Source: Thiohalophilus sp. (GTDB taxonomy: Bacteria; Pseudomonadota; Gammaproteobacteria; UBA6429; Thiohalophilaceae). From it: DNA of 64,000 nt. Both the position numbers and the translations under genes were made by a program. Shown here piece after piece: positions 1 through 64,000 of this stretch (position 1 is the first letter of the stretch; each line of letters opens with the position of its first letter). The stretch spans positions 310,001-374,000 of the forward strand of contig NZ_JAXHLN010000003.1 of assembly GCF_034522235.1 (NCBI RefSeq). Reading direction: 5' to 3'. A model generated the notes under the pieces. The model saw nothing but the letters and a program-made list of their open reading frames with translations. It did no database searches and was not told the DNA's origin.

Positions 1-2
1 GG

Positions 3-1220
3 GCGGTACTGCAATTAATCGCGGACTTTACCGGCATCAATATGGTGACCAGTGATACGGTCTCGGGGAATGTGACCCTGCGACTGAAAAACGTGCCCTG
101 GGATCAGGCGCTGGATCTGATTCTCAAGACCAAGGGACTGGATAAACGTCAGAACGGAAATGTGATGCTGGTCGCGCCGGCCGAGGAGATCGCCGCGCGC
201 GAGAAAATGGAGCTGGAGGCAAACCGGCAAGTCGAGGCGCTTGCCCCGTTGATTAGCGAGACGATCCAGGTCAATTATGCCAAGGCTTCGGAATTGGCTA
301 GCCTGCTCAAGACAAAAGGCAGCGAACTCCTGTCCGAGCGCGGTAACGTGAGCGTTGATGAGCGTACCAACAAATTGCTGGTTCAGGAAACGGCGGAACG
401 TATCGATGCCATTATCTCCCTGGTCAATGAGCTGGATGTGCCGGTGCGTCAGGTGCTGATTGAGTCGCGCATCGTGCTGGCCAGCACCAACTTCAGCAAG
501 GAAGTCGGGGTGCGCTTCGGGGTGTCCCGAGACTATGTTGGCTCCGATGGTCGTGAACGGGCAACCTCCGGCAATTTGAATGCCGTCGATCAGCTGATTA
601 ACAACGATACCTTGACGTCTCCGGATCGCTGGAACGTAAATTTACCCGCGGCAAGTTCTTCAGCCGGCACCATTGGCATGGCATTGGCAAGATTACCGTT
701 CGGCACCCTGGTGGAGCTGGAGTTGTCCGCGGCCCAGGCCGAGGGGGAAACCGAAATCGTCTCCAGCCCGCGGGTCATCACCGCCAATCAGCAGGAGGCG
801 GTGATCGAATCGGGGCAGGAAATTCCCTATCAGGAAGCCACTTCCAGCGGTGCGACCAGTGTTTCCTTCAAAAAGGCCGTGCTGAGTCTGACGGTGACAC
901 CGCAAATCACCCCGGATGATCGGATTATCATGGATCTGGAAGTCAAGAGTGACAATCCTGACTTTGGTAATCTGGTTCTGGGTGTACCGCCAATCAATAC
1001 CCAGAACGTTCAGACCCAGGTGCTGATCAATAACGGTGAGACGATTGTGCTGGGCGGAGTTTATGAGCAGACCAAGAGTAACACCATCAACCGGGTGCCC
1101 TTCTTTGCGGACCTGCCAATAGTCGGGGCTCTGTTCAGAAGCAAGTCCGAACAAGATGAAAAGAACGAACTGTTGATCTTCGTGACGCCGAAGATCATCA
1201 AGGATGAGATGCAGATCTAG
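3..1220 (+). CDS. pilQ: type IV pilus secretin PilQ, C-terminal part (5' end outside window)
   Basis: This is the C-terminal ~405 residues of the outer-membrane secretin through which the type IV pilus leaves the cell and DNA may enter. The open frame runs in from the window edge, so the start is missing. The first residues (VLQLIADFTGINMV) belong to a secretin/TonB short N-terminal domain. A NolW-like N-domain follows (LASLLKTKG, ERTNKLLVQ, IISLVNELD), then the secretin beta-barrel domain with VLIESRIV, SSPRVITANQQEAVIESGQEI and the signature VPFFADLPIVGALFR. The end KNELLIFVTPKII is the usual secretin C-terminus. Neighbouring aroK and aroB match the conserved pilMNOPQ-aroKB order, so pilM-P probably lie just upstream. 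A strong terminator follows the stop. Confidence 0.96.
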   Translation, partial: AVLQLIADFTGINMVTSDTVSGNVTLRLKNVPWDQALDLILKTKGLDKRQNGNVMLVAPAEEIAAREKMELEANRQVEALAPLISETIQVNYAKASELASLLKTKGSELLSERGNVSVDERTNKLLVQETAERIDAIISLVNELDVPVRQVLIESRIVLASTNFSKEVGVRFGVSRDYVGSDGRERATSGNLNAVDQLINNDTLTSPDRWNVNLPAASSSAGTIGMALARLPFGTLVELELSAAQAEGETEIVSSPRVITANQQEAVIESGQEIPYQEATSSGATSVSFKKAVLSLTVTPQITPDDRIIMDLEVKSDNPDFGNLVLGVPPINTQNVQTQVLINNGETIVLGGVYEQTKSNTINRVPFFADLPIVGALFRSKSEQDEKNELLIFVTPKIIKDEMQI

Positions 1221-1225
1221 TCAGA

Positions 1226-1269
1226 TCGGCCGGTAATGCCGCGAGGCATCACCGGCCGGATTGTTTTTT
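1226..1269 (+). terminator. rho-independent terminator after pilQ
   Basis: Arms GGCCGGT-A-ATGCC and GGCAT-C-ACCGGCC pair through one mismatch around a GCGA loop, followed by GGATTG and six T. It lies six bases after the pilQ stop and ends just before aroK, so pilQ and aroK transcription is probably at least partly separated. Confidence 0.85.
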
Positions 1270-1279
1270 CTGCGGCCTC

Positions 1280-1792
1280 ATGTCTTCAGTCAATAATATC
1301 TTTCTCGTCGGATTGATGGGGGCGGGTAAAACCACCATCGGCCGCCAGCTTGCTCAGGCCCTGGGCAAGGAATTCATGGACAGCGATCACGAAATCGAGG
1401 CACGCACCGGGGTGAATATCCCGTTGATCTTCGAGCTTGAAGGGGAAGCGGGATTTCGGGAGCGTGAATCGGCAGTGCTCGACGAGCTGACCGAACGTGA
1501 CAATGTGGTGCTGGCCACCGGCGGGGGTGCGGTACTGCGCGAGGAAAACCGCCGCCACATGAAACAGCGTGGAATGGTGGTCTATCTGCAGGCTGATGTC
1601 GAGCAGTTGCTGGAGCGCACCCGCAAAGACAAGAATCGGCCGTTGTTGCAGACCGGGGATCCTGAAGGCCGGTTGACCTGTTTGTTGCAGGAGCGGGAAC
1701 CGCTTTATCTCGAACTGGCGGATCTGGTAGTCAATACCGGCCAGGGCAATATCCGCAGCGTGGTCGATACAATTCTGGAAAAACTTGCCTGA
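1280..1792 (+). CDS. aroK: shikimate kinase AroK
   Basis: Phosphorylates shikimate at the 3-hydroxyl with ATP, the fifth step of chorismate synthesis in the cytoplasm. The 170-residue length is normal. Visible motifs are the P-loop GLMGAGKTTIG (about residues 11-21), the shikimate-binding DSDHEIE and FRERE (about 34-40 and 59-63), the GGGAV motif near 80, and the lid arginine in RTRKDKNRPLL. The ATG follows the pilQ terminator directly. aroB lies 70 bp downstream, the usual partner. Confidence 0.97.
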   Translation: MSSVNNIFLVGLMGAGKTTIGRQLAQALGKEFMDSDHEIEARTGVNIPLIFELEGEAGFRERESAVLDELTERDNVVLATGGGAVLREENRRHMKQRGMVVYLQADVEQLLERTRKDKNRPLLQTGDPEGRLTCLLQEREPLYLELADLVVNTGQGNIRSVVDTILEKLA

Positions 1793-1827
1793 GCCGTTGC
1801 TTCTCGCGCGCTGTGCCGACTATCCTG

Positions 1828-1833
1828 TATAAT
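1828..1833 (+). promoter_or_regulatory. possible -10 element of an aroB promoter
   Basis: A perfect TATAAT stands 29 bases before the aroB ATG in the short aroK-aroB gap. No convincing -35 hexamer is seen at 16-18 bases upstream, so a promoter here is only a suggestion. Confidence 0.3.
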
Positions 1834-1862
1834 CTGACAGTTACCGGCGCAATGAAGGCAAC

Positions 1863-2948
1863 ATGATTACTCTCAACGTCGATCTGGGCGAACGCAGTTA
1901 TCCGATATTCATCGGCCAGCAGTTGCTGGGCGATGCCGAGCGGGTCAGCCCCTGTATTGCCGGCACCCAGGTGATGATTGTTACCAATGAAACGATTGCG
2001 CCGTTGTATCTTGACAAGGCCCTGCAGGCGTTTACTGACTACGACCCCGGCCACGTTATCCTGCCTGACGGCGAGCAATACAAGAATCTGGAGATTCTAA
2101 ACCGGATCTTTGATGAATTGCTGGTGCGCCATTTTGATCGCCACTGCACCCTGGTGGCCCTGGGTGGCGGCGTCATCGGGGATATGACCGGCTTCGCCGC
2201 CGCCTGTTACCAACGTGGCGTCGATTTTATCCAGATCCCCACCACCCTGCTGGCCCAGGTCGACTCCTCGGTAGGCGGCAAGACCGGCGTCAATCATCCT
2301 CAGGGCAAGAACATGATCGGGGCGTTTCATCAGCCGCGCTGTGTGATTATTGATACCGATACCCTGAAAACACTGGATGATCGCCAGTTGAGCGCCGGCC
2401 TGGCGGAGATCATCAAGTATGGCCTGATTCGAGACCCCGAATTCATCGAGTGGCTGGAGCAGAATATGGATAAACTGTTGGCGCGCGATCCCGAAGCCAC
2501 CGCGTATGCCATCGAGACCTCCTGCCGCAGCAAGGCCGCCATCGTGGCTGCCGATGAAAAAGAAAGCGGCGTGCGGGCCCTGCTCAATCTCGGCCACACC
2601 TTCGGCCATGCCATTGAAACCGGGGCCGGTTACGGTCACTGGTTGCATGGCGAGGCGGTGGGTACCGGAATGCTGATGGCGGCGGATCTTTCCATGCGCC
2701 AGGGCTGGTTATCGGAGCAGGATGTGCTGCGGGTGGAAAACCTGCTTGACAAGGCGGAGCTGCCCACTCGCGCACCGCATAATATGACCTATGAGCGGTT
2801 TATGGAGCTGATGGCGGTGGACAAAAAGGTCCGTGCCGGCCAGGTTAATCTGGTGCTGTTAAAATCATTGGGCGAGGCGGTTGTTACGGCCGATTTCGAT
2901 CCCGCCCTGCTGCGCGAGACCGTCGAGGCCCATCGCGCCACGGAATAA
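1863..2948 (+). CDS. aroB: 3-dehydroquinate synthase AroB
   Basis: Converts DAHP to 3-dehydroquinate using NAD and a divalent metal; second step of the shikimate pathway. At 361 residues it is full length. It shows the NAD-binding [20 protein letters not shown], the [29 protein letters not shown] block, the metal ligand glutamate in [10 protein letters not shown], and the histidine ligands in [12 protein letters not shown] and HGEAVGTGM. The ATG at 1863 is preceded by GAAGG. The coding end lies 17 bp before the dgt start, suggesting cotranscription. Confidence 0.97.
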
Positions 2949-2964
2949 ACAGACGGTAAATTCT

Positions 2965-4116
2965 ATGCTAAGTCTTGCGCCCTATGCCGCGAACGAAAAG
3001 AACAGTCTGGGGCGACATATTCCCGAAGAAGCACCCAGTTACCGCAGCGAATTTCAGCGGGACCGGGACCGCATCGTTCACTCCGCCGCGTTTCGTCGCC
3101 TGGAATACAAGACCCAGGTGTTCGTCAATCACGAAGGGGACATGTTCCGTACCCGGCTGACCCACTCCATCGAAGTGGCGCAAATCAGCCGCTCTATCGC
3201 CCGGATTCTCAATATTAATGAAGATCTGAGTGAGACCATCGCCCTGGCGCATGACCTGGGACACACCCCGTTCGGCCATGCCGGCCAGGATGCCCTGAAC
3301 GATTGTATGAAAGAGTATGGCGGGTTCGAACATAATCTGCAGTCGTTGCGTACGGTCGACAAACTGGAGCAGCGTTACGCGGACTTCGAGGGATTGAATC
3401 TGACTTTTGAGGCGCGCGAGGGTATTCTCAAACATTGTTCGCTCAGGCACGCCCGTGAACTGGGCGAGGTGGGGCGCCGCTTTATCGACAAGACTCAGCC
3501 TTCGCTGGAAGCCCAGGCGGTGAACCTGGCCGACGAGATTGCCTATAATAATCATGACGTGGATGACGGCCTGCGCTCGGGGCTGATTACCCTGGCGGAA
3601 CTGGAAGAGATCGAGCTGTTTAATGATCAATACCGGGAAGTCAGGGAGCGCTATCGGGAGCTGACCGACCGACGGCTGATCCACGAGATTATTCGGCGTA
3701 TGATCAACCGTCAGATCATCGATCTGGTAGAGACCAGTCAGGCGGCGATCGAAGTGCTGGCGCCACAGAAAATCGATGATGTCCGCCGGCACAGTCAGAG
3801 TCTGATCGGTTTCAGCGACGAGATGCGCGCCGCCAATATGGCGCTCAAACAATTTCTGCGCAGTCGGCTCTATTCCCATTACCGGGTGCATCGCATGACC
3901 TCGAAGGCGCAACGGATTATCGAGTCGCTGTTCAGCGCGTTCTTTCAGGACCCCAGGCTGTTGCAACCCAAACATCAGCAGAAGGTCTACACGATGGAAG
4001 AAAAAGAAGGCACCAATGGCCGCGCCCGCGCCGTTGCCGACTATATCGCCGGTATGACCGATCGCTATGCGATTGCCGAATACGGGCGCATTTTCGATCC
4101 GGCCGAATTAACCTGA
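2965..4116 (+). CDS. dgt: deoxyguanosinetriphosphate triphosphohydrolase-like protein
   Basis: HD-superfamily dNTPase, which cleaves dNTPs to nucleoside and triphosphate. The 383-residue protein starts at the ATG giving [13 protein letters not shown]. An upstream in-frame start at 2881 would lie inside aroB and adds 28 residues without family character. The family N-terminus [21 protein letters not shown] is present, with metal ligands in [12 protein letters not shown], the HD motif in [15 protein letters not shown], and the later [14 protein letters not shown]. It sits between aroB and the WGR/DamX-like genes, a site often occupied by dgt in gammaproteobacteria. The exact nucleotide preference cannot be read from sequence. 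Confidence 0.93.
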
Positions 4117-4143
4117 ACCGTGTAGTTGTGAGCGCGCCAGTTC

Positions 4144-4401
4144 ATGCGTATCTATATGCAAATACCGGCCATGGAAGACAAGCCGCCAAGGTTCTACCAG
4201 CTCATGCTGCAAAAGGACCTGGTAGACGGCTGGAATCTGATTCGCAACTGGGGCGAGACCGGCAGCCGCGGACGGGTCAAGCAGGATCATTACAGTGATC
4301 TGGAACAGGCCCAGACAGCGCTGCTCAAGGTACGGGATATGCAGCTCGAGCGCGGTTACAAGGTGATGTTCATGCAGGGACAGGAACTGCCGCATGAGTA
4401 A
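4144..4401 (+). CDS. WGR-domain protein
   Basis: This 85-residue protein is almost entirely one WGR domain. It shows RFYQLMLQKDLVDGWNLIRNWGETGSRGRV, where WGETGSRG is the namesake motif, then an acidic/alpine helix (DLEQAQTALLKVRDMQLERGYKVMF). WGR domains occur in PARPs and in stand-alone bacterial proteins and bind nucleic acid or protein in the studied cases; the role here is unknown. Its end overlaps the start of the next gene by 8 bases, so it is likely translationally coupled to the DamX-like protein. Confidence 0.8.
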   Translation: MRIYMQIPAMEDKPPRFYQLMLQKDLVDGWNLIRNWGETGSRGRVKQDHYSDLEQAQTALLKVRDMQLERGYKVMFMQGQELPHE

Positions 4402-6490
4402 TTACGACGACATCCCGACGCTGCGACACGAGCCCGACTATCTGGCGGACTACGGTCTGCAGAGACCGCCTTTTTTTACCGAGCACGATGATCGCTTTAT
4501 CTACCTGGACGACGAGCGCCGGCAATTACTCGATATGCTGCAGCATCTGACCCGTTACAGCCGGCTGATGCTGATCGTTGTCGGCGAACGGGGCATCGGC
4601 AAGACCAGCATCAGACAGCACTTTATCAACCAGGCGGATGAGCGTTACCTGATCAGTGACGTCGCGGCGCATCCGATGATGGATGCCAACGAGCTGCTCT
4701 CAGGTGTTGCCCGGGGCTTTGGTCTGCTCGATATTCCCGCCACCCCGGTGGAATTGCAGAACAACCTCTATCATTATCTGGCCGGTCTGCAGCAGCAGGA
4801 TCGGACACCGGTGTTGCTGGTGGACGATGCCCATGAACTGCCCCGGGACGCTCTGGAGGCGCTGTTTTATCTTGCCGATGCCGAAGCCGGCGAGGGCAAT
4901 CTGCTGCATCTGGTGCTGTTCTGCGAGCCGGCGATTGAGGTGATGCTTGAATCGTCCGCCATCCAGCCACTCAAGGAACGGGTGACCCACCACATGCGCC
5001 TGGCCCCTTTCGATGAGGCGCAGACCGCCGAGTATATTCGCCATCGTCTGGCCGTCGCCGGGCTGGACGGTGCCAGTCCCTTTACCCTCCGGGATATTCG
5101 CGCAATTTACCGGAGTGCCGACGGCATACCGGCCCGGATCAATGATGCCGCCTACCGCCTGCTCGTCGGGATAGAGATTGGGGAGGAGACGGATTTCGAG
5201 TTGGAGAGCGCACCGCTTGCAACGCGAAAGCGGGCATCGGGCCGCGGCTATCTTGCCGCCGGTGGTGCGATGGTGTTGCTTGTCGCCGCGATGCTCTGGT
5301 GGCCGGAGTCGGAAATCCAACCGTCGGTGGACTCGTCGCACTCGCCATCGATCAGCCAGGGCGAACCGGCCGCAATGTCGTCGTCGCAGGAGATCGTGGA
5401 ACTGCGTCCCGAACGGCTGAGCGGTACGCCTTTTGAAGCGGCACGCGATCAGCACGTGCCCGACGATCGGGAACTGTCGGTGGAGCCGGTGGGCGAACCC
5501 GTGGCAGCATCGACTCCCGCACTGCACATCGAGGCGATCAAGCCCAATCCGGTACCGGCCAGTGATGAACTGCAGACAGTCAGTCTGCACGGCAAGGGCT
5601 TTGATGAGAGCACTCGTATTACGGTCGAATGGGGTAATCAGCGCAAAACGCTGGCTGCTTCCCGGGTTGCGCTGATCAACGACAAACAGCTCGATTTTCG
5701 TCTGCGCGTCGGGACCCGCGCGCAAACCTGGGAACTGCTGGTGCGCAACCCACAAAGCGATGAACGGGTCCGAACCCGTTTCACGGTAGAACCCGGGGCG
5801 GCGGCAGAGAATGATCCCGTACCGGCATCAGCCAAGGCAGCAGTCGCGGTGAAGGAAACCCTCGACATTGACTGGCTGCAGCGCCAGCCGGCCGATCACT
5901 ACACGCTGCAGCTGCTGGCAACGCGACAACGTGACAATCTGCAGGCCTTCCTGCAACGCCATGACCTGGACACGCAAAGTGTGATTGTCGAAAGTCGCAA
6001 GAACAGTGAACCCTGGTATGCCGCGGTCTTTGGCAGTTATCCCGATACCGGGGTGGCCCGGGAGGCGGCCGCGGATCTGCCCGGTGACCTGGAGGCGCCG
6101 TGGATCCGGCGTATCGGGGACGTTCAGGCGAGCCTGGCGCACCCGGCCGACGAGCCGATTACCGACAAGCCGGTGCCCCACAGCGCCACCTTGCGGGCAC
6201 ATACCGCCTGGTTGTGGGATCAGGATCCGGACGCCTATACCCTGCAGCTGATTGCCGGTTCTAATGAGCCGGCGATCCAGGACTTTATCGATCACCATGC
6301 ACTGCGCGGCGAAGCCGTGTTTTATCAGACCCGGCGCAAGGGCAACCCCTGGTTCGTGGTGGTACTGGGCCGGCATGCCGATCGCGCGGCGGCGCTGGCG
6401 GCACGTGAGGCATTGCCGGCGACGCTGCGCGAACAGGCGCCATGGCCGCGCGCCTTCGCCGATATTCATAGCGAACTCGCCGCACCCTGA
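4394..6490 (+). CDS. DamX-like AAA ATPase with IPT/TIG-like region and two SPOR domains
   Basis: A 698-residue inner-membrane protein at the damX position after aroB. The N-terminal part is an ExeA/GspA-type AAA ATPase: the entry sequence YGLQRPPFF, Walker [10 protein letters not shown] (about 63-71), Walker [12 protein letters not shown] (about 138-148). One membrane segment follows ([19 protein letters not shown], about 285-305), then a low-complexity acidic linker. Next is an IPT/TIG-like beta domain ([20 protein letters not shown]...GKGF). Two consecutive SPOR domains start at [11 protein letters not shown] and [15 protein letters not shown] domains bind denuded septal peptidoglycan, so a role at the division site is inferred. 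E. coli DamX has one SPOR domain and no recognisable intact AAA motif, so this architecture is larger than the reference. Confidence 0.88.
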
Positions 6491-6573
6491 GCCACCCGGG
6501 AATCCCGATAACCCTGTCGGTTCTCCTGTCATTTTGTCCTAAAACATCAAGCAAAACAGCTCCTTATGGAGCA

Positions 6574-6603
6574 TTGCAGGGGCCTGTGGCCTGGCTGTAT
6601 ACT
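6574..6603 (+). promoter_or_regulatory. sigma70-type promoter for gltB
   Basis: TTGCAG (6574-6579) and TATACT (6598-6603) are separated by 18 bases. A possible TTG start for gltB coincides with the -35 box, which would put that start upstream of the transcript. This supports the GTG at 6661 as the real gltB start. Confidence 0.65.
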
Positions 6604-6660
6604 TCTGGGCCATTTTGCCCGCGATCTGCGGGTAAAAAGTCGAATCACGGTAAGAATTTA

Positions 6661-12625
<5,965 letters not shown>

Positions 12626-12631
12626 ATAATT

Positions 12632-12782
12632 AACGCAGAGGACGCTGAGTCGCAGAGGCGCGGAGAAAAAAATAATAAATTTCGTCCTGCGTTTCTGCGC
12701 GACTTTATCCTGCCTGCAACCGACAACAAGAAACAGAATTGATTCTCTCTGCGCCTCCGCGCCTCTGCGTGCTCCGCGTTTG
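12632..12782. repeat. paired GC-rich dispersed repeat (inverted copies)
   Basis: Two imperfect copies of a ~36-bp element (core CGCAGAGGCGCGGAG) face each other at 12632-12666 and 12745-12782, separated by ~78 bp of unrelated AT-richer sequence. Related elements stand at 23064, 29971, 30086 and 34696. No coding sequence is seen between gltD and hemE. Confidence 0.8.
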
Positions 12783-12810
12783 AGTCGTCGATCATAAAAA
12801 GTGGACAAGA

Positions 12811-13878
12811 ATGACTGAATTGAAAAATGATCGTTTGTTGAAGGCCCTGGCGCGTGAGCCGGTGGATGTGACGCCGGTGTGGATGATGCGCCAGGCCGGG
12901 CGTTATCTGCCCGAGTATCGCGCCACGCGTGAGAAGGCCGGCAGTTTTCTGGATCTGTGCAAGAACCCGGAGCTGGCCACCGAGGTAACGATGCAGCCGC
13001 TGGATCGCTTCGATCTGGATGCGGCGATTCTGTTTTCCGATATTCTGACCATTCCCGATGCCATGGACCTGGGCCTCTACTTTGCCGAGGGCGAAGGTCC
13101 CTGCTTTGAGCGGCCGCTGCGTTCGGCCGCGGCGATCGAGCAACTGCCGGTCCCCGATGTCGCCGACAGCCTCGGTTATGTGATGGACGCAGTGAGCACG
13201 ATTCGTCGCGAGCTGGACGGCCGGATGCCGCTGATCGGTTTCTCCGGCAGTCCCTGGACCCTGGCCACCTACATGGTGGAGGGTGGCACCACCAAGGAGT
13301 TCGCCCTGGTCAAAGGGTTGCTCTACGAAAATCCCCGGGCGATGCACCAGTTGCTGGAGAAGCTGGCGCATACCGTGATCGACTACCTCAATGCCCAGAT
13401 CGCCGCCGGCGCCCAGGCGGTGATGATCTTCGACACCTGGGGCGGGGTGCTGACCACGCGGGATTACAGTGAATTCTCCCTCCACTATATGCGCCGGATC
13501 ATCGCCGGTCTGACCCGCGAGCACGAAGGTCGCAAGGTGCCGGTGATCATCTTCAGCAAAGGGGGCTGCCAGTGGCTGGAGGATCAGGCCGACATCGGTG
13601 CCGACGCGCTGGGACTGGACTGGACCATCGACATCGGCCTGGCCCGCCAGCGGGTAGGTCAGCAGGTTGCCCTGCAGGGGAATATGGATCCCTGCGTCCT
13701 CTACGCCTCCCCCGAGCGCATCCGCGCCGAAGTGGCCACTATCCTGGAGAGCTATGGGCCGGGCGAGGGACACATCTTCAATCTGGGACACGGCATTCAC
13801 CAGCATGTGGACCCGGAACACGCCCGCGCCTTTATTGACGCCGTCCACGAATTGAGTGTCCCCTACCACGGCGGTTAA
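12811..13878 (+). CDS. hemE: uroporphyrinogen decarboxylase
   Basis: Decarboxylates the four acetate side chains of uroporphyrinogen III to give coproporphyrinogen III, a heme-pathway step in the cytosol. The 355-residue length is standard. Signature motifs are [16 protein letters not shown] (about 21-36) and the second conserved block [17 protein letters not shown], then IFDTWGG and [12 protein letters not shown] near the C-terminus. The start is the first ATG after the repeat element. gltD-hemE adjacency is common in gammaproteobacteria. Confidence 0.97.
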
Positions 13879-13988
13879 ACACGCATTATAAATAGGTGAG
13901 CTGGTTCAAAAATAATTCAAGCAGAACAGCAGATGGTCGATATATTTTATTCAACCAGCCCCACAGCTTATGACTACAGAGGTGTCAA

Positions 13989-14798
13989 ATGCGTGTACTT
14001 GTCGGTTTTTTGAGTCTGCTTCTGATCGCGGTCTCTTCGGCGCAGGCCAATGACGAATTCCCCGGTCGCAGTCTGTATCTGGATGTCCCGCATATCGAAC
14101 TCGATGAACTGGCCAAACGCTATGACGAGGTGATTATCGTCGATGTCCGCTCCGGCTATGAATACGATACCCTGCATATCAAAAAGGCGATCAATATTTC
14201 ACTCGGTGCCTCCGATTATGTCGATCGCATGCACCAGCTGCGTCAGGCAAATCCGGATAAGACCATTGTGACCTACTGTAACGGCAAGACCTGCATGAAG
14301 TCCTACAAGGCGGCGCGTAAAGCGTTGCAGCGCGGCGTTGAGAATGTAGTCTCATTCGATGCCGGGATCATGGACTGGGCACAAAACCAGCCGGAACGGT
14401 CGGTGCTGCTGGGTGAGTCGCCACTGGATCCGGCAAAACTGATCGCCAAGCCGGTGTTCAAACAACATTTGATAAAACCGGAGGAGTTTGTCGGTAATGC
14501 CAACCGGGATGGCAACATGATCGTCGATGCACGTGATCCGTTACAGCGCGCGGGTTATGCGCTGTTCATGGGCAAGGAACACCGGGCCTCCCTGGCGGAT
14601 GAAAAGAAAATGGGCGAGTTGATCGCCAAAGCGGCCAGGACCGGTGAGACTATGTATATCTATGACGAAGCCGGCAAGCAGGTACGCTGGTTGATGTATC
14701 GTCTCGAACAGCGTGGTGTGAAGGACTACTACTTCATGGAGGGCGGCACCAACGCCTTCTACAAGAAATTGCGTGAGGAGTTCGCCAAAGGCGACTGA
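13989..14798 (+). CDS. exported protein with two rhodanese domains
   Basis: A 269-residue protein with a clear Sec signal peptide (MRVLVGFLSLLLIAVSSAQA, cleavage after AQA). The first rhodanese domain has IIVDVRSGYEYDTLHIKKAINI and the active loop CNGKTC with a candidate sulfur-carrying cysteine. The second domain (IVDARDPLQRAGYALFMGKEHRA ... MYIYDEAGKQVRW) lacks a loop cysteine and is probably structural. Rhodaneses carry sulfane sulfur, so a periplasmic sulfur-transfer or redox role is inferred. GAGGTG precedes the ATG. It has no operon partner within 60 bp upstream. Confidence 0.82.
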   Translation: MRVLVGFLSLLLIAVSSAQANDEFPGRSLYLDVPHIELDELAKRYDEVIIVDVRSGYEYDTLHIKKAINISLGASDYVDRMHQLRQANPDKTIVTYCNGKTCMKSYKAARKALQRGVENVVSFDAGIMDWAQNQPERSVLLGESPLDPAKLIAKPVFKQHLIKPEEFVGNANRDGNMIVDARDPLQRAGYALFMGKEHRASLADEKKMGELIAKAARTGETMYIYDEAGKQVRWLMYRLEQRGVKDYYFMEGGTNAFYKKLREEFAKGD

Positions 14799-14879
14799 AT
14801 CGATCAACACCGATTCGATTAATCCTGCAGTTTATACCCGGCGATGGGCGCCGGACGTAAACTGTGCGACAATCCGCTC

Positions 14880-15704
14880 ATGGAAATTATCGGTAATATT
14901 CGCAAGCTCACCACGCACCTGTCTGATCCGGTCGATTACCAGCTACCCATCGGGGATCAACAGCTGGCAATGAGCCCCTTGTTTGGCCGGGCCATCCAAT
15001 TGCAGTTCCTCGGCGAGATTCACTGTATCGAATGCGGTCGCAAGACCAGCAAAAGCTTCAACCAGGGCTATTGTTATCCCTGCTTCCGCTCCCTGGCCCA
15101 GTGCGACAGCTGCATCGTCAAGCCCGAGCAATGCCACTATTTCGAAGGGACCTGCCGCGAGCCGGAATGGGCCGCGCAGCACTGTCTGCGGGACCATTAT
15201 GTCTATCTGGCCAATTCGTCGGGCATCAAGGTGGGGATTACCCGGGGCAGCCAGATCCCGACCCGCTGGATGGACCAGGGGGCTTCTCAGGCACTGCCGA
15301 TCATGCGGGTTAAAAACCGCCTGATCTCCGGTCTGGCGGAAGTGATTCTCAAGCAACACGTGGCGGACAAGACCGCCTGGCAGCGAATGCTCAAGGGCGA
15401 ACCCGAGTTCGTCGATCTGGCGACGCGCCGGGATGAGCTGTTCGAACAATGCCGTAATGAACTGAATCAGCTGGCGGCGCAACAAGGTGAGGATAGCCTG
15501 AGCCTGTTGACCGATGAGACCGTGGTGGACATCCGCTATCCGGTCACCGCTTATCCGCAGAAGATCACTTCCCTGAACTTCGACAAAACCCCACTCATTG
15601 AAGGTGTGCTACAGGGAATCAAGGGGCAATATCTGATTTTAAGCAGCGGCGTCTTGAACCTGCGCAAGTTTTCGGGTTATAAGCTGCAGCTGACCTCTCC
15701 ATGA
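14880..15704 (+). CDS. DUF2797 family protein
   Basis: Cytosolic protein of 274 residues when read from the ATG giving MEIIGNIRKLTTHL, the usual beginning of the family; an upstream ATG at 14844 is possible but adds residues without family character. The first third contains a cysteine-rich, zinc-ribbon-like region (CIECGRKTSKSFNQGYCYPC, CDSC, CHYFEGTC). The central part, HYVYLANSSGIKVGITRGSQIPTRWMDQGA, resembles a GIY-YIG-like fold segment. Family function is unknown to me. It stands alone, upstream of the metal-transport cluster. Confidence 0.8.
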   Translation: MEIIGNIRKLTTHLSDPVDYQLPIGDQQLAMSPLFGRAIQLQFLGEIHCIECGRKTSKSFNQGYCYPCFRSLAQCDSCIVKPEQCHYFEGTCREPEWAAQHCLRDHYVYLANSSGIKVGITRGSQIPTRWMDQGASQALPIMRVKNRLISGLAEVILKQHVADKTAWQRMLKGEPEFVDLATRRDELFEQCRNELNQLAAQQGEDSLSLLTDETVVDIRYPVTAYPQKITSLNFDKTPLIEGVLQGIKGQYLILSSGVLNLRKFSGYKLQLTSP

Positions 15705-15723
15705 AGCGGACTTGATAACAGCA

Positions 15724-16017
15724 ATGCACTCCTGGCGACAATTTCGATGGCATAACCTGACACGCGTGTTGTTACTGCTCGTGTTGCTGGGGCAGTCCGC
15801 GTTGCTGTTGCACGAGAGCGAACACGCCAGGGATTTCGCGGGTGAGAGCGAATGTCAGCTCTGTCTGCATGCCCAGCCAAATATGAATGCGGTACACTCC
15901 GCACCGGTTCTGAACGTCTGTTTCGAACGGCGCGGGATCCTTGCGCCGTCTGTTGAACAGCCGGTTTACTTCTCCCCTGTCTATGCCAATTCGTCCCGTG
16001 GCCCGCCGCGCGCCTGA
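15724..16017 (+). CDS. small DUF2946-like exported or membrane protein
   Basis: A 97-residue protein starting at MHSWRQFRWHNLTRV; a TTG 12 bases earlier is less likely. One hydrophobic segment (VLLLLVLLGQSALLLHE) acts as signal or anchor and is followed by His/Cys residues (HESEHARDF, ECQLCLHAQPN). This layout is like DUF2946 proteins, which often sit beside metal-related genes. It is directly upstream of the outer-membrane and ABC metal-uptake genes, so a metal-linked role is inferred. Homology is not certain from inspection. Confidence 0.6.
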   Translation: MHSWRQFRWHNLTRVLLLLVLLGQSALLLHESEHARDFAGESECQLCLHAQPNMNAVHSAPVLNVCFERRGILAPSVEQPVYFSPVYANSSRGPPRA

Positions 16018-16178
16018 ACTCCCTCGATCATAAATTTAAATTGACAGTGTAATCCCCGAACGGGGCATTGCGTACAGGTGTGATCTTCCCGTCATGGCAT
16101 GCCGTGTTTTTGCGCCATGCAAGACATGAGCGATCGTCATTGGTGTGATGTGACGGGACAATGAGTCAGGAGCTAACA

Positions 16179-17429
16179 ATGTTCAGAACAAGCATACTTT
16201 CACTGAGTGTGGCAGGCGTCGCCAGCCTGCCGATCGTTGCACAAGCCCAGAGCATGGGAAAAATAGCCGGTAATGAGTTCAATCCCGCGATCAGTTTGAT
16301 TCTGGATGGTCGCTATACCGATATCGATAACAGCGAGCTGGAACTGCCCGGCTTTCAACTCGGCGGCGAAGCCGGTCTGCCCGAGAAGGGCTTTGCCACG
16401 GGACACAACGAGCTGGTGCTCTCGGCCAATATCGATGACAAATTCTACGGTCAGATGACCGCGCCGATTGTCTACGAGGATGGTGAAACCACCGTTGAAC
16501 TGGAAGAGGCCTTTATCGAAACCCTGGGACTGGGTCAGGGGGTCATGATAAGAGGCGGCAAGTTCTATTCGGGGATCGGCTATCTCAATGCCATCCACGA
16601 CCATGCGCACGACTTTGCCGATCGACCGCTGGTCTATGATGCCATGCTGGGTGGGCATCTGAACGATACCGGGATGCAGGTACGCTGGGTCGCGCCGACC
16701 CCGTTTTATCTGAGCCTGGGCGCGGAGATCACCGCCGGCAGCGCATTTCCCGGCGGCGAGAACGCGGATAACAACAACGGGCGCAGCCTGTTTGTTAAAA
16801 CCGGCGGGGATATGAGTGTCAGTTCCAGCTGGCAACTGGGCGCCAGTTACTACAGCTCGAAATTCGACAAGCGTGAAGCGGGCGGGCACGCTCATGGCGC
16901 AGGCACGGATGCGGCCGATAATGAATTGCTCAACGGTGAGGTCGATATCGCCGGGATTGATTTTGTCTACAAATGGGCGCCCAACGGCAACCCGAAGCAG
17001 ACCAATTTCAAATTCCAGGCGGAATATTTTGTGCGCGACGAAAAGGGCGATTCGGACTTTGCCGAGTCTGACACTGAATTCGCAAGTGCTGACTATGTTG
17101 GTGAACAGCAGGGCTTCTATCTTCAAGGGGTGTATCAGTTCATGCCCGCCTGGCGCGTGGGGCTGCGTTATGACCGTCTCAAGGCCGATAACGCCATCAC
17201 CAACTTTGCCGGTACGAACATTGATCTGGATGAATACCTCGAAGAGTCGGGCCTGGGAACCGAGGCGAAGGATCCCGAACGTGTCAGTGTCATGATCGAT
17301 TATTCGCCCAGCCATTTCAGCCGCCTGCGCTTGCAGTACAGCGAACTGGATAACGGACACGAGAAAAACGACATGGTCATGCTGCAGTACATCATGAGCC
17401 TGGGTGCGCATGGCGCGCACAAGTACTGA
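16179..17429 (+). CDS. outer-membrane beta-barrel protein of a metal-uptake cluster
   Basis: A 416-residue protein from the ATG at 16179, preceded by AGGAG at 7-base spacing; an in-frame ATG at 16161 lacks this. Signal peptide: MFRTSILSLSVAGVASLPIVAQAQ. The mature part has alternating beta-strand character with many aromatic girdle residues, the histidine-rich stretches HDHAHDF and GGHAHGAG, and a porin-like C-terminus (MVMLQYIMSLGAHGAHKY). It lies 11 bp upstream of the substrate-binding protein gene. I infer a porin or receptor that helps zinc or manganese cross the outer membrane. No TonB box or plug domain is recognisable. Confidence 0.75.
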   Translation: MFRTSILSLSVAGVASLPIVAQAQSMGKIAGNEFNPAISLILDGRYTDIDNSELELPGFQLGGEAGLPEKGFATGHNELVLSANIDDKFYGQMTAPIVYEDGETTVELEEAFIETLGLGQGVMIRGGKFYSGIGYLNAIHDHAHDFADRPLVYDAMLGGHLNDTGMQVRWVAPTPFYLSLGAEITAGSAFPGGENADNNNGRSLFVKTGGDMSVSSSWQLGASYYSSKFDKREAGGHAHGAGTDAADNELLNGEVDIAGIDFVYKWAPNGNPKQTNFKFQAEYFVRDEKGDSDFAESDTEFASADYVGEQQGFYLQGVYQFMPAWRVGLRYDRLKADNAITNFAGTNIDLDEYLEESGLGTEAKDPERVSVMIDYSPSHFSRLRLQYSELDNGHEKNDMVMLQYIMSLGAHGAHKY

Positions 17430-17440
17430 AAAGGAGGAGG

Positions 17441-18358
17441 ATGATGCGAAGCTTTAACAAACCAGTCTTCCTTGCATTATTCGCCCTCCTGTTCGCCACG
17501 GCCTCTCAGGCCGTGGCGAAAGTGGACGTGCTGGCCTGCGAACCGGAATGGGCGGCGCTGGCCGAGGCGATTGGTCAACAGCAGGTCAGTGTCGTTTCCG
17601 CGACAACCGCCTACCAGGATCCGCATCACATCGAGGCCCGGCCATCGCTGATTGCGCGAGCCCGTAATGCGGATATGGTGGTTTGCACCGGTGCGGAACT
17701 GGAGGTGGGCTGGCTGCCGCTGTTGCTGCGCCAGTCCGGTAACGGGCGGATTCAGCAGGGCAAGCCGGGGTATTTTATGGCGGCCGGGCAGGTGGATCTG
17801 ATCGAAAAGCTCGAGCAAGTGGATCGCAGTATGGGCGATATCCATGCCGCCGGAAATCCGCATCTGCATCTGGATCCCTATCGATTGTTGCAAGTTGCCG
17901 GGCAACTTGCACGGCGACTGGAGAAGATCGATCCGTATAACGCCGCCGCGTATCAGGCCAATCTCGAGGCGTTTTCCGAACGCTGGCAGTCGGCCATTAC
18001 TGCATGGGAGAAAAAAGCGCAACCGCTACACGGCAAGAAGGCGGTGGTGCAACACCGTACCTGGAGCTATCTGTTTGCCTGGTTAGGGATCGAGGCGGTC
18101 GCCGATCTGGAGCCGAAGCCCGGCTTGCCGCCGACCAGCGGACATCTGGCAAGTCTGCTGGAGAATATTCAACGCGACAGGCCCGACTTCATTATTCTTG
18201 CGGCCTACCAGAATGATCGGGGGGCAAAATGGTTGTCGCGGCGAAGTCAGCTTGCGGTGATTACCCTGCCCTATACCGTCGGTGGCAGCGAGCAGGCCGG
18301 GGATCTGTTCAGTCTGTATGACGCCATGCTGAATCAGTTACTGGAGGCCAGCCAGTGA
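17441..18358 (+). CDS. zinc/manganese ABC transporter substrate-binding protein (ZnuA-like)
   Basis: Periplasmic cluster A-I metal-binding protein of 305 residues with signal peptide (cleavage near SQAVA). Likely metal ligands are in TAYQDPHHIEARPS and GNPHLHLDPYR, with another histidine in VVQHRTWSYLFAWLGIEAV. It lacks the long His-rich loop of many ZnuA proteins. AAGGAGG lies just before two adjacent ATGs (17441 and 17444); the second has better spacing. The last codons overlap the start of the permease gene by 4 bases. No ATPase gene is present in the cluster. Confidence 0.88.
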   Translation: MMRSFNKPVFLALFALLFATASQAVAKVDVLACEPEWAALAEAIGQQQVSVVSATTAYQDPHHIEARPSLIARARNADMVVCTGAELEVGWLPLLLRQSGNGRIQQGKPGYFMAAGQVDLIEKLEQVDRSMGDIHAAGNPHLHLDPYRLLQVAGQLARRLEKIDPYNAAAYQANLEAFSERWQSAITAWEKKAQPLHGKKAVVQHRTWSYLFAWLGIEAVADLEPKPGLPPTSGHLASLLENIQRDRPDFIILAAYQNDRGAKWLSRRSQLAVITLPYTVGGSEQAGDLFSLYDAMLNQLLEASQ

Positions 18359-19122
18359 AATCTGATGATCTGATGTTGCAACTTGGCATCATCCTGCCGG
18401 CCTTGCTGGCCGGTATGTTGATCCTGAGTACCCATGTCCCGCTCGGCCGGGAAGTCCTGCAACGGGGCATCATCTTCCTGGATCTGGCCATTGCCCAGAT
18501 GGCGGCGCTGGGACTGATCATCGCGCATTTTATCGGGCTGGAAGCGCACGGGGCATTGATCAATCAGCTGGTGGCGGTCAGCGCCGCCGTGGTTGGTGCC
18601 AGTTTGTTGTACCAGGTACGCCATGCCCCCGCTGCGATTCAGGAGGCCCTGATCGGCATCCTGTTCATGCTGGCGGCGACGGGCAGTATTCTGTTGCTGG
18701 CCAAGGATCCGCATGGTGGAGAGCGATTGCGTGAAGTACTGGTCGGACAGATCCTGTGGGTGGAATACAGCGACCTGATCGCCACCGCGATCATCTATGC
18801 CGTGATCCTGGCGCTCTGGTTCGGTTGGCGGGAGAGGCTTGGCAGCTACGGCTTTTATCCCGTTTTTGCCGTGACCATTACCCTCTCCACGCAACTGGTG
18901 GGTGTCTATCTGGTGTTTGCCAGTTTGATCATTCCGGCGCTGGCCTCTCTGCACTGGCGTCGACCGGGTCTGGCGGCCTACGCTATCGGTGTGACCGGGT
19001 ATTTTGTGGGGCTGCTGTGCTCAGCATTATTTGATCTGCCTTCGGGGGCCATGATTGCCTGGGGACTGGGAATAGCCGGCGGGTTGTTTTATCTGCTGAG
19101 CCGAAAACAGCGGGCGCGATAA
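18355..19122 (+). CDS. metal ABC transporter permease, ABC-3 family (ZnuB-like)
   Basis: A 255-residue polytopic inner-membrane protein with about seven to eight hydrophobic segments, starting LQLGIILPALLAGMLILSTHVPLG. Family features include the IFLDLAIAQMAALGLIIA stretch, equivalent to the conserved 'GD.lsHa..pG' region but altered, and the C-terminal LVFASLIIPALAS. It overlaps the substrate-binding protein gene (ATGA-type junction). It ends one base before the convergent PA2778-like gene. The partner ATPase must come from elsewhere if the transporter works. Confidence 0.85.
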   Translation: MKSDDLMLQLGIILPALLAGMLILSTHVPLGREVLQRGIIFLDLAIAQMAALGLIIAHFIGLEAHGALINQLVAVSAAVVGASLLYQVRHAPAAIQEALIGILFMLAATGSILLLAKDPHGGERLREVLVGQILWVEYSDLIATAIIYAVILALWFGWRERLGSYGFYPVFAVTITLSTQLVGVYLVFASLIIPALASLHWRRPGLAAYAIGVTGYFVGLLCSALFDLPSGAMIAWGLGIAGGLFYLLSRKQRAR

Positions 19123-19123
19123 T

Positions 19124-20092
19124 TTACTCCAGCTGTTGACGTTGAAGAATTTCCTCAAGCGTTTGTTGATACGTCCCGAGGTGTTCGCCGCCCAGTGCCA
19201 CAGCGCGCCGGGCATGTTGTTCGGCCCGGGTTAATCGTCCTTGCTGCAAATAGAGGTGTGCCAGATTGTTATGCGCGGGCGCATAATCGGGTCGGGCATC
19301 GAGTAATTGGTGCAAGGTCGTCATCGTTGCGGCGGTTTGACCCTGTGCATACTGACTGTTAGCCAGCCCCATCAGCAGGCGCACATCCTCCGGCCACTGT
19401 TGCAACCCGGCGCGGTATCCCGCTGCCGCCGGCCCGTGTCGGTTCACCTGTTCCATGCTGGCGAGGGTGCGCAGATAACGCCAGTATTCCACCGTGGCCG
19501 GCAGTTGTCCCGGTTGAAGTGCCAGCATGGCCCAGCGATCGGCCCGCTGCCAGGTGCGTTCGAACTGGGCCAGGGTATTGAGACGTCGTTGATCGGTCCC
19601 CGAACGCAGGATGATCGTATCGGCATTGAGGTCATAACCGATCAGCACCGCATAATGCCAGCGGGGATACCAGTCCAGGGCCAGATTCTGGAATACCAGC
19701 ACCGGATTGCCTGCCTCGACCTCGCGCAGCAGATCGTGCAGTTCGGGTTTCAGGACATAAGGGATCAGCCCCAGTTGGCGGGTATTGCTGAGCAGTTCTA
19801 TCTGCAGACTGCCTTTTTTGCCGGGAATATAGAGTTTCGGGGTCAGTTCCTGCGGTGTGATATCGACAGCCTGCCAGTTGGCAAGCATGGCCAGTGAGGC
19901 GGGACCACACTGATAGGCTTCCTGGGGATGAAACGGGACGTCAGTCAGTTCCACCACCGGGTTGAGGTCGGCCGGAGCGGACTCGAGCAGGCGATCGCTT
20001 TGCGGTGTTCCGGCACAGCCGCCAGGCAGCAAACCCGTCAGGATCAAAAGAAAAACCCCCGCAAGGCGGGGGCCGGTGTAACAGACAGCCAT
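19124..20092 (-). CDS. PA2778-like cysteine peptidase (C39-type) lipoprotein with TPR region
   Basis: A 322-residue predicted lipoprotein: hydrophobic segment then lipobox LPGGC with Cys26. The N-terminal domain is papain-like C39-type (YQCGPASLAML with Cys62; RWHYAVLIGYD with His146). The C-terminal third is made of TPR helices (LMGLANSQYAQGQ, APAHNNLAHLYLQQGRLTRAEQHARRAV). It follows a PA2779-like gene, the same pair as in Pseudomonas. The substrate is not known to me. A terminator-like hairpin lies inside the first 40 bases of its coding sequence, overlapping the signal peptide codons. Confidence 0.85.
   Translation of the reverse strand: MAVCYTGPRLAGVFLLILTGLLPGGCAGTPQSDRLLESAPADLNPVVELTDVPFHPQEAYQCGPASLAMLANWQAVDITPQELTPKLYIPGKKGSLQIELLSNTRQLGLIPYVLKPELHDLLREVEAGNPVLVFQNLALDWYPRWHYAVLIGYDLNADTIILRSGTDQRRLNTLAQFERTWQRADRWAMLALQPGQLPATVEYWRYLRTLASMEQVNRHGPAAAGYRAGLQQWPEDVRLLMGLANSQYAQGQTAATMTTLHQLLDARPDYAPAHNNLAHLYLQQGRLTRAEQHARRAVALGGEHLGTYQQTLEEILQRQQLE
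20047..20072 (-). terminator. rho-independent terminator inside the 5' coding end of the PA2778-like gene
   Basis: On the minus strand CCCCCGC and GCGGGGG (7 bp, loop CTT) are followed by TTTTTCTTTT. The hairpin begins 20 bases after the ATG at 20092 and 32 bases after the stop of the upstream PA2779-like gene. It can act as the terminator of that gene or as an attenuator relieved by ribosomes. Confidence 0.7.
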
Positions 20093-20103
20093 TAAAACGG
20101 ATC

Positions 20104-20487
20104 TCAGATATTGTAGACGTTGGTCAGGTTAAGCAGATCGGTAATCAACAGAACGACCAGCACAAAGGCGAGCAGTCCCAGCGCGCTTGCGCCGGCAGGC
20201 AGTTCCTCAAGCTGACCGGCCAACATCCGGATCTCCTGTTCGGTCATGGCATCAACTCGTTCGATCGCATCGGCCGGATCGACACCAAGCGCGACCAACT
20301 GGTCCCGGACTTCGTCCCGCTGGAGTACTTCTTTTACGTGCGCCCGTTCCTGCTGGAGGCTGTCGCCAGCGAGAATGTCATTGGTACCGAGCATGGCTGC
20401 GTAACCGGGTGCCGTGATCCCCAGTGACAGCATAGTGGTAAGAATGAACAGACTAAAGCCCTTACGAAATTTGCGGAGCAGATACAT
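20104..20487 (-). CDS. PA2779-like exported small protein
   Basis: A 127-residue protein with an N-terminal signal segment (SLFILTTMLSLGITAPGYAAM), a charged helical middle (QQERAHVKEVLQRDEVRDQLVALGVDPADAIERVDAMTEQEI) and a C-terminal hydrophobic helix (ALGLLAFVLVVLLITDLL). This is the PA2779 family layout, and the downstream gene is PA2778-like. The pair probably acts together in the cell envelope; the biochemical role is unknown. It is the first gene of the two-gene unit. Confidence 0.82.
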   Translation of the reverse strand: MYLLRKFRKGFSLFILTTMLSLGITAPGYAAMLGTNDILAGDSLQQERAHVKEVLQRDEVRDQLVALGVDPADAIERVDAMTEQEIRMLAGQLEELPAGASALGLLAFVLVVLLITDLLNLTNVYNI

Positions 20488-20576
20488 GGTCAGGGACTCC
20501 TGTTGTCCGATTAGTACATTCTCAAGCGTAGCCCAGATAAAGGCGAATAGACAGCGGTTATTCGTGAGGTGCGGAT

Positions 20577-21485
20577 TCAGTCACGCCGCTTCTTGCGCGC
20601 CCGGGGATGGGCCTGATCATAGACCCTGGCAAGATGCTGGAAATCGAGATGGGTATAGATCTGGGTGGTGCTGATGTCCGAGTGGCCGAGCAGTTCCTGC
20701 ACCGCGCGCAGATCGCCGCTCGATTCGAGCAGATGGCTGGCAAAGGAGTGACGCAGCATGTGGGGATGAACCGGGACATCGATACCCTGGCGCTGCGCCC
20801 ATTCGCGCAGGCGTTTTTGAATATTGCGCCCGGAGATCCGCCGCCCCTGGCGACTGACAAACAAAGCCTGTTCATCTTGCAAGGGGATAGCCTGGCGGAC
20901 GACGAGCCAGGCCTGCAACGCCGCCAATGCCTGCCGGCCAACGGGGACGATGCGGCTTTTGTTACCCTTGCCGTGCAGGCTCACCTGCGCCTCGGCCAGA
21001 TCCAGCTGGGATCGATCCAGTTGCACCAGTTCGGCCAGGCGCAGCCCCGAGGAGTAAAACAGTTCCAGAATGGCGCGATCGCGGATGACCAGGGGATCCT
21101 TGCCCTGCAGATCCAGCAGCGCGGCGGTCTTGTCCACGTCCAGGGTGTGCGGCAGCTTGCGTTTGATCTTCGGCGCCTGGATGTCGCGGGCCGGGTTATG
21201 GTTGAGTCGGCCCGCGCGGATCAGAAAATCAAAAAACCCGCGCATGGCCGACAGGGCCCGCTGCAGGCTGCGGGCGCCCAGGCCGTTGCGATGGCGTTGT
21301 GCCACATATTGACGAACATGCTGGCTATCCAGTTGCGACCAGTCAGTCAGATCGTGCGCGGCACAAAACGCGGCGAGTTGTTGCAGATCGCGCTGGTAAT
21401 TGCTGAGGGTGTGGGGAGAAACCTGGCGTTCGTTTTGCAGCTTGGCCAGATAATCCTGCACGGCTTGCTGTGCGCTGGTGTTCAT
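20577..21485 (-). CDS. xerC: tyrosine recombinase XerC
   Basis: Site-specific recombinase that resolves chromosome dimers at dif together with XerD and FtsK. The start at 21485 (MNTSAQQAV) overlaps the DUF484 stop as ATGA; a longer frame to 21608 runs into DUF484 and is not needed. The 302-residue protein has the SAM-like core-binding domain first and the catalytic domain after residue ~110. Catalytic residues are visible: Arg149 (SSGLRLAEL), Lys173 (HGKGNKSR), His242 and Arg245 (HPHMLRHSF), His268 (LGHSD) and the nucleophile Tyr277 (TTQIY). DUF484-xerC is a conserved pair. Confidence 0.96.
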
Positions 21486-22195
21486 GAGCCCAGATGGAGC
21501 TTCAGAATCCGGGTGAGCACGTGGCTCAGATGAGACAGGAACAGGGTCCCCATATTGGCGCGAAAGCGTTGTGGATCCTGGCTGCCGATGGCGAGCAGGC
21601 CGATACACTGTTTGCTGGATTCGCTTTCCACCAGCGGAATCAGCGCGGCGGAACGCACCACGTCGGCATAATCGTTAAACAGGGCATCGAGTTGGCCCGG
21701 TTTGAGGGGGCCGCAGACCGGTTTGCGGCCGTCGATCACTTTTTCAAAGGCACCGAGTGCCGGTTCGCTCCAGTCCATGATATCGGGATGGGCCTTGAGG
21801 ATCGGCGCACCGGAGTTGAACAGGCGAATCACTACCGCGTCGGCCTCGAAGTCGGACTTGAGGCGCTCCTGGATCAGGCCCAGCAGGCTGTCGAAGTCAT
21901 CGGTATCCAGCAGATCCAGAATCAGCTTGTTCAGCCGGGTACTGAGATCCTCGTTTTGCCGGGCGTAATCGGTCAGTTCCTGGAGGCGTTGCTTGAGCTG
22001 CTGCTTTTGATCGCGCAGCACCGAGACCTGGCGCTCGATCAGGGAGACGGCACCCTGCGGCTGATGCGGCAGCACCATGTCCGCCAGCAGGTCCAGATGG
22101 CGCTCGAAAAAATCGGGATTGTCGCGCAGGTAGCGCACCACCTCGCGCTCGAACTCCTTGTCCACGGCAAGCGGGTTTTCCTGGCGATTGCTCAT
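21482..22195 (-). CDS. DUF484 (GAF-like) family protein
   Basis: A 237-residue cytosolic protein. The N-terminal DNPDFFERHLDLLADMVLPH motif is typical of DUF484. A coiled coil follows (about residues 55-95: IERQVSVLRDQKQQLKQRLQELTDYARQ), then a GAF-like domain with VRSAALIPL and CIGLLAIGS. Function is not established; it is conserved between dapF and xerC. It overlaps xerC by 4 bases and lies 9 bp after dapF. Confidence 0.9.
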   Translation of the reverse strand: MSNRQENPLAVDKEFEREVVRYLRDNPDFFERHLDLLADMVLPHQPQGAVSLIERQVSVLRDQKQQLKQRLQELTDYARQNEDLSTRLNKLILDLLDTDDFDSLLGLIQERLKSDFEADAVVIRLFNSGAPILKAHPDIMDWSEPALGAFEKVIDGRKPVCGPLKPGQLDALFNDYADVVRSAALIPLVESESSKQCIGLLAIGSQDPQRFRANMGTLFLSHLSHVLTRILKLHLGS

Positions 22196-22204
22196 AACGT
22201 GATA

Positions 22205-23041
22205 TTACCCCTGAACCTGGATGTTGCCTTCAAACACCGTTGTTGCCGGGCCGGTCATCAGTACGGGTGCATTCCCTCCCTGCCACTGGATATGCAGGGC
22301 CCCGCCGGGCAGGGCGACCTCAACCATATCACCAAGTCGGCCCTGTTGGCGACCCACAACCACCGCCGCGCAGGCGCCGCTGCCGCAGGCCAGGGTCTCG
22401 CCGGCGCCGCGCTCGTAGACCCGCAGGCGGATATGGCCGGCATCGAGTATCTGCATAAACCCGGCATTCACCCGCCGGGGAAAACGGGGGTGGGACTCGA
22501 TTTTCGGGCCCAGTTGCCTGACCGGGGCGGTGTCAATATTGTCTACTTCAAGCACCGCATGCGGATTGCCCAGCGCAACGACACCAATACTGAGGGTTTG
22601 ATCCCCCACCTGCAGATCGTAGCGATCGGCGGGGGCTTGTGCCTCAAACGGCACATCCGCCGGCGCAAAGTGTGGCACGCCCATATTCACGGTCACCTGC
22701 CCGTCGGGCTCGATCTGCAGGGTCATGCGCCCGGCGGCGGTAGCCACCTCGATGGTGTCGCGATCGATCAGGCCCTTGTCGCGCACGAAGCGGGCAAAGC
22801 AGCGCGCGCCGTTGCCACACTGTTCCACCTCGCCGCCGTCGGCGTTGAATATCCGGTAGGTAAAATCGACGTCCGCCTCGCGCGGCGGCTCCACCAGCAA
22901 CAGCTGATCACAGCCGATGCCGAAGCGGCGATCCGCCAGCTGGCGGATCTGCTCGCGACTCAGATCAACCACCTGATTTATGGCATCGAAGACTACGAAG
23001 TCATTGCCCAGGCCGTGCATTTTGGTAAACCGTAAGGGCAT
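22205..23041 (-). CDS. dapF: diaminopimelate epimerase
   Basis: Interconverts LL- and meso-diaminopimelate for lysine and peptidoglycan synthesis without a cofactor. Both halves of the pseudo-symmetric fold carry the active cysteines: ECxNGARCF-type [14 protein letters not shown] and [28 protein letters not shown] at the N-terminus and 278 residues are typical. It is the first gene of the dapF-DUF484-xerC unit; lysA, which uses its product, lies upstream on the same strand. Confidence 0.97.
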
Positions 23042-23063
23042 GTCACTTTTCCAGAATAAAAAA

Positions 23064-23099
23064 TTAACGCAGAGTTCGCGGAGACGCAGAGGCGCAGAG
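23064..23099. repeat. single copy of the GC-rich dispersed repeat
   Basis: One copy of the TTAACGCAGAG...CGCAGAGGCGCAGAG element in the space between dapF and the CoA-binding protein gene. Unlike the copies at 12.7 and 30 kb, I see no inverted partner here. Confidence 0.75.
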
Positions 23100-23207
23100 T
23101 TTTATATTTAAAACCTCTGGAGAGACCACTTTGTCTTCAGCCGAGTCTGCCTGGTAGCCTGCTTAACGAACGATAGTGTAACCAAACCGGTGGCGTTTGA
23201 CTGCGCT

Positions 23208-23624
23208 TTAACGCATCAGATTCATATAGTCGCGGTAGATGCAGCGGTCCATGATCACAGTGAGGCCGGCGTCGCGGGCGCGTTGGGCTTCGGTTTCGTT
23301 GATCACGCCGTCCTGCAGCCAGATGGCCGGCAGTTTGAGTTCGATGCAGGCGTCGATGATCGGCGCGATCTGGTCCGGGGCGCGGAACACGTCGACCAGA
23401 TCGATGGGGCCGGGGGCGTCGGCGAGGTTTGCGTAGGCTGTCTCGCCGAGGACGTCGTCCACCGCCGGGCGGACCGGAATAATGTGGTAGCCGAACTGTT
23501 GCAGCGCGCTGGCCACCTGGTGACTGGGCCGGTTTGGTTTGGGAGAAAGACCGACCACCGCAATGTGCCGGATCGTGCCGAGCAGGGCACGGATTTCCTC
23601 AAGGCTGGGGTTGGTGAAGGCCAT
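23208..23624 (-). CDS. CoA-binding domain protein (YccU-like)
   Basis: A 138-residue single-domain protein with the Rossmann-type CoA-binding fold: IRHIAVVGLSPKPNRPSHQVA (dinucleotide-type loop), GYHIIPVRPAVDDVLGETAYANLADAPGPIDLVDVFR, and PAIWLQDGVINETEAQRARDAG. Small stand-alone members such as YccU are widespread; their role is not clear. It lies 11 bp after the methyltransferase gene and is likely cotranscribed with lysA and that gene. Confidence 0.9.
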   Translation of the reverse strand: MAFTNPSLEEIRALLGTIRHIAVVGLSPKPNRPSHQVASALQQFGYHIIPVRPAVDDVLGETAYANLADAPGPIDLVDVFRAPDQIAPIIDACIELKLPAIWLQDGVINETEAQRARDAGLTVIMDRCIYRDYMNLMR

Positions 23625-23634
23625 AGTGATAAGT

Positions 23635-24303
23635 CTACTCGCCCAGGTGGCCCTGTACCACCAGATGCCGGTCGCTGACGCTTTTCACCTCGAGATAATC
23701 GAGTCCGGCCTGGTGTAACTGCTGGCGCACCTCTTCCGGCGTAAAGGCGGCACACAACGAGTGATAAAAATCGCGTTGCAGGATGGGCGGCTCATTCGCG
23801 GCATACTGCTCCATCAGCTCGCGTGCCTCCCGGGCGCTGGCGGGACGCTGCAGGTCCATGACAAATACCGGTGTGCCGGGGCGGCCGTGTTGTATGACGG
23901 CCTGCCAGAGCACCTGCGGGTCGTGCAGGTGATGCAGCAGGCTGTTACTGATAATGACATCGTAAGCGGGCAGGGGAATGGTGTCCCGTGGCAGCTTGAC
24001 CCGATACAGGTGAATGCGCTCGGTGAGCTGTTCCTGCGTCAGGCGCTGGCGACCCTCCCGCAACATCGCTTCGGCGCCGTCGACGCCGTCAATATGGCAG
24101 TGCGGGTAGGCCCGTGCAAAGCGTACGCTGATATCGGCCGGACCGCAGCCCAGATCCAGGATGTTGCCATGCAGGGTCGGGTTGGTAAAACGCTGCTGAA
24201 AACAGTCGATGAAAAACTGGTGCGGGGCGTCGAAGTCGGCCCAGGCATAGGCACGGGCCTGTTCCGCTTCGTCCATCAGCTCCGGTTCGGGGATACGCTC
24301 CAT
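23635..24303 (-). CDS. class I SAM-dependent methyltransferase
   Basis: A 222-residue protein. Motif I ILDLGCGPADISVRFARAYP, followed by VDGAEAML, and YDVIISNSLLHHLHDPQVLW (motif IV region) identify a class I methyltransferase. The substrate cannot be told; the chain resembles small-molecule or trans-aconitate-type enzymes more than nucleic-acid ones. It starts 11 bp after lysA, so it is probably in the lysA operon, although nothing links it to lysine synthesis. Confidence 0.85.
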   Translation of the reverse strand: MERIPEPELMDEAEQARAYAWADFDAPHQFFIDCFQQRFTNPTLHGNILDLGCGPADISVRFARAYPHCHIDGVDGAEAMLREGRQRLTQEQLTERIHLYRVKLPRDTIPLPAYDVIISNSLLHHLHDPQVLWQAVIQHGRPGTPVFVMDLQRPASAREARELMEQYAANEPPILQRDFYHSLCAAFTPEEVRQQLHQAGLDYLEVKSVSDRHLVVQGHLGE

Positions 24304-24314
24304 GGGGATACAGC

Positions 24315-25562
24315 TCAGGGCAGGGTGGCTTCGCCGGCATACAGCTCGGCCAGCGATTCACGTTCGCGTACTACATGGATCTGATCGCCATCGACCATGA
24401 TCTCGGCGGCGCGCGGCCGGGTGTTGTAATTGGAACTCATGGAAAAACCATAGGCGCCACAGGAGCGCACCGCCAGCAAGTCGCCTTCGGCGACCGACAG
24501 GGCGCGATCCTTGCCGAGGAAGTCGCCGGTCTCGCAAACCGGTCCGACCACGTCATAATAACGGGGATCGCCGTGGGGTTCGGTGTTGACCGGGATGATC
24601 TCCTGCCAGGCGTTGTACAGGGCCGGGCGCATCAGATCGTTCATCGCCGCATCGACAATGGCGAAGTTCTTGTCCGGGGTTTGCTTGAGGTATTCGATCT
24701 GTGTGACCAGAATACCGGCATTGCCGGCGATGGCCCGTCCCGGTTCCAGTAAAATGGTTTGCGGCCGGTCGGCCAGCAGTTCGCGCAGGGCCGCGGCATA
24801 ATCGCCCGGCTCCGGCGGTGTCTCCTCGTGATAACGGATCCCCAGACCGCCGCCCAGATCCAGGTGTTCGATCGGGATACCGTCCTGCTCCAGCTGATCC
24901 ACCAGCAACAGCACCCGGCTCAGCGCATCCAGAAACGGTTCGGTCTCGGTCAGTTGCGAACCGATATGACAATCGATGCCGACAACGGTGATGTGCGCCA
25001 GATCGGCGGCGCGGGCATAGACGTCCGGCGCCTGATCGATGCCGATACCGAACTTGTTCTCCTTGAGGCCGGTGGAAATATAGGGATGGGTTCGGGCGTC
25101 CACATCCGGATTGACCCGCAACGACACCGGCGCGCTGAGGTTCAGTTCGCCGGCGATCTGGTTGAGACGCCGCAGCTCGGATTCGGACTCCACGTTAAAA
25201 CAGTGAATGCCCACTTCCAGCGCACGGCGCATCTCATCGGGCCGTTTGCCGACACCGGAGAAGACCACTTTGGCCGGATCGCCGCCGGCGGCCAGCACCC
25301 GTTCCAGCTCGCCCTGGGAGACGATATCGAAGCCGGAACCCAGGCGCGCGAACAGGTTGAGCACCGCCAGGTTGGCATTGGCCTTGACCGCGTAACAGAC
25401 CAGGTGTGGATGATCGCCCAGGGCCTGGTCGAAGGCCTGCCAGTGGCGCTCCAGTGTGGCGCGGGAATAGACATAACAGGGCGTGCCGTGTTGCGCGGCA
25501 ATTGCGGCCACCGGCACCTGTTCGGCGTACAGCTCGCCGTTGCGATAATTGAAATGATCCAT
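24315..25562 (-). CDS. lysA: diaminopimelate decarboxylase
   Basis: PLP enzyme that makes lysine from meso-diaminopimelate. The 415-residue protein shows the PLP-lysine block CYAVKANANLAVLNLFARLGSGFDIVSQGEL, the glycine-rich phosphate loop LDLGGGLGIRY, LEPGRAIAGNAG, and the C-terminal GPVCETGDFLGKDR with the active cysteine of the partner subunit, plus GAYGFSMSSNYNTRPR. It follows lptM after 6 bp, a conserved gammaproteobacterial arrangement. Confidence 0.97.
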   Translation of the reverse strand: MDHFNYRNGELYAEQVPVAAIAAQHGTPCYVYSRATLERHWQAFDQALGDHPHLVCYAVKANANLAVLNLFARLGSGFDIVSQGELERVLAAGGDPAKVVFSGVGKRPDEMRRALEVGIHCFNVESESELRRLNQIAGELNLSAPVSLRVNPDVDARTHPYISTGLKENKFGIGIDQAPDVYARAADLAHITVVGIDCHIGSQLTETEPFLDALSRVLLLVDQLEQDGIPIEHLDLGGGLGIRYHEETPPEPGDYAAALRELLADRPQTILLEPGRAIAGNAGILVTQIEYLKQTPDKNFAIVDAAMNDLMRPALYNAWQEIIPVNTEPHGDPRYYDVVGPVCETGDFLGKDRALSVAEGDLLAVRSCGAYGFSMSSNYNTRPRAAEIMVDGDQIHVVRERESLAELYAGEATLP

Positions 25563-25568
25563 GCTCGT

Positions 25569-25706
25569 TCAGGAATCCTGTCGGGTTTGTTGTTGTTCGT
25601 CGGGCAGGTAGAGGGGACCTTTCTTGCCGCAGCCGGCGAGCATGCTGCCAACGCCCAGGACAATAACCAGAAGGATAAACAGGGTTTGTGGCCAGCAGAA
25701 GCGCAT
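25569..25706 (-). CDS. lptM: LPS translocon maturation lipoprotein LptM
   Basis: A 45-residue lipoprotein. Reading from the ATG complement at 25704-25706 gives MRFCWPQTLFILLVIVLGVG, then SMLAGCGKKGPLYLP and a short polar tail ending at TGA 25569. The lipobox LAGC and the GCGKKGPLYLP motif right after it are diagnostic for LptM (YifL), which assists disulfide maturation of LptD. It stands 6 bp before lysA, the usual place. The start is followed upstream by the divergent gene at 25800. Confidence 0.92.
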   Translation of the reverse strand: MRFCWPQTLFILLVIVLGVGSMLAGCGKKGPLYLPDEQQQTRQDS

Positions 25707-25799
25707 GGGCGGACTCATTTATAGAAGGTTTGTGGCATTATACGCGGATGGCCGGACCGATGTCAGAGGTCGCGGCCCCATCAACAGCCGGTAACGCGT

Positions 25800-26450
25800 A
25801 TGCTGACCAAAATAGTTATTCTGGGAATTTCACTGCTGGGGCTGGTGCTGCTGATGGCCGGCATCGCCCGGCTGTTTCGGCGCAAGCTGTTGCGCGGTGC
25901 CCTGGAAGGGCTCAGCGGCCTGCTGTTGATCTTTGCCGCCATCCTGAGCTGGTCGGTGGCGCTGAATCTGTATGGTTATCAACGCTTCACGCAGGAGCAA
26001 CCGATTGCCACGCTGCGTTTCGAAGCGCGCGGGCCGCAGGCCTTTCGGGTCTATGTGATCCACCCCGATCAGTTGTCGCAGAGTTTCGACTTGCGCGGTG
26101 ACGAATGGCAGATCGATGCACGGGTTCTGAAATGGAGCGGGCTGGCGACCATGCTGGGTCTGGACACTGCCTATCAACTGGATCGCCTGACCGGCCGTTT
26201 CCGGAATCTGCAACAGGCCCGGGAATCGCCGCATACCGTCTACAGTCTGTACCAGCCGCGCGGCATGGATATCTGGCAACTGGCCCGCGAGTACCGGGGC
26301 TGGTTGCCATGGGTCGATGCGATCTATGGCAGCGCCACCTACATGCCGATGGCGGATCGCGCCGAATACACGGTCAGCCTGACCACCAGCGGCCTGATCG
26401 CCCGGCCCGACAACGCCGTTGCCGAACAGGCAGTGCGCCGCTGGCGCTGA
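25800..26450 (+). CDS. inner-membrane protein of unknown function
   Basis: A 216-residue protein with two N-terminal membrane helices (MLTKIVILGISLLGLVLLMAGI, then LSGLLLIFAAILSWSVALNLYGY) and a soluble C-terminal domain of ~160 residues. That domain contains YVIHPDQLSQSFDLRGDEWQIDARVLKW and ARVYG-like YGSATYMPMADRAEYTVSLTTSGLIAR. Similar proteins with a YGSA.Y....... end are conserved hypotheticals in gammaproteobacteria. It is divergent from lptM-lysA, where cyaY is found in other species. No function is proposed. Confidence 0.7.
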   Translation: MLTKIVILGISLLGLVLLMAGIARLFRRKLLRGALEGLSGLLLIFAAILSWSVALNLYGYQRFTQEQPIATLRFEARGPQAFRVYVIHPDQLSQSFDLRGDEWQIDARVLKWSGLATMLGLDTAYQLDRLTGRFRNLQQARESPHTVYSLYQPRGMDIWQLAREYRGWLPWVDAIYGSATYMPMADRAEYTVSLTTSGLIARPDNAVAEQAVRRWR

Positions 26451-26484
26451 ACAGGTGCGTTAACGCATAGATCATAAAAGCATT

Positions 26485-26583
26485 ACCACCAAGACGCCAA
26501 GACACAAAGAATTCGTTGTTTGGGTTCCGGGAAGTCCCGATTCACCACTTTATTCCCCCTGGTGTCTTCGTGTCCTGGTGGTG
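26485..26583. repeat. ACCACCAAGACGCCAAGACAC-type inverted repeat
   Basis: Left arm 26485-26510 (ACCACCAAGACGCCAAGACA) and right arm 26560-26583 (reverse complement with few changes) enclose ~50 bp. It sits directly upstream of the histidine kinase start. It is a different family from the CGCAGAGGCGC element but has the same paired-arm layout. Confidence 0.75.
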
Positions 26584-26623
26584 AGATTTTCGTCGAGCCG
26601 CCTGACGGACAGGAAGCGAAACG

Positions 26624-28594
26624 TTGCGTATACGAACCAACATCTTCATCTGGGTATTTTTCGCCACGGTAGTGCCGCTGACCGGTCTGATGCTGGGTGC
26701 GACCTATTACAGTCAGAGTGCCTATCAACAGGCGGTTTCCCACGATGTGTTATCGAGTCTGGAAAGCGTCTCCCGCGAGCTGGAACGGCATCTGCGGGAT
26801 AATCAGGAGCTGGCGCAGGGGATGGCGCGCGCGCCGGCGGTACAGGAATTTGTCCCGGTACTGGCCGGGCAGACCGCCGGTCGTCTGCCGACCCAGAGTC
26901 GCCGTTTGCGCGCGCAGGTCAATCGCTATTTCGAAGGCTTTCAGACCATTTTGCCCGGCACCTTTTATCTGCGCCTGCTGGACACTAATGGCAACACCCT
27001 GGTCAAGGTCAGTCACAACAACCGCAGTGTCCCCGCGTACGAGAGCCTGTCGGGACTGGCGTATGTCGAGCAGGAGATCAATTCCGAAAAGTTCGTCACG
27101 CGGCTGCGCGAACTGGCCCCGGAACAGGCACATGCGCTGGATCTGCCGCACAACCGGCTCAATGAGATGCTGGAGTTCAACTTTCCCTTGCTCGATTATG
27201 TGGTGCCGCTGTATCAGGATGATCAGTGGGTCGGCGCGTTGACCGTCACCCTCGGCGGCCGGCATCTGGATCGGATCTTGGATAACGCCTCGCGCCTGTA
27301 TCAGGGCGAACTGTTTGTGGTGGAAAACAACCCCGACGATCCGCAACGCCACGGCCGGATTTTATATGACAAGGGCAGCGATATCCGTTTTGCCCAGATC
27401 CGGGCCGATGCGGTCTTTGTCGGTGACAAATACGACAAACAGATGTTGAACGAGGTGGTGGACAGTACCAGCGGCCTGTACCGGAGTGAAGACGAGCGTT
27501 TCCATAACTATTATGTCGAGCTGATTCCCTATCCGGATCGACTGATCAGCTGGGTGCTGACCTCGCACATCGATTCAAGCGTTATATTCTCCCCCTATTC
27601 GACGATTCGCATCGGCATCGGGCTGTTCGGTATTGCCGCGCTGATTATTACCCTGCTACTGACCGACATCGGCGTGCGCAAGGTGGCGCAACCGGTCTGT
27701 CGCCTGGCCGGGCGGCTCAAGGCCTATGCCAATGGGGATCATGCCCAGCGTGCCGAGGAGAAGCAGGCGATCGATGAAATCGGGGCCCTGGCCCAGGCCT
27801 TCAATTACCTGGCCGATACCCTGGATACCGCGCGCGAGCAGCGCGATCGCGCCGAACACATGATGTTACAAAGCAACAAGCTGGCCAGCATCGGCCAGAT
27901 GGCGGCGGGTATCGGTCATGAGATCAATAACCCGTTGAACAATGTGCTCTCCTATACCAAATTATTGCAGCGCACCTTGCAAAAAGGGGAATACACTGAT
28001 GCACAAACCCGTCAACGTTTAAACGCGGATCTGGAGGCGCTGCGCGACGAGGCGCTGCGGGCCTCGGATATCGTGCGCGGTATTCTCAACTTCGCCCGCC
28101 AGGTGCCGCCGCAATACACCCGCTTTGAGGTTCGGCCCTGGCTGGAGAATACCCTGGCGCTGGTCAGACAGGCCGCCAGGGGACGACGTGTGAATCTGAA
28201 CCTGCAGTGTGATTTCGCGGGTGAGCTGGAAGGCGATCGCAGCCAGCTGCAGCAGGCATTGATCAACCTGCTGTTAAATGCGATTCAGGCCAGCCCCCCG
28301 GATACCGAGGTGCTGATCCGCTGCCGGAACGAAGCGAGGCAATTGATACTGACCATTCGCGATGAAGGCGAGGGTATCGCACCGGAGAAACTGGATAATA
28401 TTTTTGATCCCTTCTTCAGTACCAAGGCCGAAGGCGAGGGTAGCGGGCTGGGGCTGTCGATCAGCCTGGGGATCATCGAATACCATAACGGCACGCTGAC
28501 GATCGAAAACAACCCCGATGCTGGTGTCACCGCCACAGTTGTACTACCGTTACAGGCCGACAGCGCGAACCAGGAACGAGTCGCCAATGCATAA
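26624..28594 (+). CDS. sensor histidine kinase (Cache-like sensor, HAMP, HisKA/HATPase)
   Basis: A 656-residue membrane kinase with a TTG start that has AGGA nine bases upstream; no suitable ATG exists nearby. One membrane helix (IFIWVFFATVVPLTGLMLGATYY), then a ~300-residue periplasmic region with double-Cache-like features (FYLRLLDTNGNTLVKVSHN), a second helix (IGIGLFGIAALIITLLL), and HAMP. The H-box GIGHEINNPLNN has the phosphoacceptor His432. ATP-binding motifs follow: ALINLLLNAIQASP, DEGEGIAPEKL, and GSGLGLSISLGI. It overlaps the NtrC-type regulator gene by 8 bases. The signal is unknown. Confidence 0.93.
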   Translation: MRIRTNIFIWVFFATVVPLTGLMLGATYYSQSAYQQAVSHDVLSSLESVSRELERHLRDNQELAQGMARAPAVQEFVPVLAGQTAGRLPTQSRRLRAQVNRYFEGFQTILPGTFYLRLLDTNGNTLVKVSHNNRSVPAYESLSGLAYVEQEINSEKFVTRLRELAPEQAHALDLPHNRLNEMLEFNFPLLDYVVPLYQDDQWVGALTVTLGGRHLDRILDNASRLYQGELFVVENNPDDPQRHGRILYDKGSDIRFAQIRADAVFVGDKYDKQMLNEVVDSTSGLYRSEDERFHNYYVELIPYPDRLISWVLTSHIDSSVIFSPYSTIRIGIGLFGIAALIITLLLTDIGVRKVAQPVCRLAGRLKAYANGDHAQRAEEKQAIDEIGALAQAFNYLADTLDTAREQRDRAEHMMLQSNKLASIGQMAAGIGHEINNPLNNVLSYTKLLQRTLQKGEYTDAQTRQRLNADLEALRDEALRASDIVRGILNFARQVPPQYTRFEVRPWLENTLALVRQAARGRRVNLNLQCDFAGELEGDRSQLQQALINLLLNAIQASPPDTEVLIRCRNEARQLILTIRDEGEGIAPEKLDNIFDPFFSTKAEGEGSGLGLSISLGIIEYHNGTLTIENNPDAGVTATVVLPLQADSANQERVANA

Positions 28595-29936
28595 CCCGCC
28601 CGTCATACTGTTTGTCGACGATGATCCCAAAGCCGGTGAGCTGATGGCCCGCTTCACCGAAGAGGCTGAGTTCGAATGCCGGGTCTATCAGGAACCGCTC
28701 GCCGCGCTGGAGTATTTCAAACAGCACCCGGTACAGCTGATTGTCAGCGATCTGCGCATGCCCGATATGAGCGGCACCGAACTGTTGCAGGCGGTCCGCG
28801 AGCAGGACAGCCATATTCCTTTTATTATCATCACCGGTTACGCCAACGTGGATAATGCCATCGAGGCCATGCGTCACGGTGCCACCGACTTTATCAAAAA
28901 ACCTTATGATATGGACGAGTTGCAGCTGCTGATCGAGCGCAACCTCAAGCTCGACGCGCTGCGCCAGGAAAACCAGCTGCTCAAGCGTCAACTCAGTGAC
29001 GAGCGCAACCGCTTTGGCATGGTCGGTCACGCCGATCCGATCGTGGAAATCTACAAAATCATCAGCAAGATCGCCGACATCCGCTGCAACGTCGTCATCG
29101 AAGGCGAATCGGGTACCGGCAAGGAGCTGGCGGCGCGGGCCATTCACTACCAGAGTGAATATGCTGACCAGCCGTTTGTGGTGATCGACTGCGGCGCACT
29201 GACCGATACTCTGCTGGAAAACGAGCTGTTCGGTCATGAGAAGGGCGCCTTTACCGGCGCGCATCAAAGCAAACGCGGTTTGCTGGAGATGGCCACGGGT
29301 GGCACGGTGTTTCTGGATGAGATCGGCAACATCACCGATGCCATGCAGATCAAGCTGATGCGCGCGATTCAGGAGCAGCAGATCACCCGCGTCGGCGGCC
29401 TGCAACCCACCCCCATCGATGTGCGCTTTATCGTGGCAACCAATCAGGATATCGATCAGCTGGTGAGCGAGGGCAAGTTCCGCCACGATCTCTATCATCG
29501 TCTGAATGTGGTTAAATTCCGCATGCCGCCATTACGCCAGCGGCGGGACGACATTCCCCTGCTGGTACGCCACTTTATCGACCATTACGCTAAATTGTAT
29601 GGCCGGGAGGTCAGGGAGTTCGATCGGGAATCCATGCAGAAGCTGATGGAACATGACTGGCCCGGCAATGTCCGCGAACTGCAAAATCTTGTCGAGCGCA
29701 CCATCGCCCTGGCCGACAGTCCGGTATTGCACCTGGATGATATCGACAGCATCCGCAGCGGAGGCGGTATCGATAGCGATCTGCCCAGCCTGGCCGAACT
29801 GGAAAAACGCTATATCTACAAGATCCTGGATCGCTTCAACGGCAGCCGGGATAAGACCGCCGAAACCCTGGGTATCAACAAATCCACCCTGTGGCGTAAA
29901 CTGCAAAGCTACAAACAGGAAGACGGTAGCGAATAA
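28587..29936 (+). CDS. sigma54-dependent NtrC-family response regulator
   Basis: A 449-residue regulator starting at the ATG that overlaps the kinase stop; an upstream frame extension to 28518 is not used. Receiver domain with acidic DDD 11-13, phosphoacceptor Asp55 (IVSDLRMPDMSG) and FIIITGYANV. The AAA domain has Walker A GESGTGKELAARAIH, the sigma54 contact loop GAFTGA (220-225), and FLDEIGN. The C-terminal Fis-type HTH is NGSRDKTAETLGINKSTLWRKLQ. It should activate RpoN promoters. No obvious target or sigma54 site was found beside it. Confidence 0.95.
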   Translation: MHNPPVILFVDDDPKAGELMARFTEEAEFECRVYQEPLAALEYFKQHPVQLIVSDLRMPDMSGTELLQAVREQDSHIPFIIITGYANVDNAIEAMRHGATDFIKKPYDMDELQLLIERNLKLDALRQENQLLKRQLSDERNRFGMVGHADPIVEIYKIISKIADIRCNVVIEGESGTGKELAARAIHYQSEYADQPFVVIDCGALTDTLLENELFGHEKGAFTGAHQSKRGLLEMATGGTVFLDEIGNITDAMQIKLMRAIQEQQITRVGGLQPTPIDVRFIVATNQDIDQLVSEGKFRHDLYHRLNVVKFRMPPLRQRRDDIPLLVRHFIDHYAKLYGREVREFDRESMQKLMEHDWPGNVRELQNLVERTIALADSPVLHLDDIDSIRSGGGIDSDLPSLAELEKRYIYKILDRFNGSRDKTAETLGINKSTLWRKLQSYKQEDGSE

Positions 29937-29970
29937 CTATGCCGAGACATTTCTCAATTGCTCTTGAAGT

Positions 29971-30124
29971 TAACGCGGAGCTCGCGGAGTCGCAGAGGCG
30001 CAAAGTAAAAATTATCTGAGTTTACTGTGCTAGTGGATTAACACACAGCCCATAAAAGTGTTCATAGTCACTGTTATAAAATCACTTCTCCGCGTCTCTG
30101 CGACTCCGCGAGCTCCGCGTTTTT
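29971..30124. repeat. paired GC-rich dispersed repeat (inverted copies)
   Basis: Copies at 29971-30006 and 30086-30124 of the CGCGGAGCTCGCGGAGTCGC element face each other around ~80 bp. This nearly fills the 298-bp space between the regulator and the DUF255 gene; nothing else was seen there. Confidence 0.8.
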
Positions 30125-30234
30125 TACCAGGCTGTCGAATAAGTAGATTGAGCGTATTGCTCATGCGACACTCCGCTGAATTTTTACATGCTACTATTGT
30201 CTCAATCACGGGCTTCAGGTAGATATTCGCGATT

Positions 30235-32049
30235 ATGTCATTGCTTTCCAAATGGTTATGTTGTCTCGGTTTGTTGCTGTTGCCGGCAAGCGCCGTCGGT
30301 GACGAGCTGCGCAATCGGCTGGCGGATCACGGTTCGGCCTATCTGGCCATGCATGGGGAAGATCCGGTGCACTGGCAACAATGGAATGCGGACACAGTCG
30401 AGCTGGCCAGGGCGCAGGACAAGTTGCTTTATATTTCCAGCGGCTATTTTTCCTGTCACTGGTGTCACGTTATGCAGCGTGAGAGCTATCAAAACGATCA
30501 AATCGCCGCGCTGCTCAATGAGCACTTCATCCCGGTCAAGGTGGATCGCGAACTGAATCCGGCACTGGATGATCGCCTGATCGATTTTGTCGAGCGTACC
30601 CAGGGTTACAGCGGCTGGCCGTTGAATGTCTTTGTCACGCCGGAAGGGTATCCGCTGGTGGGGACGGTCTATCAACCTCCGGAAGATTTTAAGAATATCC
30701 TGGAGCGCATCCGTGATGAATGGCAGTCGGAGGCGGCCCAGCTCAAGGCACTGGCCCGGGATACGACAGCGCAACTGAGTCGTCACGCACCGCCGCTACG
30801 CGATGTCAGTGCCGCTGAACTGCGCGACAAGTTCCTCAAGGCCAGTCTTGGCCGGGCCGATGAGCTGGAAGGCGGTTTTGGCAGCGAGAACAAGTTTCCC
30901 TCGGTACCGCAATTGAATGCCTTGCTGACAATCCATCAACAGGACAGGCAAGGCACGCTGGATGATTTTTTGAACCTTACCCTGCAGAGCATGGCGCGCC
31001 AGGGCTTGTATGATCATCTGGCAGGCGGTTTTTTCCGTTATACCGTCGATCCGGGCTGGCAAGAGCCGCACTTTGAAAAAATGTTGTACGACAATGCGCT
31101 GCTGGCTTCCCTCTATTTGCGTGCGGCAAGGGTACTGGATGAGCCGGCATACCGCCGGGTTGCCCTGGAGACGCTGGAGTTTATGCGCCGCGATTTTCAG
31201 CGGGATAACGGCGGCTTGTTGTCGAGTTTCTCCGCCATCGACAATCAAGGCATCGAGGGCGGCTATTACCTGTGGCGGGAAGCGGAACTCGAACAGCTGC
31301 TCAGCGACGCGGAGTTCGATGTGGCGCGCCGCGTCTGGGGCGTGAGCGGCCCGCCGGAACTGGAGCACGGTCATCATCTGCGTATCGCCTCGAGTGTCGA
31401 AACAGTGGCTGATGCACGGCAACAGCCCGTTGAGCAGATCGAGCAAATCCTGGCGCGCAGCCGTGCCAAGCTTCTGCAGCAACGTCGCCAACGCACCCTG
31501 CCGGCGGATACCAAGCAGATTGCCGCCTGGAACGGTCTGGCACTCTCCGCCTTTGTCGCCGGCGCGCGCGAAGATCACGGACTGAAGCAGGCCGCGGTGG
31601 CGTTACAGGGATTTATTATCGATCAGCTGTGGGACGGTTCGCAGCTCAAGCGGGCCCACGGTGAGCAGCAGCAACTGGGTCGTGTTGGACTGGAGGATTA
31701 CGCATATGTCGCGCAGGGCCTGCTGGATTATGCGCGTTATCGCAATGACGAGGCGACATTGAACGTCGCCGGCGACATCATCCACCAGGCCTGGGAGGAC
31801 TTTCTCAGCCCCGAGGGCTGGTTATTGCAGCGCCAGTCCCTGCTTAAATATGGCGCCCGCCAGTCGGTACTGGCCGATGGCCCCATGCCGGCGCCTTCGG
31901 CGGTGTTGATGCGGGCCACCCGAACATTGCTGGATCAGCGTCCCGATCCGGCACTGGAAAAGTCGCTGCAGCTGGCGCTGGGATTACGCGAGGCGGCCAT
32001 GCTGGAGTTACCGTTCTGGTATGCCGGCCATATCATGCTGCAGCGCTGA
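30235..32049 (+). CDS. exported DUF255 thioredoxin-like protein (YyaL type)
   Basis: A 604-residue protein. A Sec signal (LLSKWLCCLGLLLLPASAVG) is followed by the thioredoxin-like DUF255 domain. Family signatures are YLAMHGEDPVHWQQW, the active CHWC (Cys74, Cys77) in SSGYFSCHWCHVMQRESY, and YSGWPLNVFVTPEGYPLVG. The remaining ~400 residues form a glycosidase-like alpha/alpha barrel (EPHFEKMLYDNALLASLYL, WNGLALSAFVAGAR). Most YyaL proteins are cytosolic; the signal peptide implies a periplasmic version. Its reaction is not established. Confidence 0.88.
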   Translation: MSLLSKWLCCLGLLLLPASAVGDELRNRLADHGSAYLAMHGEDPVHWQQWNADTVELARAQDKLLYISSGYFSCHWCHVMQRESYQNDQIAALLNEHFIPVKVDRELNPALDDRLIDFVERTQGYSGWPLNVFVTPEGYPLVGTVYQPPEDFKNILERIRDEWQSEAAQLKALARDTTAQLSRHAPPLRDVSAAELRDKFLKASLGRADELEGGFGSENKFPSVPQLNALLTIHQQDRQGTLDDFLNLTLQSMARQGLYDHLAGGFFRYTVDPGWQEPHFEKMLYDNALLASLYLRAARVLDEPAYRRVALETLEFMRRDFQRDNGGLLSSFSAIDNQGIEGGYYLWREAELEQLLSDAEFDVARRVWGVSGPPELEHGHHLRIASSVETVADARQQPVEQIEQILARSRAKLLQQRRQRTLPADTKQIAAWNGLALSAFVAGAREDHGLKQAAVALQGFIIDQLWDGSQLKRAHGEQQQLGRVGLEDYAYVAQGLLDYARYRNDEATLNVAGDIIHQAWEDFLSPEGWLLQRQSLLKYGARQSVLADGPMPAPSAVLMRATRTLLDQRPDPALEKSLQLALGLREAAMLELPFWYAGHIMLQR

Positions 32050-32066
32050 GCCCGGTCGGATCGGGA

Positions 32067-33764
32067 TCAGGCAATGAACAACGTGCTCGGATCCACCGGC
32101 GGCCGTTCCAGCACTTCAAACTCGAACTGGTTGAAAGAGTGGGTCGAGAGCAACAACTTTCTTAATCGCACATAAAACAGACGACGCTTCATATTGACCG
32201 AGATAATCGAGTCGATATCAAACACCGAGGCGGGGATGATCAGGCTGCGCCGTTGTTGTACCGAGACTTGTTTGGGGATCAACAGGCCGCGAAAATAGCC
32301 GGTGCCTTCACCGGTACCCTGCAGACCTTTGATCGCGATGGGTACGGCGGAGTTGGCCACGCTCATGATCCCCAGCTCCATCCCTTCGCCAGGCCGGGTC
32401 TTGAGCCAGCGGACCATCCCGAGCTGCCAATGCAGGCAGTTCTGGCTGTCGCACCAGGCGACCACTTCGCCGACCTTGACGTTCGAGCAGCCCGACTCGG
32501 GGGTGCAGGCCAGGGCCGCGCCATGGGGGCTGGCGTTCTGTTGCCACCAGGGGTTGGCATCATACTCGCGCGTGGTGTGGTAACTGTCCTTTTGCATCGC
32601 CTCGTCATAGGCGGTGGCCAGCACCTCGGAAGGGATATCGTCCTGGTCGCGATACCTGATGACGAACTCATCCATCTCCGGTGTAAAGTCATTACGCCGA
32701 TTAATATAGTGATGCGAAGCATTAAGCCCCATCGCCATGCGGATGGTCGCCCTGGCGCTGTGGCGCGGCGTCCGGCGTTTCAGAGCCCCCCGCCAGGCAT
32801 CGGATAAACGCAACAGCATGTCCCGCTGATAACGCAGCACCATGGAATGCCTGTCTTCTTCCAGATTATGCATGGTGGTCTTGAGTATCCGTTGCAGGTG
32901 TGCCTCCAGGCGCTGTTTGACCTCATGGATATCGATGATGCGCCCGTCGTGCGGCTGCCACCGGATCTCCTCGCTGATAAAGCGCGGCGGCTGATCCGAC
33001 TCAAAGTCCAATGCAAATTCCCCGGTCAGGCTGTGTCCCGCCAGTGGACGTAGATGACAGTACAGCGTCCAGGCGGAAACCAGGTAATGAATATCATCGG
33101 CTTCGCCGGGCATCAGATGATAGGGCTCGGCCAGCGAGAGCAGCAATGCGCGCTTGTAGACCAGATCGATGGTGTAGTTGACCGGCAGGCTGTAATCGGG
33201 GACCGGATCATCCACCGGCTGATCGTGATAGCCCCGTGATTCGGCGTAACGGTATAACTGGTGCAGCTCGTACCAGATCTTGTCCGGTTCGTTGGCATAA
33301 ACCATGTAACAGGTCAGCAAGCGGCGGCCCAGATACTGGATAGTTTGATAAATGGCCTCGCGCAATAGTAACTGTTGATGCTCCCTGGTCGAATCGGCCA
33401 GGGCCAGTTCACTGACGATGATCTTGTAACCGGTGGCCATGCCTTCCAGGACGGCGTGAAGGTCGTGATAAGTGTCGAGGTTTTTCCGGCTCAGCGGAAT
33501 CTGCGCCTGTTTCAGATGCCGCGCGAGGGTCACCAGCAGCTGACGCGCCACCGGCCGCAGCGTATCCAGCAGCTGGATCCGATCAGCAGGCGAGCAGGTT
33601 GACTGGTTGAGCAGCTTGAGCTGATCGACAAACAGGTGGACCGTCTTGCGGGTATTGGCGGTGGGCAGGTCGTGAATCCACTGGCGAAGCTTCTTGATCC
33701 GTAGTGGCGGCCGACCCCGTCGCGTCAGCTCCCGGGAGGGGATATCCAGAGCAGGTAACGTCAC
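32067..33764 (-). CDS. large protein of unknown function, possibly a cyclic-di-GMP-type effector
   Basis: A 565-residue soluble protein. The N-terminal ~330 residues are helical (VHLFVDQLKLLNQSTCSPADRIQLLDTLRP; YLGRRLLTCYMVYANEPDKIWYELHQLYRYAESRG). The C-terminal ~120 residues look like a small beta-barrel (VRWLKTRPGEGMELGIMSV, RSLIIPASVFDIDSIISVN). A basic stretch RTPRHSARATIRMAMGLNAS lies between. This recalls PilZ-domain proteins that bind cyclic di-GMP but I cannot show the full RxxxR...DxSxxG pattern. It is convergent with the DUF255 gene, with no operon partner. Confidence 0.65.
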   Translation of the reverse strand: MTLPALDIPSRELTRRGRPPLRIKKLRQWIHDLPTANTRKTVHLFVDQLKLLNQSTCSPADRIQLLDTLRPVARQLLVTLARHLKQAQIPLSRKNLDTYHDLHAVLEGMATGYKIIVSELALADSTREHQQLLLREAIYQTIQYLGRRLLTCYMVYANEPDKIWYELHQLYRYAESRGYHDQPVDDPVPDYSLPVNYTIDLVYKRALLLSLAEPYHLMPGEADDIHYLVSAWTLYCHLRPLAGHSLTGEFALDFESDQPPRFISEEIRWQPHDGRIIDIHEVKQRLEAHLQRILKTTMHNLEEDRHSMVLRYQRDMLLRLSDAWRGALKRRTPRHSARATIRMAMGLNASHHYINRRNDFTPEMDEFVIRYRDQDDIPSEVLATAYDEAMQKDSYHTTREYDANPWWQQNASPHGAALACTPESGCSNVKVGEVVAWCDSQNCLHWQLGMVRWLKTRPGEGMELGIMSVANSAVPIAIKGLQGTGEGTGYFRGLLIPKQVSVQQRRSLIIPASVFDIDSIISVNMKRRLFYVRLRKLLLSTHSFNQFEFEVLERPPVDPSTLFIA

Positions 33765-33956
33765 GTGTGCATCATCCAGTTGCCAGGTTACGGGAAAAGT
33801 ATAACGCAGTCAGCGGGGGGGTGTATGGTGCAAACTGCATAACGCTGGTGTGCATTTCGCGACCACAGGATGCTGTGGTCGGAAACGACGAGGAAGCTTT
33901 TGTGATCCGGGCAGAGCTTTTGTCAGAAAACACTTAAACTTATGGCGCATTTCCCC

Positions 33957-33990
33957 CACTATGCCTGTCAGGCGCGGAGTTTGCATAGTG
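33957..33990. other. inverted repeat in the 385-bp gap before the decayed binding-protein gene
   Basis: CACTATGC and GCATAGTG pair perfectly across an 18-base loop. The rest of 33765-34149 holds no convincing gene; an AAGGGG ribosome site stands before 34150. Confidence 0.4.
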
Positions 33991-34149
33991 TCGTGTCGGA
34001 CCCGTTACCGGCCGGACAAATAACAACAAAAAATGCCGGTAAATTACAGAGACTGCCTGTCGCACGGCAATAATAATGCCGGCGATATCGGACGCTGTCT
34101 TGCCTTTGCGGCAACAACAGGTATTTGCACAACAAAATAAGGGGCCAGC

Positions 34150-34673
34150 ATGAAAGCACGCATTTTTCTTTTACTCTGGGGGGCGGCGCTGTTACAGCCG
34201 CTGTTCGCTGCCGAGACTTTGATTATGACCGCGCCGCCGCGCGAATCTCTGGCGGCGGGCGAGAAACAGTATGCCGTCTGGCCCGCTTCCGAAACCCCGC
34301 GCGTCAGCCGGTCGTGCGTGGCGTCAAGGGCGGGATGGGGGCCGTTTACAAGGCGTTCAAAAACGGGGAGTGTGACGCCTTCGTGGTACGCACCTCGTTT
34401 TACCAGAATGTCATGAGCGAAGAAGATCGCCAGGAATTGAAGATTGTTTATACATCAGATGCCATGCCCAACCAGTCCATCTCGGTCAGCAGTCGATTGA
34501 CGTCACAAGAGCGCAGCAAGTTGCGTCAGGCATTGCTTTCCGAAGCCGGAACACAGGCCTTGCAACCGACGCTGAACCGCTTTGCCAGCAAGGCCAAACG
34601 TTTTATTGCAACCGATAATGCGGAATTCAAGGATTACAATACCCTGCTCGAAGGTGTGATTTTCGGCTGGTAA
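34150..34673 (+). pseudogene. phosphonate/phosphite-type substrate-binding protein, deleted and frameshifted
   Basis: The first ~40 codons give a good signal peptide and family N-terminus (MKARIFLLLWGAALLQPLFA, then TLIMTAPPRESLAAGEKQY). The reading frame then becomes meaningless, while a second frame gives the family C-terminal half: RFRNPARQPVVRGVKGGMGAVYKAFKNG, CDAFVVRTSFYQN, and LKIVYTSDAMPNQSI. PhnD-like proteins of this type have about 270-300 residues; the two parts add up to ~170. The junction near 34265-34290 therefore combines loss of about 100 codons with a frame change. No transporter genes flank it. Confidence 0.8.
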
Positions 34674-34695
34674 CCTCGGTGCAACGCGCTGGACA

Positions 34696-34733
34696 TTAAA
34701 CGCAAAGAACGCCGAGACGCAGAGGCCGCGAAG
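34696..34733. repeat. single GC-rich dispersed repeat copy
   Basis: A degenerate copy of the AACGC...GAGACGCAGAGG element directly after the decayed binding-protein gene. Confidence 0.65.
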
Positions 34734-34769
34734 TAATTATGATGTGGCTTTTACTACCTGTTTGAGCTG

Positions 34770-34885
34770 TAGGGTGGATCAAGCCGCAGGCGGATCCACC
34801 ATTCTCGCTTGATACTTCGCACCTGGAAGCGCCGGATCCGCTGCACTTGATCCGGCCTACCCGCTCAGAACTCAGAACTCAGCAC
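34770..34885. repeat. TAGGGTGGATCAAGCCGCAGG element followed by a heptamer array
   Basis: 34770-34800 carries TAGGGTGGATCAAGCCGCAG and a short inverted GGATCCACC end. A close copy lies at 44496-44526. From about 34864 to 34885 runs the 7-bp array CTCAGAA/CTCAGCA that ends four bases before the gpmA stop codon. Confidence 0.7.
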
Positions 34886-34889
34886 TATC

Positions 34890-35645
34890 TTATGCCGCCT
34901 GATCATCTTGCCCATTTAGATAGTACCAATCCAGCGGCGACCCGTTGTGGTCGAAGTGATAAACGATCGGCATGGCAGTCGGAATCTCGAAACATTCGAC
35001 TTCCGCCACGCTCATGTCCGCCAGCGCCATGATCAGTGCACGCAGGGTGTTGCCGTGGGCGCTGATCAGCAGCCGCTCGCCGCGGCGGATACGCGGGATG
35101 ATGTCCTCATCCCAGTAGCGCATGACCCGTTCGCGGGTCTCGGCCAGGTTCTCCACATCGGGTAGTTGGGCCGGGTCGATATCGTGGCAAAGCGGATCGT
35201 GACAGCTGTGCCGTGCATCCTCGCGGCGCAGGGCACCGGCACGATCGTGATAACCCCGGCGCCAGCGCCACACCTGCTGCTCGCCATGGCGTGCGGTGGC
35301 CTCACCCTTGTCCAGCCCCTGCAGGGCGCCGTAATGGCGTTCGTTCAGCTGCCAGGCCCGGGTGCGCGGAATGCCATCCTGACCCAGTTCGGCCAGCAGG
35401 ATACCCAGCGTAGTCACCGCCCGCTGCAATCGCGAACTGTAGGCCGCGTCGAAGACGAACCCCTGCTCGCGCAGAAGTTTGCCGGCGGCGTGCGCTTCGG
35501 CAATCCCGGCTTCGGTCAGCGGCGGATCGGCCCAGCCGGTGAAACGGTTCTCTTTGTTCCACTGGCTCTGGGCGTGGCGAATCAGAACCACCGGTACCGG
35601 GCCGGGGCGGGTTTGAGTCGGTTTTGTCGTTGTCGTTTTCATCAT
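34890..35645 (-). CDS. gpmA: 2,3-bisphosphoglycerate-dependent phosphoglycerate mutase
   Basis: Interconverts 2- and 3-phosphoglycerate in glycolysis and gluconeogenesis. A 251-residue protein with the histidine-phosphatase signature LIRHAQSQWNKENRFTGWADPPLT; the catalytic His is present, although the usual RHGE reads RHAQ. Also visible are SRLQRAVTTLGILL, the LNERHYGALQGLDKGE block, and ISAHGNTLRALI with the second histidine. Two adjacent ATGs (35645, 35642) could start it. The N-terminal 15 residues (TTTTKPTQTRPG) are an extension. The coding end abuts a heptamer repeat array. Confidence 0.93.
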   Translation of the reverse strand: MMKTTTTKPTQTRPGPVPVVLIRHAQSQWNKENRFTGWADPPLTEAGIAEAHAAGKLLREQGFVFDAAYSSRLQRAVTTLGILLAELGQDGIPRTRAWQLNERHYGALQGLDKGEATARHGEQQVWRWRRGYHDRAGALRREDARHSCHDPLCHDIDPAQLPDVENLAETRERVMRYWDEDIIPRIRRGERLLISAHGNTLRALIMALADMSVAEVECFEIPTAMPIVYHFDHNGSPLDWYYLNGQDDQAA

Positions 35646-35702
35646 AGCTTTAGCCTAGGCTGGATCTCTTTATTTTTCAAATCGTTTGTTTATACTGTAT
35701 TA

Positions 35703-35717
35703 ATCGGTATTGCCTAT
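35703..35717 (+). promoter_or_regulatory. possible OxyR-type half-sites upstream of oxyR
   Basis: ATCG-N7-CTAT, with ATAC 7 bases further up, loosely follows the ATAG-N7-CTAT-N7-ATAG-N7-CTAT tetrameric pattern bound by OxyR. It lies in the 95-bp divergent gpmA/oxyR space. Match quality is poor, so autoregulation is only a possibility. Confidence 0.25.
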
Positions 35718-35740
35718 CATAAGGCCGGGCCAGAAAACGT

Positions 35741-36676
35741 ATGAATATCAGAGACCTGCAGTACATCATCGCCGTGGCCGAAACCCGCCATTTTGGCAAG
35801 GCGGCCGAGCGCAGTTTCGTCAGCCAGCCGACCCTCAGCGGCCAGATCAAAAAGCTCGAGGAGTCGCTGGGTGTGGCGATCTTCGAGCGCACCAACCGCT
35901 CGGTGGAGGTCACCCCCATCGGCGAGGCGATCCTGCGCCATGCCAGGCTGATGATGGAGCAGATGAACGCCATCGAGCAGCTGGCGCAGGCCCATCAGGA
36001 TCCACTGGCCGGGCCCCTGCGCCTGGGGGCGATTCCCACCATCAGTCCTTACCTGATGCCGCTGATCCTGGTGCCGCTCAAACGGCAGTATCCGCAGCTC
36101 AAGCTGGTCCTCTCCGAGGAGATGACCGACACCCTGATCCGCCGTTTGCAACACCACGAGATCGACGCCGCCCTGCTGGCCACGCCGGTGGACGAGCCGG
36201 ATCTGGCCGTCATGCCTCTGTTCGACGAACCCTTCTGGCTAGCCCATCCGCGGGATCACGCTTTTTATAATAAGGAGACCATCACCCGCGAGGATCTGGA
36301 AAACACCGAGCTGTTGTTACTCGCCGAAGGCCACTGCCTGGCCAAGCAGGCGATGGAAGTGTGCCGGTTGAAAGAGCGCAGCGAACGGGGCGAGATGGCG
36401 GACCTGCGCGCCGCCAGCCTGGAGACCCTGCTACAACTGGTCGGCGCCGGCTTCGGTTCCACCCTGGTGCCGGCGTTGGCCATGCGTGGCAGCTGGGCCA
36501 CCGGCAGCGGCATCGTCACCCGCCAACTGGATCTGCCAGACGCCTATCGCCGCGTCTCCCTCGTCTACCGCACCAGCTACCCGCGCATGGAAGCCCTGCA
36601 CACCCTCGCACGCGTCATTCTCGAACACCTGCCCAATACCGTGACGCCAATTGACGCCGTTGGCGTCAGGGGCTAG
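35741..36676 (+). CDS. oxyR: hydrogen peroxide sensor OxyR (LysR family)
   Basis: LysR-type activator of the peroxide response. A 311-residue protein with the N-terminal winged HTH (MNIRDLQYIIAVAETRHFGKAAERSFVSQPTLSGQIKKLEE) and a substrate-type effector domain. The two redox cysteines are at positions 199 and 208 (EGHCLAKQAMEVC), the same numbers as in E. coli OxyR, with 8 residues between them. This makes the assignment firm rather than just 'LysR'. It is divergent from gpmA. Its stop lies in a stretch of repeat-like sequence (CTAGTAACCAGGAGCTAG). Confidence 0.95.
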   Translation: MNIRDLQYIIAVAETRHFGKAAERSFVSQPTLSGQIKKLEESLGVAIFERTNRSVEVTPIGEAILRHARLMMEQMNAIEQLAQAHQDPLAGPLRLGAIPTISPYLMPLILVPLKRQYPQLKLVLSEEMTDTLIRRLQHHEIDAALLATPVDEPDLAVMPLFDEPFWLAHPRDHAFYNKETITREDLENTELLLLAEGHCLAKQAMEVCRLKERSERGEMADLRAASLETLLQLVGAGFGSTLVPALAMRGSWATGSGIVTRQLDLPDAYRRVSLVYRTSYPRMEALHTLARVILEHLPNTVTPIDAVGVRG

Positions 36677-37049
36677 TAACCAGGAGCTAGATTCTAGTAA
36701 CCAGCGTTTAATACCTGGTACTTATTCGTGTGGGAGTAATTTGCAAGCGCGACAGGACAAGTGGCACAGAAGTCGCCGCTGCAAGCGCCTCCCACAGGTC
36801 CTTCGACATAGTCAGTGTCTAGCACCTGGAAACTCGCCTCTGTTGTCGTGGGAGGGCATTGACGTGGCAGAAAAATCGCGGCTAAAAGCCCCTCCTACAT
36901 CACCTGCCACTAGCTTGCTGCCAACTGCCAACTGCCAACTGCGAACTCAGCACTCAGCACTCAGCACTCAGCACTCAGCACTCAGAACTTGTGGCCCCTG
37001 TCTCTATATCGAGCTATGATGCCTTGAAGAACCGCGCTGGAGAGCAAAA
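36677..37049. repeat. repeat-filled intergenic region with long heptamer array
   Basis: No gene seen. It holds GTGGGAG... and CGCGGCTAAAAGCCCCTCCTAC (the latter repeated at 40031), then a 7-bp array at 36918-36989. That array begins as CCAACTG units and changes into CTCAGCA units, five of them nearly perfect. The lemA start follows 60 bp later. Confidence 0.8.
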
Positions 37050-37646
37050 ATGGATATTTCGACAATCGTGATCCTGGTGGTACTGGGCATCATCGTGGTC
37101 TACATCATCGCGATCTACAACCGCCTGGTGGCGTTGCAGAACCGCTTCAAGAATGCGTTCGCCCAGATCGAGGTGCAGCTCAAACGCCGTTATGATCTGA
37201 TCCCCAACCTGGTGGAAACCGCCAGGGGGTATCTCAAGCACGAACGCGAAACCCTCGATGCCGTCGTGCAGGCGCGCAACGCGGCGCAGCAGGGGCTGGA
37301 TCAGGCCCATGACGATCCCGGTAACCCCGATGCGATCGATAACCTGAGCCGGGCCGAAGGCAATCTGGCCGGCGCGCTGGGGCGCTTCAACGTGGTGGTC
37401 GAGGCCTATCCCGATCTCAAGGCCAATCAGAACATGATGCAGCTTAATGAGGAGCTGACCAGCACCGAGAACAAGGTCGCCTTCGCGCGCCAGGCGTTCA
37501 ATGACGCGGTCATGGCCTACAACACCTACAAGCAGTCCTTCCCGCAGAATGTGTTCGCCGGCCTGTTCGGCCACGGCCAGGATGCTCACCTGCTGGAGTT
37601 CGAAGACAGCGCCGAGATCCAGGCCGCGCCCAGCGTCTCATTTTGA
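37050..37646 (+). CDS. lemA: LemA family protein
   Basis: A 198-residue protein with one N-terminal membrane helix ([24 protein letters not shown]) and a long helical bundle. Family signatures: [30 protein letters not shown] and the C-terminal [26 protein letters not shown] with NVFAGLFGH. LemA proteins are often encoded beside M48 or TPM-domain proteins, as here with the M48 protease downstream. Function is unknown, but the pair is likely to act at the inner membrane. Confidence 0.93.
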
Positions 37647-37689
37647 CCCGGCTGTTGCGCTAAACAGGAGTTTTGAATGCCCGTTCAAA

Positions 37690-37825
37690 GAGATTGCTTC
37701 GTCACGTTGTTCCTCGCAATGACGTCACTGTTTTCGGTCATTGCGACGCCTGCATGGACGCAGGTGGTAGAGCGACGCAGGACGCCAAAGCCGAGCGAAG
37801 CGAAGCAATCTTTTGAACAACGTGA
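37690..37825. repeat. inverted-repeat element between lemA and the M48 gene
   Basis: AGATTGCTTCG (37691) pairs with CGAAGCAATCT (37801), TCACGTTGTTC (37702) with GAACAACGTGA (37815), and GCAATGAC with GTCATTGC. This is the common bacterial 'attgcttcg...gcaatgacg' type of intergenic palindrome. It leaves ~28 bp before the M48 start. Confidence 0.75.
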
Positions 37826-37852
37826 TCGGGTATTCGGAGCGTTTGGATAGCC

Positions 37853-39793
37853 ATGGACTTTTTTGAAGCACAGGATCGAGCCCGACGCCAGACCGGCTGG
37901 CTGGTCGTGCTGTTTATGCTGGCGGTGATGGGGCTGATCCTGCTGACCAATCTGCTGGTACTGGGTGTGCTCGCCTATAACCAGACCGGGGTACCGACTT
38001 TCTCGCCCGAATTGTTGGCGCAGCAGTTTCAGTGGGATGTGTTCCTCGGTGTGGCCGCGGTGGTCATCGCACTGGTGTTTCTCGGCAGTGCCTATAAAAC
38101 GATGTCGCTCTCCGGCGGCGGTCACAAGGTGGCCGAGATGCTCGGTGGCCGCGCGCTCAGTTCCGACAGCCGCGATCCCGATGAACGCCGTGTGCTGAAC
38201 GTGGTGGAAGAGATCGCCATCGCCGCCGGCATGCCGGTACCCCGGGTCTATCTGCTGGAGGAGGCGGGCATTAACGCCTTCGCCGCCGGCTCCAGCCCCA
38301 ACAACGCGGTGATCGGCATCACCCGCGGCGCCATGGAGACGCTGACCCGCGATGAGCTGCAAGGCGTTATCGCCCACGAGTTCAGTCACATCTTCAACGG
38401 CGACATGCGCATGAATATTCGCCTGATCGGTGTGCTGCACGGGATTTTGTTGCTGGCGCTGGTCGGCTACTTTTTGTTGCGCTCCTCTTTCTTTGTCCGC
38501 GCCTCTCGCAACCGCCAATCCGGCGGACTGGTGGTGGCGATCATCGGCCTGGGGATCGGTCTGCTGGTGATCGGTTACGTGGGCCATTTCTTCGGGCAAT
38601 GGATCAAGGCCATGGTCAGTCGCCAGCGCGAATACCTGGCCGACGCCTCGGCGGTACAGTTTACCCGCAACAAGCAGGGCATCGCCGGGGCGTTGAAAAA
38701 GATCGGCGGCGCCCTGCACGGCTCGCTGCTGGAAACCCCGGCCGCCCCCGAATACAGCCATGCCTACCTGGCCCAGGGGGTCAAAGGCTTCATGCAGTCG
38801 CTGTTTTCCACCCACCCGCCGTTGCCGGATCGGATCAGGCGTCTCGACCCCACCTGGGACGGTGAGTTTGTCGTGCCGGTCAAACAATCCACTGAGGCCG
38901 AGCCGACCCCCGAAGCAGCCCCCAAACCATCGCTGGATATCGTCGGCGCAGTAGTGGCCGCCGGCGTCCTCAGCGCCGGCAAGATGGTGGACCAGGTCGG
39001 CCACTTCGACGAGCAACAGGTCGAGGCGGCACAGGCGATCATCGCCGCCATCCCGCCCGAACTGCGCGAGGCCGCCGCCGAACCCTTCGGCGCCCGCGCG
39101 GTGATTTACGTGTTGTTACTCGATCCCCGTCCCCGGGTCGAACGCGAACAACAACGGCTGCTGGAACAACAGGCCGATCCGCAAGTGGTCCAGGTATGCC
39201 AGGCCCTGGCGGAACTGCGCCGGGATCTGCCCGAAGCGATCCGCCTGCCGTTGATCGAACTGACCCTGCCGGCGCTGGAAGGCCTGTCCGAGGAGCAGTA
39301 TCGGCGTTTTCGGGCTGTGGTGCAGGCGTTGATCGCCGCGGACAAGCGCGTCGATCTCAAAGAATGGATCCTGCAGCGGCTGGTGATCCGGCAACTCGAT
39401 CAACACTTCGGCCTGCGCAAGCCCGCCAGAGCGATACACGGCAAGCTGACGCAGGTAAAAGCCCAGTTGCAGGTGATGCTCTCGCTGGCGGCGCATACCG
39501 AGTACCCCGACGCGCAACAGGCCGAACAGGCGTTTAATGCCGGCGCGGCCGAAGCCGGTATGACCGATCTCACCTTGCTGCCGCGCGATGCGCTCGATCT
39601 CAACACACTCAACCACGCACTCGACAGCCTCGAACAACTCAAACCCCTGGCCAAACCCCGCCTGCTCAAAGCCTGTGCCGTCTGCATCCTGCACGACGGC
39701 AACACCACCGTCCCCGCCCAGGAACTGCTGCGCACCCTCGCCAGCTGCCTCGACAGTCCCATGCCAATATTAGTTAAAAGTTCTGAGTTCTGA
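37853..39793 (+). CDS. M48 family membrane metalloprotease with long C-terminal region
   Basis: A 646-residue protein. Two N-terminal membrane helices, then the HtpX-like catalytic domain with zinc motif HEFSH in LQGVIAHEFSHIFNGDMRMN, two more helices (LHGILLLALVGYFLL; GLVVAIIGLGIGLLVIGYVGHFF) and the third ligand glutamate in REYLADASAVQFTRN. After about residue 340 comes a ~300-residue soluble extension of helical character, unlike HtpX. The last residues VKSSEF and the stop come from an AGTTCTG heptamer array, so the native end has probably been replaced. It follows lemA, a common pairing. Confidence 0.9.
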   Translation: MDFFEAQDRARRQTGWLVVLFMLAVMGLILLTNLLVLGVLAYNQTGVPTFSPELLAQQFQWDVFLGVAAVVIALVFLGSAYKTMSLSGGGHKVAEMLGGRALSSDSRDPDERRVLNVVEEIAIAAGMPVPRVYLLEEAGINAFAAGSSPNNAVIGITRGAMETLTRDELQGVIAHEFSHIFNGDMRMNIRLIGVLHGILLLALVGYFLLRSSFFVRASRNRQSGGLVVAIIGLGIGLLVIGYVGHFFGQWIKAMVSRQREYLADASAVQFTRNKQGIAGALKKIGGALHGSLLETPAAPEYSHAYLAQGVKGFMQSLFSTHPPLPDRIRRLDPTWDGEFVVPVKQSTEAEPTPEAAPKPSLDIVGAVVAAGVLSAGKMVDQVGHFDEQQVEAAQAIIAAIPPELREAAAEPFGARAVIYVLLLDPRPRVEREQQRLLEQQADPQVVQVCQALAELRRDLPEAIRLPLIELTLPALEGLSEEQYRRFRAVVQALIAADKRVDLKEWILQRLVIRQLDQHFGLRKPARAIHGKLTQVKAQLQVMLSLAAHTEYPDAQQAEQAFNAGAAEAGMTDLTLLPRDALDLNTLNHALDSLEQLKPLAKPRLLKACAVCILHDGNTTVPAQELLRTLASCLDSPMPILVKSSEF

Positions 39794-40226
39794 GTGCCGA
39801 GTTTCAGGTAGGGTGCATCCCACGCACCGGATCCTGTATGTCGGTGGTTTTATGGTGCGTAGAACGCACCCTACTCAAAGGGGGAATCCTAAGAACTCAG
39901 ATTTTATGATTGCGGGAAGATTCTAGAACCTGGAGCCTGGTCCCTGCCCGAAGGGCTGTTGGCGCAGCCTGCGTGACTGAACTCAGAACCCATAGGAGGC
40001 GACTTTGTCGGCGACCTGCCCGGGATTAGAAAAGTCGCGGCTAAAAGCCCCTCCCACATCACCTGGCACTAACTTGCTGCCAACTGCAAACTCAGCACTC
40101 GGTATAGAGCAACACATCGTCATGCCGACCTGCGCCGGCATCACGATGACACTCGGACAGTGGACTATTCTGCTAACTGAAAACTGTCTACTGCCAACTT
40201 TCTCTTCAGCACTCAGCACTCAGAAC
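39794..40226. repeat. intergenic repeat block between two convergent genes
   Basis: No gene seen. It holds an AGTTCTG array at its left edge, the palindromic GGGTGC...GCACCC element 39809-39874 (copied at 42781-42842), CGCGGCTAAAAGCCCCTCCC near 40031, CCAACTG and CTCAGCA units at 40078-40100, and a CTCAGAA array at 40205-40240 that supplies the end of the GGDEF gene. Confidence 0.8.
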
Positions 40227-42530
40227 TCAGAACTCAGAACTCCCCACGACCCGGTTCCTGCCGCCTTCCTTGGCCTTGTACAGCGCATCATCGGCCCGTT
40301 TGACCAGGCTTTCGAGTCTGTCTCCGGGTTGGTAGGTACTGACTCCCAGACTGACGGTGATCTGTCCGGCCGACGGGAAGTCGATATCGGCAATGCGCTG
40401 GCGCAGATGATCAGCCGCCTGCAGGGCGGCATCGAGCTCTGTTTCAGGCAACAGAACAATGAACTCTTCACCACCCCAGCGTGCCGGGATGTCGCTGCTG
40501 CGCAGTTGTTCGCGCAGGGTGTCGGCGAGCAGGCGCAGTACTTCGTCGCCCACATTGTGGCCGAAACGATCATTGACGGACTTGAAGTGATCGAGATCAA
40601 ACAGAATCAACGCCAACGCGCGATGATAACGGGCCACGCGTTCCAGCTCCTGCGATAGCAACGCTTCAAATTTGCGCCGGTTATACAGTCCGGTGAGAGC
40701 GTCATGAATGGCCTGCTGTTCCAGTTTATTGAACAGATGCTGGCGAACCCGGGTGCCGCCAATCAGCTCCGCTGCGACCTGCAACAATTTAAGATAATTA
40801 TGTGACCAGTGAGATTGTTGTTCGGCAAAGGAGAACATCAATACACTCGCCAGTATGCCATCCCGCAGGATGGGTAATACCAGCACGGACTGATCGCCGC
40901 CGGAGACCAGCAGGGTATGCTCAAGGACGTCCCGATTCTCACTCTCGGCATGCACAATAACGGCGTCGGTATGCAACAGTTTTTGATAATAAGGTGCAAC
41001 GACGACAGCCGGAATATGGAAGTCCGCCTCGCGTGGTGTGACCCCCCGGGCGCACCACTGCAGATGCATACCCAGACCGCCGTTTTCGGGGCTGTAATCA
41101 AACAACATACAGCGGCGGGTTTGTAAAAATTCTCCCAGGCTTTCGAGCGCGTGACAGATGCCATTATGCTTTGCATCGGTATCATTGTTTAATAATGACA
41201 GGGAAACGTCACGCAGCAGTTCTTCCAGTTGCAGTTGCTGTTGCAGGTCTTCCTCGGCCTGTTTTTTAGCGGTGATATCGATGGAGGTCGAGACAATGCG
41301 CTCCTCACCACCGACTGTCATTGGCTGCAGGAATACATCCTCCCACATGGCCTTGCCCCCGGCATTATAAGTAAGCCATTCGAAGCGTTGTGGTCCATAT
41401 TTGTGCACGCGTTCGAACCAGCGTTGCACATCTTCCAGGCTATAGGGCGGCTCACCCCAGACGCTGCGCAGCTCGAAAGACAATCGGTTCAGCTCTGCCA
41501 CATCCGCCACGCCGTAAATCTCCAGGGCACGTTCATTGGCCTGCCGTACCTCGGCGGTGTGTGGATCATGCACCATCACCGAGACCGAGCTGTTATCGAA
41601 CAACGCCTGCAGCTGATTTTTTTGCTCCTGCAGTTCACGGGTGCGTTCCTGTAATTGCAGGGTCAGTTCGGCCCGCTGACGACGCAGGCCGTGCAGGTAG
41701 AGGCTGAAAAAGATCAATGCCAGTACCAACAGGGCTGCGACCAGGGTTGGCATCAGCCAGCCCGGAGTAACCTCAACGGTGCTGGTGTGGGCCCAGCGCT
41801 GGGTAATACGATCCAGCTCGGTGTCCGGCAGGTTGGCGATAGCCTCGTTGACTTTTTTTAACAGGGCGGAGTCCTCGAGCCGCACCGCCGCCACCAGTTG
41901 CTGCCGGTACAGCACTTCCAGCACATGGAAGTCGCCGGGCGCGGCGTACTGATCCAGCAGATAACGCCCCACCGGGTGATCGGCGGCAAACGCCGTAACC
42001 TCGCCCGCCACCGCGGCGGTGACCAGATCGGCGTTATTGGGATACTCGCGCAATGGCAGTTCCGGATACCGTCCCTGCAAAAACTCCCGCTCGTAACTGC
42101 CGGCCACCACACCGACAGGGGCCAGTGCCGGATCATCCAGCGTGCGGGCCTGAATGTCGGCACTGACAAACAACACCGTCTCCAGCGGAATCAGCGGATG
42201 AGAAAAATCCAGAAACTTCGAGCGCTCCGGCGAGGGGAACAGTCCGCCGTGCACCGGCACCGTCCCGTTACGCACCTGCTCGATGGTTTGTGGCCAGTCC
42301 GCCAGACGAAACGCCACAGGCCGGCCCATCTGCTCGCCCAGTGCCCGCCACAGATCCACCAGCAACCCGCGCGGCTCGCCGTGGCGATCCCGAAACGCCA
42401 GCGGCGGCCAGCTGTGATCCTGCGAGATCACCAGCGGCGCGGGATCCGCCTTGTCGGCCGCCAGCGGTGTCGGAAGTGCCATTGCGAGGCAGAGCAGACA
42501 CAAAACCCGGGATAAGATAGCAGAAGGCAT
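40227..42530 (-). CDS. diguanylate cyclase with SBP_bac_3, PAS, GAF-like and GGDEF domains
   Basis: A 767-residue membrane protein making cyclic di-GMP. Order: signal peptide (LCLLCLAMALPTPLA), periplasmic amino-acid-binding-type domain (about 30-265), membrane helix (LMPTLVAALLVLALIFFSLYLHGL), coiled coil, PAS domain (LFDNSSVSVMVHDPHTAEV), GAF-like domain (about 450-595), and GGDEF domain (LTGLYNRRKFE ... ILFDLDHFKSVND). The active loop is GGEEF, and RSSD stands five residues before it, the inhibitory I-site. The last residues GSSEF and stop come from a heptamer repeat array, as in the convergent M48 gene. The binding domain suggests the activity responds to a small molecule. Confidence 0.92.
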   Translation of the reverse strand: MPSAILSRVLCLLCLAMALPTPLAADKADPAPLVISQDHSWPPLAFRDRHGEPRGLLVDLWRALGEQMGRPVAFRLADWPQTIEQVRNGTVPVHGGLFPSPERSKFLDFSHPLIPLETVLFVSADIQARTLDDPALAPVGVVAGSYEREFLQGRYPELPLREYPNNADLVTAAVAGEVTAFAADHPVGRYLLDQYAAPGDFHVLEVLYRQQLVAAVRLEDSALLKKVNEAIANLPDTELDRITQRWAHTSTVEVTPGWLMPTLVAALLVLALIFFSLYLHGLRRQRAELTLQLQERTRELQEQKNQLQALFDNSSVSVMVHDPHTAEVRQANERALEIYGVADVAELNRLSFELRSVWGEPPYSLEDVQRWFERVHKYGPQRFEWLTYNAGGKAMWEDVFLQPMTVGGEERIVSTSIDITAKKQAEEDLQQQLQLEELLRDVSLSLLNNDTDAKHNGICHALESLGEFLQTRRCMLFDYSPENGGLGMHLQWCARGVTPREADFHIPAVVVAPYYQKLLHTDAVIVHAESENRDVLEHTLLVSGGDQSVLVLPILRDGILASVLMFSFAEQQSHWSHNYLKLLQVAAELIGGTRVRQHLFNKLEQQAIHDALTGLYNRRKFEALLSQELERVARYHRALALILFDLDHFKSVNDRFGHNVGDEVLRLLADTLREQLRSSDIPARWGGEEFIVLLPETELDAALQAADHLRQRIADIDFPSAGQITVSLGVSTYQPGDRLESLVKRADDALYKAKEGGRNRVVGSSEF

Positions 42531-43275
42531 CAGTTCAATTTAATTACGGTAAGTTAACTGGCTAATAATAACCCGCTTCGAGGCAGAGAGTTAGGGGGCG
42601 CATACAGGGCAGCCTGCGTTCGGAAGCTTGTTATCGGCAGGTAGGCGCTGTACTTGAAAGATCAGCAACATCGGCCTTCGCGGATTTGCTGCATTATAGC
42701 GACCACAGGTCTGACCTGACCAGGGGTATGGCGCACCCTCGCCAGCTGCCTTTGCTGGTTAAAAGTACTGAGTGCCGAGCAGGGTGCGTCCCACGCACCA
42801 GCTCCTTCGTGTCGGTGGTTTTATGGTGCGTAGAACGCACCATGCTGAATCTGGCACTTAGCACTCAGAACTCAATCCTGCGGAGTATCCGGATCGCACC
42901 CGCCCGAACCGGCGTTGCACATTCTCCAGGGCAGAAGGGCGCGAAAAAATCCGGAAATTTCGGTCGCTCCGGCGAGAGGAACAGCCCGCCGTACACCGGC
43001 ATCGTTCCGCCGCGCACTCGCGAGCTCACCCGCGCCGCCGGAGCGGACAATCCCGGTTTGTGTCCGATTTTCACAATACGCCGGTGCCACCCCCGGTTAA
43101 ATTAGATCGGAATAGCGTCCCGTATGGCCCGCCCGATTGTTTGTGTCGGGCAGGGAGCCGTTGCAGTCGGGCTGCATCTACGGGACTACTGGCGAGTCGT
43201 ACGCCTGGAAGGTGCTGTTAGCGGTGGCCGCACCATGCCCCGGTCACCCTGGATTACTGAACGAGGAGAGTGAAG
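42531..43275. other. 745-bp region without an intact gene
   Basis: It contains a degraded second copy of sequence from the M48/GGDEF locus (separate entry), another GGGTGC...GCACC palindrome copy (42781-42842), and short heptamer traces (42855-42875). The last ~240 bp before the YadA-like gene show nothing recognisable. Confidence 0.6.
42731..43025. pseudogene. remnant copy of the M48 3' end, its spacer, and part of the GGDEF gene
   Basis: 42731-42751 repeats the M48 codons for the RTLASCL stretch, followed by TTAAAAGT.CTGAGTGCCGAG and the GGGTGC palindrome in the order found after the M48 gene. 42921-43025 (minus strand) encodes VRGGTMPVYGGLFLSPERPK, matching VRNGTVPVHGGLFPSPERSK of the adjacent GGDEF protein. 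The spacing shows that nearly all of the second GGDEF copy has been lost. Confidence 0.75.
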
Positions 43276-44202
43276 ATGAACAAAAGAAAATTCCAATACC
43301 TGCCCGGCGTGCTGTTGTTGGCACTGGGTTCTGTCCCGCTGCTGGCCCAGGTGAATATTCCCAATACCTTCGCGTCCGGCGAGACCGCTGTGGCGGCAGA
43401 GGTTAATGCCAATTTCCAGGCGCTGGAAGACGGCCTGAATGACGCACTGTTGCGCATCAACACCCTGGAAAGTGAACTTGCCCAGGCCCAGACGGCGCTC
43501 GATGAGGCGCAGAATGTACTCGCCCTCAACGACTACGTGGAGCTTGTTCCTGATGACAACATCCTGAATGAATACACCGTGCGCTTTTCCGGTGTAAATC
43601 TGCAGATCGTCAATGGCGAAGGGCAGACCGAGTCGGTCAACGGCCTGGGTAATCTCATCGTCGGCTACAACGAGGCCCGCAATCTTGGCACCGACAACTC
43701 GATCTGTTCCGACGGGCAGTATGATAATCAGACCGACTGTGTAGACAATAGCGAGCTGTGGCAGCCCAGCCACAAGAGCGGCTCGCATAATCTGATCGTC
43801 GGCCATGGAAATGCCTACAGCCAGTACGGCGGGATCGTGGCGGGCGAGCACAGTGCTATCAACCGGGGGCACGCCAGTGTCACCGGCGGTTGGGTTAACG
43901 TGGCGAGCGGCAGTCATGCGGCAGTGGCCGGGGGGCAGAATAATGTCGCCTCCGGGCATCGTTCCGCGGTACTGGGCGGTTATGACAACAGTGCCACTTA
44001 CGCGAACGCAACGGTCAGCGGCGGACGGGAGAATACCGCTTCCGGTACCTACAGCAGCGTCAGTGGCGGTATACAGAATACCGCATCGGGCCGGTACAGT
44101 AGTGTCAGCGGCGGCGAAGGCAATACCGCATATGGTATCGCCAGCAGCATTCTCGGCGGTCAGAATGAATCTGCGACCAGCGACTACCAGACCATCCCCT
44201 GA
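43276..44202 (+). CDS. secreted protein with YadA-head-like repeats
   Basis: A 308-residue exported protein, started at the ATG with GAGGAG seven bases upstream. Signal peptide (YLPGVLLLALGSVPLLAQ), a short coiled coil (ANFQALEDGLNDALLRINTLESELAQAQTALDEAQ), a variable part with Cys pairs, then about nine left-handed beta-roll repeats: SHNLIVG, GGWVNVASG, GGQNNVASG, GGYDNSAT, GGRENTASG, GGIQNTASG, GGEGNTAYG. These repeats are those of trimeric autotransporter heads, but no YadA anchor follows; the chain stops at SDYQTIP. I infer a secreted or anchored-by-partner adhesin-like protein. A small lipoprotein gene follows. Confidence 0.78.
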   Translation: MNKRKFQYLPGVLLLALGSVPLLAQVNIPNTFASGETAVAAEVNANFQALEDGLNDALLRINTLESELAQAQTALDEAQNVLALNDYVELVPDDNILNEYTVRFSGVNLQIVNGEGQTESVNGLGNLIVGYNEARNLGTDNSICSDGQYDNQTDCVDNSELWQPSHKSGSHNLIVGHGNAYSQYGGIVAGEHSAINRGHASVTGGWVNVASGSHAAVAGGQNNVASGHRSAVLGGYDNSATYANATVSGGRENTASGTYSSVSGGIQNTASGRYSSVSGGEGNTAYGIASSILGGQNESATSDYQTIP

Positions 44203-44221
44203 ACAAGAAGGAGCATCGGCT

Positions 44222-44368
44222 ATGTACAAGCACTGGTTAATAGCACCCCTGCTCGCGACGTTGCTGCTTGCCGCCTGCGGAGGCGGCGGCGGGGGCAGTG
44301 GGGATAACAGCGGGGCAAGCAGCTCTACCTGGGGCGAGATGGTATGGGGCGAAGGGACGTGGGAGTGA
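44222..44368 (+). CDS. small glycine-rich lipoprotein
   Basis: A 48-residue protein with signal peptide and lipobox LLLAACGGGGGG. The Gly run is followed by SGDNSGASSSTW and a WGEMVWGEGTWE end. AGGAG precedes the ATG. It lies 19 bp after the YadA-head-like gene and is likely in the same transcript. Small lipoproteins of this kind are often named only by their lipobox; function unknown. Confidence 0.65.
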   Translation: MYKHWLIAPLLATLLLAACGGGGGGSGDNSGASSSTWGEMVWGEGTWE

Positions 44369-44777
44369 AAACCTTGGGTTAGGCCTGATGAATCCCCCGG
44401 CCGGACGCCGTTGGGGCCAGGAGTTGGTGCCCGGGGGCAGGTCCGGATAAAGCGCCGGATCCGCGTCGCTTGATCCACCCTGCCTGTTTGAATCGTAGGG
44501 TGGATCAAGCCGCAGGCGGATTCACCTTGCTTACTGCTAACAATCTTTATTCGCCCCACGGGCGTGATTTTGACTTGATCTGGCTCTTCTCTGAGGACTG
44601 CTATCTGCTATCTGCCAACTTTCCCTTTGCCCCACGGGCGCGATATCGACTATGCCGGAGATCCGACGCTTGTCTGACGACTGCCATCTGCCAACTGCCT
44701 ACTTTCTCTTCTCGTCCCGACGGCAATGGGCCCCAGAACGCCTTTCGACCAGGGAAAGCCCGGACTAATTAAAGGGC

Positions 44778-44816
44778 TTTGACCCCTTAATTTGACCCCT
44801 TAATTTGACCCCTTAA
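44778..44816. repeat. three tandem copies of a 13-bp unit
   Basis: TTTGACCCCTTAA occurs three times head to tail without a mismatch. It marks the left edge of the AT-rich stretch before hipBA. Confidence 0.9.
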
Positions 44817-44864
44817 TTGAAATAGATATGTAATAATATATAATCAATAATTAATGATATAAAT

Positions 44865-44908
44865 AAACATATCAATACTTGATCTATATAATAATTGCCG
44901 ATATGTTT
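44865..44908 (+). promoter_or_regulatory. possible HipB operator
   Basis: AAACATATC and GATATGTTT form perfect 9-bp inverted arms 26 bases apart within the AT-rich region, ~43 bp before the antitoxin start. HipB-type antitoxins bind TATC...GATA palindromes upstream of their own operon, so this is a reasonable operator candidate. Confidence 0.45.
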
Positions 44909-44950
44909 AAAAATATATTAATTAGATAATGATATATTCAGGCATATCAA

Positions 44951-45568
44951 ATGAGCTATGTTGTTGAAGACATTGCCCGTCAGCTGAAGGCGGCCCGGTT
45001 ACGCAAAAATCTTAGCCAGCGCGATTTGGCTGAGAAGGTCGGCGTGCCGCAGAGTCATATCTCCAGGATTGAGAACGGCAATGTGGATATACGGGTCTCG
45101 AGCCTCATCGAATTTGCCCGGGTACTGGATTTGGAGCTTTCGCTTGTGCCGCGCAAGTTGGTGCCGACTGTTCAGAGCATTATTCGCAGCTCTGAAACGG
45201 AGCAGTTCACCAAAGCAGAATCCATGCAAAAAGCCGTTCAGCAGCTAAATCGTATTCACAAACTATCTGATGAGCTCTCGCACAAATACAAGAATATTAA
45301 TGAGTTGGCGCGTGTCAGCCGGCTGGCCGAGCAACTAAAGACAATTCCCGCTGTGACGCAACAGTTTGAACAGTTGGATAAAATCAACAAACAGCTCAAG
45401 CAGTTTCAGAAAGGTATCGGCGATATTTCATACATTCAGAATGCCTTTAAGGAGCTACAGTCCATGCGTAACAGCCTTGTGTATGCCACTGATGATGCAT
45501 CTCATAGAATCGAAGAGCCTCAGCCGGCCTATCGCCTGGACGAGGATGAGGGACAGGACAATGGCTAA
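44951..45568 (+). CDS. hipB: HipB-like antitoxin, XRE-family HTH with long coiled-coil tail
   Basis: A 205-residue protein. The N-terminal HTH is ARQLKAARLRKNLSQRDLAEKVGVPQSHISRIENGNVDIRVSSLIEFARVLD. The following ~130 residues are mostly helical with heptad character (about 95-175), much longer than the ~88-residue E. coli HipB. Its gene ends inside hipA (8-base overlap, ATGGCTAA). It should repress its own promoter and neutralise HipA. Confidence 0.85.
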   Translation: MSYVVEDIARQLKAARLRKNLSQRDLAEKVGVPQSHISRIENGNVDIRVSSLIEFARVLDLELSLVPRKLVPTVQSIIRSSETEQFTKAESMQKAVQQLNRIHKLSDELSHKYKNINELARVSRLAEQLKTIPAVTQQFEQLDKINKQLKQFQKGIGDISYIQNAFKELQSMRNSLVYATDDASHRIEEPQPAYRLDEDEGQDNG

Positions 45569-46790
45569 TGTAACTGTCCTGGATGTTCTTCTCCATGGCC
45601 GTCAGATCGGCACGCTGACCCAGATCGGTCACGATCGCAACCTTTTTGCATTTACTGAAGAATATATTAACGATACATCGCGCCCGACGCTGAGCCTTTC
45701 CTTCAAAGATCAGCTTGGTAATCTCATTACTGATATAAAGCCTCGACAGGTACAAGTTCCGCCATTTTTTTCAAATCTCCTGCCCGAAGGCCATATGCGT
45801 GATTATCTCGCAGAACGGGCAGGTGTAAATTCAAAAAGGGAATTCTTTCTTCTTTGGGTGCTTGGTCGCGATCTACCCGGTTCGATTGTGGTTCAACCAG
45901 CCGATGGTGAGGCCTGGCCGGATGATGACATTGAGGATGAAGCTCGGTCTGCTCATGGTCATGAACAGGCACTGCGTTTTTCTCTTGCCGGTGTTCAGAT
46001 CAAATTCTCCGCTGTTATGAGTGCTACCGGTGGTCTCACGATTCCGGCACAGGGAGTGGGTGGCTCCTGGATTATCAAGCTTCCTTCCGCGAAGTATGAT
46101 GATGTGCCCGAAAATGAATTCTCGATGATGAGCCTTGCGGCTGAGCTTGGAATGGATATACCTGAAATCGCACTTCACCCGACTGAACAGATCGATAATT
46201 TGCCTGAGGGTATGGGAAATATTGGTGGACAGGCACTGGCAATCAAGCGATTTGATCGTACCGAGGATGATATTGCGATTCATATTGAAGACTTCGCTCA
46301 AGTGTTCGACATCTATCCAGACAACAAATATAAAAAAGCCAATTACCGAAATATTGCACAGGTGATTTGGGCGGAAATCGGGGAGCCAGGTATTATTGAG
46401 TTTGTGCGACGTCTTGTGTTCAATACGCTAATTGGCAATGCCGATATGCATTTGAAGAACTGGTCGCTAATTTATCCTGATGGGCGGACACCGGCACTTG
46501 CACCGGGGTATGATTTTGTTTCAACCATTCCCTATCTTCCAGATGTAACTATGGCATTGAAATATAGCCGCACCAAGAGTATGACTGAGCTGAGCGTTGA
46601 TGAATTGAGCCATTTTTCTGCCAGGGCTCAGTTACCGAAGACACTTGTTATAAATGCGGCGCGGAAGACCGTTCAGGATTTTCTGGATATCTGGCCAAAA
46701 CGGAAAGCAGAGCTGCCACTATCTGCGGAGACGATTAATACGATCGATAAGCATGTGAAATCGATCGCGTTGGTTGAAGAATTACAATAA
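45561..46790 (+). CDS. hipA: HipA-family Ser/Thr kinase toxin
   Basis: A 409-residue kinase starting at the ATG that overlaps hipB. The N-subdomain-1 (VLLHGRQIGTLTQIGHDRNLFAFTEEY, PFFSNLLPEG) is followed by the kinase core: FSLAGVQIKFSAVM, WIIKLPS (ATP-binding lysine), NEFSMMSLAAELGMDIPEI, ALAIKRFDR, and the catalytic loop NADMHLKNWSLIY with LAPGYDFVST. HipA of E. coli phosphorylates GltX and causes persistence; the target here is unknown. Catalytic residues look intact. Confidence 0.9.
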   Translation: MANVTVLDVLLHGRQIGTLTQIGHDRNLFAFTEEYINDTSRPTLSLSFKDQLGNLITDIKPRQVQVPPFFSNLLPEGHMRDYLAERAGVNSKREFFLLWVLGRDLPGSIVVQPADGEAWPDDDIEDEARSAHGHEQALRFSLAGVQIKFSAVMSATGGLTIPAQGVGGSWIIKLPSAKYDDVPENEFSMMSLAAELGMDIPEIALHPTEQIDNLPEGMGNIGGQALAIKRFDRTEDDIAIHIEDFAQVFDIYPDNKYKKANYRNIAQVIWAEIGEPGIIEFVRRLVFNTLIGNADMHLKNWSLIYPDGRTPALAPGYDFVSTIPYLPDVTMALKYSRTKSMTELSVDELSHFSARAQLPKTLVINAARKTVQDFLDIWPKRKAELPLSAETINTIDKHVKSIALVEELQ

Positions 46791-47377
46791 GGGTAAAGCG
46801 ATTCTGATTGACTGCCCGGCACCCGGCACCCGGCACCCGGCACCCGGCACTCAGAACCCAGAACTCAGAACTCAGAACTCAGCCGACCCCTGCAGGAGCG
46901 CTCCACGGGCCGATATCGACTATACCGGCGATCCGGCACTTTTCTGACGACTGCCATCTGCCATCTGCCAACTGTTAACTATCTTTATTCGCCCCACGGG
47001 CGCGATTTTGACTCAGCATCCAGCACTTGGAACTCGGAACTCAGCACTTCCTCCTGCCCGAAGGCCCCGTGGGAGCGGGCTGACGCACAGGGAAGTGCTA
47101 ATGTCACGGTAGACACGGACGTTGTGAGTGACGCGACCGCGAATTGGCTCTCGTGTCCGAAAGACCTGTGGGAGCGGGCCACGACCGCGATTTCGCTCGT
47201 CACTCGGCCGTGCCCGAGACCTGTGGGAGCGGGCTACGACCGCGACATCCCGACCGCAATGGCCCCCAGCGCCTCTCGACTAGGGGTAAACCCGAATACT
47301 CATCCCGACCGCCCTGGGCTAGTCTTGGAGAGTCCGCATTACAAGTAGTATGACAAAAGCCAGCGGCGGTACCGCGC
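46791..47377. repeat. 587-bp intergenic region of dispersed repeats
   Basis: No gene seen. 46813-46881 is a 7-bp array starting as CGGCACC units and turning into CTCAGAA units. 46948-46978 has CTGCCATCTGCC units, and 47014-47047 more CTCAGCA-like units. Two copies of GTGGGAGCGGGC.ACGACCGCGA occur at 47170 and 47222. A similar CTAATGTC.CGG phrase recurs at 63920. Confidence 0.75.
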
Positions 47378-48361
47378 ATGTTCCTCCTGTTACCCTACAA
47401 GCTCGCCCACCCGTTACACCGCCGCCCGTGGGTGACCTGGACCATTGCGCTGCTGTGCCTGCTGATCTACTACCTGCAATCCAGCGCCACGGTCCGTATC
47501 GAACAATCGGCAGCGCAGTTCTGCGCAGGCGACCATGGCATGACCCTGGACAGATTTCTGGGCAGGCTCGAAAAAGAAAACGAATTCATTGAGAGCACTG
47601 CCAGTGCGTGTCAGCAATACCTGGTGTACCTGCACAGTGAGAAACAGCCGGACAGCATCATCCATAACCTGGTGAGCGAACACGGCGAAGAACTGAAAGA
47701 AGCGGGCATCAACCCGCAAAGCCTGGCAGTCCACCTGAGCATGACCTATCACGATTTCGCCGATCAGGCGCCGCTGGATCTCACCCGCTTCCTGAGTTAC
47801 CGGGCCGGCTCGTTCAACCCGTTCAGTTCGTTCCTGTCCGCCTTCGCCCATGCCGACTGGTGGCACGTGATCGGCAACCTGGTGTTCTTTCTCGCCTTCG
47901 CCGGCGCGGTGGAGGTGTTCATCGCCCACACCGGCAAGTTCCTGCTCAGCCTGTTCGCCATCGAGGTGGGACTGGACTTCTCCTGGTCGATCGCCATGCT
48001 CTCCTCGCCGGCGGAGGTGACCCTGGGGCTGTCGGGTGTCGTCTCCGGCATGATCGGCTTTCTGGCCTATGCCATCCCGCGCGGGCAGATCCGCTGCCTG
48101 TTCGGTATCCTGTTCTACTTCTGGCATGGCACACTGGCAGTCTGGGTGCTGGCGCTGTGGTACGTCGGCTGGGATGTCTTCTACCTGTTCACCACCGGCG
48201 CCTCGTCGGTCAACTACCTGGCCCACGTCATGGGTGCGCTGTTCGGTTACGGCATCGCAGGGCTGTTTTACCGGCAACGCAAGGGCGAGCTGCAGGAGAA
48301 TATCGACAAAGAGCTGATCCGTTACCAGCAGGAGCGGGTGCATCGGGTGGGGCGGTTTTGA
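47378..48361 (+). CDS. rhomboid-family intramembrane serine protease
   Basis: A 327-residue polytopic protein. The first membrane helix (WVTWTIALLCLLIYYL) is followed by a ~110-residue soluble loop, then the six-helix core: the HADWWHVIGNLVFF motif with the oxyanion His/Asn, the serine motif GLSGVVSGMIGFLAYA, and the catalytic histidine in VNYLAHVMGALFGYGIAGL. All catalytic parts are present. Substrate unknown. It is the last normal-composition gene before the accessory region. Confidence 0.88.
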   Translation: MFLLLPYKLAHPLHRRPWVTWTIALLCLLIYYLQSSATVRIEQSAAQFCAGDHGMTLDRFLGRLEKENEFIESTASACQQYLVYLHSEKQPDSIIHNLVSEHGEELKEAGINPQSLAVHLSMTYHDFADQAPLDLTRFLSYRAGSFNPFSSFLSAFAHADWWHVIGNLVFFLAFAGAVEVFIAHTGKFLLSLFAIEVGLDFSWSIAMLSSPAEVTLGLSGVVSGMIGFLAYAIPRGQIRCLFGILFYFWHGTLAVWVLALWYVGWDVFYLFTTGASSVNYLAHVMGALFGYGIAGLFYRQRKGELQENIDKELIRYQQERVHRVGRF

Positions 48362-48407
48362 GAGAAAACGGTGCAGCGGGAAAAGGGACAGTGAGTGGCT
48401 GTTTGAG

Positions 48408-48646
48408 ATGTATGCAATTGAATTTGGCTTACGGCTCAGTAATGTCCCTGATATTTTTGCTGGAAAATATGGGCTAGGCTTCGAAGTGAGTTTGAATAAG
48501 ATAAAAGAGTCATACTGTCAGCAGTGACCTCGAACGACACAGTATTGGAAGCCCAAACCCGCGAAGAGATTGACCAAAAGCTCATCGTGGCGAGCTGGGT
48601 AGTTCAGAATAATTGGGCAGGTTTGAACAAGGCGAGATTAAGGTAG
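48408..48646 (+). pseudogene. remnant of a restriction operon: 3' end of one gene and 5' end of hsdR
   Basis: 48408-48527 ends an open frame (MYAIEFGLRLSNVPDIFAGK, and on to YCQQ) without recognised family. Its TGA overlaps a GTG at 48524 that opens a 40-residue frame (NDTVLEAQTREEIDQKLIVA, SWVVQNNWAGLNKARLR). The latter resembles the N-terminus of HsdR (EAxTRxxIDxxLxxAGWVVQ). Overlapping GTGA looks like a coupled gene junction. Both parts are short, so this is a deletion remnant of a type I system. The ATPase gene begins 7 bases after. Confidence 0.55.
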
Positions 48647-48653
48647 GATTTAA

Positions 48654-49979
48654 ATGTCGAAAAAAATTGATGCAAGTCCAACGAAAGATTTTTTTGTTCG
48701 TATGATCACAAGGGATATCACGCTAGAGGATTGTATATTAGATCTTCTGGATAATTGTATTGACGGTGCAGGGAAGGATCTAGAGCGAAAAGGTATCTCT
48801 CATAGTGAAGATAGCCTGTATGAAGGGTATCAGGCAAAAATAGTTGTCAAAGAAAATAGTTTCTTTATTGATGACAATTGCGGTGGTATTTCGTTAGATG
48901 AGGCTATTGATTATGCATTCCACTTTGGTAGGCGACCTGACGCGCCGAAAGACACTGAATTTGCTATTGGTCTTTATGGGATAGGAATGAAGCGAGCTAT
49001 TTTCAAGCTAGGGAATCTTATAAATATATCGTCATGTACAGATAATGAATGCTTCCAGGTAAATATCGATGTAAACCATTGGTTAGAACATCCTAAAGAT
49101 TGGGATTTTGACCTTGATGAGGTAGAAAATAAAGAGAGCCTGGGTACTTCAATTAAAGTGACGGAGTTGAAAGAAGCGGTGTCGAGAGAATTCTCAGATC
49201 AGGTTTTTAAGAATACACTTAAAAGGATTATTGCGCGAGATTATTCGTTTTTTATACAGAAAGGGTTTCTTGTATTGATGGACAATGAACCAATTGAGCC
49301 ATATAGGTTTATGTTGAGAGAAAGCGATGAATTCGAACCTATGCGACACACTTATATTGATGAGGAAGGTGTGGAGGTCGAAATCATAGCGGGAATGTCC
49401 GGTTTGCCCCCGGAAGACATTTCTCCCAGCCAGCAAGACGATAAAGTTGAATACTATGGATGGTTTGTTGCGTGTAATGATCGAATCGTTTTAGCAGGCG
49501 ATAAAACAAAGGCTACCGTTTGGGGAGATGAATTCCCAGTATGGCATACTCAATATAATGGGTTTATGGGTATAGTGAATTTCAAGTCATCCGACCCTAG
49601 TTTGTTACCGTGGACGACGACTAAGCGTGAAATCGATCTTCAGGACGCCATATATAAGCGAGCGCTTCATCATATGAAAAAAGTGACGCGAAACTACATT
49701 GACTATACAAACGAGAGAAAAGATAGCACGGATGAGGCACGAGCCTTAGAGGATAAAGCAAAGCCGAAGCCGATATTAGAGCTTAAAAATCGTGAATTGT
49801 TTAGGGTGCCATCGTTTTCGGGAAAATCAAAAGTTGACATGGCTAATATTCAGTATAGAGTCGAACGCGACCGAGCTCGTCAGGTCGGAGAGCAGCTTGG
49901 CAGCAAAGGTATGACTTTAACCCAAATTGGGATAAAAACATTTGAGTACTTCTATTCAAATGAAGTGGAGGATGAGTGA
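48654..49979 (+). CDS. MORC/MutL-like GHKL ATPase
   Basis: A 441-residue protein with an N-terminal Bergerat ATP fold. N-box DCILDLLDNCIDGAG (Asp33-Asn34), Mg/ATP-lid G1 box DDNCGGIS (74-80) and G2 box GLYGIGMKR (106-114). The spacing and LDN.IDGA form match MORC/MutL-type rather than kinase-type ATPases. The S5-like transducer region follows to about residue 330, then a C-terminal helical part with no known domain. Such ATPases are known from restriction-modification neighbourhoods. Its stop overlaps the next start (TGATG), and composition is AT-rich relative to flanks. I infer an ATP-dependent DNA clamp or sensor for defence. Confidence 0.85.
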   Translation: MSKKIDASPTKDFFVRMITRDITLEDCILDLLDNCIDGAGKDLERKGISHSEDSLYEGYQAKIVVKENSFFIDDNCGGISLDEAIDYAFHFGRRPDAPKDTEFAIGLYGIGMKRAIFKLGNLINISSCTDNECFQVNIDVNHWLEHPKDWDFDLDEVENKESLGTSIKVTELKEAVSREFSDQVFKNTLKRIIARDYSFFIQKGFLVLMDNEPIEPYRFMLRESDEFEPMRHTYIDEEGVEVEIIAGMSGLPPEDISPSQQDDKVEYYGWFVACNDRIVLAGDKTKATVWGDEFPVWHTQYNGFMGIVNFKSSDPSLLPWTTTKREIDLQDAIYKRALHHMKKVTRNYIDYTNERKDSTDEARALEDKAKPKPILELKNRELFRVPSFSGKSKVDMANIQYRVERDRARQVGEQLGSKGMTLTQIGIKTFEYFYSNEVEDE

Positions 49980-50938
49980 TGTCTTCCTCTGAAAAGGTAC
50001 ATTTCGTATTGAGGACTAATAAAAATATTGAACGCAAGCTTATAGTTGAGTGTTTGCGTACAATGCAGCCGCATTTTGATTTCTCGAAATACCGTTATAT
50101 TGGAATGGGATCATTTTGGTTCGCCGATTTTTTACTATTCCATAAATCGTTCTCTATTGTTGCAATGGATTCAATTGAGACCGCAGCCTTGGCAGAGCGG
50201 GCTAGTTTTAATAAGCCCTTAGCATGTATTGAGGTACATTCAGGGTTTACAACAAATATTTTGCCGACAATAGAGTTAGCTAGAGAGCCATGCATTATCT
50301 GGCTAGATTATGATTCAGACCTGACTGGACCTGTATTAGAAGATGTGCGTATTTCTGCAGGTGAGCTTAAACCTGGAAGTGTTTTTATTATCACATTGAA
50401 TGCACATATTGGGCAGCTAGGCCCATCTTCAATGGAAAATAGTAATGAAGGAAAAGTGGATGTTTTAAGCAGGCTCGCCCCGGACCTTGTTCCAAGTGAT
50501 ATCAATCCTGAGGTATTAACCCAAAAAGGATTTCAGAAAATTTTAGGTAAGATTGTATTTGCTCATCTAGCACATTGTGTGAAAAAAGCAGATCCAAGCA
50601 AAGATTTTATGCCAATGTTCAATTTTGCATATAAAGATGATACACCGATGGTTACTGTTGGGGGAATGATAGTAGACGAGCAACGTAAACTAGCTTTTGA
50701 TAAGTGTAATCTCAGCGCGTCATGTGAATATGCGACGGTAGAGACTCAATATCGAATAAATGTGCCACCATTGACAATGAAAGAAAAATTCGCGATTGAC
50801 CAACTCCTACCATCAGTAGGCGGTCCGAAAGAAGAAGAAGTGAAGAGACGCTATGGTTTCAGTATAAAGCAGTCCCAATTGCGCGATTATCAGCGTTTTT
50901 ACAGGTTTTATCCATTGTTTGGTGAAATGCAGAATTGA
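49979..50938 (+). CDS. Rossmann-fold, methyltransferase-like partner of the GHKL ATPase
   Basis: A 319-residue protein started at the ATG in the TGATG junction, with GGAGG upstream. The motif-I-like KYRYIGMGSFWFADFLLF (about 38-54) and an acidic MDSIE at the end of the next strand (about 63-67) suit a SAM-type Rossmann fold. CIIWLDYDSDLTG (about 105-117) sits at the motif IV position. No DPPY or PC motif is present, so it is not a standard DNA methyltransferase. It may be an O-methyltransferase-like or a pseudo-enzyme. The coupling with the ATPase suggests a two-protein unit. Confidence 0.6.
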   Translation: MSSSEKVHFVLRTNKNIERKLIVECLRTMQPHFDFSKYRYIGMGSFWFADFLLFHKSFSIVAMDSIETAALAERASFNKPLACIEVHSGFTTNILPTIELAREPCIIWLDYDSDLTGPVLEDVRISAGELKPGSVFIITLNAHIGQLGPSSMENSNEGKVDVLSRLAPDLVPSDINPEVLTQKGFQKILGKIVFAHLAHCVKKADPSKDFMPMFNFAYKDDTPMVTVGGMIVDEQRKLAFDKCNLSASCEYATVETQYRINVPPLTMKEKFAIDQLLPSVGGPKEEEVKRRYGFSIKQSQLRDYQRFYRFYPLFGEMQN

Positions 50939-51105
50939 TCGGTATTTATATATCGTATTTACTAGCTTCGCTTCGTAAGTTGTTTAGAGGAACACGTGTA
51001 CAGCTAAAAACTCAAATGTGCGGAGTGATTAATGCTCAAACCTTTCTATATAAAAGCCATATAAAACATAGTTATTAAAGAAATTGCCTTTCTTGATCAA
51101 ACCGT

Positions 51106-51147
51106 TTGACTTTTAAAGTTATGTGGCTACAATGGATACACAAATGT
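51106..51147 (+). promoter_or_regulatory. sigma70 promoter with overlapping palindrome before the RHH gene
   Basis: TTGACT (51106-51111), 16 bases, TACAAT (51128-51133). Just behind lies ATACA-CAAA-TGTAT, flanked by imperfect TGGCTA/TAGCCA arms. A dimeric regulator bound there would block transcription, so autoregulation by the ribbon-helix-helix protein that follows is likely. Confidence 0.65.
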
Positions 51148-51169
51148 ATAGCCATTGGCTCTTTCTGAT

Positions 51170-51367
51170 ATGAACAAAAGCTCTTCCATGAGGATTAGGC
51201 TGGACCCCGATCTACATCGTGCTTTCCTTGACGCTTGCCAGCAGATTGACAAACCAGCAGCACAGGTGATTCGCGAATTCATGCGCGAATATGTTATGCA
51301 AAATCCCGTAGTTAGCCAAGGTGAGCTCTTTGTAGCGGAACAAAATGCAAGCTACAAGAAAGGGTAG
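51170..51367 (+). CDS. small ribbon-helix-helix-type protein
   Basis: A 65-residue protein starting at MNKSSSM; a TTG five codons earlier is less likely. The pattern MRIRLDPDLHRAFLDACQQIDKPAAQVIREFMREYV has one beta-strand of alternating residues and two helices, as in RHH regulators and antitoxins. It lies between a promoter/palindrome and vsr. It may control the methyltransferase/Vsr/endonuclease genes, as C proteins do in other R-M systems, or be the antitoxin of an unrecognised toxin. Confidence 0.7.
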   Translation: MNKSSSMRIRLDPDLHRAFLDACQQIDKPAAQVIREFMREYVMQNPVVSQGELFVAEQNASYKKG

Positions 51368-51400
51368 GGATGAAAATTCCTAAGTAAATAAACACAAATA

Positions 51401-51808
51401 ATGGTTGATACTCGATCAAAAGAACAACGATCACGAATTATGTCGAGTGTTCACGATAAGAACACAAGACCAGAAATGTATGTTCGGAGTATGCTCCATA
51501 GAATGGGCTACAGATTTAGATTACATAGAAAAGGTTTACCCGGCAGACCAGATATTGTTTTTCCTAGCAGACATAAGGTGATTTTCGTAAATGGATGTTT
51601 TTGGCACTCTCATAACTGCAAATATGATAAACCTCCTAAATCGAAGTTAGATTATTGGCTGCCGAAATTAGAAGCAACAAAGAAACGGGATAAAAAAAAC
51701 GTTGATGCTCTAAAAAAACTTGGATGGGAGGTGCTCACTGTATGGCAATGTGAGTTAAGGAATCCTAGCTTTCTTCAACAAAGACTTAAACGGTTTCTTA
51801 AAGATTAG
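51401..51808 (+). CDS. vsr: very short patch repair endonuclease Vsr
   Basis: Nicks 5' to the T of T:G mismatches that arise by deamination of 5-methylcytosine. The 135-residue protein keeps the key residues: catalytic Asp51 (GRPDIVF), His69 in FWHSHNC, and zinc ligands Cys66, His71, Cys73 and Cys117, with the same numbering as E. coli Vsr. N-terminal DTRSKEQRSRIMSSVHDKNTRPE is typical. It is directly upstream of the cytosine methyltransferase, the usual pairing, so it should protect methylated sites from mutation. Confidence 0.95.
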   Translation: MVDTRSKEQRSRIMSSVHDKNTRPEMYVRSMLHRMGYRFRLHRKGLPGRPDIVFPSRHKVIFVNGCFWHSHNCKYDKPPKSKLDYWLPKLEATKKRDKKNVDALKKLGWEVLTVWQCELRNPSFLQQRLKRFLKD

Positions 51809-51860
51809 AGTATAAATTATTGTATGGCAATTTTTTATAAAATTTACGAGATATAATATT

Positions 51861-53201
51861 ATGACTAGACCAATTGCGATAGATTTATTTAGTGGCGCAG
51901 GAGGAATGAGCCTCGGTTTCGAACAAGCTGGTTTTGATATTGCTGCTGCTGTAGATGTTGATCCTATACATGCATGTGTGCACAAATTTAATTTTCCAAC
52001 CTGCACTGTTATTCCTAAATCGGTATCAGAGCTGACAGGTTCTGATATTAGAAGAGCTGCTGGGATTGGCAATAAGCGAGTACATGTAGTTATTGGTGGG
52101 GCGCCTTGTCAAGGTTTTTCATTAATTGGTCAAAGGGCTTTGGATGACCCTCGCAATTCATTAGTACGAGATTTCGTCCGAGTTGTAAAAGAACTAAAAG
52201 CATCATATTTTGTCTTCGAGAATGTTAAGGGTCTTACGGTAGGTAAGCATCGTGTGCTTTTGGAAGAAATTATTGAAGAATTTAACTCAATAGGTTACCG
52301 CGTTCAAACGCCGTGGCAGGTGCTTCAAGCTGCACAATATGGTGTACCCCAAAATAGAGAAAGGCTTATACTGATAGGCGCTAAAAAGAATTATCGACTT
52401 CCAGAGTATCCTGTTCCGCGAACTCGATCAGCTGGAACAGATCCTATGCTATTGGACCTACCAGAAGGGCCTACTTGTCGCGATGCATTAGGCGACCTCC
52501 CTGAGCCAGAGCGTTTTAGTAAACTGGAACAATATGATTTTGTGAAAACGTCCCAATGGGGAAAACCAAGCAAATATGCTCACGAGCTTCGTTGCGTCGA
52601 CCGAGAGTCATGGCACTATAGTTTTCAGAGAAAATGGGATCCCATGATCCTAACTTCTAGTGCGAGAACGAATCATACAGAAATTTCTCGCAAACGTTTT
52701 GCAGAAACTGAAGAAGGTCAGGTAGAGCCAATCTCTCGATTTTATAAATTGCCTTCGGGTGGAATATCAAACACATTACGTGCTGGTACAGATTCTGCGC
52801 GCGGTGCATTTACTAGTCCACGTCCAATACATTACAAAACACCGCGGTGTATAACAGTTAGAGAAATGGCGCGATTACATGGGTTCCCTGATTGGTTCCG
52901 GTTCCATGTGACTAAATGGCATGGGGCGCGTCAAGTTGGTAATGCTGTGGCGCCCCCCTTGGCCAGAGCGCTGGGCGCAGAAATACTTAGAGCGTTGGAC
53001 GTGATACCGCAAAAACCACGCCAGAAAATTGAATTAGGCGATCCATTATTATTAGAAATGGATATGACTGAAGCAGCTGAATATTGGAATGTCCCGATTG
53101 CTATTGGCAAGCGGAACCGTAAAAGTGGAGCTAAAAAACGTAAACAGTCTGAGATTGAGCAGCTGCGCATAGCAGGGATAAGTGAGAATGCATATGGCTA
53201 A
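51861..53201 (+). CDS. DNA (cytosine-5-)-methyltransferase
   Basis: A 446-residue enzyme transferring methyl from SAM to cytosine C5. Motif I AIDLFSGAGGMSLGFEQAG (6-24), motif IV IGGAPCQGFS with nucleophile Cys83, motif VI FENVKGL (119-125), motif VIII QNRERLILIG (164-173), a variable target-recognition region (about 190-320), motif IX TPRCITVREMARLHGFP, and motif X RQVGNAVAPPLARALG. The recognition sequence cannot be read off. The last codons overlap the start of the next gene by 8 bases, so it is coupled to the candidate restriction enzyme. Confidence 0.95.
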   Translation: MTRPIAIDLFSGAGGMSLGFEQAGFDIAAAVDVDPIHACVHKFNFPTCTVIPKSVSELTGSDIRRAAGIGNKRVHVVIGGAPCQGFSLIGQRALDDPRNSLVRDFVRVVKELKASYFVFENVKGLTVGKHRVLLEEIIEEFNSIGYRVQTPWQVLQAAQYGVPQNRERLILIGAKKNYRLPEYPVPRTRSAGTDPMLLDLPEGPTCRDALGDLPEPERFSKLEQYDFVKTSQWGKPSKYAHELRCVDRESWHYSFQRKWDPMILTSSARTNHTEISRKRFAETEEGQVEPISRFYKLPSGGISNTLRAGTDSARGAFTSPRPIHYKTPRCITVREMARLHGFPDWFRFHVTKWHGARQVGNAVAPPLARALGAEILRALDVIPQKPRQKIELGDPLLLEMDMTEAAEYWNVPIAIGKRNRKSGAKKRKQSEIEQLRIAGISENAYG

Positions 53202-54003
53202 TAGTAGCTCCAGTAAAAGCCAAAGCCGTTACAAGGCGTTAATCGAAAAGATATTCTTTGACCACTACAAAGAGAACGATACTTTAATAGAATTTGAAAG
53301 GAATGAATTAGAAAGTGCGGCAAAATTACTTGAGATTACATTGCCAAAAAACCTAGGCGATGTGATTTATTCAATACGGTATCGAACTCCTATGCCGGAA
53401 TCAATATTATCCATTCAGCCAAAAGATATGGAATGGATAATCATAGGAGTAGGGCGTTCAAGATATGCATTTAAGCTAGTTCGGCTCAATAGAATAGCTC
53501 CTAATCCTGATTTGGCTGTAACTAAGATCCCTGATGCTACACCTGAAATAATATCTAATTACTCCTTGTCTGATGAGCAAGCTTTGCTCGCAAAGGTAAG
53601 GTACAACCGGTTGATAGACATATTCTTAGGTATATCTGTCTATTCTCTACAGAACCATCTTCGTACTACAGTTAAAGATATCGGTCAAATTGAGATCGAT
53701 GAAGTGTATGTTGGAATCGATAAGCAGGGTAATCATTATATTATACCTGTTCAGGCAAAAACTGGTAATGATCAATTGTCAGTTGTACAGACAAAACAGG
53801 ATGTTGATTGCTGTTCAGAGAAATTTCAAAATCTTATTTGTCGTGCAATATCAACTCAATTTATGGAAGATGACTTAATTGCAATATTCGAACTAACTGT
53901 GGAGGATGATGAGGTAAGAATCATTGAAGAGCGGCATTATAAACTTGTGCCTGCTAAAGAAATTACTTCACATGATTTGCAGAAATATAAATATCGCAAC
54001 TAG
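53194..54003 (+). CDS. candidate PD-(D/E)XK restriction endonuclease
   Basis: A 269-residue protein starting at MANSSSSKSQ; two earlier starts (53182 GTG, 53188 ATG) also exist. The region IEIDEVYVGIDKQGNHYIIPVQAK contains Asp169 and Q187-A-K189 in the pattern D-x(17)-(E/Q)xK of the PD-(D/E)XK fold. The N-terminal half is of unknown fold. It overlaps the methyltransferase by 8 bases (ATGGCTAA). I infer that this is the cognate type II restriction enzyme; no named family was recognised, so the call rests on position and the short motif. Confidence 0.6.
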   Translation: MANSSSSKSQSRYKALIEKIFFDHYKENDTLIEFERNELESAAKLLEITLPKNLGDVIYSIRYRTPMPESILSIQPKDMEWIIIGVGRSRYAFKLVRLNRIAPNPDLAVTKIPDATPEIISNYSLSDEQALLAKVRYNRLIDIFLGISVYSLQNHLRTTVKDIGQIEIDEVYVGIDKQGNHYIIPVQAKTGNDQLSVVQTKQDVDCCSEKFQNLICRAISTQFMEDDLIAIFELTVEDDEVRIIEERHYKLVPAKEITSHDLQKYKYRN

Positions 54004-54197
54004 CGATCAAGTAATATGTAAAAGAAAGTGGTGTCGGAGGGGGATGTAGTCGGAGCACAATTATTTCTGGATTTAGAGAATACTGCTCTCTAACACCAAT
54101 TTCATGGTTCATTGAGGAACATGTGACCCCGAAATAATGATCCGATCTATGTGGAACAATCTCTTACGTTATAACAATCTAGCTATGAACAGAGCTA

Positions 54198-55034
54198 ATG
54201 TCACATTGGACTCAGATTGAATGTGAGGCAATTGTCCGAGACTACTTCCAGATGCTGATGGAAGATATCTCCGGGAATGCATACTCTAAGGCCAAACACC
54301 GCAGAGCTTTACAGTCGAGCCAGGTGAAGCGTTCTGACGGCTCGATTGAATATAAGCATCAGAATATCAGTGCGATTCTACTCGAACTCGGTTATCCCTA
54401 TATCCCAGGCTACAAGCCAGCTTTTAATTATCAGAAAATTCTCAAAGATGCCGTCCAGGCGCACTTGAAGTCACAGCCAGGTGAAATAGAGGCCGAGGCA
54501 GTCGCACTGGCCGAGCAAGTTCCGGAGATATCCCATGCGGTCGATTGGGAGGCCGTACTTGATATCCCGCCGGATCGCCTCCCAAATTCGCCGGAAATAC
54601 AGACCAGTGAGTTCATGCCTCGGCATCTTAACTATGCCGAGCGAGAAGAGCGAAATCGGCAACTGGGCAAACTTGGCGAGGAATTCGTACTCGAATTCGA
54701 GAAATACCGGCTTGAGCAGGCAGGGCGATCAGATTTAGCCCGTGAAATTGAATGGACGAGCCAGAAACTGGGTGATGGTGCTGGCTATGATATACGGTCA
54801 TTTGATGCGCAGCGTGAGGAAGAGTTGTTCATAGAGGTTAAAACAACGAATTCCGGCAAATACCAGCCATTCATGATCAGCGACAATGAAGTCGCATTTT
54901 CCGTATCAACCAAGGACAAGTACGCACTATATAGGGTTTTTGATTTTCGGCATAAAGCAAGGATATTTACCTTGGAGGGAAATATCCAGGAGCTTGTTAA
55001 TTTGCAGCCTAAGTTATATAGAGCCACATTTTAA
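54198..55034 (+). CDS. DUF3883 (PD-(D/E)XK-like) domain protein
   Basis: A 278-residue protein. The N-terminal half (EAIVRDYFQMLMEDISGNAYSKAKHRRAL) resembles regions of HNH/DUF3883 defence proteins. The C-terminal DUF3883 domain starts near GKLGEEFVLEFEKYRLEQAG and carries GAGYDIRSFDAQREEELFIEVKTT, where Asp198 and E213-V-K215 make a PD-(D/E)XK active site. It has a separate 194-bp upstream gap and higher GC than its neighbours. A second, truncated copy of its 3' part lies at 61551-61876. It probably adds a nuclease to the island. Confidence 0.85.
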   Translation: MSHWTQIECEAIVRDYFQMLMEDISGNAYSKAKHRRALQSSQVKRSDGSIEYKHQNISAILLELGYPYIPGYKPAFNYQKILKDAVQAHLKSQPGEIEAEAVALAEQVPEISHAVDWEAVLDIPPDRLPNSPEIQTSEFMPRHLNYAEREERNRQLGKLGEEFVLEFEKYRLEQAGRSDLAREIEWTSQKLGDGAGYDIRSFDAQREEELFIEVKTTNSGKYQPFMISDNEVAFSVSTKDKYALYRVFDFRHKARIFTLEGNIQELVNLQPKLYRATF

Positions 55035-55137
55035 TGCCATGCAGTAATAGAAAAAAGAGATAAAAGTATAATTAATCTCAATATTATAGACTTCTGTTCT
55101 GCTAGACCAATTTTTTATTTTTCCACCAGGAAATTAC

Positions 55138-55854
55138 ATGTCGCATTCCAAAGCTATAAAAACAATTAAGATACTCTCTTCCATTGGTGAGGATTCGCCT
55201 AAGAGTCTCTACGCTGAGCGTCTTAGAAGGAATGTACGTGGAGTGAAGCGGCGGAAATCGATTGACCATACCTGGAATGGTCTCCTGCTTAGTATTTTAA
55301 CCTCCCAGCAGCGTTCGACTGGTAGATCTAATCGTGTTCGAGAACTCCTGGATTCAGGATGGTTGAGATGGGAAATTGCCATCAACGACCCTGCATCCAT
55401 CACTCGCACAGTGAAAGGGTTTAATTACAATGAGCGCAAAAAATCCTACCTACGCACCGCAAGGAGATGGCTTCTTAAGAATGTTGAAGAGCTTGACGAA
55501 TATAAGCGGGCTCTAAGGCGAATTCCAGTCCACAATATTCAAGAGCGATACGCTGCCGAGGTAGACGCAGCGGATTTCCTGCGCAAAGGAGTCGATGGGA
55601 TTGGGCCTAAACAATCCAGAAACTTCTGGCAGTATCTTGGCTACAGTGTTTGGACAATTCCTTTCGATTCACGCATTCGCACAATTTTAGAGTCTCCCCC
55701 CTTCTCTATGGATCCAGGTCTCACATATCTCAAGTCTGAGGAATATGTTATTGCTTTATGTAAAGCTGCAGAAACTTTCCCATGTTTACTTGACGCTTCG
55801 CTGTTCGACCTAGAGGGCCTGATGCGTACCTATGTGGGATTGCCTCGATATTAG
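55138..55854 (+). CDS. HhH-GPD family DNA glycosylase
   Basis: A 238-residue protein of the endonuclease III/Ogg fold. Helical core with LLLSILTSQQRSTGRS, the helix-hairpin-helix GVDGIGPKQSRNF (151-163), and VWTIPFDSRI with Asp177 at the catalytic Asp position. Lys158 stands where the lyase Lys120 of EndoIII is, with 19 residues to the Asp (18 in EndoIII), so a bifunctional glycosylase/AP lyase is predicted. The C-terminal 4Fe-4S cysteine loop of EndoIII is absent. The base removed is unknown. Its place at the end of a methyltransferase/nuclease island suggests action on modified or deaminated DNA. Confidence 0.8.
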   Translation: MSHSKAIKTIKILSSIGEDSPKSLYAERLRRNVRGVKRRKSIDHTWNGLLLSILTSQQRSTGRSNRVRELLDSGWLRWEIAINDPASITRTVKGFNYNERKKSYLRTARRWLLKNVEELDEYKRALRRIPVHNIQERYAAEVDAADFLRKGVDGIGPKQSRNFWQYLGYSVWTIPFDSRIRTILESPPFSMDPGLTYLKSEEYVIALCKAAETFPCLLDASLFDLEGLMRTYVGLPRY

Positions 55855-56182
55855 GAATAAAATTGACGTTGACAGATGCCCATCATAAATAAAAGATGTC
55901 GGTGACAAACAATACAGATTCGTATAAGTTGCTAGCGTGCTTTAACGCGCGACAGAATTATTTCTGATATTAGAGTCCCTTTGTTGTCAGGCACTATTTC
56001 CTTTTGAACCCCCGCGTTGCTGTAGTGTCTTATTCACAATGTATAGGTTGAGCGAGGGTCGGACCACCGCAAACCATTGAAACACAATGATAAAGGGGCA
56101 AAATTCAGGCCTGATCGGGGCTTAGAAGGCCATTTTCAGGGATGAAATGTTCGCTTTAAGGAGGAAGCATTCTGCCATGCCT
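55855..56182. other. 328-bp non-coding stretch with one copy of a 59-bp direct repeat
   Basis: 55981-56039 is the first copy of the repeat that recurs at 61927-61985. 56127-56144 carries AAGGCCATTTTCAGGG, repeated with one change at 60019-60034. No gene was recognised. Confidence 0.7.
55981..56039. repeat. 59-bp direct repeat, copy 1
   Basis: Starts TTGTTGTCAGGCACTATTTC and ends GTGTCTTATTCACAA. It differs from the copy at 61927 at about four positions. Each copy lies behind a DUF3883 gene or fragment. Confidence 0.9.
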
Positions 56183-56764
56183 TTAGGCAGGGAAGTGGGC
56201 GATGTCTCGTTGTTCCAATGCCAGGTGTCCCAGCATCCCCAGCCAGAAATCCCGAAACACCTCGATGGGTTTGAAGTAGTCTTTGTCGCCCTTGCATTTG
56301 CGCAACCACTCATTCATCTGCACCCCAAAGCCAAAGGCATCTTCGGGTGATTCGGGCAGGTGACCAATCCGCCCGGCCATGTCTTTCAGGTGCCAGGCGA
56401 CATCGTTGATGTGGGCCTGCACGCTGCGGTCGCTGCCGGTCTGGAAATGCTGTTCCGCCGAGAGCATATCGATCAAGGCCACGAGTTTTTCTGATCCGTG
56501 TTCGTCAAGCTGGCAGAGCGAGACGGCCTCTCGCCACAGGCGGTCGGCAAAGATTTCGGGAAACTGGCTGAATTCGTTTTTGGTCAGGCCGCAAAACACC
56601 ATGCTATAGCGGCTTTGCCACTCCATGGCGATGATGCATTTGCGCCGCAGCACCGTCACCCGATGGGCGTACCACTGCATGGCGCTCGCGTTGACCGCTT
56701 GCGCCTGGCTCAGATGCATGGCCAGGTCCTTGCTGAGTGTTTTGGAGAGATGAAACTGGATCAT
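56183..56764 (-). CDS. DUF6933-like protein
   Basis: A 193-residue soluble protein. It begins MIQFHLSKTLSKDLAMHLSQ and contains CIIAMEWQSRYSMVFCGLTKNEFSQFPEIFADRLWREAVSL, which resembles DUF6933 proteins, though I cannot check this. Length and composition are those of a real gene: GC-rich with no stop on this strand. It is antisense to the broken HigB frame and its start lies at the point where HigB homology begins, so an old rearrangement joined the two. Function unknown. Confidence 0.6.
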   Translation of the reverse strand: MIQFHLSKTLSKDLAMHLSQAQAVNASAMQWYAHRVTVLRRKCIIAMEWQSRYSMVFCGLTKNEFSQFPEIFADRLWREAVSLCQLDEHGSEKLVALIDMLSAEQHFQTGSDRSVQAHINDVAWHLKDMAGRIGHLPESPEDAFGFGVQMNEWLRKCKGDKDYFKPIEVFRDFWLGMLGHLALEQRDIAHFPA

Positions 56765-56776
56765 GGCATTGTTCGC

Positions 56777-56919
56777 TTGGTTAAGGGCCTCGGGACAGAT
56801 TTATTTTCCGAAGTCAAAAAGACAAATCTGGATATTTACCAAATAGTGATTTTTAATATTAAAGGTAACCACTACCGGCTGGTCGTCAAAGTAGCCTACG
56901 AGACCCAGCACGTACTGGT
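56777..56919 (+). pseudogene. higB: HigB toxin, 5' fragment (interrupted by IS21-type element)
   Basis: The frame encodes DLFSEVKKTNLDIYQIVIFN then IKGNHYRLVVKVAYETQHVLV, the core of HigB-type mRNA interferases (VVFNIKGNKYRLVV in typical members). The N-terminal ~35 residues are missing, replaced by sequence of the antisense DUF6933-like gene. The fragment ends at the CTGGT target duplication of the insertion sequence. The other part is at 59544-59594. Removing the element restores QHVLVKWLGTHAEYDK. Confidence 0.85.
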
Positions 56920-57139
56920 TGCATATTCCGGCCCAAGGTGAACAGCCATTCCGGTTCAACGTGAACACCGATTCTGGTCGAACGTGAACGCCCATTCCGG
57001 TTCAAGGTGAACACTTTTCGGAATTTTCCGGAATTGCTGTTCACGCGGCCGGAATGGGTGTTCACGTTCGACCGGAATCCTTCCCAACGCATTGTTTTTC
57101 AATCTATTTGGTATGCTCCTCCACTTTTTGGGAGCGCTC

Positions 57140-58681
57140 ATGCCAGCCAAGAGGACGACAATGCGAAAAATTCGAGAGGTTCTACGATTACGGCATGCCG
57201 GTGGTCTGTCGATCCGCCAGATCAAAGCCAGTAGCAAGCTCAGTGTCGGTGCCATCCAGAAACTGCTGACCAAAGCCGAGGCGCTGGGGCTGAGCTGGCC
57301 GCTGCCGCCGGCGCTGGATGACACCCAGCTGGCCCGGCTGTTCTATCCCGATGCCGATACCCGCGTCTCCCGCCGTTACCAGGTACCCGAGTGGTCGGCT
57401 ATCCACCAGGAACTCAAACGTAAAGGCATGACCAAGCAACTGCTGTGGGAGGAATACACCCAGCAGTATCCCAACCGCTGTTACAGCTACTCGCAGTTCT
57501 GCGACCGTTACGCCCACTGGCGGGGTCTGCAAAAGCGCTCCATGCGTCAGCTGCACAAGGCCGGGGAGAAGTGCTTTGTCGATTACTGCGGTCCCACGGT
57601 GCCGATCGTCTGTGCCAACACCGGTGAGATCCATCCCGCCCAGGTGTTCGTGGCGATACTGGGGGCCTCCAATTACACCTATGCCGAAGCCACCCTGAGC
57701 CAGACGTTGCCCGACTGGCTGGGCAGCCATGTGCGGGCGTTTGAGTACTTTGGCGGTTGCACCGAGATCGTTGTGCCGGATAATCTGAAAAGCGGTGTCA
57801 CGCGGGCGTGTCGCTACGACCCCGATCTCAATGCCAGTTACCAGCAGTGGGCTGAACACTATCAGGTGGCGGTGATACCGGCGCGGCCCTACAAGCCAAA
57901 AGACAAGGCCAAGGCCGAGGTCGGCGTGCAGATCGTCGAGCGCTGGATCCTGGCGCGTCTGCGCCACCACACCTTCTTCTCACTGGCTGAGCTGAACCAG
58001 TGCATCCGTGCCTTGCTGGATGAGCTGAACAAAAAGCCATTCAAGCAGTTGCCGGGTAACCGCCGAGAAGCGTTCGAGCAACTGGATCAGCCCGCCCTCA
58101 AACCGCTGCCCCGATACCCTTATCGTTATGTCGATATCAAACCGGTCAAGGTCAATATCGACTATCACGTGCAGTACCGGCAGCATCACTACTCGGTCCC
58201 ACACCCGTACGTGGGCGAAACGCTGGAGCTGCACGCCAGCGATACGCTAATCACGCTCTACTTCGGCCAACAACCGGTGGCCACCCATGCCCGCCAGCAC
58301 CGCCCGGGCATGACCACCGAACCGGCCCACATGCCCAGGCGTCACCAGAAACACCAGCAGTGGACACCCGGGCGGCTGAAGCACTGGGCGCGCGATATCG
58401 GTCCCGAGACGCTGAAATGGGTGACCGCACAGATCGAGATCAAAGCCCATCCCGAGCAGGCTTATCGGATCTGTCTCGGCCTGCTCAATCTCAGCCGGGC
58501 CTATCCACGGGAACGCCTCGAGGCCGCCTGCCGGATCGCCAACCAGGCCGGGCTGGTTCGCCTGAAACAGATCCAATCGGTCCTCGCCAGCAACCGGGAT
58601 CAACTGCCCGAACAGCTCGATCTCGACACCGCGCTACCCCAGGACCACGAGAACATCCGCGGTCCCCGCACCTTCCACTAA
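57140..58681 (+). CDS. istA: IS21-family transposase IstA
   Basis: A 513-residue DDE transposase. The start at MPAKRTTMRKIREVLRLRHAG is the normal IstA beginning and has GGGAG upstream; a frame extension to 57092 is ignored. N-terminal HTH (GLSIRQIKASSKLSVGAIQKLL), then the rve catalytic core with CFVDYCG (first Asp), VPDNLKSG (second Asp) and KDKAKAEVGVQIVERW (Glu). The C-terminal part binds DNA ends. The gene lies 26 bp before istB. Confidence 0.95.
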   Translation: MPAKRTTMRKIREVLRLRHAGGLSIRQIKASSKLSVGAIQKLLTKAEALGLSWPLPPALDDTQLARLFYPDADTRVSRRYQVPEWSAIHQELKRKGMTKQLLWEEYTQQYPNRCYSYSQFCDRYAHWRGLQKRSMRQLHKAGEKCFVDYCGPTVPIVCANTGEIHPAQVFVAILGASNYTYAEATLSQTLPDWLGSHVRAFEYFGGCTEIVVPDNLKSGVTRACRYDPDLNASYQQWAEHYQVAVIPARPYKPKDKAKAEVGVQIVERWILARLRHHTFFSLAELNQCIRALLDELNKKPFKQLPGNRREAFEQLDQPALKPLPRYPYRYVDIKPVKVNIDYHVQYRQHHYSVPHPYVGETLELHASDTLITLYFGQQPVATHARQHRPGMTTEPAHMPRRHQKHQQWTPGRLKHWARDIGPETLKWVTAQIEIKAHPEQAYRICLGLLNLSRAYPRERLEAACRIANQAGLVRLKQIQSVLASNRDQLPEQLDLDTALPQDHENIRGPRTFH

Positions 58682-58707
58682 CCCAAGCAAACCAAGGAGA
58701 CAAACCC

Positions 58708-59463
58708 ATGAGCACACACACCCTGAGCGCACTGCGCCAACTCAAACTCCCCGGCATGGCCCATGCCCTGCAAAGCCAGCTGGAACAGGTCGGCACCTAT
58801 GAAGGGCTGGCCTTTACCGAACGCCTCGCACTGCTGGTCGAGCAAGAACGCTTAAGCCGTGAACAGCACAAGCAAGAACGTCTGATCCGCCAGGCGCGCT
58901 TCAAGCTCACCGCCTGCGTGCCCGACATCGACTACCAACACCCGCGCAACCTCAAGCCGGCACAGATCGCACGGCTGGCGCAAAGCGACTGGATCAACCG
59001 TGGCCAGAATCTGCTGGTCACCGGCCCCTGCGGCAGCGGCAAGACCTACCTGGCCTGTGCGCTGGGTCATAACGCTTGCCTGCACGGCTACAGTGTCCGC
59101 TACTACCGCCTGTCACGGTTGTTACTGGAGCTGACCCAGGCCAAGGCCGACGGCAGCTACCACAAACAGCTCAAGCAGCTGGCCAAGATCCAGTTACTGA
59201 TCATCGATGACTGGGGTCTGGAGCCGTTGACACTGGCCCACCGCAACGACCTGATGGAAATCATGGACGACCGCCACGGCCAGACTTCCACCCTGGTGCT
59301 CAGTCAACTGCCGACCGACCAGTGGTATACCAGCATCGGCGACAACACGCTCGCCGACGCCATCCTGGACCGGCTGATGCACAACGCCCATCGGCTCCCG
59401 CTCAAGGGCGAGTCCATGCGCAAAGTACTCGGCCAGTTGACGGAAGATGAACACCTGGGTTAA
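58708..59463 (+). CDS. istB: IS21-family helper ATPase IstB
   Basis: A 251-residue DnaC-like AAA protein that directs target choice and activates IstA. Walker A GPCGSGKTYLACALG (about 112-126), Walker B LLIIDDWGLEPL, sensor-like STLVLSQLPTDQWY and arginine in ADAILDRLMHNAHRLPLKGESMR. AAGGAG precedes the ATG. Ends 80 bp before the right terminus of the element. Confidence 0.95.
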   Translation: MSTHTLSALRQLKLPGMAHALQSQLEQVGTYEGLAFTERLALLVEQERLSREQHKQERLIRQARFKLTACVPDIDYQHPRNLKPAQIARLAQSDWINRGQNLLVTGPCGSGKTYLACALGHNACLHGYSVRYYRLSRLLLELTQAKADGSYHKQLKQLAKIQLLIIDDWGLEPLTLAHRNDLMEIMDDRHGQTSTLVLSQLPTDQWYTSIGDNTLADAILDRLMHNAHRLPLKGESMRKVLGQLTEDEHLG

Positions 59464-59543
59464 AAACCCAACCCCGTGATGCGTTGTGAAATCAGGTGTT
59501 CACGTTCGTCCGGAATCGGTGTTCATCTTCGCCGGAATACGCA

Positions 59544-59594
59544 CTGGTCAAATGGCTGGGCACCCATGCCGAGTATGACAAGCAAAAGTGGTGA
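59544..59594 (+). pseudogene. higB: HigB toxin, 3' fragment
   Basis: After the insertion sequence the frame continues as LVKWLGTHAEYDKQKW and stops at TGA 59592. GTHAEYDK is the typical C-terminus of HigB. With the 5' fragment at 56777-56919 it makes a toxin whose N-terminus is also lost. Confidence 0.88.
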
Positions 59595-59604
59595 GGAGGC
59601 GACC

Positions 59605-60018
59605 ATGGACATCGCAGTAATCAAAAACCCGGCCCAGTACGAGGAGGCCATCCAGACCCTGGAGACCCTGATGGATCGGGATCCGAAGGCCGGCACCGAC
59701 GAGGCAAACCAGCTCGAACTCCTGGGGCTGCTCCTGGAGGATTACGAAAACAAGCACACCGATATCGGTCTGCCGGATCCGGTCGATGCCATCAAATTCC
59801 GCATGGAGCAGCAAGGGCTCAAACAAAAAGACCTGGTGCCCTATATCGGTTCGGCAACGCGCGTATCTGAAATCCTGGCGCGCAAGCGGCCGCTCACCCT
59901 GCGCATGATCCGGGCCCTGAACAGGGGCCTGGGCATCCCTGCCGAGGTGCTGATCCAGGAACCGGGCGAGGAAATCCCGCAAGAGTCGGGTATCGATTAC
60001 GCTCAAAACAGGCCTTAA
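59605..60018 (+). CDS. higA: HigA-family antitoxin
   Basis: A 137-residue antitoxin starting at MDIAVIKNPAQYEEAIQTLE with GAGGAG upstream. N-terminal part is helical; the C-terminal XRE-type HTH is AIKFRMEQQGLKQKDLVPYIGSATRVSEILARKRPLTLRMIRALNRGLGIPAEVLI. It lies 10 bp after the HigB end. The antitoxin is intact although the toxin is broken. Its promoter was probably upstream of higB, so expression now depends on the element's right end or on an internal promoter. Confidence 0.9.
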   Translation: MDIAVIKNPAQYEEAIQTLETLMDRDPKAGTDEANQLELLGLLLEDYENKHTDIGLPDPVDAIKFRMEQQGLKQKDLVPYIGSATRVSEILARKRPLTLRMIRALNRGLGIPAEVLIQEPGEEIPQESGIDYAQNRP

Positions 60019-60030
60019 AAGGCCCTTTTC
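60011..60030 (+). terminator. terminator-like hairpin at the end of higA
   Basis: GGCCTT and AAGGCC pair across AA and are followed by CTTTTC; the arm includes the higA stop codon. The adjoining AAGGCCCTTTTCAGGG is repeated at 56129. Confidence 0.5.
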
Positions 60031-60122
60031 AGGGTAATAATCGTAGCTTTAGTTCTGGGCCAATGGTGTGCCCAGGTTCTGACCGCCACGAGCTCTGTTA
60101 CCGTCGGTTTTATGCTGGTCGC

Positions 60123-60176
60123 TTGACACCGGATGTGGGAATGTTATTCTCTATTCGCGAATCGCGAACAGAGAAT
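60123..60176 (+). promoter_or_regulatory. promoter and 31-bp palindromic operator of the AbiE-like pair
   Basis: TTGACA (60123-60128), 16 bases, TATTCT (60145-60150). A near-perfect palindrome spans 60146-60176: ATTCTCT, TTCGCG, CGCGAA, AGAGAAT. It covers the -10 region and ends six bases before the start codon. A dimeric winged-helix antitoxin such as AbiEi would repress here. Confidence 0.82.
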
Positions 60177-60182
60177 ATTTCG

Positions 60183-60704
60183 ATGAACTTGAAGCCCCAG
60201 GATGTTTTGTTTTTGCTCAAACTGGTTGCCGGGGGTAAAGAACCCTGGTCATTCAATAAGTTAGCTGTCGAACTGGGAATGAGCCCTTCGGAAGTGCATG
60301 CCGCTGCCAAACGGGCGCTTGCCGCCAGGCTGGCAGTGAAAGAGGACGACAAGATATGGCCGAATATCCGAAATCTGGAAGATTTCTTATTGCATGGTAT
60401 TCAGTACGTGTTCGTGCCGGATCGGGGGGGACTGAACCGGGGTATGCCGACTGCCCATGCGGCTGCGCCCATGGACACCTGGTTTGTAGAGGATAAACAA
60501 CCGCCGCCGGTTTGGCCTGATCCGCAAGGCAAGGTGCGGGGTGAGTCTTTTTCACCTTTATATAAATCGGCACCGGTTGCGGCGAAGCATGATTCCGAAC
60601 TCTATGAATTGCTTGCCCTGGTGGACGCAGTACGCGGTGGTCGGGCCAGAGAACGTGAGATCGCTAAAAAGGAATTAAAAAAGCGCTTGGAGCAATATGG
60701 CTAG
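60183..60704 (+). CDS. AbiEi-like winged-helix antitoxin or regulator
   Basis: A 173-residue protein started at MNLKPQDVLFLLKLV, just after the palindrome; the longer frame from 60063 would cross the promoter and is not used. N-terminal winged HTH (SFNKLAVELGMSPSEVHAAAKRALAARLAV). The middle has a Pro/Gly-rich part (DRGGLNRGMPTAHAAAP). The C-terminus is helical and basic (GGRAREREIAKKELKKRLEQ). It overlaps the nucleotidyltransferase gene by 8 bases. This suits an antitoxin-toxin pair of the AbiE type. Confidence 0.72.
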   Translation: MNLKPQDVLFLLKLVAGGKEPWSFNKLAVELGMSPSEVHAAAKRALAARLAVKEDDKIWPNIRNLEDFLLHGIQYVFVPDRGGLNRGMPTAHAAAPMDTWFVEDKQPPPVWPDPQGKVRGESFSPLYKSAPVAAKHDSELYELLALVDAVRGGRAREREIAKKELKKRLEQYG

Positions 60705-61401
60705 AGAGCAAAATCCGAACCTTGACATATTGATGCTCGCCGTTGAAAGGCTGGGCGAGCTTGCGGATGAGATGGTGTTCCTGGGCGGCTGTGCGACAGG
60801 CTTATTGATTACCGATCCTGCGGCGCCTCCGATTCGTGTAACTCGGGATGTGGATGCTATTGTTCAGGTCGTATCGCGTGCTGGGTTTTACAAATTATCT
60901 GAAAAATTACGTGCAACGGGTTTCAAGGAAGACATTAGCGATGAAGCACCCATATGTCGCTGGGTTGCAGATAAAGTCATCATGGATGTCATGCCAACCG
61001 ATACACGGATTCTAGGCTTTGGTAATAAATGGTATGCACCCGCGATGGAACACTCGCAGGATATTGAGTTGCCAAACGGGAAGATAATTCATCTGGTATC
61101 GGCACCTTATTTTCTTGTCACCAAACTTGAGGCATTTGATGGTAGGGGTGCTGGTGACTATCTGATGAGCCATGATATTGAGGATATCATTGCCGTACTT
61201 GATGGCAGGCCAGAGATAGTGGATGAAGTCAGACAGTCAGAAGCCGAGCTTGCCAAAGAATTATCAGAACGATTTCAAAATTTGTTGCGAGAGCCTCGTT
61301 TTGTTGATGCAGTATCAGGGCATATGCCTTCTGACGAAACAAGCCAGGCGCGGGTATCAATTATTTTAAACACCATGAAAGAATTAACAGAAGCAAATTG
61401 A
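60697..61401 (+). CDS. AbiEii-like nucleotidyltransferase
   Basis: A 234-residue protein with the polymerase-beta-type nucleotidyltransferase core: FLGGCATGLLIT (about 28-39) and IRVTRDVDAIVQV with Asp51 and Asp53, then the third acidic strand in KVIMDVMP. The rest (LVTKLEAFDGRGAGDYLMSHDIEDIIAVL) is typical of AbiEii/AbiGii-like and DUF1814-type toxins. Known relatives modify tRNA or GTP pools and abort phage infection. Coupled to the upstream regulator. Confidence 0.8.
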   Translation: MAREQNPNLDILMLAVERLGELADEMVFLGGCATGLLITDPAAPPIRVTRDVDAIVQVVSRAGFYKLSEKLRATGFKEDISDEAPICRWVADKVIMDVMPTDTRILGFGNKWYAPAMEHSQDIELPNGKIIHLVSAPYFLVTKLEAFDGRGAGDYLMSHDIEDIIAVLDGRPEIVDEVRQSEAELAKELSERFQNLLREPRFVDAVSGHMPSDETSQARVSIILNTMKELTEAN

Positions 61402-61550
61402 AGTAATTTTCAGGCAAGTGTTACTTGTTTCCCGGCAGAGCGCGGGCGATTGAGTTTGGCTTCGATTTTATCAATAGACTCGTTCGTTTCAATGGCGGTC
61501 GAGCTTGCGATGCTACGTACAGCAGCTTTTCGCCAGGGGCTTATTTTGCA
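61402..61550. other. short stretch of unknown origin before the DUF3883 fragment
   Basis: The minus strand could encode a 3'-end peptide (SSTAIETNESIDKIEAKLNR, then PRSAGKQVTLA), but no start or family is visible. It may be a leftover gene end convergent with the nucleotidyltransferase. Confidence 0.3.
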
Positions 61551-61876
61551 GACTCGAACAGGCAGGGCGATCGGATTTGGCCCGTGAAATTGAATGGACA
61601 AGCCAGAAACTGGGTGATGGTGCTGGCTATGATATACGGTCATTTGATGCGCAGCATGAGGAAGAGTTGTTCATCGAGGTTAAAACAACTGATTCCAGCA
61701 AATACCAGCCATTTATGATCAGCGACAATGAAGTCACCTTTTCTGAAATAACCAGGGACAAGTACGCACTATATAGGGTTTTTGATTTCCGACATAAAGC
61801 GAGATTATTTGCCTTGGAGGGAAACATCCATGACCATGTTAATTTGCAGCCTGAATTGTATAGAGCGAGCTTTTAA
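61551..61876 (+). pseudogene. truncated second copy of the DUF3883 gene
   Basis: Matches residues ~174-278 of the protein at 54198 with few changes (QAGRSDLAREIEWTSQKLGD shared exactly), keeps the D...EVK active site and the stop, but lacks the first 170 codons. The frame upstream is unrelated. Nucleotide identity is high, so duplication or recombination is recent. Confidence 0.88.
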
Positions 61877-61926
61877 TTAAGTCGTGTTAGCTAATTAAGC
61901 AACCGTCCTCTTTAAGTTATAATCCC

Positions 61927-61985
61927 TTGTTGTTTGGCACTATTTCCTTCTGAACCCCTGCGTTGCTGTAGTGTCTTATTCACAA
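61927..61985. repeat. 59-bp direct repeat, copy 2
   Basis: Begins TTGTTGTTTGGCACTATTTC and ends GTGTCTTATTCACAA; the other copy is at 55981-56039. It lies 50 bp after the DUF3883 fragment and 55 bp before the selO start. Confidence 0.9.
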
Positions 61986-62040
61986 CGCCTCCGTATACAT
62001 GTCATAGTTAAGATCAGATTAAACAGTGTCTAATTACCCT

Positions 62041-63795
62041 ATGAAAAATCAACTATTCCAGGAATCAGCACCCGGCATCTCGACGATAGAAGAGTTGGCT
62101 CAACTCGCCGACTATTCCTTCATGGATACGCTCAACCGCGATCCGCAGGCGAATGAAAACGGCGCTGATCACGATCCGCGCCAGGTCTTCTCGGGGCATT
62201 ATGTCCCCGTGAAACCGACGCCCATTGAGAACCCCGAGTACGTCGCACACAGCTGGCAGTTTTTCCAGGAGCTGGGTCTGGCCGACAGCCTGGCCGAGTC
62301 CGCCGGTTTCATGCGGGTGTTCAGCGGGGATCTTTCGCAGGTGCCGGCGCCGATGCGCCCGGTGGGCTGGGCGACGGGGTATGCTCTTTCCATTTTCGGC
62401 ACCGAATACATCCAGCAGTGCCCGTTTCAGACCGGTAACGGCTATGGGGATGGCCGTGCCATGTCGGTGCTGGAAGCGGTCATCCCTGATCGGAACTGGG
62501 ATCAGAACGGGGATCGGAACCGTGATCTGAATAGGGGCCGACGCTGGGAGATGCAGCTCAAAGGGGGCGGTCGTACGCCCTATTGCCGTGGCGCGGACGG
62601 TCGCGCGGTGTTGCGCTCGAGTGTTCGGGAGTTCCTGGCCCAGGAGCACATGCACGCCCTGGGGGTGCCGACCTCCCGGTCTTTGAGCCTGTATGTGTCG
62701 AAAACCGAGCGGGTGCAGCGACCCTGGTATTCGGAAGGGTCACGCTCCCACGATCCCGACCGAATTGTCTCTGAGGCGGTGGCGATCTCGACGCGCGTTG
62801 CACCGTCATTCATTCGGGTGGGCCAGCTCGAGCTGTTTGGTCGCCGTGCTCGCAAGCAGGAACACTCCGCTGCGCTGGCGGAACTGGAGCAGCTGGTGTT
62901 GCACCTGGTCGACCGTGAGTACGCGGAGGTGATCGACCCGAGTCTGAGTACCCCCGAGAAAGTGGTATTGCTTGCACGGGAATTTCGCCACCGCCTGACC
63001 TCGCTGGTGGCAAACTGGATCCGGGTCGGTTATTGCCAGGGCAATTTCAACAGCGACAACACGCAGGCGGGAGGTATTACCCTGGATTACGGGCCCTTCG
63101 GCTTCATGGAAGTCTTTGATCCCTACTACCAGCCCTGGACGGGCGGTGGCGAGCACTTTTCGTTCTGGAACCAGCCCGTGGCCGCCGAACGCAACTTCGA
63201 GATGTTCTGCACGGCGCTGCGGCCGTTACTGGAAGGGAATTACGCGGCGAGACAGCAGCTCGACGAGATTCGAAATGGCTTTGCCAACGCGATGCAAGAG
63301 GCCATGCAAAACATGTTTGCGGCCAAACTGGGACTGGAGACGTTGGACGTCGACCTGTTCAATGAGCTCGCCAGTCTCATGATGCAAACCTCGGTCGATT
63401 ACACGATCTTTTTCCGCGAACTGTCGTCGATACCGGAGGACATTGGTCCGCTTAAGAAAAGTTTTTACGGTCAGTTGAATGACGAGTTGGAACAGCGCTG
63501 GGCCGAGTGGCTGACAAAATGGAAATCGCTGGTTACCAATGCGCCGCGCACGCCTGAAGAAATTTCAGCACAGATGAAACGCGTTAACCCCAAATACAGT
63601 TTGCGGGAATGGTTGCTGGCCCCGGCCTATCAGCAAGCGGCCAGGGGCAATTACGATCTTATTCACGAACTTCAGGACGTGATGACGCAACCCTATGCCG
63701 AGCAATCGCCAGCGATAGAAGAGAAGTACTATCGACAAAAACCCCCTGAGGTCAGTGATCTCGGTGGGGTATCGCATATGAGCTGTTCGTCCTGA
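62041..63795 (+). CDS. selO: protein adenylyltransferase SelO (YdiU)
   Basis: Pseudokinase-fold enzyme that AMPylates proteins, linked to redox stress. The 584-residue chain starts at MKNQLFQES (an earlier GTG at 62026 is possible). Motifs: [47 protein letters not shown], the nucleotide-binding [45 protein letters not shown] and [13 protein letters not shown]. The C-terminus is MSCSS; Cys is at the position of selenocysteine in eukaryotic SelO. Four 12-bp in-frame repeats add about 16 residues just before the nucleotide-binding strand. Confidence 0.95.
62488..62535 (+). repeat. in-frame 12-bp tandem repeats within selO
   Basis: Four units GATCGGAACTGG, GATCAGAACGGG, GATCGGAACCGT, GATCTGAATAGG encode [16 protein letters not shown]. 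The reading frame is kept. Confidence 0.88.
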
Positions 63796-64000
63796 TAAAA
63801 GATAGTTGGCAGTTGGCAGATAGCAGTCGTCAGAAAAGATCCGAATCAAGGACCACACGAGGGCAGCGGGCAAGATCAGGGGAGTTCTAGGAGGCGATTG
63901 ACGTACATGGATGTACTAATGTCGCGGAAGGCATGGATGCCGTGAGCGACGCATCGGCGACCGGGAGATTCCGCTGCCACGGCAACGCGATACTGTGATC
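63796..64000. repeat. repeat sequence after selO
   Basis: No gene seen. Heptamer-type units AGTTGGC, AGTTGGC, AGATAGC start five bases after the selO stop. CTAATGTCGCGG...GAGCGACG recalls the phrase near 47100. Confidence 0.6.

Follow-up and report, generated by a model that had tools for sequence, protein, structure and literature searches.

Two convergent genes of Thiohalophilus sp. encode proteins with the same last residues, SSEF, and both run out in tandem heptamers of the AGTTCTG type. Do such arrays collect at gene 3' ends as harmless insertions, are they selected there as translation stop cassettes, as an earlier note had suggested, or is their placement governed by something other than reading frames?

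The M48/GGDEF locus and its neighbours

The window, i.e. the whole 64-kb stretch of DNA that was analysed, contained the following features at the convergent pair.

37853-39793, plus strand: M48 peptidase gene (Pfam Peptidase_M48, 1.3e-28); the final 15 nt, AGTTCTGAGTTCTGA, belong to the array and read S S E F stop.
39779-39803, plus strand: left array, AGTTCTG AGTTCTG AGTGCCG AGTT, whose AGT strand reads out of the M48 gene into the intergenic gap.
39808-39874, no strand: palindromic element GTAGGGTGCATCCC...ACGCACCCTAC, REP-like (GTAG plus hairpin), in the M48/GGDEF intergenic region.
39993-40057, no strand: another palindrome, TAGGAGGCGACTTTGTCGGC...TCGCGGCTAAAAGCCCCTCCCA, judged REP-like on visual inspection of the sequence.
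40206-40242, minus strand: right array, three AGTTCTG and two AGTGCTG units, reading out of the GGDEF gene into the intergenic gap and inverted relative to the left array.
40227-42530, minus strand: gene for an SBP_bac_3/PAS/GAF/GGDEF protein (domains by Pfam), with its terminal SSEF and stop encoded by the array.

The sequence confirmed that the two genes converge and that both end in SSEF and a stop within an AGTTCTG array, with ...AAA AGT TCT GAG TTC TGA (KSSEF-stop) closing the M48 gene and ...GGG AGT TCT GAG TTC TGA (GSSEF-stop) closing the GGDEF gene. It is also true that one strand of (AGTTCTG)3 presents TGA in every frame and the other strand in none. The pattern AGTTCTGAGTTCTG, with one mismatch allowed, had 10 matches in the window versus 0.03 expected. 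The RNA fold of 39790-39885 reached -37.6 kcal/mol (z -2.4), and an Rfam scan of 34000-48000 gave no match. The arrays are not attached to the M48 gene family, because the 80 loci examined at M48 homologues from other taxa yielded only one heptamer tract, in T. thiocyanatoxydans, whose M48/GGDEF gap holds one short array of nearly single polarity.

Three other arrays of the window, together with gpmA, were examined.

34864-34886, minus strand: array AGTGCTG AGTTCTG AGTTCTG, past the gpmA stop, with the same inward polarity as at the M48/GGDEF pair.
34890-35645, minus strand: gpmA (His_Phos_1, 5e-35), with the array just beyond its stop.
36918-36989, minus strand: array (ACTGCCA)n(ACTCAGC)n, at the 5' border of the gene at 37050 and upstream of it.
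46815-46882, minus strand: array CCCGGCAn plus ACTCAGAn, 24 bp downstream of a gene whose end is at 46790.

That gpmA ends close to an array in the same orientation was borne out, with three bases in between (TAA-GAT-AGTGCTGAGTTCTG). The array at 36918-36989 has its stop-bearing strand antisense to the gene at 37050, which makes it a counter-example to stop cassettes within the window itself. The array at 46815-46882 points outward and is among the few that do so near a 3' end.

Abundance, position and polarity of the arrays

Counts covered 1.92 Mb of the 3.06-Mb genome and about 0.8 Mb of the congener T. thiocyanatoxydans, with genes called by a home-made finder; locus L031 (contig C1), a duplicate of L034 at the examined array, was left out of later tests. 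A genome-wide scan for two successive AGTNCTG units returned 35 matches on the plus strand and 62 on the minus strand, versus 0 for the reversed control. Tandem tracts of period 7 numbered 96 in noncoding and 6 in coding DNA of the 1.92 Mb, and other short periods gave at most 19 noncoding tracts each, except 14, a multiple of 7. Period 7 was the sole strongly enriched short period, and its enrichment was seen again in genome G001. Three array families were present in the one genome: A (AGTNNNN), B (AATTTTG), and C (ACGAGGG). Three successive AGTNCTG units were found in 2 of the 58 genomes searched, namely the source genome and its congener, and among the titles listed in a literature search none was relevant to repeats in Thiohalophilus.

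Arrays were concentrated at gene 3' ends, with 38 lying within 10 bp of one versus 8.9 expected. Only 2 were located at gene starts (3.9 expected), and they were scarce, indeed nearly absent, in divergent intergenic regions. The protein tails SSEF, SAEC, STEY, and RGTRDE are encoded by repeats; stop-free ACGAGGG arrays enter coding ends and lengthen the proteins (...RGTRDE...). Such tails should be read in annotation as repeat sequence and not as conserved protein.

Within 10 bp of 3' ends, the AGT, GAAT, or CGAG strand was in sense in every case (38:0). The 3'-end and sense bias anticipated by the earlier note thus exists, but it lends no support to stop cassettes, since the stop-bearing strand was antisense near 5' borders (33:1) and stop-free arrays were oriented alike (15:2 at up to 60 bp from 3' ends and 9:0 for those nearest 5' ends). 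The stop-free units concerned were AGTTGGC, ACGAGGG, and AGTTCTC; being equally biased, they indicate that orientation does not depend on whether the unit carries stops. Within 60 bp, arrays were on the coding strand near stops (61:10) and on the non-coding strand near starts (14:0).

In each of the four gene arrangements, polarity went with the left or right position within the intergenic region. Inward versus outward counts were 137:29 between two plus-strand genes, 71:14 between two minus-strand genes, 95:14 in convergent regions, and 24:11 in divergent regions (p = 0.04; few such regions). In co-directional regions, arrays were in sense beside the upstream 3' end (40:3) and antisense in the third of the region beside the downstream start (30:0). 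Beyond 60 bp from a 3' end, family A arrays were of mixed polarity (8:8). The same rule held in T. thiocyanatoxydans (16:1 at 3' and 5:0 at 5' ends) and in stretches picked without regard to arrays (24:4 and 7:0, respectively, within 60 bp). All families read inward from the flanking gene, whatever the direction of that gene. The stop-cassette account gives way to a measurable geometric rule for three unrelated unit families, and the agent that makes the arrays must therefore act on the whole intergenic region and not on reading frames.

At orthologous gene ends, T. thiocyanatoxydans often carried another array family with the same polarity. Family swaps at orthologous stops included CTAGTTG versus TACTTAG and ACGAGGG versus AGGTGCT, and CGAGG was present at one orthologous stop as one copy in one species and four in the other. 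The comparison of orthologue C-termini, which had been put forward as a check, spoke against stop cassettes: several orthologues have an ordinary stop at the same place, without any array.

Inverted pairing and the origin of the arrays

Intergenic regions with two arrays of one family on opposite strands always had the plus array first (A+A- 9, B+B- 7, C+C- 1), and the reverse order was found 0 times. Opposite-strand unit pairs also prevailed farther off within the same region (51:23, 20:0, and 30:0 for families A, B, and C, respectively). An inverted partner of at least 11 nt was found in the array's own intergenic region for 18 of the 27 B arrays (20% of controls), for 11 of the 32 C arrays (16% of controls), but for only 6 of the 37 A border arrays (5% of controls). 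At one locus (L042, 7843-7918), head-to-head arrays join at the palindrome AGTACT.

Family B is a hairpin element of about 79 nt with inverted heptamer arms. It was located at 68 places in the two genomes, 60 of them near full length and none between divergent genes, and occurs in both orientations (20 plus and 17 minus among 37 co-directional copies). Its RNA folds strongly (z -5.8 and -4.4), whereas a single A array showed no fold (z +1.2). Families A and C do have inverted-arm pairs, with a variable interior, and yielded no discrete element whose ends are fixed.

Linkage to REP sequences was considered as a source of polarity and rejected: GTAGG hairpins were only weakly inward (24:14) and rarely adjoined arrays, 4 of the 146 arrays lying within 60 nt 5' of a detected one. 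Y1_Tnp, the REP-associated transposase, had 3 matches above the cut-off in the genome.

Intergenic regions are probably filled with inverted-repeat (palindromic) composites, of which the arrays would be the tandemly repeated arms. This reading builds on the observed polarity, position, and inverted pairing of the arrays, and on the AATTTTG family, which is a discrete, dispersed hairpin element; a like origin of the AGT and ACGAG families is inferred, and so is how the arrays spread. Weighing against it are the small share of A arrays with an inverted partner, the lack of a delimited element for A and C, the mixed polarity of A arrays beyond 60 bp from 3' ends, the lone short array in the M48/GGDEF gap of T. 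thiocyanatoxydans, the small number of divergent regions, and the home-made gene calls. Each arm reads from the flanking gene inward, so that the arms at the two borders are mutually inverted. Slippage and homogenisation may alter the number of copies and the type of unit within an arm. Judging by position, purifying selection would bar arms from coding sequence and from promoter-bearing divergent regions, and because of this exclusion they would pile up right at stop codons. An arm starting a few codons inside a tolerant C-terminus supplies the final residues and the stop. SSEF is AGTTCTGAGTTCTGA read in one frame and would be a by-product, as would the three-frame TGA of a 7-base unit containing TGA.

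Selection at the RNA level, with AGU-type repeats active in the 3' untranslated part of transcripts and their complements in the 5' untranslated part (as terminator, stabiliser, or protein-binding site), would likewise predict one polarity in all gene arrangements, as counted. The near absence of arrays from divergent regions, the strong hairpins of family B, and the post-transcriptional binding proposed for TAACTGA repeats just upstream of starts (MacGregor 2015, PMC4679880) are consistent with it. However, one rule is obeyed by three unrelated sequence families, unit type turns over between orthologues, and the single A array does not fold; we consider this explanation unlikely.

Harmless insertion at any place and in either orientation, followed only by loss of the stop-less orientation, which lengthens the protein, fits the pile-up at stops and the shortage at starts and in divergent regions. 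The earlier suggestion that arrays are tolerated at 3' ends thus agrees with their position but cannot account for their polarity: it does not predict an inward orientation of arrays at 5' borders, of those tens or hundreds of bp away from genes, or of units stop-free on both strands, and such survivorship is rather improbable as the whole explanation.

We give little credence to repeat addition at DNA ends, in which repeat-adding or templated repair would extend exposed 3' ends in intergenic regions and rejoining would leave head-to-head arrays. The AGTACT junction would suit it, and so would the polarity, since on each side the arrays run 5' to 3' away from unique sequence, much as telomere-repeat tracts do; but no enzyme or template was identified, and family B is a dispersed element and not an ad hoc addition. 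Equally improbable is a wider reading, in which the heptamer arrays of unrelated bacteria have their polarity in common because one kind of process, a bacterial counterpart of telomere-repeat addition or of templated break healing, lays them down directionally at DNA ends while interchangeable templates specify the unit.

Selection as universal stop cassettes, the sense strand halting ribosomes in three frames, is scarcely credible: all 38 arrays at 3' ends are in sense and 22 of 39 (the count before duplicate removal) carry three-frame stops, but stop-free arrays share the polarity and even extend proteins, the polarity relative to the gene flips at 5' borders, and several orthologues manage with an ordinary stop.

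Comparison with known repeats

Short tandemly repeated repetitive (STRR) heptanucleotides are dispersed in the intergenic DNA of heterocystous cyanobacteria, and the Thiohalophilus arrays resemble them as dispersed intergenic heptamer repeats. Family B is similar to REP/BIME and MITE-like inverted repeats in being dispersed, intergenic, and palindromic and in avoiding divergent regions; unlike those elements, the Thiohalophilus arms are 7-base tandem repeats.

Heptameric intergenic repeats have been described in Xanthomonas (GGGAATC) and Nostoc (GGGGA(T/C)T) by Rehm (2015, PMC4692102), where the heptanucleotides of Calothrix are also cited. These repeats are found on the coding strand 0-50 bp from stops, some overlapping the stop, and on the non-coding strand 0-50 bp upstream of ORFs; few lie between divergent ORFs, prominent ones occur at different genes in related species, and Xanthomonas has 70-75 convergently oriented repeat pairs per genome (PMC4692102). 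The Thiohalophilus arrays share the 7-base unit, the intergenic location, and the inward geometry. The Xanthomonas and Nostoc unit is a quadruplex-forming G-tract, whereas Thiohalophilus has several families (AGTNNNN, AATTTTG, ACGAGGG), and its AGTTCTG, AGTGCTG, and AATTTTG units, unlike the GGGAATC subset, are without a G tract.

TAACTGA direct repeats are known from marine Beggiatoaceae and some Cyanobacteria and Bacteroidetes; MacGregor (2015, PMC4679880) noted their three-frame stops on one strand only and suggested that they are mobile repeats tolerated at protein ends. They too have a 7-base unit, and their TCAGTTA strand is directed away from the start codon, i.e. with the same polarity. 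They differ in unit sequence and in lying mostly just upstream of starts, whereas the Thiohalophilus arrays lie mostly at 3' ends. The published Xanthomonas and Beggiatoaceae repeats thus obey the same geometric rule, and the Thiohalophilus arrays most likely belong to a known kind with published precedents, the intergenic heptamer tandem repeats of Xanthomonas, Nostoc, and Beggiatoaceae.

Array-ended genes in the window

The M48 peptidase and GGDEF genes are convergent, and the AGTTCTG arrays (7-base tandem repeats) at both ends read in the same sense. Relevant features were as follows:

34890-35645, - strand: gpmA; an array in the same orientation begins three bases past the gene end
36918-36989: array at a 5' border, upstream of the gene at 37050, with its stop-bearing strand antisense to the gene
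37853-39793, + strand: M48 peptidase gene, ending inside an AGTTCTG array (...SSEF and stop)
39808-39874 and 39993-40057: palindromic elements between AGTNNNN-type (family A) arms in the M48/GGDEF gap
40227-42530, - strand: GGDEF gene, ending inside an AGTTCTG array (...SSEF and stop)

The earlier note had ascribed the shared SSEF ends to the arrays and placed the gpmA end beside a similarly oriented one; gene ends and array coordinates confirmed both. The 433-bp M48/GGDEF gap contained inverted arms and the two palindromes. With at most one mismatch, AGTTCTGAGTTCTG had 10 matches in the window (0.03 expected). A heptamer array was also observed following overlapping Xre-like and HipA-like genes (44951-46790, identified by eye), which resemble a HipBA toxin-antitoxin pair; a perfect 13-bp tandem repeat, TTTGACCCCTTAA (3.2 copies, 44778-44818), lies upstream of the Xre-like gene.

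Array families and their placement

The window occupies contig 3:310001-374000 of a 3.06-Mb genome. We analyzed 1.92 Mb of stretches from this genome, about one third picked around AGTNCTG pairs and the remainder independently of arrays, as well as 0.8 Mb of Thiohalophilus thiocyanatoxydans DSM 16326, the nearest relative among the genomes compared. Genes were called with a simple, purpose-written coding-model finder, giving exact stops for called genes and approximate starts; a period-7 tract was counted as an array when 10 or more bases in a row matched those seven positions away. In the 1.92 Mb, 96 noncoding and 6 coding period-7 tracts were detected, versus at most 19 noncoding tracts for any other period except 14. 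The units formed three unrelated families: A (AGTNNNN: AGTTCTG, AGTGCTG, AGTTGGC, AGTTCTA, AGTTCTC), B (AATTTTG/AATGTTG), and C (ACGAGGG/ACGAGTG).

Overall, 38 of the 137 arrays overlapped a gene 3' end or lay within 10 bp of one (8.9 expected), and 2 were at most 10 bp from a 5' end (3.9 expected), assuming uniform placement of arrays within their own intergenic regions. Five arrays were found in divergent regions versus 47 between convergent genes, although total lengths were alike (68 and 70 kb).

Period 8 was the second most enriched short period, behind 7 and its multiple 14; the period-8 repeats CACGAAGA/CGCAGAGG likewise build inverted intergenic arms (7400-7500 in sampled stretch L051; 383500-383560 on contig C1 of T. 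thiocyanatoxydans). The same gene end, with its array and an intergenic region of ~390 bp, occurred both on contig C1 (40.7 kb; stretch L031) and at ~33 kb on contig C3 (stretch L034) of the window's genome, which is a duplication or redundant assembly.

Polarity of the arrays

The AGT/GAAT/CGAG strand was in sense in all 38 arrays within 10 bp of 3' ends; the 3'-end bias predicted by the earlier note, with the stop-bearing strand in sense, was thus observed. Of the note's two suggested readings, that of arrays selected as stop cassettes was rejected, because stop-free arrays, 5' borders, and side-dependence all contradict stops as the cause of polarity. Arrays devoid of any sense-strand stop exhibited the same polarity, both within 60 bp of 3' ends (15:2) and where the nearest gene end was a 5' end (9:0). 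Near 5' borders, the stop-bearing strand was antisense to the gene (33:1). When units were counted more loosely in each intergenic region, polarity went with the side of the region and not with gene direction, with inward (from the flanking gene into the region) to outward ratios of 137:29 (++), 71:14 (--), 95:14 (convergent), and 24:11 (divergent). In co-directional regions, arrays adjoining the upstream stop were 40:3 sense, and those in the third adjoining the downstream start 30:0 antisense. The rule was repeated in stretches picked independently of arrays and in T. thiocyanatoxydans. Selection may alternatively act at the RNA level, favouring one strand in 3' UTRs and its complement in 5' UTRs, which predicts one polarity in all four gene arrangements.

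A head-to-head array between convergent genes (7843-7918 in stretch L042) flips polarity through palindromic AGTACT units.

Proposed origin, turnover and known repeats

According to the best-supported explanation, heptamer arrays would be arms of inverted-repeat composites, slippage would alter their copy number, and purifying selection would confine them to gene borders. Where two opposite-strand arrays of one family shared a region, their order was + then -, and opposite-strand unit pairs prevailed in the far part of the region (A, 51:23; B, 20:0; C, 30:0). Family B is a discrete ~79-bp element comprising an arm (AATTTTG AATGTTG AATTTTG AATTTTG AATT), a ~13-base loop, and the inverted arm, and folds as a strong hairpin (z -5.8 and -4.4). 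It was found, inserted in both orientations, at 68 places across the two genomes (L192:15794-15870, L165:10928-10998, and L179:15552-15628 in sampled stretches, and 65 others), with dozens of copies in the window's genome; 67 places were intergenic and none of the 68 was between divergent genes. Its inward polarity follows from its being palindromic. Inverted period-8 CGCAGAG(G) arms often enclose this element. Family A arms were more widely spaced, often around palindromic elements, as in the window, but only 6 of 37 border arrays of this family, to which the arrays at the M48 and GGDEF ends belong, had an exact inverted partner of at least 11 nt; the same origin is thus an inference for family A. 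Linkage of REP hairpins to the arrays was tested and not found. The window's genome is rich in GTAGG hairpins and carries three Y1_Tnp (REP-associated type) transposase genes (contig C3: 683255, 795083, 1516055).

Between the two species, orthologous stops often carried different array families with polarity kept (CTAGTTG vs TACTTAG; ACGAGGG vs AGGTGCT; AGTGCTG vs AGTTGGC). At one gene, whose protein is 98% identical, the number of CGAGG copies differed between the species (one versus four), a case of the copy-number change that slippage would produce. C-terminal tails tracked array units: SSEF in the window, SSEY and SVEC in a tandem pair of GGDEF paralogues in T. thiocyanatoxydans, and SAEC versus STEY. 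M48 homologues matched through ...SPMP and then diverged (KSSEF, KST, TVTRS); the array therefore codes residues beyond the conserved core. Stop-free ACGAGGG arrays lengthened proteins with RGTRDE-like tails. The M48/GGDEF gap of T. thiocyanatoxydans consisted of one short array. Stretch L072 comes from a contig that bears the label Sedimenticola hydrogenitrophicus SN1189; its M48 gene and the gene upstream of it were nearly as close to those of the window's genome as the T. thiocyanatoxydans genes were (M48 identity 91% vs 89%), in another gene context without arrays; gene transfer is possible.

No statement of several unrelated families in one genome sharing a single polarity rule that is independent of stops and gene direction was found in the available portions of PMC4692102 and PMC4679880. 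In those portions, Xanthomonas GGGAATC repeats are described as lying on the coding strand up to 50 bp from stops, overlaps included, on the non-coding strand ahead of ORFs, and in convergent pairs (Rehm 2015, PMC4692102), the same geometry as in Thiohalophilus. For TAACTGA repeats it is noted that just one of the two strands has stops in every frame, that the repeats overlap the ends of ORFs, and that such sites may tolerate them (MacGregor 2015, PMC4679880). Given these reports, the Thiohalophilus arrays belong to an already known kind of repeat.

Follow-up and report, generated by a model that had tools for sequence, protein, structure and literature searches.

The window, that is, the whole 64,000-nt stretch of Thiohalophilus DNA analysed here, contains an island of low G+C content (0.36-0.47 from 48.6 to 55.9 kb, as compared with about 0.57-0.61 over most of the window), in agreement with the island-borne setting proposed for the gene of interest in an earlier note on the sequence. 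The annotated features are given in Table 1. The gene of interest is an open reading frame of 238 aa with an ATG at 55138 and a stop codon ending at 55854. It is a real gene and its product is an HhH-GPD DNA glycosylase. Behind this gene and the DUF6933 gene follow istA/istB-like genes, named by inspection.

Table 1 Features of the island and its surroundings in window coordinates
Feature	Position	Strand	Basis or remark
GHKL-type ATPase (PF13589)	48654..49979	+	Pfam
Methyltransf_35 (PF20553) protein	49976..50938	+	Pfam
Vsr mismatch endonuclease	51401..51808	+	profile scans
C5-cytosine DNA methyltransferase (PF00145, PADLOC PDLC03326)	51861..53201	+	Pfam, PADLOC
Type II restriction endonuclease (PADLOC REase_II PDLC03404)	53182..54003	+	PADLOC
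NOV_C (PF13020) protein, PADLOC candidate PDC-S36, 104 bp upstream of the glycosylase	54198..55034	+	Pfam, PADLOC
3' part of the NOV_C gene, copy 1 of a 325-bp direct repeat, left flank	54711..55035	+	89.5% identical to 61553-61877
934-bp segment holding the glycosylase gene	55036..55969		the second copy of the flanks has 39 bp instead (61878-61916)
HhH-GPD (Ogg2-like) DNA glycosylase / AP-lyase, 238 aa	55138..55854	+	predicted: K158 and D177 catalytic, D219/F223 base pocket, C-terminal Tyr238
70-bp repeat, copy 1, right flank	55970..56039	+	90% identical to 61917-61985
DUF6933 protein, PADLOC candidate PDC-S63, downstream neighbour of the glycosylase	56183..56764	-	Pfam, PADLOC
Truncated second copy of the NOV_C 3' end	61553..61877	+	repeat comparison
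70-bp repeat, second copy	61917..61985	+	repeat comparison

The surroundings of the gene have the form of an imperfect segmental duplication (54711-56039 and 61553-61985), composed of the NOV_C 3' end and the 70-bp repeat, that encloses the glycosylase gene in one copy only. A genome search located just two copies of the 70-bp repeat. In a congeneric genome, an intact NOV_C gene is followed by other genes and the glycosylase is absent. It is likewise absent from another genome of the class (L139:4415-5751), where Vsr is encoded directly before NOV_C (PDC-S36). Because the segment is missing from the local duplicate and Vsr and NOV_C occur elsewhere without the glycosylase, the gene forms a separable part of the island, and its nearness to Vsr and the methyltransferase is no evidence of a shared job. 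Vsr and NOV_C may themselves be the real functional pair of the island. NOV_C was also considered as an obligate partner of the glycosylase and rejected: PDC-S36 is matched in 23 of 274 class genomes and the glycosylase is found at none of seven NOV_C loci from other genomes. The only recurrent link is seen at locus L011, where a NOV_C homologue is divergently adjacent to a glycosylase that is among the closest to that of the window (29% identity). At best, the two genes are loosely associated.

The AlphaFold2 model of the window protein is all-alpha (pLDDT 84, pTM 0.83). Its first matches in the PDB are structures of Ogg2 (3knt, 3fhf and 3n0u; probability 1.00), followed by EndoIII, OGG1 and MutY; for 3knt, the E-value is 2.7e-4 and the TM score 0.60/0.68. 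A better model was obtained for the core family member L010 (pLDDT 93, pTM 0.90), for which the top seven PDB matches are all Ogg2 (TM by target 0.76-0.82). Among the matches of this L010 model (9893-10660) is also a weak one to DUF2419, a human enzyme of queuosine salvage (7ugk, E 0.065). A comparison with the viral structure library gave no significant match. At the sequence level, Ogg2 of M. jannaschii ranks first in the comparison with the PDB, with the hairpin Lys aligned, and a profile of 54 family members retrieves Ogg2-type entries at the top with weak E-values (0.015-0.03). Throughout the Ogg2 comparisons, the Lys and Asp of the family coincide with the catalytic Lys and Asp of Ogg2.

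None of the curated Pfam and NCBIfam cut-offs is reached by the window protein, the best weak matches being Ogg-HhH (PF22175, 15.9 of 27 bits) and the Ogg2-type equivalog PRK01229 (17.9 of 183 bits). PADLOC models match neither the window protein nor the family members at L006 and L007. The general family of EndoIII and MutY (PF00730) gave no match for the protein in a Pfam scan of the window and picks two other genes in the same genome, so the glycosylase is an extra, accessory enzyme. Since the protein has only two cysteines, C208 and C216, a four-Cys iron-sulfur site is impossible; this pair (window 55759-55785) is kept in 56/59 family members, too few cysteines for an Fe-S cluster. The call of an HhH-GPD glycosylase without such a cluster, made in the earlier note from the sequence, is upheld by the model, the PDB matches and the match to the family profile described below, and the structural comparison that it asked for favours Ogg2, not Nth/MutY. 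Its statement that the protein is not close to Nth, MutY, AlkA or Ogg stands insofar as no housekeeping family of the PF00730 type is involved, but it overlooked the closeness to Ogg2, though the 8-oxoguanine sensor of that family is missing.

The family was gathered by tblastn against plasmids, which yielded distant relatives on haloarchaeal, Bradyrhizobium and Polaromonas plasmids. An alignment of these together with two members from viral contigs led to 61 loci in a species-representative genome collection, spanning many bacterial phyla and archaea. The result is a sparse, unnamed family from about 60 genomes. Core members share about 30-50% identity with L010, and the window protein shares 22-30% with the other members, except for the Polaromonas member (16%); no relative of the window protein above 30% was found. 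A profile built from 53 relatives, with the window protein left out, matches its residues 17-224 (106 bits, E=1e-28 with the search space set to 1e6) and does not match the ORFs of the loci that hold the genome's own PF00730 enzymes. Judged by this profile, the window protein is a true, though divergent, member of the family.

The distribution of the family is sparse and mobile. Members are found in 1/369 genomes of the window's class and in 1/398 genomes of a phylum sample, in both cases the window's own genome. There are four clear members in 292 haloarchaeal genomes and three in 298 genomes of the class of L046. Near-identical copies are present in different hosts, namely L058 (Lautropia) and L070 (an actinomycete MAG), as well as L006 and L036. 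These copies would fit horizontal spread; L070 may be MAG contamination. On an IMG/VR contig (L160:6615-8660), a member is encoded directly behind two serine recombinase-like genes and overlaps the second, which looks like a mobile capture. Patterns of the window protein scanned singly over viral contigs and GTDB genomes revealed no relatives, phage records gave no match, and a scan of viral contigs with the N-terminal part only added no new members. A haloarchaeal protein with the motifs IGPKYARN...AIDSR (L101, G780:C1:1182968-1183432) matches the family profile weakly and is possibly from a sister family.

In the window protein, Lys158 is located within the hairpin (VDGIGPK158QSRN) and Asp177 within IPFD177SR. 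Invariant among 61 aligned members are G156, K158, Q159, R161 and N162, and D177 and R179 are kept in 60/60. The K158 motif belonged to the search pattern for most members, which makes its invariance there circular, whereas D177 lies outside that pattern. Conservation of K158 in the pattern-selected set alone was therefore rejected as evidence and replaced by relatives found without the pattern, namely L004, L005 and L009 (tblastn) and L098, L099, L100 and L103 (profile search of whole genomes). Both Lys and Asp are kept in 7/7 of these. Lys158 and Asp177 had been proposed earlier as the pair of a bifunctional glycosylase/AP lyase; they fall on the catalytic pair of Ogg2 and are conserved among the homologues, and the prediction of lyase chemistry from sequence and model is retained.

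The putative base pocket is similarly conserved, with D219 in 58/60 and F223 in 59/59 members. Asp194 and Trp198 are described as pocket residues of Ogg2 (review PMC3397491). D219 aligns with Asp194 by profile alignment to SsOgg, and F223, by its four-residue spacing to the Asp, would be the counterpart of Trp198. A difference is found at the chain end. In Ogg2, 8-oxoguanine is told from guanine by the carboxylate of the C-terminal Lys, a strictly conserved residue, and truncation at this residue abolishes 8-oxoG cleavage while AP-lyase activity remains (PMC3397491). The C-terminal residue of the present family is F, W or Y in 43/57 members and K in a single one (1/57); the window protein ends with Tyr. 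Mainly because the C-terminal Lys is missing, 8-oxoguanine is doubtful as the substrate. The preference for an aromatic residue suggests that the chain end may still take part in base recognition.

The genomic company of the family consists to a large extent of defence genes. Among 20 large genes scanned near members, 13 match PADLOC models at E<=1e-10, namely PglZ, BrxHII, HmaA, HmaC, DUF499, HsdR, a PD-T4-6-type kinase, PDC-S02 (twice), SNF2-type helicases (twice), and Orf5/HEC-06 and OLD-like genes around L059. At the same threshold, 117 neighbour proteins (within two genes of a member, 150-560 aa) gave 123 matches and 117 size-matched control proteins, drawn from remote regions of 20 of these genomes, gave 8, a large contrast in which matched PADLOC models, not proteins, are counted. 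BREX genes are represented by the orders PglZ-BrxL-HEAT protein-HhH in L007 and HhH-PglZ-BrxL in L010 and by BrxHII near the L068 member. HmaC/DUF499/HmaA genes occur together with DUF1156 in L041, L058 and L070 (order DUF1156-HmaC-HhH in L041). HsdR, of type I restriction, is encoded near the L029 member, the PD-T4-6-type kinase near L034 and the OLD-like genes near L059.

In two Bacteroidales MAGs (L042 and L048), the glycosylase gene is directly followed by a McrB-like gene (AAA_5 in L048) and McrC. This three-gene operon (L042:664-5252 and L048:3-4995) is possibly a glycosylase-assisted type IV (McrBC, modification-dependent) restriction system. In L023 (9968-12179), the genes after that of the glycosylase encode Nmad2 (nucleotide modification associated domain 2) and a NucS-like nuclease (NucS_C/DUF7669). 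Further associations recur on a smaller scale. A DUF6884 protein, weakly YaaA-like, adjoins the glycosylase in L025 (9911-12856), L028 and L019 (9356-10717), loci from Chloroflexota and from one Methanosarcinales MAG; L025 also encodes a CoiA-like protein. A DUF6946 gene begins 7 bp after the glycosylase in L058 (9374-11113), and this pair is found again in L066 (Nevskiales).

An all-against-all clustering of the loci revealed no conserved operon partner common to more than five of them. As no partner gene is conserved family-wide, the defence role is deduced from the company alone. The neighbours at L044, L047, L050 and L062 are ordinary metabolic genes, and a PglZ search in 25 host genomes placed it adjacent to the glycosylase only in L010, and elsewhere far away or on other contigs. 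The role in phage defence that the earlier note had considered plausible for this one gene gains from the company that the family as a whole keeps with defence genes.

With somewhat better than even confidence, the gene product is read as an accessory DNA glycosylase/AP-lyase that acts on a modified base and serves to defend the cell against foreign DNA. Fold, catalytic pair, family membership, loss of the Ogg2 sensor, sparse mobile distribution and defence-gene company are results of the computation; what we infer is an active enzyme that excises a modified base and guards against phage. The HhH hairpin would grip the DNA backbone and the modified base would flip into the pocket beside D219 and F223. 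K158, activated by D177, would attack C1' and the base would be released; beta-elimination would then break the strand. In an incoming genome full of modified bases, dense abasic sites and nicks would be ruinous, while unmodified host DNA would be spared. The substrate may, as a guess from the kept Ogg2 pocket Asp, be a guanine-type or hypermodified base. The pocket Asp is a weak hint at a guanine-type base, and the McrBC and Nmad2 neighbours are a similarly weak hint at modified DNA.

Ogg2 (MjOgg 3knt/3fhf, TmOgg 3n0u, SsOgg 3fhg; PF22175; PRK01229) is the nearest known relative, and the family might accordingly be read as a mobile Ogg2, an ordinary 8-oxoguanine repair enzyme carried in islands by chance. 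Both share the all-alpha HhH-GPD fold without an OGG1 N-terminal domain or an Fe-S cluster, the hairpin Lys, the Asp at the GPD position and a pocket Asp with an aromatic residue four positions later. The closest fold, the closest profiles, the conserved catalytic pair and the positions of D219 and F223 all speak for this reading. However, the C-terminal Lys, which Ogg2 needs for 8-oxoguanine excision (PMC3397491) and which acts as its 8-oxoG sensor, is absent and usually replaced by the aromatic residue. The family also has DSR where Ogg2 has DRH after the catalytic Asp, a loop longer by one residue and only about 15% identity to Ogg2. The Pfam and NCBIfam scores are far below the cut-offs, and the defence-gene company and sparse distribution are unlike those of housekeeping repair. 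An ordinary repair function is therefore unlikely.

Marginally less likely still is a guardian of the adjoining restriction-modification system that removes T (or U) from mismatches after deamination of 5mC. The model for such an enzyme is MIG of Methanobacterium thermoformicicum, a T:G mismatch glycosylase of the HhH type encoded beside the GGCC methyltransferase of a 5mC restriction-modification system. MIG is a 4Fe-4S enzyme of the Nth/MutY type. A 5mC methyltransferase lies within 2 kb of the window gene and Vsr in the same island, and from these the earlier note had suggested an action on modified or deaminated bases. This link was rejected. A homologue of the methyltransferase recurs at one family locus only and Vsr at none, the glycosylase gene is located on its own segment, and T:G mismatches are already covered there by Vsr. 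Unlike MIG, the window protein has two cysteines only, and it has no Nth/MIG-type sequence similarity. With Endonuclease III and MutY (PF00730) it shares the HhH-GPD superfamily and, in the case of EndoIII, the Lys/Asp positions.

Slightly more improbable again is a restriction glycosylase that would recognise a sequence in unmodified foreign DNA and cut there, while a host methylase protects self-DNA (the principle of R.PabI, which has another fold). Methyltransferases are encoded near several members (DUF1156 in L041, L058 and L070; a C5 methyltransferase in the window and L053), but none is consistently adjacent, many members stand alone, and the HhH fold contacts the DNA backbone with no preference for sequence (PMC3397491). 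Equally improbable is a decaying or repurposed copy, i.e. a defence family of which the divergent window member is inactive: the very long branch in the tree (length 6.9), the lack of any relative above 30% identity and the changes at several near-invariant core positions (such as R103 to Ser, W122 to Tyr and W183 to Ile) are consistent with it and weaken inference from the core to the window protein, but the ORF is full-length and K158, D177, D219, F223 and the C-terminal aromatic residue are all retained.

An accessory defence glycosylase acting on a modified base remains the preferred reading, and its closest functional parallels are the Brig enzymes. Brig1 is described as a primarily monofunctional member of the uracil-DNA-glycosylase superfamily and is often found near BREX/Pgl genes (PMC11078745); its homologue Brig3 has a mixed beta-sheet core and excises 5hmC (PMC13160076). 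Brig1-3 and the present family are both accessory glycosylases in defence islands, and the proposed principle, excision of modified bases from phage DNA, is the same. The fold of Brig1-3 is of the uracil-DNA-glycosylase type, whereas that of the family is all-alpha HhH-GPD with a lyase Lys. The comparison with Brig1 drawn in the earlier note is useful as an analogy and does not extend to the unrelated fold. A full-text search of the open literature, with closed-access work outside its scope, returned no report of HhH-GPD or Ogg2 glycosylases in defence settings. With no PADLOC model and with scores under the cut-offs of Pfam and NCBIfam, the family would escape defence surveys.

Tentatively, and with a little less than even confidence, we propose a previously unnamed family of Ogg2-derived HhH-GPD glycosylase/AP-lyases that supplements BREX, Hma, McrBC and restriction systems and destroys modified phage DNA. 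Glycosylase immunity would then have a second fold of independent origin, one able to nick the strand itself. Immunity to phages through glycosylases was discovered only recently, and both Brig1 and Brig3 represent one uracil-glycosylase-like lineage. If an HhH-GPD family with a lyase Lys also defends, prokaryotes have drawn base excision into defence more than once, from repair enzymes. The family could lead to modified bases in phages that are attacked by none of the known systems, and it could supply new reagents for cutting DNA where bases are modified.
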